Of a DNA stretch of 36,126 bases, positions 1 to 36,126 are shown piece by piece. Origin of the DNA: Candidatus Fermentibacterota bacterium (GTDB taxonomy: Bacteria > Fermentibacterota > Fermentibacteria > Fermentibacterales > JCC-6); NCBI GenBank assembly GCA_030609965.1, contig JAUWSQ010000026.1, positions 1 through 36,126 on the forward strand, given 5' to 3'. The notes under the pieces are model-generated. The model had not been told where the DNA came from. It did not search any database and was given only the letters and a program-made list of their open reading frames with translations. The position numbers and the translations under genes are program-made. The stretch's first letter is position 1. Each line of letters opens with the position of its first letter.

Positions 1-826
1 ACACAGATGGCCTGATCCGTCATCGATCCATAATTAATGTCACCTCCCAACCCGGTGTAGTCGTCTTGATCTATTGTGTGCAGAAGACTAAAATTCATGG
101 TGAAGGTGACGGGATTATCTTCATCGTTCTCAGCGTAATACTTCTGAATGGAAAAGATGCCGCTGGTTTCGACCTCTTCCAGTGAGAGTGTATCACCAGT
201 TGAATCCCTGGCCTGAGTGTAAACATTCGGAATGTAGTCATCCCAGGGATCTTCGTTTTCCAGAGCATGGCGCCTCTGCTGAGAGTTGGCCTCGTCGTAC
301 ACCTCGTAGAACCAGAGGTGAGTCTGATTTCTAGTATTCCATGCCAGTTCATCAACGATTGTCGTTTTTATAGAATAGCTGGAATCATCATACATTGCTT
401 CAGCTGTGGCTGAATCGATTAACGAAGTATAACTCTCATTGCACTGGGCAAAGCAGTGAGCCGAGGTGAGAGTTGAATCGCTGTTCCGAAACCAGTACCT
501 GTACTCCGGGTCTGCCCATTCCTTGAGGTATTGCATCACCTCGCCCGGACAGATAGTGTAGTAAACCCCAGCACTGTCGCAGAGGGACATAAGGTTTTGA
601 TTAGTAGTATGTGAGGCCATACCTTCGAAGTTCACGGCATCGAAATTAAGCCATGACAATTCGCAGAGAAGTTCTATTGTTGTGTATTCAAAAGAGGCAT
701 ATGAACCAACTATCCTCATGGCAAGAGTAGGTATGTCGTTATCCGAGGGAGTGTCCGCAAGTGCTGTGGAGATGAAAATCAGAGATAATACTAAGATTAT
801 TATTCGTAAACGGGGGGGGGTGCCAT
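1..826 (-). CDS. Secreted protein of unknown function, 3'-truncated by the window edge; start region frameshifted at a C9 run
   Basis: A reading frame without stops runs from the C tract at 812-820 to base 1 on the minus strand (about 270 codons) and leaves the window. A good ribosome site (GGAAGGA, about 833-839) precedes ATG at 824-826, which begins Met-Ala-Pro-Pro-Pro. In the sequence as given, nine C residues put this ATG out of frame with the long ORF and it stops at TAA after a few codons. One extra C (or two fewer) would join them and give a classic signal peptide: basic RLR, the hydrophobic stretch IIILVLSLIFISTALA, then a likely cut before Asp-Thr-Pro. The mature part is rich in Tyr, Trp, Asp and Thr and contains LWFYEVYDE. 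I do not recognise a family. Secreted proteins here carry C-terminal sorting domains; whether this one does lies outside the window. The frame break is either a homopolymer sequencing error or a phase-variable start. Confidence 0.72.
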
Positions 827-926
827 AATTTTGTCCTTCCCAGCGCGGAAAGGGATGTTCTTGTCTGGCTGGTTATTCCTTACTGCGCAGTGTTACTGAA
901 TGATGTCCGTTCATTTACTTGTAATG

Positions 927-956
927 AGAATACACCACTATTTTAGTGATTGTCAA
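927..956 (-). promoter_or_regulatory. Sigma70-type promoter for the secreted-protein gene
   Basis: On the minus strand a perfect -35 TTGACA (951-956) is followed by an 18-nt spacer and TATTCT (927-932). It sits about 100 bp upstream of the ATG at 826 and points toward it. The spacer carries a palindrome that may be an operator. Confidence 0.6.
936..948. promoter_or_regulatory. Operator-like palindrome inside the promoter spacer
   Basis: CACTA (936-940) and TAGTG (944-948) form a perfect 5-bp inverted repeat around TTT, lying between the -35 and -10 elements. A protein bound here would block RNA polymerase. It is short enough to arise by chance, so the operator role is inference from position. 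Confidence 0.35.
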
Positions 957-1018
957 GGGAATCTAAGTGAGCACACAGAGATCCTGAGTGATCCTATAAG
1001 TTCATTTCTATGAAATAT

Positions 1019-1158
1019 TGTGCTTAAAGAAGGGAAGATGATCGATATTATGTACAGTCAGCATATCATGCTAAAAAGAATACTATGGTGTGCTTAAAGA
1101 AGGGAAGATGATCGATATTATGTACAGTCATAAAAACATGCCAATAGGAATACAGGTG
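1019..1158. repeat. Two-copy tandem repeat with 70-bp period
   Basis: A 42-bp sequence is repeated exactly at 1019-1060 and 1089-1130. The 28-bp segments after each copy are also related (both contain CATG followed by an A-rich stretch and GAATAC), so the unit is about 70 bp, with one conserved and one drifting part. It lies between the 3' end of the PAS gene and the promoter of the gene starting at 826. The rest of this 408-bp interval (827-1234) shows no gene to me. Confidence 0.85.
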
Positions 1159-1234
1159 ACTTTACATAATATCTCTTATCGGACATTGTATACACCGCGT
1201 CTCTAGAGCGCAGGAGCAGTTGAATCTACTGAAA

Positions 1235-2656
1235 TTATGTTCTATCTGGTTCTTTCTTTGAAGATGTCAGTGTATTGTTGATTATTGACACAAGCGCATT
1301 CGCGCTCTGATGAACTGTATTGACATACTTGGACTGCTCAGGTGTAAGTTCGGTACCCATAATGAGATCAGTCATTACAATAACACCGTTCATTGCTGTT
1401 CTTATCTTGTTGCTCATACTAACCAGAGATTGACTTCGGGCCATGTTTGCCTGTTTTGCCTGATTTGTAAGTTCTTTAGCAACGGAAAGGGCTTGTTTCA
1501 ATTCTGAATAGTTTTTCTCGGTCAGTGCCTGAGCTTTGGAAATTTCCGCTTCAGCAAGCTTCTGAACTGTGATATCCTTGTCCACTCCCCTGTACCCGAG
1601 AAGTTCACCGTTCTTATCCAGGATAGGTATGCCGTTTGTCAGGAATATCTTTATATACCCATGCTTATGATATAATCTGGTCTCCAGATTTACAATATTT
1701 CCAGTATTATTGAATATACTTAAGTAGCGATTCTTCATATATTTTTTATCTTCTGATGGCATGAGATCAAATGGTGTTTTGCCTATTATCTCCTCCGCCG
1801 AGTATCCAAGACAATCGATAACCATCTCCGAGCAGAAAGTGTATCTGGCATCCTGGTCGGTTTCCCATAGCCAGTCAGCAGTGCAAAGCGCAATATCGCG
1901 GAAACGTTCTTCACTCTCTGCGAGTTCAAACTGCATTGTTTTCATTTTGGTTATATCAACAACTGTTGCGAAAGCGCCGATAGTGTTTCCCTCCCCATCA
2001 ACCCTTGGACAGACCGAGAGAGAAGCCCATTTAATATTTTTCTTTGCGGTTATGATTTTAAGTTCATATCTTGACGATTCACCGCTTTTGCGCGTATTAG
2101 TCTGATCACTTACGATACCCCAGTGTTCCTTAATTACAAAATCAAGGAAATTCCTGCCGGTGAGGTCTTCAGCACTGTCAACTTCAAACAATTTGTGCAG
2201 GGTGGGATTTGAGAATTCTATCTTATTATCGTTATCAACGATAAGGATGCTCTCCATAACGGAATTCAGTATCTCTGAGAGTTCGAATTGCATCGTTTTC
2301 ATTTTGGTTATATCAACAACTGTTGCTAAAGCGCCGAAAGTGTTTCCATCCTCATCCAGCCTGGGACAGACCGAGAGAGAAGCCCATTTAATATTTTTCT
2401 TTTCGGTTATGATTTTGAGTTCATATCTTGATGATTCACCGCTTTTGCGCGAATCAGTTTGCTTGGATACGATATCCCAATGTTCCTTAACCACAAAATC
2501 AAGAAAATTCCTGCCGGTGAGATCTTCAGCACTGTCTACTTCAAACAGCTGATGGAGAGTAGGATTTGAGAATTCTATCTTATTATCGTTATCAACGATA
2601 AGGATACTCTCCATAACGGAATTCAGTATCTCTGAGTAAATCTTCAGCTTATTCAT
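1235..2656 (-). CDS. Triple-PAS sensor protein with degenerate, truncated histidine-kinase core
   Basis: A 473-aa soluble protein. Residues 8-126 and 127-245 are two PAS/PAC domains about 90% identical to each other (12 differences in 119 by my count). A third, diverged PAS/PAC covers about 248-365 (GYSAEEIIGKTPFDLM). A coiled-coil linker and a HisKA-like segment (about 403-465) follow. That segment keeps the family pattern (TAMNGVIVMTDL, ELTPEQ) but has Asn416 (AAC, 1409-1411) where the phospho-acceptor His stands in MSHEIRTPMN. No HATPase_c domain follows; the protein ends at TAA 1235. It should therefore not autophosphorylate; it may sense a ligand and signal by dimerising with another kinase, or be decaying. 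Start ATG at 2654-2656, with AAGGGAA upstream, overlaps the symporter stop by 8 nt, so the two are probably translationally coupled. Confidence 0.9.
   Translation of the reverse strand: MNKLKIYSEILNSVMESILIVDNDNKIEFSNPTLHQLFEVDSAEDLTGRNFLDFVVKEHWDIVSKQTDSRKSGESSRYELKIITEKKNIKWASLSVCPRLDEDGNTFGALATVVDITKMKTMQFELSEILNSVMESILIVDNDNKIEFSNPTLHKLFEVDSAEDLTGRNFLDFVIKEHWGIVSDQTNTRKSGESSRYELKIITAKKNIKWASLSVCPRVDGEGNTIGAFATVVDITKMKTMQFELAESEERFRDIALCTADWLWETDQDARYTFCSEMVIDCLGYSAEEIIGKTPFDLMPSEDKKYMKNRYLSIFNNTGNIVNLETRLYHKHGYIKIFLTNGIPILDKNGELLGYRGVDKDITVQKLAEAEISKAQALTEKNYSELKQALSVAKELTNQAKQANMARSQSLVSMSNKIRTAMNGVIVMTDLIMGTELTPEQSKYVNTVHQSANALVSIINNTLTSSKKEPDRT
1922..2635 (-). repeat. Intragenic tandem duplication of a PAS domain (2 x 357 bp)
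   Basis: Units 2279-2635 and 1922-2278 each encode 119 residues beginning SEILNSVMESILIVDNDNK. They are close at both DNA and protein level, with substitutions scattered across the unit, which indicates a recent in-frame duplication. Confidence 0.9.
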
Positions 2657-4094
2657 ATGATTCCCTTCTACGGATCAATACAAACATAGCCGGTATCGTC
2701 AGTGAAACAAGCATTCCGATGGATGCCGCCTGAGGGACTTTGGATGGACCCCAGGAAAAGAAGAGAACCATGCAGGTTCCCAGCCCGAGGATCGATGCGG
2801 TAATAGCTCCCGGTTTATTAAGCTTTTCAGAGAAGAGTCCCCACAGGAAAGGTCCTAAGAATACTGAAGCTATAGCACCCCAGGAAATTGACAGTATAGT
2901 CACAATCACCGCAGGTTTAAGCCAGGCAAGGATCATGGAAAGCAATATGAAGCACCCGCTGCTCAGTCTGCCCAGCTTTGTCAGTGTTCTGTCAGAAGCA
3001 CTCCTGTTGATGAAACCGTGATAGAAATCCTTCGTAACCGCAGAACTCGCAATAAGAACAAGTGATGCAAGTGTTGACATAGAGGCTGAAAGTACAAGCA
3101 GGAGAATAAATACTGTAAGTGCCGAAGGGATGACAGTTGTGAGAAGTTCGGGAATAAGACGGTCAAAAAGTGGTGCTCCCCCCTCCCCGAACGCAGCCGG
3201 AGCACTGGCGGGTGACAGGAATATTCTCGTCAGAGCCCCCGTGAAATAGGCTACACCCGTAATGATAAGCGCAAATATGGTTGAGGCAATCATACCGACT
3301 CTGATAGCCTTTTTGTCGCGTACGGCGTAAAATTTCTGAAGAAGCTGAGGCATGGCAAACGGGGCAACACTGATGAGAAATATCAGAGAAACCAGAGGGA
3401 TAATACCAGGCGGTCCTACTGGGGCGACAAGTTTCGGTTCAATAGCCCTGAGGCTGGAAATGATATCAGGTATACCTCCACCCTTCTGTATATTGAACCA
3501 TAGCAACACACTAACACCAATTATCATAATTGTTCCGAAGATAACATCTATCATGGCCATGGATTTATAACCACCCATGATAAGGTAGATTCCGGTGAAC
3601 AGGCCCATAAAGAGAAGTATCCATAAATAGGGAAGCTGGAAAGTGGATTCGAAGAGGTAACTCAGACCCATGAACACTGCAGCGGTATACGGTACAAAAA
3701 ATACAAAAATGGCAAGAGCGGTGAATCCTTTAAGAAAGGGGCTGCTGAATCTTGCTTCAAGGTATTCAGGCATGGTTTTTACATTGAGGGAATCTGCCAT
3801 GTTCTTTATTCTGTTTCCAAGGATGAGCCAGACCCCCAAGACACCTATAAGAGTGTTGCCAAGGGCGATCCAGAGCGCGGAAAGACCGAAACCCCATCCA
3901 AGTTTTCCAGCAAATCCGATGAATAGAACTGCCGAAAAATAAGCTGTCCCGTAAGAGAATGCGGTCATCCATGGGCCTACTTTACCTCCACCGAGAAGAT
4001 AATCGTTGTATGAATGTGTTCTGCGCATCCCCTTGAGTCCGATTATGATGATAAGCGCAGCGTAAGCTCCCACAACAAGATAATTGGCTAACAT
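2649..4094 (-). CDS. Sodium:solute symporter (SSS family) permease
   Basis: A 481-aa polytopic inner-membrane protein with about 12-13 hydrophobic segments. The N-terminus has the SSS-family layout: one TM, then SYNDYLLGGGKVGPWMTAFS with the Gly-rich loop, followed by FSYGTAYFSAVLFIGFAG. KTMPEYLEARF and PYLWILLFMGLFTGIYLIMGG are also typical of the pantothenate/proline/acetate permease superfamily. The substrate cannot be read from the sequence. ATG 4092-4094 is preceded by AAGGGG. The gene lies 79 nt after batD and overlaps the PAS gene by 8 nt. CbrA-type regulators fuse an SSS domain to PAS and kinase modules; here the same parts are two overlapping genes, so the transporter may serve as a nutrient sensor or supply the ligand of its partner. 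Confidence 0.9.
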   Translation of the reverse strand: MLANYLVVGAYAALIIIIGLKGMRRTHSYNDYLLGGGKVGPWMTAFSYGTAYFSAVLFIGFAGKLGWGFGLSALWIALGNTLIGVLGVWLILGNRIKNMADSLNVKTMPEYLEARFSSPFLKGFTALAIFVFFVPYTAAVFMGLSYLFESTFQLPYLWILLFMGLFTGIYLIMGGYKSMAMIDVIFGTIMIIGVSVLLWFNIQKGGGIPDIISSLRAIEPKLVAPVGPPGIIPLVSLIFLISVAPFAMPQLLQKFYAVRDKKAIRVGMIASTIFALIITGVAYFTGALTRIFLSPASAPAAFGEGGAPLFDRLIPELLTTVIPSALTVFILLLVLSASMSTLASLVLIASSAVTKDFYHGFINRSASDRTLTKLGRLSSGCFILLSMILAWLKPAVIVTILSISWGAIASVFLGPFLWGLFSEKLNKPGAITASILGLGTCMVLFFSWGPSKVPQAASIGMLVSLTIPAMFVLIRRRESYE

Positions 4095-4173
4095 GGTTTA
4101 TCCCCTTATGTGTGTCGGCGATTGATGTGAACGGAGGAATATAGGTATTGTAAAGTGCTGCTGCACCCCTGAG

Positions 4174-5730
4174 TTATTTTTCAAGTTCCATTTTAAGTTC
4201 CCGGATAAGTTCAAGACTCTTCTTCTTAAGCCTTTCAAGATGTTCCGCTTTTACAGTCCGCTCGGAGAGCATAAGTTCAAGGTCCTTCCAGTGACGCAGG
4301 AGTCCTCTTGAAATGAGAGCATCTACTGCTTTATCATCAAGAGCCTCATCAAGTTCCTGTGAACCCATATAGGATCTGGAACCGGTGAGCATTTCAGAAA
4401 GCTTGTAGCCAATTGCGGTGAGAAGTTCCTCAATATCATTAACCTCGGATATTTCAGGGGCATTTCCAGCAATTCTGTTTCTGTATCGCACTAGAATGGT
4501 GATAAACAATATGAGGAGCAGTGAAACTGTCACTATCCAGAGTAATGAAGAACCGCTGTCGTTATCCTGAAGTACTGATAAATCGACAGGGCGGCTGGTA
4601 ATGGGATATACAGAAACTGTACAGGCTGGTATTATAGCCTGACTGTATTCTGCACGATCTGTATCAAACCAGGCAATGCTGTCCGGGCCGATTATAACCG
4701 TCCCGCTGTCAGTGGGCTCAACCAGTATATACCAGGCGTTCGTATCATGAGTAAGAGCGAAACTCCTTCCGGGAAGCAATTCAGCAGGTCCCGCTACTGT
4801 CAGTTCAGGAGGTTCTTGCAACTGGGAGTATCCCTGACCTGAGATCGAAAGCTGAATGCACCTCTCTCCCGCAGCACTGTATCCTCTTGTAACCCTCTCG
4901 ATCTGAAAGGATATCTCGGCTGTGATCCCGTTGAAGTTCTCCGGTTTACCGAGTTCAGGAAATGGATATACAGGTATCCTTTCGCCTTCAGTTGATATGT
5001 AACATTCAGTGAATGGTCTCATCATTCCGCCCGGGATACCTATTCTGCCCCTCAGAACCGGCAGTGAGAGCGTGCAGGCAAATGCGGGTGTAACCTCAAG
5101 TGTTGCAAGCCAGGTTCGATAATCACCATTCTTGCATCTTACCCATTGCAGTTCTTCGAAATTATCAAGAAGTTTTGATGAAGCAAAATCTGAAGGCTCA
5201 AGGAAGAGATCTACTATTTCCGCGTTCCTTCTTGTCTTGTAGATGAAGAAATCAACATTAAAAGTCTGGCCAGGATAAACTCTTCCAGTAGTATCGATCT
5301 CTATTTCCATCCATGCGATTTCCTCATGCCGGGTCTCCTGAGGTACATCCGTTGAAGCGGTGTTTTGGATATTACCAAGTGCTGCAACTGTCAGGGCAGG
5401 TATCTCGCAGATTGTTCTCCCGGAGGAAGTAAGCATCAAAGGACCAATCGTATGGATTCCTTCCGCAGAAGCAATGAAACTCATTAACAGACGGATTTCT
5501 GATGATACAGTTGTTCCTGAAGGCGTTGTGAATGAAGAGAATGAATGTGAGCTGCTGCTGCCTATGTACTCCAATCCATCTGAAAAGACAGGCATGCATT
5601 CCACCGAACCCAGATCTTCACCGGTTAACGTTAGCTCGAATATGAATACCGCTCCGGTTCGAACTGAATCCGGTACATCTACAGAATAGTCAGGAGTAGC
5701 AAGAAAGACGGAGAGCAGCAGAAGAACCAT
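4174..5730 (-). CDS. batD: BatD-like periplasmic/membrane protein of the Bat operon
   Basis: About 518 aa. The N-terminus MVLLLLSVFLATPDYSVDV is a short signal sequence. The first 390 residues are beta-rich, Ig-like repeats, with VYPGQTFNVDFFIYKTR resembling the BatD 'G-x-F-x-V-x-Y-x-T' segment. A single TM (about 394-414) is followed by a 105-residue cytoplasmic tail ending in a basic coiled coil. I choose ATG 5728-5730, in a TAATG overlap with the upstream gene's stop; a GTG at 5736 is possible. BatD partners the vWA proteins BatA/BatB in many FCB bacteria and spirochaetes, where the module is linked to envelope integrity and oxidative stress. Assignment rests mainly on architecture and position after BatA, BatB and the TPR gene. 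Confidence 0.8.
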   Translation of the reverse strand: MVLLLLSVFLATPDYSVDVPDSVRTGAVFIFELTLTGEDLGSVECMPVFSDGLEYIGSSSSHSFSSFTTPSGTTVSSEIRLLMSFIASAEGIHTIGPLMLTSSGRTICEIPALTVAALGNIQNTASTDVPQETRHEEIAWMEIEIDTTGRVYPGQTFNVDFFIYKTRRNAEIVDLFLEPSDFASSKLLDNFEELQWVRCKNGDYRTWLATLEVTPAFACTLSLPVLRGRIGIPGGMMRPFTECYISTEGERIPVYPFPELGKPENFNGITAEISFQIERVTRGYSAAGERCIQLSISGQGYSQLQEPPELTVAGPAELLPGRSFALTHDTNAWYILVEPTDSGTVIIGPDSIAWFDTDRAEYSQAIIPACTVSVYPITSRPVDLSVLQDNDSGSSLLWIVTVSLLLILFITILVRYRNRIAGNAPEISEVNDIEELLTAIGYKLSEMLTGSRSYMGSQELDEALDDKAVDALISRGLLRHWKDLELMLSERTVKAEHLERLKKKSLELIRELKMELEK

Positions 5731-6464
5731 TACCACACCGGTCCTGAAGGTCGTCCGGCTTTGCCGACATCAATGGAATCCTGGGGCATGTTCTCTTCGA
5801 TCAGATCAAGTATCGCCTGTGCCTGTTCAGGGGTCATTTCATCTATCTGAGGCGGAGGCTGAGGCTGTTCCTCGTTCTGATCCTGCTGGTCCTCATTCTG
5901 ATCCTGCTGGTCCTCGTTTTGATCCTGCTGGTCCTCATTCTGATCCTGCTGTTCCTCGTTCTGATCCTGCTGGTCCTCATTCTGATCCTGCTGGTCCTCA
6001 TTCTGATCCTGTTGGTCCTGGTTCTGATCCTCAGGGGGCTCGTGGTTATCAAGCCAGTTCAGCCCAGCCTCAAGTGCGATCCTTTCGCAATCGGGGGATT
6101 GACCATCGGAGATGTTCTCGATCAGAGTGCTTACAGCACTCTCTACTCCGCCGTAATCTTCTATTTGTATTGCCAGCGCCAAGTCGGTCTGCGCTATTGC
6201 AGAGGCAAGTGTATCAGCATTAACGCCGTCTGAAACAAGCATAAGAGTTGAATCAGCTGCCGAAAGTGAATCCATCATGAACATGGAAGCTGCCAGATTG
6301 TATGCTATCCTGCTTCTATGAGGCATTCTTGACCAAAGCTCATTCCATATTGCCGAGGACTCTGAGAACTGCTCGTTTATAAATAAATCTGTGGCCATAT
6401 CCGCAAGCTCTGCAGGAGTAGGATTGGCTGCTGACTGAAGTGCAATCATGAGAAGAAGTATCAC
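5730..6464 (-). CDS. batC: BatC-like TPR protein with Asp/Gln/Asn-rich heptad repeats
   Basis: 244 aa. A short hydrophobic N-terminus (MILLLMIALQSAANP) may export it. Residues 16-135 are helical and TPR-like (FINEQFSESSAIWNELWSRMP, SRIAYNLAASMFMMD). Residues 146-201 are eight tandem copies of DQNEDQQ or close variants. The tail contains EQAQAILDLIEENMPQD, the short conserved C-terminal motif seen after the low-complexity linker in BatC/BatB TPR proteins. Start GTG 6462-6464 has GGAGG upstream and shares GTGA with the batB stop. It probably acts as a scaffold for BatA/BatB/BatD; the acidic linker would be disordered. Confidence 0.78.
   Translation of the reverse strand: MILLLMIALQSAANPTPAELADMATDLFINEQFSESSAIWNELWSRMPHRSRIAYNLAASMFMMDSLSAADSTLMLVSDGVNADTLASAIAQTDLALAIQIEDYGGVESAVSTLIENISDGQSPDCERIALEAGLNWLDNHEPPEDQNQDQQDQNEDQQDQNEDQQDQNEEQQDQNEDQQDQNEDQQDQNEDQQDQNEEQPQPPPQIDEMTPEQAQAILDLIEENMPQDSIDVGKAGRPSGPVW
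5862..6029 (-). repeat. Eight 21-bp in-frame repeats (DQNEDQQ heptads)
   Basis: 168 bp encode DQNQDQQ, then DQNEDQQ or DQNEEQQ units, ending DQNEEQP. The units are nearly identical at DNA level. Slippage would change copy number by whole heptads without breaking the frame. Confidence 0.9.
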
Positions 6465-7447
6465 AACCCCCTCCTCTCCAGGATAACCGCAGCGGCAAAA
6501 AGAAGAAGTGCAGGGAGCAGAAAATACTGATACCTTCGTGTTGTTGTAGAACCGCCTGTTGCCAGTTCGCTGTTGTCAGCGGAAATATGTTCCAGAAAAG
6601 CCTTCACAATTGAGACAAGGTCATCCGTTCCGGAGAGCCGCACATAAATACCTCCGGTATTCTCGGCCAGGTCCTGGAGTGAACTCTCTTCCAGTGAAGT
6701 TCTGACAGTATCTCCCCGGGCATCCAGAAGGAGTCCCCCCTCTTCTCTGGGGATTGGAACTTCTATGGGACCGCCCACTCCAACAGTTACAAGGTTCATT
6801 CCATGACGGTTTGCATCTGAAGCAGCACTTCCGGTTGCATAATCATGGAAACCTCCATCGCTGAAAATAATACCGAGGCTTGCTTCAAGATCCATATCCG
6901 GAAGTGTGGAGACCATCAGGTTTACCATATCACTGAGTCTGGTGCCCGGAATAATATCAGAACTGCTCCAGACATTTTCCGGCAGACGGCTTATCAGAAA
7001 TTCCCTGTCAAGAGTAAGCGGAGACGCAAGTCTGGATGAACCGGAAAAGATAACAAGAGCTATCCGCACATCGTCAAGTTCTTCGGCAAGTCTCCTTATC
7101 TCGCTGGCAGCTCTGCCTATCCTTGACGGCATTTCGTCAATTGAAGCCATGGATTGTGATACATCAAGGGCTATTACAAGGTTCTTGCTTCCCGTTGATA
7201 TTATTGCCGATGACTTGCCCCATGTAGGGCTGCTGAGGGCTGTTATCGAAAGAGTAAGAGCTGTCGTCCAGAGGATTCTGGAAAGAATCCGGGAAGGCGG
7301 AGGAGTAATCCTGACCCTTTCCCAAAGAACAGGCCTGACGAATACCCTGAGAAGCTTAAGCTCAGTGTTATACCATTTTACACGGAGCCACCAGTATAAA
7401 GGGATGATAAGCAGGAGAAGCAGGAGGAAAGGATACCCGAATGTCAT
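6461..7447 (-). CDS. batB: BatB-like vWA-domain membrane protein
   Basis: 328 aa. An N-terminal TM (MTFGYPFLLLLLLIIPLYWW), a second TM around 60-78, a vWA domain (about 88-280) and a C-terminal TM (YQYFLLPALLLFAAAVIL). The metal-ion-dependent adhesion site is intact: DVSQS (Asp95, Ser97, Ser99), the Thr of PGTRLSD, and the Asp of FSDGG. The vWA domain therefore probably faces the periplasm between TMs and binds a partner through Mg2+. Start ATG 7445-7447 forms TGATG with the batA stop. It pairs with the next vWA protein upstream, as BatA/BatB do elsewhere. Confidence 0.87.
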   Translation of the reverse strand: MTFGYPFLLLLLLIIPLYWWLRVKWYNTELKLLRVFVRPVLWERVRITPPPSRILSRILWTTALTLSITALSSPTWGKSSAIISTGSKNLVIALDVSQSMASIDEMPSRIGRAASEIRRLAEELDDVRIALVIFSGSSRLASPLTLDREFLISRLPENVWSSSDIIPGTRLSDMVNLMVSTLPDMDLEASLGIIFSDGGFHDYATGSAASDANRHGMNLVTVGVGGPIEVPIPREEGGLLLDARGDTVRTSLEESSLQDLAENTGGIYVRLSGTDDLVSIVKAFLEHISADNSELATGGSTTTRRYQYFLLPALLLFAAAVILERRGL

Positions 7448-8385
7448 CAATCACCTACTACTTTGAAGAATCTGTATTTCATTATGCTCGATATTAGCAT
7501 AAGGATCATGCCGGAGATGAGGAAGAACATATATGAATCTCTATACACAAAAAGTCCTTCCGCAGGTAATGTTGAAGCTTCCAGGGAGTCAATAGCCGAA
7601 TAAACCTCATCAAGCTCCTCTGGAGATTCAACATTGAACAGTCTTCCTCCATTAAGGTCAGCAATGTACGACAGGGTTTCTATATCAAGCCCGAGACCGT
7701 CTTCCGATAAGGGCTTTCCGATGCCCACAGTGTAAATTCTGAGGCTGTCTCCGTGTAGTGTATTAATTGCCTTGGCAACAGTTATCGGGTCCAGCTGACT
7801 GGAGGTGTCCTCTCCATCGGAGATGAGTACAATGACTCTTCTTGCGGTCTGTGAATAATTAAAGCCTTTCGCAGCAATAGCGAGGCCTGCTCCTATGGCA
7901 GTACCATCTGGAAGTGCGCCCAGCTCCGCACTCTGAATGAACCTTTCCAGTGTAGCGTGATCGAAGGTAGGCGGACATAGTGTTCTTGGCTGCTCGGCGT
8001 AGATAACCAGTCCTATTCTGTCGTTGGGCCTGCCGTCTATGAAGATCAAAGCTGCCCTCTTCGCCGCTGCAAGACGGCTTGGATAGTAGTCCGTCTGGGT
8101 CATGCTGCCGGAAACATCAAGTGTTATGATGATATCCACTCCTTCACCCGCTTCGGGCAACCGTTCAAATCCCTGCTGCGGTCTCGCAAGGGCAATGCAG
8201 AGAAGGGCGATTCCTGCAAATTGAAGAAAAACAGCTGTTCTGAAACCAGGAGACCCGGAAATGGACTGGAAAGAGAATGGTCCGCTGTAAGTCTGTGATA
8301 TCACCTTGGGATTTCGAGATAACAGAAAGGTGAACAGGAGAAATAAAGGGAACGCAAGAAGAGCCGGAAAAAATTGGAAATTCAT
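7447..8385 (-). CDS. batA: BatA-like vWA-domain membrane protein
   Basis: 312 aa from ATG 8383-8385, which forms TAATG with the upstream stop; a GTG at 8397 has its ribosome site directly abutting and is less likely. Two N-terminal TMs, then a vWA domain with complete MIDAS residues (DVSGS, Asp90 to Ser94; the Thr in PDGTAIG; the Asp in ISDGED), then a C-terminal TM near the end (FFLISGMILMLISSIMKYRFF). ALARPQQG just before the vWA domain is typical of the BatA/YfbK-like family. In the MoxR/vWA module, MoxR is thought to remodel such vWA proteins or load metal into their targets. Confidence 0.9.
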   Translation of the reverse strand: MNFQFFPALLAFPLFLLFTFLLSRNPKVISQTYSGPFSFQSISGSPGFRTAVFLQFAGIALLCIALARPQQGFERLPEAGEGVDIIITLDVSGSMTQTDYYPSRLAAAKRAALIFIDGRPNDRIGLVIYAEQPRTLCPPTFDHATLERFIQSAELGALPDGTAIGAGLAIAAKGFNYSQTARRVIVLISDGEDTSSQLDPITVAKAINTLHGDSLRIYTVGIGKPLSEDGLGLDIETLSYIADLNGGRLFNVESPEELDEVYSAIDSLEASTLPAEGLFVYRDSYMFFLISGMILMLISSIMKYRFFKVVGD

Positions 8386-9245
8386 TACCTGTGCCACTCC
8401 TCTCTGATGTTGAGCAGCATTGAGGTAAATCTTTTTGCTCTCTCACGTGATCCGCCCCAGGCGGCGTATCTTTGAAGTATTATCTCCCTGGTTAATTCTG
8501 CTGTATTTTCGATGAACTTGTTGCCGCTCTTCTCTCCTGCAAGCTGTCTTTTTATCTGGTGCCATGTAAAAGCTCTGCTTGAGATACCGAACCCTACCGC
8601 AACAGTATCTCTTAGAAGCTGATCAATTTCCCTGTAATAATCGGGCCAGTTGCCTTCTGCAAAAGCTTTCGAATTAAGAAGAGCCTTGACTTCATCGAGA
8701 GGAGAAATCGATTTCTTCAAAGAGGAAGAATTGTCTGTAGATAGAAGTTTATTGCTCTTTCTGAGAATAAACCAGATCGAAACCGCGATGATAATTGCCG
8801 TCAGCGATAGAATTAGCGGAAGAAGCCAGCTGTTGGATGGAGATCTTCCCCACCTCTCCCAGAAATTGTGGATGCTTAGATAATCCTGAGGTAATCCGGG
8901 AGGAATAGCGTGAAGGAGAGGCGCCGGGAAGACGGGAACGATCCATGTTGAATCGGGCATTGTTCTGGCAACTACAATAACGGGTGGAGGAAATTCTTCT
9001 TCCTCTCCCCCCTGATTTGAAACAGCGTAAATTGGGGGCAGGATGAGCGTGTCCAGAACAATCGGAATTATCGTAATACTGTCGCCCAGCTGTTCGAGTA
9101 AAACGAAATCTTCAGTTACTTCAACCGGCCTTGGTGTGAAGCCTTCAGGAATGGAATAATCAATAGTTACCGGAACTCCCAGAGGGCATTGAACAGCTTC
9201 AATCTCAGAAGTCAGAAACAATACTGTCAGCACCAGAGATATCAT
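8385..9245 (-). CDS. DUF4381-like membrane protein of the MoxR/Bat operon
   Basis: 286 aa. Signal sequence (MISLVLTVLFLTSEIEA), a periplasmic beta-rich domain (18-140), one TM (about 144-161, WLLPLILSLTAIIIAVSIWF), and a cytoplasmic helical domain. The latter contains SPLDEVKALLNS, DYYREIDQLLRDTV, FGISSRAFTWHQIKRQL and LQRYAAWGGS, matching the DUF4381-type proteins found between DUF58 and the vWA genes. ATG 9243-9245 shares ATGA with the DUF58 stop. It is probably a membrane adaptor linking the vWA complex to cytoplasmic factors; no enzymatic motif is visible. Confidence 0.75.
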   Translation of the reverse strand: MISLVLTVLFLTSEIEAVQCPLGVPVTIDYSIPEGFTPRPVEVTEDFVLLEQLGDSITIIPIVLDTLILPPIYAVSNQGGEEEEFPPPVIVVARTMPDSTWIVPVFPAPLLHAIPPGLPQDYLSIHNFWERWGRSPSNSWLLPLILSLTAIIIAVSIWFILRKSNKLLSTDNSSSLKKSISPLDEVKALLNSKAFAEGNWPDYYREIDQLLRDTVAVGFGISSRAFTWHQIKRQLAGEKSGNKFIENTAELTREIILQRYAAWGGSRERAKRFTSMLLNIREEWHR

Positions 9246-10126
9246 CTGCGTCTCCGTTTTTTCCTCAATTCGAAGAACCTGCGCAGAGGAAGAATAAGGT
9301 TGTCAGATGTCGAAATACTCATAAGATCCAGTTTGTTATCGCGGCACAGCTCTTCCCTGGCCTGCTGAACCAGGCGGACATTGTCCGCGAATTTCTTTCT
9401 CCAGGTCCGGGAATTCGTATTCACAACCTTCTCGGTACCTGTCTCGGGATTTCTGAACCTTACTCTCCCCATCATTGGCAGATGGAGTTCTCTAGGGTCG
9501 AATACATGTATTCCGACAACATCATGTTTTCCAACGGCAGTTTTAAGGAGCCTGCTGCCTGAAGGAAAGGTAAAATCGCTTATTATGAAAATAAGGGCTC
9601 TTCTCTTCATCACCCTGCCCATGTATTTCAATGCGTTGTCCAGATCCGCATGGGCCTGTATATCCGGTACCTGGAGTATTCTGCGAACAAGACCCAGGGC
9701 GTGCTTTCTTCCTTTTTCAGGCGGGATATAGTCATGGATTCTATCGGAGAATGTAAGCATGCCTACCCTGTCATTACTCTCTGAAGCAGAAAGGGCGAGT
9801 ACTGCAGCAACTTCTGCCACTCTCTCAGCTTTTGTCAGGTTAAGTGACCCGAACCTGAGGCTTCCGGAGAGGTCTACGACCAGAAGCACCATGAGCTCTC
9901 TTTCCTCGGTGAAAACTTTCACGAAGGGAGTCCGGGTTCTGGCATATACGTTCCAGTCGATCCGCTTGGGGTCGTCACCCTCTACGTATGGGCGGAGGTC
10001 GGAGAACTCCATTCCATGCCCGCGGAATATAGAACTGTAATCACCGCATACCAGCTGTGCTACAAGCTTTCGTGTACTAAGTTCAATCCTTCTGACACGA
10101 TTGAATAATGAGTGTACGTTTTCCAT
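9242..10126 (-). CDS. DUF58 family protein (MoxR-associated, vWA-like)
   Basis: About 294 aa from ATG 10124-10126 (a TTG at 10135 is also in frame; no strong ribosome site decides). The diagnostic DUF58 block is present: RGHGMEFSDLRPYVEGDDPK followed by RIDWNVYARTRTPFVKVF. A vWA-like fold follows, with a complete DLSGS MIDAS motif (Asp85, Ser87, Ser89) and RALIFIISDFTFP. No TM segments are visible, so it is probably a soluble cytoplasmic partner of the upstream MoxR ATPase. The pair MoxR-DUF58 is among the most conserved in bacteria; it starts 14 nt after moxR ends. Confidence 0.92.
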   Translation of the reverse strand: MENVHSLFNRVRRIELSTRKLVAQLVCGDYSSIFRGHGMEFSDLRPYVEGDDPKRIDWNVYARTRTPFVKVFTEERELMVLLVVDLSGSLRFGSLNLTKAERVAEVAAVLALSASESNDRVGMLTFSDRIHDYIPPEKGRKHALGLVRRILQVPDIQAHADLDNALKYMGRVMKRRALIFIISDFTFPSGSRLLKTAVGKHDVVGIHVFDPRELHLPMMGRVRFRNPETGTEKVVNTNSRTWRKKFADNVRLVQQAREELCRDNKLDLMSISTSDNLILPLRRFFELRKKRRRR

Positions 10127-10140
10127 GATCTGCAATGCAG

Positions 10141-11133
10141 TTATTTAACAGGGATCCGGCTCAGAATCCTGTCCAGAATTTCCTCAACACCGATTTCTTC
10201 AGCTTCCGCTTCAAAGGAAAGAATGATACGGTGACGAAGAACGTCATGTGCCACTTCCTTCACGATCGTGGGACCCACGAATGCCTGACCGTAAAGAAGA
10301 GCCCTTGCTCTCGATGCTGCAAGCAGGCCGAGAGAACCTCTGGGGCTGGCTCCCACTGAAATAAGATCCTCCAGGTCCTTAAATCCAGCCTGTCTGGGGT
10401 GACGGGTAGCAGCTGTGAGCCTGACCATGTAGTTCATGATCACATCTTCCACAAGTACCTGAGAAGATATCCGCTGAAGTTCAATTACATCCTCTGTAGT
10501 CATGACCGGATCTATCGAAGGAACCGGTTTTCCTCCGATTCTCTTGAGTATTTCAATCTCCTCGTCTGCTGTAGGATAATCGACCTTCAGTTTCATCAGG
10601 AACCTGTCCACCTGGGCTTCAGGAAGAGGATATGTTCCTTCCTGCTCTATGGGGTTCTGGGTTGCCATTACAAAGAAAGGTTCCGGAAGATGGTGGGTTT
10701 CGCCTCCGAAGGTGACCTGACGCTCCTGCATTGATTCAAGAAGGGCGCTCTGGACCTTAGCTGGTGCTCTGTTGATCTCGTCAGCAAGGATGAACTGAGC
10801 GAAAATTGGTCCTTTCCTGGCTTCGAAGGTATTCGTCTGCGGTTTGAAAATCATCGTTCCTGTAATATCAGTTGGAAGTAGATCCGGAGTGAACTGCAGC
10901 CTTGAGAATGTAGCGTTGACGCATTTGGAGAGGGTTCTTGCAGCGAGGGTTTTTGCTAGACCCGGCACACCTTCAATCAGAACGTGTCCATCACAGAGCA
11001 TCGCAGTTATAAGACCGAGACGGAGTTCTTCCTGTCCGACAATAACACTGGAAAACCTGGACTTGAGTTTATCCAGAAGTGGTTTCTTGTCTGAAATCAG
11101 CTTTTCAAGTTCTTCAACCTGTTCTCTAGGCAT
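10141..11133 (-). CDS. moxR: MoxR-family AAA+ ATPase
   Basis: 330 aa. Walker A GVPGLAKT (55-62), Walker B ILADE (115-119), the AAA_3 signature EINRAPAKVQSALLESMQER, sensor-1 Asn160 (MATQNP), and EAQVDRFLMKL. The C-terminal helical lid contains SPRGSLGLLAASRARALL, standard for MoxR. Length matches the family. ATG 11131-11133 has GGAGGG six bases upstream and overlaps the phosphomutase stop by 8 nt. MoxR ATPases act as chaperones for vWA-containing partners, here presumably DUF58, BatA and BatB, which follow in the same transcript. Confidence 0.95.
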   Translation of the reverse strand: MPREQVEELEKLISDKKPLLDKLKSRFSSVIVGQEELRLGLITAMLCDGHVLIEGVPGLAKTLAARTLSKCVNATFSRLQFTPDLLPTDITGTMIFKPQTNTFEARKGPIFAQFILADEINRAPAKVQSALLESMQERQVTFGGETHHLPEPFFVMATQNPIEQEGTYPLPEAQVDRFLMKLKVDYPTADEEIEILKRIGGKPVPSIDPVMTTEDVIELQRISSQVLVEDVIMNYMVRLTAATRHPRQAGFKDLEDLISVGASPRGSLGLLAASRARALLYGQAFVGPTIVKEVAHDVLRHRIILSFEAEAEEIGVEEILDRILSRIPVK

Positions 11134-12484
11134 CTATTTCCCTCCTGGCTTTTTTGATGAAATTCCGTGTTGTATTTTCATAGTCCAGAAGACCCTTACG
11201 GGTTCCAGCTTCAAATCTCATAACCAGAACGGGCTGAGTATTGGATGCCCTTACAAGGCCCCATCCATCCGGGAAGGTGATCCGGGCACCGTCGGTTGTA
11301 TTTACTTGATAATTTTCCTTCTGGAATAGCTCGGTTACTTTGTTGACGAGAAGGAATTTAGTATCATCATCGCTGTCTTCCCTTATCTCGGGTGTTGAGA
11401 AAACCTTCGGGAGATCCTGCAGATAGCTGCTAAGAGGAATAGTGCCCGAAGCGATTATCTCGATAAGCCTCAAGGCGGCATAAAGGGCATCATCGTAGCC
11501 GTAATAGCGATCTCTGAAAAAGATGTGACCGCTCATTTCTCCAGCGAGGAGTGCATTTTCCTTGATCATTTCCTTTTTAATGATCGAATGCCCTGTAGGG
11601 GACATGAACGATATCCCTCCTGCCTTTTCAATTTCAGAAAAGAAAAGTCCTGAAGCCTTAACCTCTGACATGATGGTTGCTCCTGGATTTTGCTTCAGAA
11701 GTGCTCTTGCAAGGATAATCAGTATCATATCTCCCCGAATGACCTCTCCCCTGTCGTCTATTACTCCAAGACGGTCTGCATCTCCGTCGAAGGCGAGACC
11801 TATATCTGCTCTTTCACTGATAACCGTTTCTTTCAGGTCAGATAGGTTATCCTCAACGGTAGGATCGGGGTGATGATTTGGGAAATCACCGTTCATATCG
11901 CAGTAAAGAGGAATAACCCTGCAACCCAGATTTCGAAGGATCGTTATGGCTGTATCACCACCGGTTCCGTTGCCCGCATCAACTACGATCCGCAGTGACC
12001 GATCAAGCGAAAATTCCCACAGCAGTCTTTCAAGGTATGGTTTCCTTACGGAAACCTGCTGAATTGAGGTTTGCTGGGATATATCAACAGAATCCGTGAC
12101 AATCTCCATTCTTCTGCCGAGGTCCTGTATGGAATCACCGTATATTGTCTCATGTCCGAATAATATTTTGAAGCCGTTGTACTCGGGTGGGTTGTGGCTG
12201 CCTGTAATCATTACTGTGACATCAGGATTGAGGGTATACGCGGCAAAATACGTCATCGGTGTGGTCAATACACCAAGATCAAGGACATCGCATCCTGCTG
12301 AACGAATGCCATCGGCAAGCCATTCCATCAAAACAGCCCCGGATTTCCTGCAGTCCCGGCCAACAGCGATGCTTTGTTTCGCAATTGAACCGAGCACCCG
12401 GCCAAGCCTGATGGTAGTGCTCCTATCAAGATCATCAGGATATATGCCCCTGATGTCGTATTTCCTGAAAATACTGTTTTTCAT
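11126..12484 (-). CDS. Phosphomannomutase/phosphoglucomutase
   Basis: 452 aa, the usual length of the alpha-D-phosphohexomutase family. N-terminal FRKYDIRGIYPDDL; phosphoserine loop MITGSHNPPEYNGFK with Ser96; metal loop DGDADR (233-238) with LGVIDDRGEVIRGD; sugar-binding GEMSGHIFF; phosphate-binding C-terminus RASNTQPVLVMRFEAG. It interconverts mannose-6-P/mannose-1-P or glucose-6-P/glucose-1-P; the sequence does not decide which. ATG 12482-12484 follows the upstream stop directly (TAAATG), with AAGGAA as ribosome site. The product would feed nucleotide-sugar synthesis for envelope glycans, fitting the mannosyltransferase-like protein at 22059-24437. Its position just before moxR is an unusual operon partner. 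Confidence 0.94.
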   Translation of the reverse strand: MKNSIFRKYDIRGIYPDDLDRSTTIRLGRVLGSIAKQSIAVGRDCRKSGAVLMEWLADGIRSAGCDVLDLGVLTTPMTYFAAYTLNPDVTVMITGSHNPPEYNGFKILFGHETIYGDSIQDLGRRMEIVTDSVDISQQTSIQQVSVRKPYLERLLWEFSLDRSLRIVVDAGNGTGGDTAITILRNLGCRVIPLYCDMNGDFPNHHPDPTVEDNLSDLKETVISERADIGLAFDGDADRLGVIDDRGEVIRGDMILIILARALLKQNPGATIMSEVKASGLFFSEIEKAGGISFMSPTGHSIIKKEMIKENALLAGEMSGHIFFRDRYYGYDDALYAALRLIEIIASGTIPLSSYLQDLPKVFSTPEIREDSDDDTKFLLVNKVTELFQKENYQVNTTDGARITFPDGWGLVRASNTQPVLVMRFEAGTRKGLLDYENTTRNFIKKARREIDA

Positions 12485-13288
12485 TTATTGTTCCTTAGAG
12501 GTTTTCATTCCGGGAAGCTCAATTGCATACTGGCCTGTGCCTGTCTCACCTGTGAGCCATCCTCTGTGGGCACTTATTATCTGTCGGGCCAGCTCCACTT
12601 CGAATGCGGAGTGCTCAGCATTACTCTGCGTTTCACCCTTATGAACGATTGTCAGTCTTACGGATTCTTCAGAACCGGTAAGCACTATGTGAATAAGTGA
12701 ACCCGCACTCATGATGCGTGATATTTCAGAGAGAATATTGTCCAGAGCATGTCTGAGGTAATACCTGCTTCCCGAAACGAAAACGTTTTCATCCATTGAT
12801 ATTGCCAGGGATACCCCACGTGTCGCAAATGTTTCATTCCATTCGTTGAGGGTTTCAAAAAGGAGTTCATCAAGTGATACAAGGGATGATTCCGCACCCT
12901 CGGGGAACTGAGATTCATCGGTAAGGTCCATGTTCTCAAGAGCTGCCAGTTCCTTCATCACGTTCAGAAAATTCTCGATCTCCTCGATTTCAGCAGTCAG
13001 TCTTGCGAGCTGCTCCTTCACAAGCGGTGATCTGTCAAGGGGTCTGGAAAGCTCTATTGCTGTTTCCCTGACCGATTCCAGGGGTTTTCGCAGAGATACT
13101 CCGATACGCGACAGCATCTCCGATTTCAGTTTTTCCAGTTCATCAAGTTCTTCCTTGTACAACCTGAGTTTGTTTTTCAGTTCACTGATCTTTTTCTCGA
13201 ATGCTATTTTGTTTCTTCTGTACATTTCCATGATCATGAAAATTCCAAGAAAGATCAGAAAAACAACATATACAGGCAGTGTTATCAT
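12485..13288 (-). CDS. Membrane-anchored degenerate histidine-kinase-like protein
   Basis: 267 aa. One N-terminal TM (3-21), a charged coiled coil (about 27-60), then a segment aligning with HisKA: SEMLSRIGVSLRKPLESV corresponds to the usual FLANMSHELRTPL but has Val64 at the phospho-acceptor His. A HATPase-like domain follows, with LRHALDNILSEI in place of the N-box (the Mg-binding Asn of 'SNA' is lost) and VRLTIVHKGE where DNGxGI is expected; the tail AHRGWLTGETGTGQYAIELPG still follows the family. So the fold is kept while catalysis is probably lost. It may be a regulatory scaffold or allosteric partner. It is tightly packed between the DUF512 gene (1 nt) and the phosphomutase gene (0 nt). 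Confidence 0.78.
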   Translation of the reverse strand: MITLPVYVVFLIFLGIFMIMEMYRRNKIAFEKKISELKNKLRLYKEELDELEKLKSEMLSRIGVSLRKPLESVRETAIELSRPLDRSPLVKEQLARLTAEIEEIENFLNVMKELAALENMDLTDESQFPEGAESSLVSLDELLFETLNEWNETFATRGVSLAISMDENVFVSGSRYYLRHALDNILSEISRIMSAGSLIHIVLTGSEESVRLTIVHKGETQSNAEHSAFEVELARQIISAHRGWLTGETGTGQYAIELPGMKTSKEQ

Positions 13289-13289
13289 G

Positions 13290-14501
13290 TCAGGCCAGCT
13301 CCTCCAGATCTCTGATTACGAAAACTTCTCTACCAGTTAATTGACTTATTCTATCGGGAGTAAAATCATCAAGCGTCAGGTTATCATGGTTGAACATTAC
13401 ACCAGGCAGTATAACAGTATTATATGAATCCGGAAGTTTCTTCACAGATCTTACAATATCTTCTCCTGAGAGAAGGCCTGCTGCACCGATATCGGGGCCC
13501 AGAAAAGTATTCTCAACAGCGATCACATGGTAATCGCTGCCATTAAGAATACGTCTTAGAAAAGGAGCTGCGAGAGATCCGGTACACACTATTCCATTTC
13601 CTGTAAATTCCTTTCCTGATGTTTCCATCAGTTCTGCCAGGAGCCCTATACCATTCTCTCTTAGTGTACAGGTCTCATAATAAGATGCCGGCGGAATATC
13701 CAGACCGGCCATTATAAAGAATTCATCAGATGGGTATACCCATGTGTATCCTCGATTTATTACAGCCTTTCTCCTCCACAGGTTACATTGATTTACAACA
13801 CGACGGGCTTCTTCTCCTGAGGAACGCCTTATCTCATGCAGTCCATCCCTGTATTTAGTCAGACCGACAGGCACTACGCCGACTGATATAACGCCTGGGA
13901 TTGTAAGAAGATCATCCAGGGTTTTATCAAGCTCTTCCTCATCATTCAGTCCGGGTACTACCACTAACTGAGTTTCCATTTCAATACCGGCTTCTGAGAG
14001 TTTCTCCAGCATGTGCAGGACAGGTTCGTCCCTGCGAGTCCCCAGTATTATTCCTCTTATTGATGGATCTGTTGTGTGAACGGAAATATGAAGAGGTGTG
14101 AGGTGCTTGCAAATGGCATATTCAGTATCATCAGTATCAAGGGTTACATATGTTCCCTGGATAAAGGAATACCTGATATCGTCATCCTTTACCCGCAGGG
14201 AGGGTCTGACACCATGAGGCAGCTGATCTACGAAACAGAATATGCATTTATTTCGGCATAGGGCAGGCTGTTGGTCCTGGAATACAAAGCCCCAGTCAGT
14301 GGAGGGATTGCGCCGGATTGTAAGTCTTCTGATAACAGTACCTCTTGTAAATACCAGGTCAATGAAGAAGCCGCTGGCGCTGTAAAGAAAATCTATCCAG
14401 TCGTTAAGGGGACTGCCGTTACATGATATAAGTTTGTCGATATTTCTGAATCCTGTTGCGGAAGCGGGAGAACCAGGTGTTATAGACAGTATTTCGAGCA
14501 A
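13290..14501 (-). CDS. PDZ-like plus DUF512 radical-SAM-type protein
   Basis: 403 aa. Residues 1-60 form a PDZ-like domain (ILSITPGSPASATGFRNIDK). A CxxxCxxC cluster (Cys82, Cys86, Cys89, in CRNKCIFCFVDQLPHGVR) starts the radical-SAM-like core, with VKDDDIRYSFIQGTYVTL next, the characteristic DUF512 sequence. The C-terminal part contains GSLAAPFLRRIL and FLGPDIGAAGLLSGEDI. The family (TIGR03279-like) binds FeS; its reaction is not established. TTG 14499-14501 with CTGGAG five bases upstream is the best start; it follows the TPR gene stop by 3 nt. In many Firmicutes the family sits beside the GTPase gene der; that neighbour is absent here. Confidence 0.9.
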   Translation of the reverse strand: MLEILSITPGSPASATGFRNIDKLISCNGSPLNDWIDFLYSASGFFIDLVFTRGTVIRRLTIRRNPSTDWGFVFQDQQPALCRNKCIFCFVDQLPHGVRPSLRVKDDDIRYSFIQGTYVTLDTDDTEYAICKHLTPLHISVHTTDPSIRGIILGTRRDEPVLHMLEKLSEAGIEMETQLVVVPGLNDEEELDKTLDDLLTIPGVISVGVVPVGLTKYRDGLHEIRRSSGEEARRVVNQCNLWRRKAVINRGYTWVYPSDEFFIMAGLDIPPASYYETCTLRENGIGLLAELMETSGKEFTGNGIVCTGSLAAPFLRRILNGSDYHVIAVENTFLGPDIGAAGLLSGEDIVRSVKKLPDSYNTVILPGVMFNHDNLTLDDFTPDRISQLTGREVFVIRDLEELA

Positions 14502-14504
14502 ATG

Positions 14505-16544
14505 CTACTCCAGTAAGCGCTGTACTTTAACCATTTCCGGATCAAGCTTAGCGGCAGCTGCAAGTTCCCTTTCCGCTTGAGAATTCCGGCCTGTAGCTCT
14601 GTAAACGTCCGCTATGGCCAGATGGAATCCGACGGATGATCTCAGATCTCCAGCTGTAGTTGAAAGCCCCTTTCTGAAATGGTCTTCAGCTTCATCGTAG
14701 CGTTCCAGGTTAAGACAGCATCTTCCAAGCATTTCCCTTGCTTTCATCCTGAAATCGGGGCTTTTGAGAACCTGCTCGAACTCCGAGAGGGATTCACGAT
14801 ATAGACCCATCTCCATATACGCAATTCCAAGATCGTAATGCGTATTGAAATCGTCGATGGGGACTGCTGTTTCTATACCCTCCTGAAACTCCCTTATTAT
14901 ACCTGCCAGGGCTTTTGCAGAGTTCCTGTCGAATTTATGGTCGATATCAGCCAGAATCATGGCTATGTCAGCGTAATTCTCACTGTCGGCCAGACCGGGC
15001 CGGATACCGTCCATGAGTGTTCTTGCCATTTCAAAGCTGGAATCAACGTATACCGCTTTCTCAAGCGAAGCCAATGCTTCATGGGGGCTATCGTTAAGCA
15101 GGTAGGCTACCGCGAGTCGGTAGAAAGCCCTGGCCTGACCCTCAACATCCATAGCTTCTCTTATTCGAACGATCTCCTTTGCGGCACTGAGTGATTCAGG
15201 ACAGATGTCGAGTACACCCTCTAGCAGCTCGAAAACCATATACTCCCGTTCATTTGCCCGATAAATAGTACAGGCCCGAAGATACGAATCGATTGCTCCG
15301 TAGAAATCGCCGACTTCAAGGAGAAGATTACCAAGCTCGACATAACCCAGTCCGTCTCCTCTGGATCTATCCAGGTTGCTCCTCATGTCTTCAACCTGAA
15401 GGGAAAGAGCTTCCTGAAGCTGCCTTGTGGAGACAAGGTTCATACTAACGAGGATATCACCCAGCTTACGATCGGTATCTGTATCTTTCTGGATATCAAG
15501 GGCTCTTAGAACGTCCGGGGCTTCAAGAAGTCCTTCTGCAATGAAGTACTCACCGATCCTTTTTCTTTCAAGGGTGAAATCATCCTGCAGGTCTCCGTCA
15601 TCTCCAAGCGGTCCCAGGAAATCGGATTCGTCAAATTCCACTTCATCTATTACTGCCGAAGGAGGGATTTTGTCAATCGTTTTTCTTCTGGCTTTCGGGG
15701 CAGGTTTTTCAGCGGGGGGAGCAACTTTTTTCTTTGCAGGTTTCGTGGCAGGCGGAGCAACCTTTTTCTCTGCAGGTTTCGTTGCAGGCGGAGCAACCTT
15801 TTTCTCTGCAGGTTTCGTGGCAGGCGGAGCAACCTTTTTCTCTGCAGGTTTCGTTGCGGGCGGAGAAATCTTTTTCTCTGCAGGTTTCGTTGCGGGCGGA
15901 GTTTTAACTTTCACAGGAGGCTTCTTCTGTGCTGCAGGTGCTTTCGCGGGTTGAGCTGTGCCTTTATTAAGCTTCACATTGAGCTTCTTGAGCATGCGTT
16001 CAAGCTGGCCGATTTCCTTCATGTTTCTGTCGTGTGCGGTTTTAATTGCCTGTTTCAGCAAAACTTCATCTTCGTTCGCTGCTGCTACTTTGGCGAAACG
16101 TATAACCCACTTACTATCATCAGGGTCAAGTCTGGTCATGGCATTACATGACTGGAGAACAGGAGGTTCTTTGAGAGAGGGTTTCGACTTGAGGTAAAGA
16201 AGATATTCTTTTTTAGCGTCCTCGAATTTTTCCTGATTATCGTAACTCAGAGCCTTTATAAAATGTGCTTCAGCAAATTCAGGATTCATTCTCAGCACTT
16301 TTCTTGCAACTGAAAGCGCAGCGGAGTGAAGGCCGTTGATACAGTAAAGCTGCCCTGCTTTTGAAAAACGCGCAAGGGCTTCTTCAGTGCGATTGAGTTT
16401 TACAAGCACATCACCAAGGGTGTTGAGTATTGAGGCTTCTTCCGGGTCTTCTTTGATCATGCGGTTCAGGATTTTCTCGGCGCTTTCGTATTTACCTTCC
16501 TGAAAAAGGTCCTGAACTTTCCGACGCTGTTCAATGTCTATCAT
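14505..16544 (-). CDS. TPR protein with Lys/Pro/Ala repeat linker and MshEN-like domain
   Basis: 679 aa, no signal peptide or TM. TPR-type helices at 1-190 (LFQEGKYESAEKILNRMIKE, LGDVLVKLNRTEEALARFSKAG). A basic low-complexity linker at 195-285 includes five KPAEKKVAPPAT-type units. Residues 329-383 form two half-repeats, RIGEYFIAEGLLEAPDVLRA and KLGDILVSMNLVSTRQLQEA, which match the T2SSE_N/MshEN pattern 'LGeiLvexGlisxxqLxxALxxQ', a domain that binds c-di-GMP in some ATPases. More TPRs follow to the C-terminus (YDLGIAYMEMGLYRESLSEFEQVLK). It is probably a cytoplasmic scaffold; no partner is identified. ATG 16542-16544 with GAGGAT upstream; 36 nt after hutI and 3 nt before DUF512. Confidence 0.85.
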   Translation of the reverse strand: MIDIEQRRKVQDLFQEGKYESAEKILNRMIKEDPEEASILNTLGDVLVKLNRTEEALARFSKAGQLYCINGLHSAALSVARKVLRMNPEFAEAHFIKALSYDNQEKFEDAKKEYLLYLKSKPSLKEPPVLQSCNAMTRLDPDDSKWVIRFAKVAAANEDEVLLKQAIKTAHDRNMKEIGQLERMLKKLNVKLNKGTAQPAKAPAAQKKPPVKVKTPPATKPAEKKISPPATKPAEKKVAPPATKPAEKKVAPPATKPAEKKVAPPATKPAKKKVAPPAEKPAPKARRKTIDKIPPSAVIDEVEFDESDFLGPLGDDGDLQDDFTLERKRIGEYFIAEGLLEAPDVLRALDIQKDTDTDRKLGDILVSMNLVSTRQLQEALSLQVEDMRSNLDRSRGDGLGYVELGNLLLEVGDFYGAIDSYLRACTIYRANEREYMVFELLEGVLDICPESLSAAKEIVRIREAMDVEGQARAFYRLAVAYLLNDSPHEALASLEKAVYVDSSFEMARTLMDGIRPGLADSENYADIAMILADIDHKFDRNSAKALAGIIREFQEGIETAVPIDDFNTHYDLGIAYMEMGLYRESLSEFEQVLKSPDFRMKAREMLGRCCLNLERYDEAEDHFRKGLSTTAGDLRSSVGFHLAIADVYRATGRNSQAERELAAAAKLDPEMVKVQRLLE
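15708..15887 (-). repeat. Five 36-bp in-frame repeats (KPAEKKVAPPAT)
   Basis: Residues 220-279 of the TPR protein are KPAEKKISPPAT, three KPAEKKVAPPAT copies and KPAKKKVAPPAE. The DNA units are almost identical, so copy number can change by recombination or slippage without a frameshift. Confidence 0.9.
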
Positions 16545-16580
16545 TATTCATCCTCATGGTTGCATCGAAATGCTGTCATA

Positions 16581-17849
16581 CTACTCAAACATATTGGAAA
16601 CCAGTTGCCCGGAAACAATCAAGTCCTCAATATCGGGTATTGCCATGTGATAAGCAATACCTCGGTAATCATCAAGATCCCAGAGTATCATATCCGCATC
16701 CATCCCTGGAGCAAGAGCACCTTTGTAATCACCCATTCCAAGGGCTGCGGCACCGTTAACTGTAGCTGCGGTTACCGCTTCTTCTATAGAGAAGCCGCAT
16801 TGGCATACAGCAAGATTAATCATCAGCGGCATCGATTCGCAGAAACAGCTGCCGGGATTGAAGTCCGTTGCAATTGCGACAGCAGCTCCTGCATCGAGCA
16901 GTTTTCTGCCGGGAGGGAATGGTTTGCCAAGGAACAGCGCTGTTCCGGGCAGCAGTGTAGCCACTGTGTTGCTTCCGGCAATTTTCTTAATATTCCGATC
17001 GGAAATTGACAGAAGATGATCTGCACTCATGGCACCTATATCGACAGCGACTGAAGCGCCATCAGTATCGTGGAATTCGTCGGCGTGCATCCTGATGCCG
17101 AATCCCATATCCTTTGCCGCCTGCAGATAGTATCTTGCCTGTTCTGCTGTGAATACACCCTTTTCGCAGAAGATATCCACATAATCTGCGAGTGTTCTGG
17201 ATTTTATTTCGGGCAGTACTTCATCTATAAGATAATCAATATATTCATCCGAGCGGCCTCTGAATTCAAGAGGAATTTCATGAGCACCCAGGAATGTTCT
17301 GGCAATTGTCTGAGGCCAGTATTCGGATAGTCTTGAAGCTGTTTCAAGACATCTGATCTCGGTTTCAAGATCAAGGCCATAACCGCTTTTAATCTCAACA
17401 GTAGTTGTTCCAAGCAGGAGCATGGTCGTAAGATGCGCAAGAAGGGTATCCTCAAGTTCATCCGGTGAAGCCTGTCTGGTTCTGCTGACGCTGTTGAGAA
17501 TGCCTCCACCGGCAGCGGCAATGTCCTCATAATCGGCTCCAGCTGCGCGAAGGGCGAATTCAACCTGTCTGGTACCCGCGTAAAGAGGATGGGTATGTGA
17601 ATCAACGAAACCAGGTGTGATAACTTTACCTGCGATGTCGATTTCAAGGTGATTCTCAATAAGTTGTACGCTTTTGAATGCGTTTCGGGTTTTGCCTGTC
17701 CACACTATTTTACCATTGAAGGATGCGAGTGCCCCGTCTTGAATGATTGATAGTTCCTTTGCAGCCTCTCCCCTTCTAGGACAAGGCGAGCCAGCCAATG
17801 TGACCAGTTCGCCAATGTTTGTCAGAAGTAAATCGGACTGAACTTTCAT
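16581..17849 (-). CDS. hutI: Imidazolonepropionase (histidine degradation)
   Basis: 422 aa, the family's usual length. Amidohydrolase fold with metal ligands in VDSHTHPLYAGTRQVEF (His85, His87) and MHADEFHD (His255, Glu258), plus AAGGGILNSVSRTR, TTTVEIKSGYGLD and ATDFNPGS, all diagnostic for HutI. It opens the ring of 4-imidazolone-5-propanoate to N-formimino-L-glutamate. It starts 9 nt after rpmA ends, with little ribosome-site sequence. No hutH, hutU or formiminotransferase gene is in the window, so it is either a scattered hut gene or has a housekeeping-style context here. Confidence 0.96.
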   Translation of the reverse strand: MKVQSDLLLTNIGELVTLAGSPCPRRGEAAKELSIIQDGALASFNGKIVWTGKTRNAFKSVQLIENHLEIDIAGKVITPGFVDSHTHPLYAGTRQVEFALRAAGADYEDIAAAGGGILNSVSRTRQASPDELEDTLLAHLTTMLLLGTTTVEIKSGYGLDLETEIRCLETASRLSEYWPQTIARTFLGAHEIPLEFRGRSDEYIDYLIDEVLPEIKSRTLADYVDIFCEKGVFTAEQARYYLQAAKDMGFGIRMHADEFHDTDGASVAVDIGAMSADHLLSISDRNIKKIAGSNTVATLLPGTALFLGKPFPPGRKLLDAGAAVAIATDFNPGSCFCESMPLMINLAVCQCGFSIEEAVTAATVNGAAALGMGDYKGALAPGMDADMILWDLDDYRGIAYHMAIPDIEDLIVSGQLVSNMFE

Positions 17850-17858
17850 TGTGGATTG

Positions 17859-18116
17859 TTAAATCTGTTCTGGGACTACAGATGCAACCTTTCTTCCACC
17901 CATTTTATGGAATCTGATTCTGCCATCCGCTTTTGCGAAGAGTGTGTCGTCGTTACCTCTTCCAACATTCACTCCAGGATGGATCCTGGTTCCACGCTGC
18001 CGAATAATGATAGTTCCGGCGGAGACCATTTCCCCTGCTGCACTCTTTGCTCCAAGCCTTCTGCCGGCGCTGTCGCGGCCGTTTCTGGAGCTGCTCGATG
18101 ATTTCTTATGTGCCAT
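17859..18116 (-). CDS. rpmA: Ribosomal protein L27 (bL27)
   Basis: 85 aa. [20 protein letters not shown] and [21 protein letters not shown] are the conserved L27 core. The flexible N-terminal tail, which reaches the peptidyl-transferase centre, has five serines where GGG(S) is common. rpmA normally follows rplU (L21) and precedes obg; here it follows a secreted carboxypeptidase gene by 23 nt and precedes hutI. The ribosome site is AAAGG. Confidence 0.97.
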
Positions 18117-18139
18117 ATTCTGAACCTTTCAATAACTGA

Positions 18140-19804
18140 TTATCTGTTTACAATTACCATTGCGTTCCAGCTGGAAGCTCCTTTTGAGAATCTTGCGATA
18201 TACATCCCGGAAGGAACTGCATAACCGTTGCTGTTCCTCAGGTTCCATACCAGGTTCTCACTAACCGGAGAAACATCCATAACAATGATGGAACGGCCTG
18301 TAATATCGTAAATTGACACGGTTCCTCCAACCCCCTGCTGCGGGATAGTAAAACTGCAGGATTCCCGCGATGGATTGGGGAAGACGGAGAAGGCTCCCTC
18401 AAATCCAGATTCGGATCCCTCAATTCCCAGCTGGGAAAGGACAAAACTCACTTCCACCCTTTCCTGTGAACCCACAGATATATTCTCCACCGATTGTGAT
18501 GTATAACCGTCAGCGGTCACTTCCACATCGTATGTGTTCGGTAGAAGTGTCTTGTGGTAATCACCGAGGGTTACATCCGTTCTGCAGAACCTGAGGATTT
18601 CAGAATCAGTACCGTCATGTATGCCTATCGAAAGCTGGGCATCTATGGGATCTCCCGAAGAATTTGTGACGGTTCCCCAGATGCCGTAGGTGCTGTTTGT
18701 GAAAAATTCCAGTATTGCCATGTAGTGGGCGTTTGCAACACCCGGCCAGTCGGAAGCCTGTTTGTTATCATGTACTTCAATCGTATGGTCGACAGTGCCG
18801 CATTCACCGTAGCTCCAGTCATTGACATCACCGTGTGTTTCGTACCAGCTCCAACCGGGGTATGCTATCCAGAAACTGCTGCCGAAATAGCTTACTATCC
18901 CGGGAACAGAGGCGTAATCAAGGGCCTGCTGATGAACAACTCCCGAATCTTCAGGAAGAGGGTTTCCGGTGTAATTCCAGACGGTATTGATGCAGGCAGC
19001 ACCACCATGAAGTGAAAGACCGCCTGTGAATGGATTTATGAAATTCTCGATAGCCGGCCAGCTTTGCATTGTAAGGTCTCTCAGAGCCGCGGTTTCCGGT
19101 TCACAGAACGGAGCCGATCCGCCTCCAGAACCGGTCCACATATAGCTGAGGTTCCTGTTAAGATCAATTCCATTAGCGTTAACTCTCTGGTCATGAAAGT
19201 AAGCATCAGGGTTGAGAACAGGAATTATCCATGTTTCAGTATTTTCAACTATATACTGACACATAGGGCTGGTGGCATAGTTATCTGAAAGAACCTCTAG
19301 ATAATTTAGCGTAGTCATCGCCGATGTCTTCTCATCACCATGAATCGCACCATGAATTCTCATCTCGGGTTCGATTTCTTCGGTCGCGGGATTGTCGGAT
19401 ACGACAACAGCTACAATAGGTCTGCCCTGTACACTGGTGCCTATTGTAACTTTTCTGCAGATATCCGGATGGGCTGCAACTACAGCATCTATCGAATTGT
19501 ATATATCATCAAGTGAAGGATATGGAACCAGAGGTTCCACTACGGGTACCGGAATGGGACTGTAGCCCATATGACGAAGCATTTCCTCCTGCTGAGCATC
19601 AACGTAGATCATGGCTTTTCCGCCGTGAGCCCATTCTATAAGGAACCCCTCTTCCTCGAGGAATTTTACTTCTGACAGATTGATATCTCTGATAGCGACA
19701 GAGTAATGGGGAACAGAATAGCTGAAATCGTTCGACAGCATCGTCCTGCCTGCAAAGGATAAAGCAGATATTACAAACAGAATCGGAATTAATTTCTTAA
19801 ACAT
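18140..19804 (-). CDS. Secreted M14-family zinc carboxypeptidase with C-terminal sorting domain
   Basis: 554 aa. Signal peptide (MFKKLIPILFVISALSFAG), a short propeptide-like region, and an M14 catalytic domain (about 98-365). Zinc ligands His155 and Glu158 (HGAIHGDE) and His266 (LSLHGG), substrate-binding NGIDLNRN around 211-218, and catalytic Glu343 (DHTIEVHD) are all present. A carboxypeptidase-regulatory-like beta domain follows (about 374-450), then a C-terminal domain (474-554) with FSVFPNPS, VSIYDITGR and PSGMYIARF, typical of type A (T9SS-like) sorting domains. It should be exported and released or anchored outside, where it trims peptides from the C-terminus. ATG 19802-19804, with GAGAGGA upstream. 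Confidence 0.93.
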   Translation of the reverse strand: MFKKLIPILFVISALSFAGRTMLSNDFSYSVPHYSVAIRDINLSEVKFLEEEGFLIEWAHGGKAMIYVDAQQEEMLRHMGYSPIPVPVVEPLVPYPSLDDIYNSIDAVVAAHPDICRKVTIGTSVQGRPIVAVVVSDNPATEEIEPEMRIHGAIHGDEKTSAMTTLNYLEVLSDNYATSPMCQYIVENTETWIIPVLNPDAYFHDQRVNANGIDLNRNLSYMWTGSGGGSAPFCEPETAALRDLTMQSWPAIENFINPFTGGLSLHGGAACINTVWNYTGNPLPEDSGVVHQQALDYASVPGIVSYFGSSFWIAYPGWSWYETHGDVNDWSYGECGTVDHTIEVHDNKQASDWPGVANAHYMAILEFFTNSTYGIWGTVTNSSGDPIDAQLSIGIHDGTDSEILRFCRTDVTLGDYHKTLLPNTYDVEVTADGYTSQSVENISVGSQERVEVSFVLSQLGIEGSESGFEGAFSVFPNPSRESCSFTIPQQGVGGTVSIYDITGRSIIVMDVSPVSENLVWNLRNSNGYAVPSGMYIARFSKGASSWNAMVIVNR

Positions 19805-19916
19805 ATGAATGTATCCTCTCAGGAATATGAATCATGGTAAGCTGTCAAAGGAATGCAATAAAGGCAAATATGGTTCCTGGCGATTATCTAAGTCAAGTCT
19901 TCAACGTGTATTCCAC

Positions 19917-19946
19917 TTGCCATCAGGGCCATCGAATCTGTAGAAT
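19917..19946 (+). promoter_or_regulatory. Promoter of tRNA-Pro
   Basis: TTGCCA (19917-19922, 5/6 match to -35) is followed by an 18-nt spacer and TAGAAT (19941-19946, 5/6 match to -10). Transcription would begin about 7 bases later, shortly before the tRNA 5' end at 19962. Confidence 0.6.
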
Positions 19947-19961
19947 ATAGCCTTCGGAAAT

Positions 19962-20038
19962 CGGGGCGTGGCGCAGTTCGGTAGCGCACCTGCTTTGGGA
20001 GCAGGGGGTCGCCGGTTCAAATCCGGCCGCCCCGACCA
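19962..20038 (+). tRNA. tRNA-Pro (anticodon TGG), CCA encoded
   Basis: Cloverleaf: acceptor CGGGGCG pairs with CGCCCCG; the D-arm contains CAGTTCGGTAG; the anticodon stem CCTGC/GCAGG encloses loop TTTGGGA with anticodon TGG (19996-19998); the T-arm is GCCGG-TTCAAAT-CCGGC; discriminator A and encoded CCA (20036-20038). It reads Pro CCN codons, mainly CCA/CCG. The converging gene on the other strand stops only 2 nt beyond its 3' end. Confidence 0.98.
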
Positions 20039-20040
20039 TA

Positions 20041-20802
20041 CTATTTTGTGAATTTATGCCGGAGCCTCTTCCATCTGTCAGTTCTATCCTGTTTAGTTCT
20101 CCACAGAAGTTTCTTAATAGCTTCCTTCTCATCCTCAGTACCGAAGCAGATGAGGTTATCATTCTCTGAGAGCCGGAAATCCCCTGAGGGGCTGTAAACA
20201 TAGCTGTCGTCACTTTTCTTTACGGCTATTATCACAACACCTGTACTCCCGCTCAGCTGCAGATTTTTAAGTGTCCAGCCTATGGAAGGGCATCCTTTAC
20301 CGATCTCTATACTGAGGTAACCTTCGGTATTTTCCCGGGCAAAGACGATTCTATCCAGAAATCTTGCAACATTGGGGCGGATCATTTCATTTGATATCCT
20401 GAATCCTTCAGCTGTATCCTGATTGACAGTTCTTCTTGTTCCCACAAGTTTCAGTTTTCTTTCTGCAGAGATATCAGATGCTACCGAATATATTTCCAGC
20501 CGGGGGTTGATCCTTCTTGCGGAAAGGCTTAGAAAGACATTACTCCTATCGTCCGGAAGCACACAGAACAACGCCTGGACATCGATAAGGCCTGATTTCT
20601 TCAGTATACTGTCAGAAAGGCAGCTGCCCTGTATGGTAGTAACATTGTCACCTAGATTGGCTGCATTTAGAAGTGCATCGGGATCGATATCAATTACTCT
20701 GACCGAAAAACCATACCTGATGAGTTCCTTTATAACGAAAAGACCGGTTTCACCTGCCCCGCATACTGCACAGACCGAACCGCTGTTATCAGAATGGCTC
20801 AC
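20041..20802 (-). CDS. TrkA/KTN-type RCK regulatory protein
   Basis: 253 aa. RCK N-domain (Rossmann, about 10-130): [19 protein letters not shown] with GxGxxG and an acidic residue after strand 2 ([11 protein letters not shown]). TrkA-C-like domain (about 150-230): [14 protein letters not shown] and [11 protein letters not shown]. Soluble and cytoplasmic; it should bind NAD(H) or another nucleotide and gate a channel or transporter. GTG 20800-20802 with AAGGA upstream shares GTGA with the channel gene's stop, so the two are coupled. The most likely partner is that channel, giving a mixed gating ring. Confidence 0.88.
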
Positions 20803-22055
20803 AGTATTTTCCTTCTTGTGTGATGTTGCAGTATTCTGGCTAGAAGCTGAAGCTGTTCAGGGGTTTCAATGGCGAGAAGAACATCAACCTCTTCAAGTGT
20901 GTAATCCGCACCTGGATTGTACACAATTGAACCATTCTGTTTCATTATCGCGAATACACTTATACCGGTTTTCCTGCCGATGCTGAGTTCACCCAGGGTC
21001 TTTCCGATAGAAGGGCTGTCGCTTTTGATCGTGTATTCCTCTATCCGGCAGTTCTGATCCCTGCTGTCTATCATCTTCTCCATGAAATCCATGGTCTCCC
21101 TGTTGAGAATACCTGCAACAAGTTTCTTTCCAACCGCGATAGACGGCGTGAAGGATACATCGGCTCCTACCAGTGCAAGTTTTTCCTCATTCTCCTCCCC
21201 CGCTGCCCTGCTTACTATCTTGATATCATTATTCAGGAGATGTGCTGTCAGTGTCAGGTAAAGGTTATCACTATCGTCCTGAAGAACAGATACAAGTCCA
21301 CGGGCTTTGCCGATTCCCGCTTCTTCGAAGAGAACGTCATCCGATCTGTCACGTTTCAGGTAGAGAAAACCGTTTGTTTTCCTGAGATTGCACGGCGGTT
21401 CTTCATCCTTATCAATACCCACTACGGGTATCCCTGTTCGAAGGAACTCCGAAATGACAACACTTCCGGCTCCAGTGCAACCACATACGATATAATGATT
21501 TTTCAAACGCGATATGTTCCGGAGGAGCATACGTCTTTTCATGTTCTCCGCCAGGCGAGTTCCTACAAGGTAAGCAACAAAATTTGCATTCACGTATAGG
21601 ATAGCCATGTAGGCTATTAACACAAAGAATGTGACCCATATATTGTAAGCCCTTCGCCATTTCTCGTCCATGAAATCGTAAGCGTATTCCCTGATAACAT
21701 CGTCGAATCCAACGGTTGTGATGGTAATGGCGGTCATATAGCCTGAAAGCAGAATCTCACCTGCAAAAGTGCTTTCATCGAGCTGCATTTCAATATTGGT
21801 TATTTCTGAGAGCTGTGCAGCGGTGGGAGATTCTACATTCCTGAGGGTCTGAAGAGTAGTTATGAGTTGCTGGTTAACCATACCGGATTGATGTGTAGTG
21901 AAAATCAGGAAACCAGATAAACCAATACTCATGACAATCACAAAAAGAGTAAGGGCTACAGCGATTTTGCTCGAAAGAAGGTATGCAAAACCATGCCATC
22001 TGTTCATATTGGCGAGTGGAGTTCGGTTGTGCCTGGATATCGTCCGGAATGACAT
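20799..22055 (-). CDS. Two-TM ion channel with RCK domains, non-canonical filter TTVGFDD
   Basis: 418 aa. TM1 at about 30-52; a roughly 50-residue extracellular insert (57-100); pore helix and filter TITTVGFDD (111-119) instead of TVGYGD; TM2 at about 138-164. Then an RCK N-domain (NHYIVCGCTGAGSVVISEF, with GIDKDEE at strand 2) and an RCK C-domain (350-395). The architecture is that of MthK-like calcium/nucleotide-gated K+ channels. The filter has Phe for Tyr and Asp for the second Gly, so selectivity may differ from that of a strict K+ channel. It begins 3 nt after the upstream gene and overlaps the downstream RCK gene by 4 nt. Confidence 0.88.
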   Translation of the reverse strand: MSFRTISRHNRTPLANMNRWHGFAYLLSSKIAVALTLFVIVMSIGLSGFLIFTTHQSGMVNQQLITTLQTLRNVESPTAAQLSEITNIEMQLDESTFAGEILLSGYMTAITITTVGFDDVIREYAYDFMDEKWRRAYNIWVTFFVLIAYMAILYVNANFVAYLVGTRLAENMKRRMLLRNISRLKNHYIVCGCTGAGSVVISEFLRTGIPVVGIDKDEEPPCNLRKTNGFLYLKRDRSDDVLFEEAGIGKARGLVSVLQDDSDNLYLTLTAHLLNNDIKIVSRAAGEENEEKLALVGADVSFTPSIAVGKKLVAGILNRETMDFMEKMIDSRDQNCRIEEYTIKSDSPSIGKTLGELSIGRKTGISVFAIMKQNGSIVYNPGADYTLEEVDVLLAIETPEQLQLLARILQHHTRRKIL

Positions 22056-22058
22056 AGT

Positions 22059-24437
22059 TTAGACTTTCACGTGTTTAAATTTTTCCGGTGAAATGCTCCA
22101 GAGTTCGTTGAATGCCTTTTCCCATGTTCTCTCAGTCGCCATAGTTATGGCATTTTTGCTCATCGAGTTCCGTAACTCTTTATTCATGGCAATTTCAAGG
22201 ATAGTTTCGGCAAGTGATTCGGGATCATGACTTGAGAAAACAAGGCCTGTTTTCCCGATTTCGATTATTTCCTGGGGTCCTCCTCTGTCGCTGACCACTG
22301 CAGGAAGCCCCGAAGCCTGAGCTTCAAGGACGGAGTTTCCGTAAGTATCGGTAGAACTTGGGAAAACGAATATATCGCATGATGCATAAGCTCTGGAAAG
22401 ATCTTCTCCGTGGAGTACTCCACAGAAGTAGCATCCTTTTCCGCTGAGCTGATTAACGAGATCTCCCCGGAATGGGCCATCTCCTGCAAGATATAGTTCA
22501 AGATCAGGCATTGTTTCTCGGGCGAGAACAAATGCCTTCGCAAGAACATCAAGGTCCTTTTCGCGGGAGATTCTCCCGGCGTATAGAAGTTTCAAGGATT
22601 CGTGATTTCCACCGAACCTCAGTATGAATTCATCCGACTTCCACTCAGGTGAGAAGAGAGTGCAGTCAGTTCCCCTGGGAAACAGCTTCATTCTATCTCT
22701 TGAAATCCCCATTTTCTCCAGATCGTCCATGTAATACCTGCTGGGGACCAGAACTATATCCACATTACTGTAGAACCATGCTGCTGCAGTTCCTGCCCAC
22801 TCCCCCATTTTGCCATCCTGCGCTATATGGTTCACATGCCTTGGATAATCCGTATGGTATATACCCGCAACAGGAATGCCCAGAATCCTTGATATACCAA
22901 GCGCAGCGAACCCCACCGGACCGGGCGTGGATATGTACATCATACCAAACCCTTCATCCTCTACGAACCGCAGAACTTCAAGGAAAGGAGGAATAGAAAG
23001 GAGTTTTGAATGATAATCAGGTACTGGAAACTCGCGGATGGGAGGAAAATTCACAACCCATCCAGGGAAGGAAAGAGGTCTGCTCTGCGAGGCTATCACA
23101 GCCATATCTCTTCCGCTGTCCATAGCCAGACGGCTGCATTTCTGAATTGTTCTGGAAACACCATTAAGATCATCTATTGTATCTGTGAACCAGACCCTTT
23201 TATCAGTATTTATCATGCTTCCTGAGATATCCGGTGAAACCTCCGAAGCAATTCTTTCAACTGCCTCTTTCCCCTTTTTTCTGCTCAGATATGCCATTGG
23301 ATATGGGATATTGAGAAGGATAACCGGAATAAGAGCGGTGATTGCTTCAAGGGCATCCAGCAGTCTTCCATCCATGATCCGTTTAACAAGCAGTGAGGAA
23401 TAGTGCCGGAATAATTTATTGCTTAGCCTGTTAAGTATTTCAAATGTACGCTCGTCAATGCCTTCGGCTTCCAGTTCCGGGCTTCCGGAACGAAGGTTCA
23501 GGTCTTTGCCGATCTCTATGAGCTGGTCTGCGAAAATCGTTTCGAAACCCGGTTCCCCTGATTTCCTGGCTTTCTTGATAAGCTGGTGGAAAAGAAAATC
23601 CGCTTTATGCCACACTGTGGGCTCAACTGAAGATATGGATGGCCTGAAAAATCGATCTGCGGCCATGGTGGCTATGGCGGGTATCTTCTTGGCGGTAAGC
23701 CTGTCCCGATAGAAGGAATACGCGATGGAGTAAACTGAGTAGGCTGAACGTATAGCGTTACCATGCTCACCGCGGAGAATTCCTTTCCCCTGCCTTATCT
23801 GGTTCAGGTAGTCTTCCAGGTTCTCTGCATCCGCAACCTCAGTATAGGTCAGACCCATGAATCTGCCGCAGTGATCATCGGATCCAGCGGTGAAACCGGT
23901 GAAGTCAGGGTCACCTTTTATCGATCTGACAATTGGAAGAACTGACTCATTCTCCAGTCTGGATCTTGTGCCGTTTAGTGATTCGATCAGTCCTATTCTC
24001 TTAACGATATTAACGAATTCATCGCTTGTGAGGTCCGTATCCGGCGAATAGAAAGGGTGTGCGAGTGAGTGGATAATTCCTTCATCATCAAAGTAATCCA
24101 GAAGGGATGGAAACGAATCTCTCAAGGTGATTATTTCGTCATGCTGCTTCGCAGTGATGTTGAATGCCAGGATATGAACCGAAGTTCTGGTTCCCGGAAG
24201 GTAAGTCCTTATTTCCTCGCTGATGAAAGTCCCCGACAGGTGAGATATGCTCAGAGCTCCTTCGATCGTATTGATATCGGTTATGGTGACGAAATCCATG
24301 CCGCGCTTCCGTGCGAGTTCGTATATCAGCTCGGGCGGCGTGAAGCTTTCGGGGGCTTTGAGCGATCGGAGAGCCCATCGTCCGGATTCCATCGAATACT
24401 TTGAATGAACGTGGAGATCACATTTAAAAACAGCCAT
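22059..24437 (-). CDS. Fusion of PHP-domain phosphoesterase and GT4 glycosyltransferase
   Basis: 792 aa. PHP domain at 1-270, with metal-binding DLHVHSKYS (Asp7, His9, His11), FVTITDINTIEG, SLAHPFYS (His127) and GSDDHCG (Asp187, His189). A helical middle of about 140 residues has no recognised domain. The GT-B domain (about 412-790) has TPGPVGFAALGISRILGIPV and GIYHTDYPR as in mannosyl/glucosyltransferases of family GT4, LLYAGRISREKDL, and the E-x7-E region FVFPSSTDTYGNSVLEAQAS. The GT half resembles GDP-mannose-dependent alpha-mannosyltransferases; the donor is inferred. The PHP half may hydrolyse a phosphate ester in the same pathway. ATG 24435-24437 with GGAGGT six bases upstream is certain. 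It is the first gene of a three-gene run with the channel and RCK genes. Confidence 0.92.
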   Translation of the reverse strand: MAVFKCDLHVHSKYSMESGRWALRSLKAPESFTPPELIYELARKRGMDFVTITDINTIEGALSISHLSGTFISEEIRTYLPGTRTSVHILAFNITAKQHDEIITLRDSFPSLLDYFDDEGIIHSLAHPFYSPDTDLTSDEFVNIVKRIGLIESLNGTRSRLENESVLPIVRSIKGDPDFTGFTAGSDDHCGRFMGLTYTEVADAENLEDYLNQIRQGKGILRGEHGNAIRSAYSVYSIAYSFYRDRLTAKKIPAIATMAADRFFRPSISSVEPTVWHKADFLFHQLIKKARKSGEPGFETIFADQLIEIGKDLNLRSGSPELEAEGIDERTFEILNRLSNKLFRHYSSLLVKRIMDGRLLDALEAITALIPVILLNIPYPMAYLSRKKGKEAVERIASEVSPDISGSMINTDKRVWFTDTIDDLNGVSRTIQKCSRLAMDSGRDMAVIASQSRPLSFPGWVVNFPPIREFPVPDYHSKLLSIPPFLEVLRFVEDEGFGMMYISTPGPVGFAALGISRILGIPVAGIYHTDYPRHVNHIAQDGKMGEWAGTAAAWFYSNVDIVLVPSRYYMDDLEKMGISRDRMKLFPRGTDCTLFSPEWKSDEFILRFGGNHESLKLLYAGRISREKDLDVLAKAFVLARETMPDLELYLAGDGPFRGDLVNQLSGKGCYFCGVLHGEDLSRAYASCDIFVFPSSTDTYGNSVLEAQASGLPAVVSDRGGPQEIIEIGKTGLVFSSHDPESLAETILEIAMNKELRNSMSKNAITMATERTWEKAFNELWSISPEKFKHVKV

Positions 24438-24512
24438 TCTACCTCCAGGATTGACAAGTGAGTATCATATGAAAGTATGAGGCTTCGGTCACGGATGGGG
24501 GCTGGGCACCCA

Positions 24513-24586
24513 GGGGCCGGGTCTAACATCTAAACATTTTTTATTAATACGCTGATAATGAATGTTTAGATGTTAGACCCGGCCCC
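24513..24586. repeat. REP-like palindrome: perfect 26-bp inverted repeat with 22-nt loop
   Basis: Left arm 24513-24538 and right arm 24561-24586 are exact reverse complements (core GGGTCTAACATCTAAACATT). The loop is A/T-rich. No T-run follows on either strand, so it is not a classic rho-independent terminator. The form resembles REP palindromes mobilised by Y1-type (RAYT) transposases. No transposase lies in the window. Confidence 0.88.
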
Positions 24587-24603
24587 GATTGTTAGGATTC
24601 GAG

Positions 24604-24649
24604 GCCTGACCCCTTTTGCTAAGAATGCTAAGTTCTGGTGCCTGACCCC
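24604..24649. repeat. Paired GCCTGACCCC repeats beside the palindrome
   Basis: GCCTGACCCC occurs at 24604-24613 and 24640-24649. On the minus strand it reads GGGGTCAGGC, a short motif common at the edges of REP/RAYT-type elements. Together with the palindrome it fills most of the 217-bp gap between two minus-strand genes. Confidence 0.6.
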
Positions 24650-24654
24650 AAATG

Positions 24655-25662
24655 TTATCTTTCTACACTGATAATACCCTGGGGACCATCTCCGGCTGCA
24701 AGAGAATCGAGCATAACCTTTGTTGTCCAGTCCGCAATGTAGACCATATCTTCGTTAAAATCAGTGATGTAAAGTGTATCACCGCTGCACGCTACTCCCC
24801 ATGCAGAGGTAAGGCCTGTATTCCATGTGTCATTGAGGCTGCCGTTTTCATCGTAGAAATAGAGATTACCTGACATCCAGCCATCACCTGTTATGAAACC
24901 CGAGCCTGCTTCTACAGGGTAAACAGGAGAACCGCCGGTATTTACCTGAGCAAGAATTCCCATACTTGAAGGATCTATTATTGATATCACACCGTCCATG
25001 TAAGTAGATGTTACTGCATGCACCATACCAGTTTCACTGAAATATCTCATGTAGGTTACATTATCATTCGTGATTATGGAATCGATAACACTTCCCGAAG
25101 ATGCATCAAGAACTGTTATGCCGCCGGTTACTGAAGTGTCGGGCCAGGTTCCATGCCCCACCAGGATATAACTTCCAGTGGATGCTATTGATGTGGGGTT
25201 TGCCTTAACATCGATGATCGATACCGAACCGCCTGAAGAGAGGTCTACTTTCGCCACCTGGCTCGTCATGAGAAGTGTAACCCAGAGATGATTCCCATCC
25301 CAGGACATCTCGTAAGGGTTACTTCCGATGGGTAGATCAATATGAAATAGTTCTCCACCTGTAGAATTCACGTCAAAAACCTGAACAGTGCTTGAAGTTG
25401 AGTTCAGCACGGCTATTCTGTCCTTTTCGTGGGAGATAATATCGTTGGGCATTTCATCTGTGATGTAAGCAGTGGTTACAAGCGAATCGCTTTGGGGGAA
25501 GTATAGATCAACAGTATTACCCAGGCCGTTGAACCATGCAACTACAAGGCCGCCGGGAGTGGGTTCCGTGGAGGGTTCAGCGGGTGAGTTGCACGATACT
25601 GCAATAAGGCTTATCAGTAACGCGCTGATCAGAGTTAAGAGTCCTGGACGGTATCTTTTCAT
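24655..25662 (-). CDS. Beta-propeller (YncE-like) lipoprotein, partner of the TonB receptor
   Basis: 335 aa from ATG 25660-25662 (AAAGGA lies at the right distance; the longer ORF starts inside the receptor gene). Signal sequence LLTLISALLISLIAVSC with a probable lipidated Cys, although AVSC is not an ideal lipobox. The rest is seven-blade-propeller-like repeats, e.g. DRIAVLNSTSSTVQVFDVNS, HLWVTLLMTSQVAKVDLSSG, SYILVGHGTWPDTSVTGGIT and TLYITDFNEDMVYIADW. The gene begins 10 nt after the receptor's stop and so shares its cobalamin-riboswitch leader. YncE-like surface lipoproteins encoded beside corrinoid receptors may capture substrate; that role is inferred from context. Confidence 0.87.
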   Translation of the reverse strand: MKRYRPGLLTLISALLISLIAVSCNSPAEPSTEPTPGGLVVAWFNGLGNTVDLYFPQSDSLVTTAYITDEMPNDIISHEKDRIAVLNSTSSTVQVFDVNSTGGELFHIDLPIGSNPYEMSWDGNHLWVTLLMTSQVAKVDLSSGGSVSIIDVKANPTSIASTGSYILVGHGTWPDTSVTGGITVLDASSGSVIDSIITNDNVTYMRYFSETGMVHAVTSTYMDGVISIIDPSSMGILAQVNTGGSPVYPVEAGSGFITGDGWMSGNLYFYDENGSLNDTWNTGLTSAWGVACSGDTLYITDFNEDMVYIADWTTKVMLDSLAAGDGPQGIISVER

Positions 25663-25672
25663 CATTATCCTT

Positions 25673-27619
25673 TCAGTTTCCGTTCCAATTGATTCCAAAG
25701 TACAAAGTTCTCGGTTTTCCTGAGTATCCGCTGGTTTCCTGGTAGTCTTTGTCAAACAGGTTCTCCGCAGAGGCGTTGAAAGAGAAATTTCCCATGAATT
25801 CAGGATGCAGATCAACACCTGCCTCGAAGACCATGTAGGCGGGCATCCATGATGTTTCACTGTAGTTTTTGAATCTTATGCCCATTCCGCTCGCGGACAC
25901 CGACCAGTGAGCCCAGAAGGGATATTCCACTCCTGCCTGAACACCGAATGTGTAATCAGGTGTATAAGGCAGAGTTCTACCGTAGTTTACCGATTCGATG
26001 AAGTTGTCGGTAACGTCCAGAAGAGTGAGGGTACCGGTTATTTCGACGGGACTATCCGAAAACCATACTTCCGTTTCGATGCCTTTTCTAAGAACTCCTG
26101 CGATGTTCACGGGAGACCATTTCCCGCCCTCTCCCGGTTCCCACCTGATAAGATCATCGGTTTCCGCGATAAAACCTGTTGCAGAGAATGTAAGCCAATC
26201 AACGGCATTGAATGAAATCCCGCTCTCGAATTCCACCGAGGTTTCCGGCAGAAGGTCCGGGTTACCATGTGCAAAATTATCCTCCGGCCAGTACAGATCG
26301 TTAAGCGAAGGGCGCCTGAAACCTGTTGATGCGGAAGAATGCAGCAGGAGAAGCGAATCCAGCGCAGGCAGCCCCATCGAAAGCACAGCTCCATACATTG
26401 TGCGTTGTGAAGAGACCAGATTAAGAGATGCCGAGGCGGAAATGGACAGGCCATCACCGTATCCGGCGGTCAATGCGGTTTCCCCTGTCACCCTGTCCCG
26501 CTCACCAAGCGAAGTGCTCCATACTCTATCGAGAGAGGTATTCGCGGATAACCCAAGATGAAAGGGCAGCAAAGGCAGATTGTACTCAAGGGTCAGATCC
26601 CCGCCCAATTCATCATGCGTATCATCCACTATGGAAGGTTCGGTGCTTACATATTGATGCCTTCCAGTTCTCATACCGAGGGAAAACCTTACTCTGCCCG
26701 GACTCCATCTCCCCCAGGTGTCAAAGCTGTACCTTTTTCGTGCACCATCGGTGGGAAGGGTCCAGTCAGGGCTTTCTGTTTCTCCTCCGGAGACAGCTGC
26801 AAGGAAACCGTAAGTGAGAGGGGAATCATTTCCATGAATGAGAAGGGATCCGTCATGGGCTGTGGATCCGGATATACCCGCGAGCCTCCTGATACTCAGT
26901 GCAACCCGGTTAATCCCGGATGTAAATGCGCCTGAAAAGGTGATGGATTTATCATCACCTGCGGTCAGAGATGCTCTGGGAGGCAAACCTGCGGATTCCG
27001 GAATGAAATTCAGGGTGCCGGCCATACCGCCTTTGAGAAAACCCGACCCCCCTCCTCTTGCTATTTCAAGCCCGCCGAACAGTACAGGATCCAGTGTCAT
27101 TCCGGGGAGGCAATCCATCGAACTGCTTATTTCATGTCCATCAACAAAATACTCGGAATGGGCTGCGTCGCTTCCCCTTATGGAGATGGAGATCACCGGC
27201 ATGGCACCTCCGTATTCGCGAACATAAATACCGCCGCTTCTGCTGCTCAGGCACCCCAGGCCGGATCTGCCCAGGTATTCCATATCATCCCTGCCCAGTA
27301 CAGTCGTTGCGGGAAACCGGTCTCTGAACCCGCCGCGCGGAGCTGTTACGGAAATCACCATCCCGGAGGGAACAGGTACTGAGATGAGGAAGATATTGCC
27401 GGAGAATGGAATTGCTCCCTCCCACGTTCTGTATCCTATTGCCCTGACTTCCACGGAGTCAGTTCCAACAGGCAGGGATACTTCTCCTCTTGTGTCTGAA
27501 ATACCGATAAGTGTGCTATCTGTGCAGATGGAGGCTCCAATGACAGGGCGACCGGAAGTATCGACTATGGAAAGATCAACCTGTGATAAACTGATCAGCA
27601 ATAAAAGCAGTTGTATCAA
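25673..27619 (-). CDS. TonB-dependent outer-membrane receptor (probable corrinoid uptake, BtuB-like)
   Basis: 648 aa from TTG 27617-27619. This start has AGGAGG (27627-27632) six bases upstream and begins a signal peptide (IQLLLLLISLSQ); an in-frame TTG further upstream lies within the riboswitch and is rejected. An N-terminal CarboxypepD-reg-like domain (VDLSIVDTSGRPVIGASICT) is followed by the plug (SISIRGSDAAHSEYFVDGHE, VLFGGLEIARGGGSGFLKGG) and a roughly 480-residue beta barrel with RRPSLNDLYWPEDNFAHGNP and LLPETSVEFESGI, typical of TonB receptors. The C-terminus GKPRTLYFGINWNGN ends in a barrel strand. Control by a cobalamin riboswitch makes vitamin B12 or another corrinoid the likely ligand. 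Confidence 0.94.
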   Translation of the reverse strand: MIQLLLLLISLSQVDLSIVDTSGRPVIGASICTDSTLIGISDTRGEVSLPVGTDSVEVRAIGYRTWEGAIPFSGNIFLISVPVPSGMVISVTAPRGGFRDRFPATTVLGRDDMEYLGRSGLGCLSSRSGGIYVREYGGAMPVISISIRGSDAAHSEYFVDGHEISSSMDCLPGMTLDPVLFGGLEIARGGGSGFLKGGMAGTLNFIPESAGLPPRASLTAGDDKSITFSGAFTSGINRVALSIRRLAGISGSTAHDGSLLIHGNDSPLTYGFLAAVSGGETESPDWTLPTDGARKRYSFDTWGRWSPGRVRFSLGMRTGRHQYVSTEPSIVDDTHDELGGDLTLEYNLPLLPFHLGLSANTSLDRVWSTSLGERDRVTGETALTAGYGDGLSISASASLNLVSSQRTMYGAVLSMGLPALDSLLLLHSSASTGFRRPSLNDLYWPEDNFAHGNPDLLPETSVEFESGISFNAVDWLTFSATGFIAETDDLIRWEPGEGGKWSPVNIAGVLRKGIETEVWFSDSPVEITGTLTLLDVTDNFIESVNYGRTLPYTPDYTFGVQAGVEYPFWAHWSVSASGMGIRFKNYSETSWMPAYMVFEAGVDLHPEFMGNFSFNASAENLFDKDYQETSGYSGKPRTLYFGINWNGN

Positions 27620-27626
27620 GAAAAAA

Positions 27627-27655
27627 CCTCCTGCAGCTTGTAATAGCCGCGGAGG
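27627..27655 (-). promoter_or_regulatory. Shine-Dalgarno-sequestering hairpin (riboswitch expression platform)
   Basis: On the minus strand CCTCCGCGGC (from 27655 downward) can pair with GCTGCAGGAGG (down to 27627), with a bulge or mismatch in the middle. This hides the AGGAGG of the receptor gene. With cobalamin bound, the upstream aptamer should favour this hairpin and block translation. There is no terminator T-run between aptamer and start, which fits translational control. Confidence 0.6.
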
Positions 27656-27700
27656 TGTGGCCGAAGCCTGATCCCTTATGCGGGAATCCTGCTTCAGGCC

Positions 27701-27836
27701 GCGGTGCAATATCCTGACTTCCGGATCATCCCGTTCCCCGCCTTCCCACCTTGCGGCAGTGGCATTAATGGGGTTCGGTACCCGGTTACAGTGGCGCTAC
27801 CGTGGCGGATTTACACCGCCTTCCTGCACCCCGCGA
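27701..27836 (-). promoter_or_regulatory. Cobalamin (AdoCbl/B12) riboswitch aptamer
   Basis: On the minus strand: closing stem GGTGCA (27825-27830) with TGCACC (27703-27708); then GGTGTAAATCCGCC; the B12-box-like core GCCACTGTAACCGG (27782-27795); a second GCCACTGC; GGGAAGGCGGGG; and GGAAGTCAGGAT near the 3' end. Order and spacing match the cobalamin riboswitch. It is the leader of the TonB receptor and lipoprotein genes and should repress them when cobalamin is plentiful. Confidence 0.95.
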
Positions 27837-27853
27837 CCAGCATTTCAAAAAGA

Positions 27854-27882
27854 TATATAATGATCAAAGAATGAAAGAGCAA
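27854..27882 (-). promoter_or_regulatory. Promoter of the riboswitch-controlled uptake operon
   Basis: TTGCTC (-35, 27877-27882), a 17-nt spacer and TATATA (-10, 27854-27859) on the minus strand. The predicted start, about 7 nt further, lies just upstream of the first riboswitch stem. Confidence 0.6.
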
Positions 27883-27895
27883 TGGAATTGCAGTA

Positions 27896-28660
27896 TCAGA
27901 AATCGAAGATGATACTGCAGCAGGTCATCTCTCCTTCCGCTTTCGTAAGCTCGGATATGTCCAGAGATACTACATTGATGCCTTCAGCAATGAGTTTTTT
28001 CCTGGTTTTAGGATATTCAGTCGAATAGATTGTTCCGTTATCAAGGAATAGTGCGTTTGCACCGTAAGGTTCAGAAGGATCAACCGTAAGAAAGTTCCCG
28101 ATATCCCCGAAGCGATCGGGACTTACCCAGGAAGGGTTCAGGAGAAGTGTATTCTCAGCCACAAGGGATACCGCAGATTTGAGATGAAGGCAGCCCCGCA
28201 CAGGTATACTTATAACTTCGTAATCGAAGGGTTTGAGTATTTCCCGTAACTGTGATATCCCAACTGCGCTGCTTCTGCATGATTTTCCTACATACAATGT
28301 TTTACCGATCTGTAGAACATCCCCCCCGTCGAGAGTTCCGGTGGGTTTTATATATTTCAGGTCCCTGTATATATGCAGGGCTTCGGCAACTGCCTGCGTT
28401 TCAGCCCTCCGTGAAGACGCTCCGGGATTAGTGATAACTGCTATCTCATCAAGAACGACCGCCGTGTCTTCAATAAATACAGAATCCGGAAGATCATCTG
28501 CTTTCATCATGTGTATTTTATATCCGAGTTCCCGGATAGTATCAGCGTAGTATGTGTGCTGCTCCACTGCAGTATCGTGATCAATGGGTATCCTTGTGAT
28601 ATTGGTAATTTCACAATCGCTGATATTGGGGCTGACTTCCTTCATAAGAGCAATTTTCAT
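27896..28660 (-). CDS. Dimethylarginine dimethylaminohydrolase-like (DDAH) amidinotransferase-fold enzyme
   Basis: 254 aa, the DDAH length. The guanidino-modifying enzyme fold is shown by SVFIEDTAVVLDEIAVIT (Glu64, Asp65), PTGTLDGGDVLQIGKTLYVG, catalytic His159 in CLHLKSAVS and catalytic Cys in EMTCCSI (Cys247/248), nearly identical to the active-site segments of animal DDAH (CLHLKS, TCCS). It should hydrolyse a methylated or otherwise modified arginine to citrulline; the natural substrate here is unknown. ATG 28658-28660 has a weak ribosome site. It lies 30 nt after the FAD enzyme gene and is the last gene of a three-gene run. Confidence 0.9.
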   Translation of the reverse strand: MKIALMKEVSPNISDCEITNITRIPIDHDTAVEQHTYYADTIRELGYKIHMMKADDLPDSVFIEDTAVVLDEIAVITNPGASSRRAETQAVAEALHIYRDLKYIKPTGTLDGGDVLQIGKTLYVGKSCRSSAVGISQLREILKPFDYEVISIPVRGCLHLKSAVSLVAENTLLLNPSWVSPDRFGDIGNFLTVDPSEPYGANALFLDNGTIYSTEYPKTRKKLIAEGINVVSLDISELTKAEGEMTCCSIIFDF

Positions 28661-28690
28661 GATAACCCGGCTTTCATTAATCTATCCATA

Positions 28691-29995
28691 CTATTTCCAG
28701 AAATCTTTCGAATATACCTGTCCCGAAGATATTGCCAGAGCCTCTCCTATAGAGTGATCCATGTTGTTGTACCAGAATGAACCGCACCTGCCTGTAAGAT
28801 CAAGTCCCTCCGGCAGCAGAAGTTCTGAGAATCTCTTCCTGTAGTCAAGGTCGTACAGCGGATAAGTTTGGGGTACCACCTGCCAGTCAATAAAGATGAT
28901 ATCGGAGGCTCGAAGGGCGTTCACACCTTCCAGTTCATGGATCAGCCTGTCTTTCAGGATTTTCGGGTTATCTCTCTGTTCCTGGTTATTCAGGGTTATC
29001 TCGACTATCAGGCTGTCCGATTCCAAAGGAACAGTATCGGCTCTGAAATTCCGCGGCACTGTAAGTCGGCTGAAGAGAATGTCCTCCTGCCCGAAGTAAC
29101 ACCACTGATAATTGTTATTCTGCCGTTTCGACAGTCCGATATTACATAGAAGCGTATCCATGAATCTGAAACCGGCGTCCGGAAAGAGAATAGATACCGG
29201 AGCGGACCAGTAGACATGATCGGCCTTGATGACTCCCATATCAGCGGTTTCCACCCCTGAAACCCTCCCGTCCACGGTTTCAACTCCAAGAGCCCGGCAG
29301 CCGTACATTATTCTACCGCCGTTATTCTGGATCCTTTCCGCCTGTTTGTCGCAGAACGTCTGGATTCCGCCATATGAAGGGTAATAGAACGCCGTTGATA
29401 CGGGCTTTGGGATAAGAACGCTTTTTAGAAGAGAAAAGAGGTCATCCGTCTTAACGTTTTTATCTATAACAGCCCTGTTCACTCCAGCTTCAGCCCAGTC
29501 AATATGCAGTGTATCGGCACTGCATCCTGTGAACTTTTCCGTATATCCCCGGAAGAAATAATTGTATATATTCTTGCCGTACTTTGATATAACATAATCG
29601 GCAAAGGTGGGATGCTCCACTTCGGACTTCCCGCGGAAGAGGTCGAGAAAACTCCTGAAAAGTACAGGCATTGGAAGTCCTGCCACCGATTTCATGGTCA
29701 GGGGCCAGCTGCGGTATTTTCCCGCCATGTAAACATTGCTTGACCTGTTTATGGTTACATGATCATCACCGAGTATCTCAAGCAGATAATTATTGACATC
29801 AGTATCGGATGTGTGAAAACGGTGGGGACCGATATCGAATAGGAATCCATCGCGTTCAAAGGTTCTAGCAAGCCCTCCGGGACAATCCTCTTTCTCGAGT
29901 ACGGTGACGGATACATCTTCCCCGGACGATGTAAGTCTTTCTGCAAGAGTCAGTCCTGAAACACCTGCACCTGCTATTACAATATTTTTGCTCAC
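28691..29995 (-). CDS. FAD-dependent oxidoreductase (protoporphyrinogen oxidase/UDP-galactopyranose mutase-like)
   Basis: 434 aa. N-terminal dinucleotide motif IVIAGAGVSGLTLAERL, the Glu of VLEKEDCPGG, then RTFERDGFLFDIGPHRFHT, typical of the NAD(P)-binding_8/amine-oxidase superfamily. GGIQTFCDKQAERIQNNGG is the conserved 'GGxxxlxxal' segment. The C-terminus GRCGSFWYNNMDHSIGEA is the FAD-closing motif. Relatives occur in polysaccharide clusters and in porphyrin synthesis, and the neighbouring flippase favours a glycan or lipid role; the substrate is not decided. GTG 29993-29995 with AGGA eight bases upstream is chosen. Confidence 0.88.
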   Translation of the reverse strand: MSKNIVIAGAGVSGLTLAERLTSSGEDVSVTVLEKEDCPGGLARTFERDGFLFDIGPHRFHTSDTDVNNYLLEILGDDHVTINRSSNVYMAGKYRSWPLTMKSVAGLPMPVLFRSFLDLFRGKSEVEHPTFADYVISKYGKNIYNYFFRGYTEKFTGCSADTLHIDWAEAGVNRAVIDKNVKTDDLFSLLKSVLIPKPVSTAFYYPSYGGIQTFCDKQAERIQNNGGRIMYGCRALGVETVDGRVSGVETADMGVIKADHVYWSAPVSILFPDAGFRFMDTLLCNIGLSKRQNNNYQWCYFGQEDILFSRLTVPRNFRADTVPLESDSLIVEITLNNQEQRDNPKILKDRLIHELEGVNALRASDIIFIDWQVVPQTYPLYDLDYRKRFSELLLPEGLDLTGRCGSFWYNNMDHSIGEALAISSGQVYSKDFWK

Positions 29996-30016
29996 GATGA
30001 GGTTCCTAACAGTGAT

Positions 30017-31024
30017 TCAGTTAACATTGCTCCGGTTTTTCAGTTTCGAATCGAACCACAACAGCGGAATTGCCATTATCATCATAAGGACAGCCATGAG
30101 CGTCCAGAGTATATGAACACTGAAACCTAATTCAATGATGTTCATATTCGAAATCGCAAGACCTTCGATACCGACCATGGCGAACCCGGCTGTCCATCCG
30201 GCCTCTACAGTTCCAATACTTAGAAGACCGTTGATTGGAAGAGCCATTATGATATTCGTAACTCCGCTTGCAAGGAAGACTTTCCATCCTGGAACTCCAG
30301 TTACTCCGAGGGCTTCCAGAAGAAAACAGAACATCGTAAGCTTGGTGCCCCAGACAAGTATTGAAATAAGAAAAGCTGAAGCGAGTTTTCCCTTTCTGTC
30401 CCTAACTGAAGAAGCCTCAAGAAGGTCATCGAACCAGCGCGGCCTGCCAAGATGCAGAATTCTGTCAAGAATCCATTGAACCGGTTTCTGTACGATTCGC
30501 AGAAGCGGGGACATGAAAACAATACCGAGAAATCCGACGAGAAGCAGAAGTGGGGCAATCAGAGCCATCCCACCCGCACCTGCGGCAACTGCAGAACCTA
30601 TAACAACACCCATAGCCATAATATCCAGGAGTTTTGCCAGAAACACTTTCGCGGTACCGTGTCCCACAGGAACCTCTCCAAAATGTCTGAAAAGACCTAC
30701 AAAAGCAACATCAGCCAGTCTGAAAGGCAGAAGGTGTCCCAGTCCCACATGTATCACAGTTACAGCCATTGAAAGAGTAAAGCGGTATTTCCTGCCGAAG
30801 CTCAGAAGCATCCATCTGAATGCACGGAGTATCTGGCTCGCAAGAAAGAGCAGGAAAGCTCCCAGAAGAAGAAGTATGTCCGTTTCCGCGATCCTGCTGA
30901 AAATGTTACTTATTGCATTACTGATACCGCTGCTGCCAACCGAGGATCTCAGTAGCAGCCATGCAATTAGAAGCCCGATTACCGTACCGAAAACCGCACT
31001 CGCTGTCTTTTTGCTATATTTCAA
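30017..31024 (-). CDS. Flippase-like membrane protein (UPF0104/AglD/LPG synthase TM family)
   Basis: 335 aa with about eight TM segments. Family features: ASQILRAFRWMLL after the second TM, GHLLPFRLADVAFV, and late in the protein ALPINGLLSIGTVEAGW, matching the 'P.pG.lG..E' region of the lysylphosphatidylglycerol-synthase TM/UPF0104 family. Such proteins are proposed lipid or glycolipid flippases. TTG 31022-31024 with AGGA a few bases upstream is the likely start. It heads a run with the FAD enzyme (21 nt gap) and the DDAH-like gene, and is divergent from the ABC exporter 54 bp away. Confidence 0.85.
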   Translation of the reverse strand: MKYSKKTASAVFGTVIGLLIAWLLLRSSVGSSGISNAISNIFSRIAETDILLLLGAFLLFLASQILRAFRWMLLSFGRKYRFTLSMAVTVIHVGLGHLLPFRLADVAFVGLFRHFGEVPVGHGTAKVFLAKLLDIMAMGVVIGSAVAAGAGGMALIAPLLLLVGFLGIVFMSPLLRIVQKPVQWILDRILHLGRPRWFDDLLEASSVRDRKGKLASAFLISILVWGTKLTMFCFLLEALGVTGVPGWKVFLASGVTNIIMALPINGLLSIGTVEAGWTAGFAMVGIEGLAISNMNIIELGFSVHILWTLMAVLMMIMAIPLLWFDSKLKNRSNVN

Positions 31025-31078
31025 GTTGTCCTGTTCTATTAAGCCAAGTTAACAGATATATACTAAAGGATTGCATTC

Positions 31079-32005
31079 TTGGGAAAAGATAATCTTATAA
31101 GAGTCGAAAACGTTTCAAAATCCTATAGGAAAGTACAGGCGCTTTCGGATTTCAGCCTTGCAGTATCCTCCGGCACCATTTTCTCACTGCTTGGTCCCAA
31201 TGGAGCAGGAAAAACAACTCTTATGAAAATCCTCCTTGGTCTTGTAGGGGCAGATTCAGGATCAGTGACCATTTTCGATCTCCCTGTATCCGAGCCCATG
31301 TCAAGAAAAAGTGTCAGATACCTGCCTGAAAACGTTACTTTCCCGTCGTGGGCGACACCAGAGATTCTCTTCAGACAGCTCGAACGTATCAGACATGAAT
31401 CTTCCACAGAGGAGTTCCGGCTCCGCTGCACTGAGCTTGAATGCATAGATCTGATAAAAAGACCTCTTGGTAAGATGTCCAGGGGTCAGAGGCAGCGGGT
31501 TGCTCTGTCACTTATTACAGCCGGAGTACCTGAGCTTGTACTGCTCGATGAACACTCTTCCGGACTTGACCCGGGCGGGAGAATACTCGTTCGGAATCTG
31601 ATCCGGAACCTGGCTTCCGAAGGGGCCACAGTATTGATCAATTCTCACCTTCTCGGAGAAGTGGAGAGGGTTTCTGATACGGCCACTTTCATCAGCAGAG
31701 GCAGACTCATCGCGGAGGGTGAACTTGATTCCCTGTCAAGACAGACTGGGCTTGCCTATATAGAAACTGATAATGCCGAGAAGATGATACTATCCCTTGA
31801 AGAGCTGGGGTATTCCTGCCGCAGCGAATCGAAAGGCGTTGTTGCGCAGCTCGAGGACCCAGCTGCATTCTCTGATATGGCTCGTTCCGTATTGGATACA
31901 GGTATACGATTCACCGGTATTAATCAGATGAGGGAAAGTCTTGAGGATGTATTCCTGCGGATCATGGAGAATGATTCGGAACGGGGGAATGATAATGTTT
32001 CTTAA
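31079..32005 (+). CDS. ABC transporter ATP-binding protein
   Basis: 308 aa. Walker A LLGPNGAGKTT (38-48), signature MSRGQRQRVALS, Walker B VLLDEHSSGLDPGGR and switch His in INSHLLGEVER. The Walker B/D-loop reads DEHS where DEP(T/F) is usual. The C-terminal 80 residues match the regulatory extension of ABC-2-type exporters (YIETDNAEKMILSLEELGYS). TTG 31079-31081 with AAAGGA eight bases upstream is the start; no ATG fits. It overlaps the permease gene by 11 nt. It energises an efflux or membrane-modification exporter; the substrate is unknown. Confidence 0.94.
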   Translation: MGKDNLIRVENVSKSYRKVQALSDFSLAVSSGTIFSLLGPNGAGKTTLMKILLGLVGADSGSVTIFDLPVSEPMSRKSVRYLPENVTFPSWATPEILFRQLERIRHESSTEEFRLRCTELECIDLIKRPLGKMSRGQRQRVALSLITAGVPELVLLDEHSSGLDPGGRILVRNLIRNLASEGATVLINSHLLGEVERVSDTATFISRGRLIAEGELDSLSRQTGLAYIETDNAEKMILSLEELGYSCRSESKGVVAQLEDPAAFSDMARSVLDTGIRFTGINQMRESLEDVFLRIMENDSERGNDNVS

Positions 32006-32843
32006 CGGAATAGAGCAGCTTCTCAGAAGGAAGATCGTACTGACTGCCGTTATAGCAACCGTTGCGTTCCTCGGATTGTACTGGTGGGGTGTCTCTGCGG
32101 CTTCCTCAGCAGATCTGAGCATGGGACACGGAGATGCTGACATGGCAGTTGGGATGCTGGGACCTGAAGATGCGGCCCTCGCAGCGATTTTAACAGCCGG
32201 TCCGCTTGCCGCAACGCTCGTGACAGCCCTTATCATTGTTATCGGCTCTACCATGCTGCCAGAGGAGATAGGACAGGGACGAATGCCCTTCTGGCTTTCG
32301 CTTCCCCAGACGAGGCTTAAGGTCTACCTTTCCATAGGTCTTGCCCCCCTGGCTGTATCTTACGCCCTGGCTCTGATACTATTCGGTGGAATATTCGCAA
32401 TAACATCGATCTACTTTCCGTTCACCGCTAGGAACATACCATTTGTTTTTGTCTCCATGTTTGCATGGCTGACTGTTGTCTGGGCTGCGGTAATGCTGCT
32501 TTCCCTTATCGTAAAGAAAGTCGCTTCTATGCTGATAGTCTTCTTTCTTTACTCGGTGGCTTCCCTTTTCGGCGGCCTGTACGAGATAATGCAGATGTTT
32601 CCGGGGGAGACGCCCAAAGCTCTGGAAACGATAACGCATACTGTCATTTACGTATTTCCCGCGGACAGAGGTTACAGAGGTGTGATATACGGACTTATTC
32701 CGGCAGATGCAGTCATAACGGAGAATCTCGCTTTTTTTGGTGTTAACGCGAGTATTCCCTCCCTCCATCTGATATACGCCTTTGTCTGGAGCCTTGTCCT
32801 TCTCTCGATAGGGTTCTGGAAATTCAGAAGGATGGATTTCTAA
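31995..32843 (+). CDS. ABC-2-type permease of the adjacent ABC exporter
   Basis: 282 aa from ATG 31995-31997, which has GGGGGA six bases upstream and overlaps the ATPase gene. About six TM segments (IVLTAVIATVAFLGLYWWGV, LAAILTAGPLAATLVTALII, and four later) with the large loop after TM1 and cytoplasmic LPEEIGQGRMPFWLSLPQTR, which is typical of ABC-2 permeases. Together with the ATPase it forms a two-gene exporter. Confidence 0.9.
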   Translation: MFLNGIEQLLRRKIVLTAVIATVAFLGLYWWGVSAASSADLSMGHGDADMAVGMLGPEDAALAAILTAGPLAATLVTALIIVIGSTMLPEEIGQGRMPFWLSLPQTRLKVYLSIGLAPLAVSYALALILFGGIFAITSIYFPFTARNIPFVFVSMFAWLTVVWAAVMLLSLIVKKVASMLIVFFLYSVASLFGGLYEIMQMFPGETPKALETITHTVIYVFPADRGYRGVIYGLIPADAVITENLAFFGVNASIPSLHLIYAFVWSLVLLSIGFWKFRRMDF

Positions 32844-32910
32844 GCATTATCCCGCAGTTGACCGGAATGTTCAGAATTGGTTATTCTACTCTAAGAGAGG
32901 GGAATATTAT

Positions 32911-33264
32911 ATGAACAGAATAATTCATGTTAAAATTACGTCGGATGAGCCAGACAGAATAACGGAGTTCTATCGCGAAGCATTCAACTGGAGCGTCAAT
33001 AAGTTTCCAAATCCGCCGGATGGCTGGAGAATGGACTCGGGTAATGGGCCGGGAGTGAACTCCTCTGTTTACCGCAGCGATGATTCACCGATGGACAGGC
33101 ATATTTCAGTCGTAATATCAGTTCCATCCATCGAAGAAATGGCTGGAAAGATTACGGCGGCGGGCGGAAGGATCATGCACGATAGGATACACGCCTTCGG
33201 TAACAGTTATCTTTACTGCCAGGACCCTGACGGAAACGTAATCTGTCTGGTGGAATTCAGATAG
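32911..33264 (+). CDS. VOC-superfamily (glyoxalase/bleomycin-resistance-like) protein
   Basis: 117 aa, a single vicinal-oxygen-chelate unit: IIHVKITSDEPDRITEFYRE at the N-terminus, VVISVPSIEEMAGKITAAGG, and the C-terminal YCQDPDGNVICLVEFR typical of the family. His6 and the Glu of VEF are candidate metal ligands. Small VOC proteins of this type range from lactoylglutathione lyases to dioxygenases and resistance proteins; the substrate cannot be told. It has its own ribosome site (GAGAGGGG) and follows the permease by 67 nt. Confidence 0.9.
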   Translation: MNRIIHVKITSDEPDRITEFYREAFNWSVNKFPNPPDGWRMDSGNGPGVNSSVYRSDDSPMDRHISVVISVPSIEEMAGKITAAGGRIMHDRIHAFGNSYLYCQDPDGNVICLVEFR

Positions 33265-33756
33265 ACGGGGTTCCTCTTTAATATGATGACCACTAACACT
33301 GTGATTACTATCTCCTCCCCTGTACTGGTCCCCCTAATGATTTCAAGTTGGAAACCGTTCCTGGACTAGCCCGCATATTTCACCAGCTTTTGTTGCTGCA
33401 GATTTCTCCGGGAACCAAATGTTTCTGGTCTATCTGGTTTCGAAGCGTCGTAGACAGTTGTGAATACGAGGCTTGCGAGTGCAGACTCCGCAGGCGTACT
33501 TATACAGTATACCGGAAATAGAGGTCGGTTAGGAACTCTGCAATCGGGCTTCATGGGTGAGGTTTGTACCAATGTTGTGGGGTTTTCGCAGTGATCAGAG
33601 GGTTTCTTCATTGACGGCTGCGGAGTTCGGGGAGTATGGTCAGTTTCGGGTAGCGAAATTGGATGATATTGGGTCGAATATGCTGTTTTGGGCTATTTTG
33701 ATGAAATGGTGCAAATCCAGTTTCCTTATGTTCATAACACTGAAAGGGGTAATGTT
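33265..33756. other. Non-coding interval of about 490 bp
   Basis: No ORF here looks coding: frames are short and without recognisable motifs. A possible promoter for the downstream peptidase is TTGACG (33611-33616), 18 nt, TATGGT (33635-33640). The stretch 33480-33600 has an even composition unlike the flanking genes and could be a repeat-type element of this genome, which needs other copies to tell. Confidence 0.5.
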
Positions 33757-35589
33757 ATGAAACTGCTATTCTGCATTATGCTTATATGCAGTTTTCTCAG
33801 TAATGCTGATTCTTCCTCTCCTGTAATATCAGAATCTGCTGTAGACGACGTAGTGTCGGAGCTTGTTTCCCGTGTGGGAGACTACAGTCGCTCAAATCCG
33901 GATGCTCCCGGAGCGATTCTTTCATGGGTTGATAATGAGATCAGTGTAGGAGAAGTGATTCTTATACACTCTTATCCTTCGTATCAGCCCAGTTATTTCT
34001 ATGTAGTGCTTGTGAATGCGCATGAAGAACAAACATCTTTTGTAACAATAGGCGCTTTAGATGGGAATGTGCAGGCATATGGAGATATCTATGAAGGGTA
34101 TTCGTACCCGTCAGTAGATCATGAAATGGCAATTGAAATAGCTTCCAGGCTGCTCGGGAGACACTGCGAACCGGAGGAACTGATAGCTGTGAGCATGCCT
34201 AATAAGAGCATCTATTGGTATGTGACGTATACAGGTGATTTCTTTATAAATCTCAATGATCCGAACGAAATACACTATCAACTTGACAGTTCACTGATTC
34301 CACCACCTATTGAACTTGAAATCCCTGATGAAGCCGAAAAATACTTTGAAGATACTCATCAGGATTCATTTGACTTCCCTCCAAGCTACGACTTAACAGT
34401 TCCGCACTACTATCAGTTTACTAGTTACCATTGCGGACCTACTTCATGTAGAATGATTTTTGATTACTGGGGAGAGGATATAAGCGATAGCGATATTGGG
34501 AAAGTCGCGAATTGCCTGGAGTTCATTGGCAGTTATGCTTCTGATAATCGACGAGCTGGATCGTTCAGCTATATAAGCACAGCAATTCAAGAGCCATCAC
34601 TTCATGGTTACAATGAGCGTGATTTAGGCTATTCAAGTGTTGACAATTTCTGGTCGTATCCGAATACTTCCGATCCTGACTATCCTGATCGCTATAACGA
34701 TCTGAAGGAGTTAGTCAGTTCAGGATATCCTATTCAAGTTCTCACATGGTACGATGCCTCGCATAGTGCTGGTCATTTTCGTGTAGTAAAGGGTTATGAC
34801 GATAAAACTGATATATTTATCGTTCATGATCCATGGTACACCGCACCATATCAAGGTCCTGATGTTAACTTTGATCAAACCTTTTTCGTGGATGATTTAT
34901 GGGAAGACTACTACCACTGGGGTTCGATGATGGCTCCATTTATTATTGATATAACCTGTCCGGCAACTGTTCAACAGGGGGAACAGTTTTCTTTCACAGT
35001 TGATATTGAATGTCCCGGACCTCACCCATTTGACGGCAGTTATCCGATGTCAGAGGAATCATGCACTGTAGTGATTCCATCTGACTTTTCATTTGCGACC
35101 GGTGAAACTGCTGCCAAATCAATATCTCTTGCTTCCTCCGGATCAAGTACATTTGAATCCTGGACAGTTATTGCTGGAACCACTACTGGAAGCGCATCAA
35201 TATCTGCAAGCGCAAAAGGCAAAATATCCGGCACATCGTATAGCTACTCTTCTTATGAAGATTTCATAGGCGGGGGAGGTGATACCTCTTTGGTAGTAAA
35301 TACAACTGGTATTGAGAATGGTGAAGCATCCGATATTTTCCAGCTATTTCCGATAGCTCCCAACCCTGCACACGGTGGCTTTACAATCGACTTCGCAGTT
35401 CACGAAATGTCCAATGTTGAGATCAATGTATTTGATCTTGCCGGAAGACATATACTCCGCTCTACTGACAGCGAATGTCCTGAGGGAATTCACAGCGTAT
35501 ACATCAACGATCTTTCTTCAGGTCTTTACTTCTGCAGCATGAGCGCCGGTGAATATCAGGATATGAAGAAAGTTGTTGTTATCAAATGA
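33757..35589 (+). CDS. Secreted C39-like cysteine peptidase with C-terminal sorting domain
   Basis: 610 aa from ATG 33757-33759, which has GAAAGGGG upstream and opens a signal peptide (MKLLFCIMLICSFLSNADSS). An N-terminal region (25-180) resembles a propeptide. The peptidase_C39_2-type domain (about 212-390) has VPHYYQ, catalytic Cys226 in YHCGPTSC, His340 in SAGHFRVVKGYDD and Asp358 in HDPW. A beta-sandwich (395-510) follows, then a type A sorting domain (about 530-610: FQLFPIAPNPAHGGF, NVFDLAGR, LSSGLYFCSM). It should be exported by a T9SS-like route and cleave extracellular proteins or peptides. The gene looks more A/T-rich than its neighbours (not computed), and it stands alone between two long intergenic stretches. 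Confidence 0.92.
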   Translation: MKLLFCIMLICSFLSNADSSSPVISESAVDDVVSELVSRVGDYSRSNPDAPGAILSWVDNEISVGEVILIHSYPSYQPSYFYVVLVNAHEEQTSFVTIGALDGNVQAYGDIYEGYSYPSVDHEMAIEIASRLLGRHCEPEELIAVSMPNKSIYWYVTYTGDFFINLNDPNEIHYQLDSSLIPPPIELEIPDEAEKYFEDTHQDSFDFPPSYDLTVPHYYQFTSYHCGPTSCRMIFDYWGEDISDSDIGKVANCLEFIGSYASDNRRAGSFSYISTAIQEPSLHGYNERDLGYSSVDNFWSYPNTSDPDYPDRYNDLKELVSSGYPIQVLTWYDASHSAGHFRVVKGYDDKTDIFIVHDPWYTAPYQGPDVNFDQTFFVDDLWEDYYHWGSMMAPFIIDITCPATVQQGEQFSFTVDIECPGPHPFDGSYPMSEESCTVVIPSDFSFATGETAAKSISLASSGSSTFESWTVIAGTTTGSASISASAKGKISGTSYSYSSYEDFIGGGGDTSLVVNTTGIENGEASDIFQLFPIAPNPAHGGFTIDFAVHEMSNVEINVFDLAGRHILRSTDSECPEGIHSVYINDLSSGLYFCSMSAGEYQDMKKVVVIK

Positions 35590-35592
35590 TCT

Positions 35593-35615
35593 CTGATGGA
35601 TTTACAATCTATCAG
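35593..35615. repeat. Hairpin just after the peptidase stop codon
   Basis: CTGATGGA (35593-35600) pairs with TCTATCAG (35608-35615) with one G-T pair and a 7-nt loop. It is followed by an A-run, not a T-run, so it may stabilise the mRNA 3' end rather than act as an intrinsic terminator. Confidence 0.45.
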
Positions 35616-36032
35616 AAAAAATAGCTGTTCTGTACTGATGTGATTGAATATGCGCCCGGTGTTACCGGTGGTGATTCCCGTTCCGTCATGCTTCCACAGA
35701 GTGAATTCAGCATCGGCAAAAGTTTGAAGACCATGATGTCTGTCGCCACTGAACATCAGATACCAGTCATCAGTGTGTGGGGCATAGAACCAGACCTCAT
35801 CGGTACTCTGCCCCTGGATAAGTTCGTAGCAGTCTGACCGCACTGGTGTTGTTTGCTCTTTTCACAAGTACCTTTGGAGGGCAGGATTCTCTGACTGTCA
35901 TCCATTCCGGGCAAGCTCTTTACACAAGTGTCCCTTCCGGTACGCCATTTTGAACCGGGTCATAACCTTTTTCGTGCCAGACTATCGGATGAATGAGTGA
36001 TTTTCAGAAGTTTTCGGTTAAAAGCTCAGCCG

Positions 36033-36070
36033 CAGCGCACCGCTGAGGTTCTGCCGACTGTGGTGCGCTG
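36033..36070. repeat. 9-bp inverted repeat
   Basis: CAGCGCACC (36033-36041) is the exact reverse complement of GGTGCGCTG (36062-36070), with a 20-nt loop. The G/C-rich stem could form a stable RNA or DNA hairpin. No T-run follows. Confidence 0.6.
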
Positions 36071-36098
36071 CTCTCCACCTCCGCTCCGCGCTTGGCCC

Positions 36099-36121
36099 AG
36101 CTTATGCTATGCTCATAAGCT
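36099..36121. repeat. 8-bp inverted repeat at the window end
   Basis: AGCTTATG (36099-36106) and CATAAGCT (36114-36121) are perfect reverse complements around a 7-nt loop. It lies close to the 9-bp repeat and the two may belong to one intergenic element cut by the window edge. Confidence 0.6.
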
Positions 36122-36126
36122 CCGCC

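Follow-up and report, generated by a model that had tools for sequence, protein, structure and literature searches.

The systems closest to the one described here are those of Bacteroides, namely BtuB1G1, BtuB2G2 and BtuB3G3, in which a cobalamin riboswitch accompanies a BtuB-type receptor adjoining a lipoprotein that forms a seven-bladed propeller (PMC6143338, PMC10404256). BtuG sits on BtuB as a lid (PMC10404256). Wexler et al. searched 313 gut genomes and found BtuG only in Bacteroidetes (PMC6143338). It was put forward as an addition to B12 uptake that is specific to Bacteroidetes, with gut competition as the explanation (PMC6143338). At the RNA level, the closest described system is the translational type of the cobalamin riboswitch (RF00174), of the E. 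coli btuB kind. Here, a full-length aptamer is followed by a hairpin, and the Shine-Dalgarno sequence (SD) is sequestered in the last hairpin of the leader.

No literature on B12 uptake in Fermentibacterota was found in a search that was not exhaustive. The locus described here lies in a stretch of 36,126 nucleotides (the window, i.e. the whole stretch of DNA analysed) from a Candidatus Fermentibacterota genome, G000, which consists of 81 contigs and is 80.7% complete. It was compared with a set of 42 Fermentibacterota genomes, from which the operon regions were fetched; the loci of the relatives are labelled L0xx or L1xx. All features of the operon are on the minus strand, and their coordinates are window positions. 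A preliminary description had read the locus as a complete uptake operon with a promoter, a cobalamin aptamer, an SD-sequestering hairpin, a receptor with a TTG start and a β-propeller lipoprotein. It is quite probable that the locus is a two-gene corrinoid-capture operon, controlled at the level of translation by a cobalamin riboswitch.

The first gene (25673-27619, minus strand) encodes a TonB-dependent outer-membrane receptor of 648 amino acids, BtuB type, with matches to TIGR01779, PF00593 and PDB entries. The B12 receptor model TIGR01779 is its best NCBIfam match (E 1.6e-19), and its best solved relatives are the BtuB structures of B. theta (8p97, 8p98, 8bmx and 8blw), which supports a receptor of BtuB type. 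The score of 69.9 bits, however, falls below the equivalog cut-off of TIGR01779, 599.7 bits, and the protein is, therefore, called 'BtuB-type' and not BtuB. At the N-terminus, there is a weak match to a carboxypeptidase-regulatory-like domain.

The second gene (24655-25665, minus strand; ATG at 25665) begins seven bases after the stop codon of the receptor. Its product is a BtuG-like β-propeller lipoprotein of 336 amino acids with a lipobox cysteine, Cys25, which is invariant in 25 of 25 aligned copies (A1). The AF2 model of the protein (pLDDT 91.7) has about 28 strands. With its lipobox, this model and its place directly 3' of the BtuB-type receptor, the gene fits the earlier claim of a propeller lipoprotein in the position of BtuG. 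The accompanying claim, that its sequence is different from BtuG/BtuH-type proteins, is correct only in so far as a PDB search with the sequence by itself brings up no BtuG chain. A profile built from 25 relatives (A1) does reach BtuG1 (8ptf, 8ptd and 8blw; 4e-12 (3.8e-12) to 1e-11, profile positions 65-197), so the protein is more than an analogue without kinship to BtuG. The best PDB match of this profile is 1l0q, an archaeal YVTN surface-layer protein (3e-18), while the match to E. coli YncE (8e-6) is far weaker than that to BtuG1. The preliminary description had also called for a structure comparison with BtuG. In the Foldseek search of the PDB, BtuG chains fill most of the top places (ranks 2-5 and 8-13), with a query TM of 0.65-0.76 and an identity of 12-16% for BtuG1, BtuG2 and BtuG3, but 1l0q ranks first; the model has the fold of BtuG, and this fold is not exclusive to it. 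As the profile reaches BtuG1 and BtuG fills most of the top fold matches, the lipoprotein is probably a remote homologue of BtuG. Propellers in general match one another, so that the fold by itself is no proof of corrinoid binding. The residues from the lipobox cysteine onwards read CNSPAEP in the window, or else CRDVxGP, and the Bacteroidota lipoprotein export signal was not seen in the aligned copies when these were inspected by eye. The protein is, for this reason, called BtuG-like and not BtuG. This signal was described for Bacteroidetes (PMC6143338) and may not apply in Fermentibacterota. We infer a surface location, corrinoid binding and a complex with the receptor for the lipoprotein, and a ligand response for the operon.

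Just 3' of the lipoprotein gene, at 24513-24657, there are a 32-nt inverted repeat and units that end in GCCTGACCCC and are spaced 27-36 nt. The genome holds seven exact copies of GCCTGACCCCNNNTGTTA, several of them paired with a near copy 36 bases apart. The repeat at 24513-24657 looks like a dispersed palindromic repeat.

The propeller is matched in 37 of the 42 genomes, a few of these being weak partial matches to other propellers, and a cobalamin riboswitch is present in 39. The propeller gene comes directly 3' of the receptor gene, on the same strand, in 29 relatives as well as in the window, usually 0-50 bases apart or with a 4-base overlap; the neighbourhood is largely conserved within the main family, and the pairings are thus non-independent observations. 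In L096, however, the pair is retained although the neighbourhood is unrelated. The preliminary description had made its reading depend on the presence of the propeller beside other riboswitch-linked receptors, and this is what is seen across the phylum. Only two receptor copies are without a propeller, L074 (beside a CobS gene at G019:C196) and L119. Further, the propeller of L095 is at a contig end, the receptor of L109 is fragmented, and L077, L112, L113 and L116 end at contig ends. A scan of the genome collection with the closer set A3, by a method which reaches close relatives only, returned Fermentibacterota only, with records named Candidatus Aegiribacteria, Fermentibacteraceae and Fermentibacteria. 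In L099 and L100, open frames of about 1000 amino acids were considered as receptor-propeller fusions and rejected: in this GC-rich DNA, the frame of the propeller merely stays open across the receptor gene, which uses a different frame. In L097, the space between the two genes holds a tandem repeat of about 35 nt (gcacgctctggtgcgtgtcccggaaaataagacat; oriented positions 11085-11204), and related sequence is present in L098.

The aptamer (27850-27686, minus strand) had been claimed from its appearance, and the Infernal check proposed for it gives a strong match. With cmscan, RF00174 is matched over the whole model (1-189) at 80 bits (E 2.5e-18), against a gathering score of 31.5. It is the sole RF00174 match in this genome (81 contigs, 80.7% complete). 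The claimed promoter (27854-27882, minus strand) stands on less firm ground. Its elements are readable, with TTGCTC at 27882-27877, a 17-base spacer and TATATA at 27859-27854, and the block is kept in five close relatives (L081, L083, L085, L093 and L077). However, the candidate -35 agrees with the consensus at only three of six positions, and the consensus promoter scan did not pick up the block. As a promoter, the block is plausible.

3' of the aptamer, folding gives an intermediate hairpin (about 27659-27700, minus strand), whose loop CCGC(A/T)NNA(G) is conserved across the relatives and is a candidate kissing-loop partner of the aptamer loop GGTAGCGCC. A kissing loop is known in the cobalamin riboswitch class, and the two loops, GGTAGCGCC and CCGC(A/T), which are both nearly invariant among the relatives, fit it. 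As the CCGC loop is nearly invariant, the pairing shows no covariation. The GCCACT...GGGAAGG arm was also considered as a kissing-loop partner of the anti-SD GCGGC and rejected, as it ends in variable tetraloops and GGTAGCGCC/CCGC is the better pair.

The last hairpin of the leader (27626-27656, minus strand) sequesters the SD. Here, ACCTCC (27656-27651) pairs with GGAGGT (27631-27626) in a stem of 12 pairs with one bulge. For 30 receptor loci, the 48 bases preceding the start were folded, and 28 of these loci have the SD as the 3' arm of a stable hairpin, in keeping with the translational switch and the SD-sequestering hairpin that had been claimed. L119, which folds weakly, and L112, in which the start position is unclear, are the exceptions. 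The sequences of these hairpins are unlike each other. The arms are CCTCCGCGGC/GCTGCAGGAGG in the genus of the window, CCGCCTCC/GGAGGCGG (also given as CCGCCTCC/GGAGGAGGCGG) in L100 and CCCGC/GCGGG (also given as CCCGCGACTTTCAC/GTGAAAGGCGGG) in L103-L110. The MAFFT platform alignment (A4) misaligns the anti-SD and SD between genera, and the support is, therefore, drawn from per-locus folds and not from covariation counts. By thermodynamic folding alone, the SD site is closed, and the hairpin is so stable that permanent closure is predicted. The ON state must, then, be kinetic or use other, putative pairings. The CCGCGG of the aptamer 3' strand recurs in the anti-SD strand, and in the fold the two are paired only before the SD is transcribed; on this model, the CCGCGG/CCGCGG pairing is hypothesized as a possible antisequestor.

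The receptor starts with TTG (27619-27617, minus strand), seven bases past GGAGG, just as the preliminary description had it, and a non-ATG start is kept in the relatives. Read from the sequence, receptor starts are non-ATG in about 25-26 of the 30 loci. TTG is used in 20 of these loci, GTG in one (L077) and apparently ATT in four (L081, L084, L085 and L111), where relatives have TTG; ATG is used in four others (L083, L087, L091 and L119), and L112 is unclear. The lipoprotein genes of the operons, in contrast, start with ATG in nearly all cases. Thus, a weak start seems to be maintained at the regulated gene, the receptor.

As for the need for corrinoid, B12-binding domains are encoded in all 42 genomes (19 of them in the genome examined), CbiC in none and CobS in four. 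On these grounds, Fermentibacterota look like corrinoid auxotrophs or scavengers, and import should be needed. A cluster of BtuF-, BtuD- and BtuC-like genes is present on another contig (G000:C13:60574-63130, i.e. L146:4575-7131), directly after a gene of the sigma-70 family, and no riboswitch was found at this cluster. As the periplasmic and inner-membrane parts lie elsewhere, the operon in the window is not complete, and the description of a 'complete uptake operon' goes too far.

A second riboswitch-associated locus is seen in many relatives. A protein with the pattern DPWADxSPxVxYGxGAGxGQ...NILGPPDP, beginning at DPWADxSPxVxYG, is encoded in 23 of the 42 genomes and is absent from G000. 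In the loci read, it adjoins a propeller of 395-400 amino acids with a type IX sorting tail, usually with an RF00174 of its own upstream (for example, L061:9492-11526 and L065:9917-11961). The best PDB matches of this type-IX-tailed propeller are BtuG3 and BtuG2 (2e-9), and its invariant Trp, W151, lines up with W194 of BtuG2 when positions are counted by hand. The model of its partner is poor (pLDDT 66.6, pTM 0.52) and its fold search is informative only for the secretion tail; a search of the PDB with the partner profile did not match BtuH. The window itself, at 18140-19804 and 33688-35589, encodes M14 peptidase-like and C39-like proteins that carry type IX secretion tails, and the organism, therefore, probably has a type IX secretion system.

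The propeller genes of the operon have not always kept the company of their receptors. The receptors of L092 and L093 group with the clade of the window (71-82%), and so do the downstream glycosyltransferase of both loci and both upstream neighbours of L093 (72-80%). The propellers of these two loci group with L097/L098, at 72-79% versus about 46-51% to the clade of the window. In L088, the situation is reversed, the receptor and neighbours going with L097/L098 and the propeller with the clade of the window. The regrouping in the propeller tree has supports of 100/99 and 99/98, and the receptor tree places L088 with L097 and L098 (98/100); the trees were built without the L090 propeller. In AU tests, the swapped topologies are rejected with p values of 0.00018, 7e-48, 1e-41 and 4e-7, which are optimistic, as the groups were named after the identities had been seen. 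In a sliding comparison, the switch in L092 and L093 falls about 110-260 bases into the propeller gene, so that the signal-peptide part is retained, with the switch back near the gene end. The exchanged stretch of L088 extends from the receptor stop to just beyond the propeller gene. Each of these three loci is on a single contig of its metagenome assembly. In L088, L092 and L093, a divergent allele has taken the place of the mature propeller, in what looks like homologous replacement of an exposed domain.

The operon may be proposed to work as follows. In a replete cell, cobalamin would fold the aptamer, the hairpin would close over the SD and the receptor would not be made. The lipoprotein would also be shut off, by coupling across the seven-base gap. 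When corrinoid is scarce, the SD site would open and the receptor would be made from its weak TTG start. The lipoprotein, exported probably to the cell surface, would capture corrinoid and pass it to the BtuB-type receptor, much as Bacteroides BtuG supplies BtuB, and the BtuFDC-like proteins encoded elsewhere would carry it on.

Other explanations have to be weighed against this one. The riboswitch might act mainly by transcription termination, in which case the hairpin and the TTTTTT directly after it in the genus of the window would be an intrinsic terminator, with the SD inside it by coincidence; GGAGGTTTTTTC is indeed found immediately 3' of the stem in the window and in several close relatives. 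However, the T-run is missing or broken in L088, L090, L097, L099, L100 and L103-L110, all of which keep the SD-in-stem geometry, and the terminator scan, which permits no bulge, did not flag the site. Termination as the main mode is, in our view, improbable. The retention of the SD in the stem where the T-run is absent supports translational control as the conserved part, termination being at most an addition.

The propeller, for its part, might bind something other than corrinoid; it would then be, for instance, an adhesion factor or a surface protein of the general YncE/YVTN kind, and have no more than the operon in common with the receptor. It has the fold and repeat pattern of the YncE/YVTN propellers (1l0q and YncE), its best match by both profile and fold is the surface-layer propeller 1l0q, and its gene has been replaced by divergent alleles in an antigen-like manner. 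It differs from these propellers, however, in its operon context and lipobox; the pairing with a riboswitch-linked receptor is phylum-wide, and BtuG1 is the best match among the ligand-binding YncE relatives. We, therefore, hold a non-corrinoid propeller to be unlikely. Still less credible, to the point of being hardly worth entertaining, is a receptor for another substrate, such as haem or a siderophore, with an indirect link to the riboswitch. Haem and siderophore receptor models do match the protein, but weakly, whereas the B12 receptor model leads the NCBIfam matches, B. theta BtuB leads the solved relatives and a cobalamin aptamer is found upstream of nearly every receptor copy. A corrinoid-capture pair under translational control is, thus, the preferred reading.

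So read, the operon resembles the BtuB-BtuG systems of Bacteroides in its riboswitch, its BtuB-type receptor with an adjoining propeller lipoprotein, its apparently corrinoid-auxotrophic host, and the fold and remote sequence similarity of the propeller. It differs from them in belonging to an uncultured phylum, in the low identity to BtuG (12-16% by the fold search), in having no fused or adjacent BtuH and no Bacteroidota-type export signal that could be seen, and in consisting of one receptor-lipoprotein pair with btuFDC elsewhere. Its leader has the full-length aptamer, the following hairpin and the SD sequestered in the last hairpin that mark the E. coli btuB kind, but the start is usually TTG and sometimes ATT, and a U-run follows the stem in the genus of the window.

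A wider proposal, for and against which the balance is about equal, is that BtuB-BtuG capture extends beyond Bacteroidota and throughout a phylum of corrinoid auxotrophs. It would take two forms there. One would be the lipoprotein next to BtuB; the other, present in many relatives, would be a BtuG2/3-like propeller that is secreted by the type IX route and has a partner and a riboswitch of its own. The lipoprotein would be an exchangeable surface module, its mature domain swapped by homologous recombination while the receptor and neighbours stay. The allele swaps suggest diversifying pressure on the exposed part, whether from phage, toxin or corrinoid type. A divergent BtuG homologue would also offer a test of which residues matter. 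If the proposal is true, surface capture of corrinoids would be a more general strategy of auxotrophs and not one specific to Bacteroidetes.
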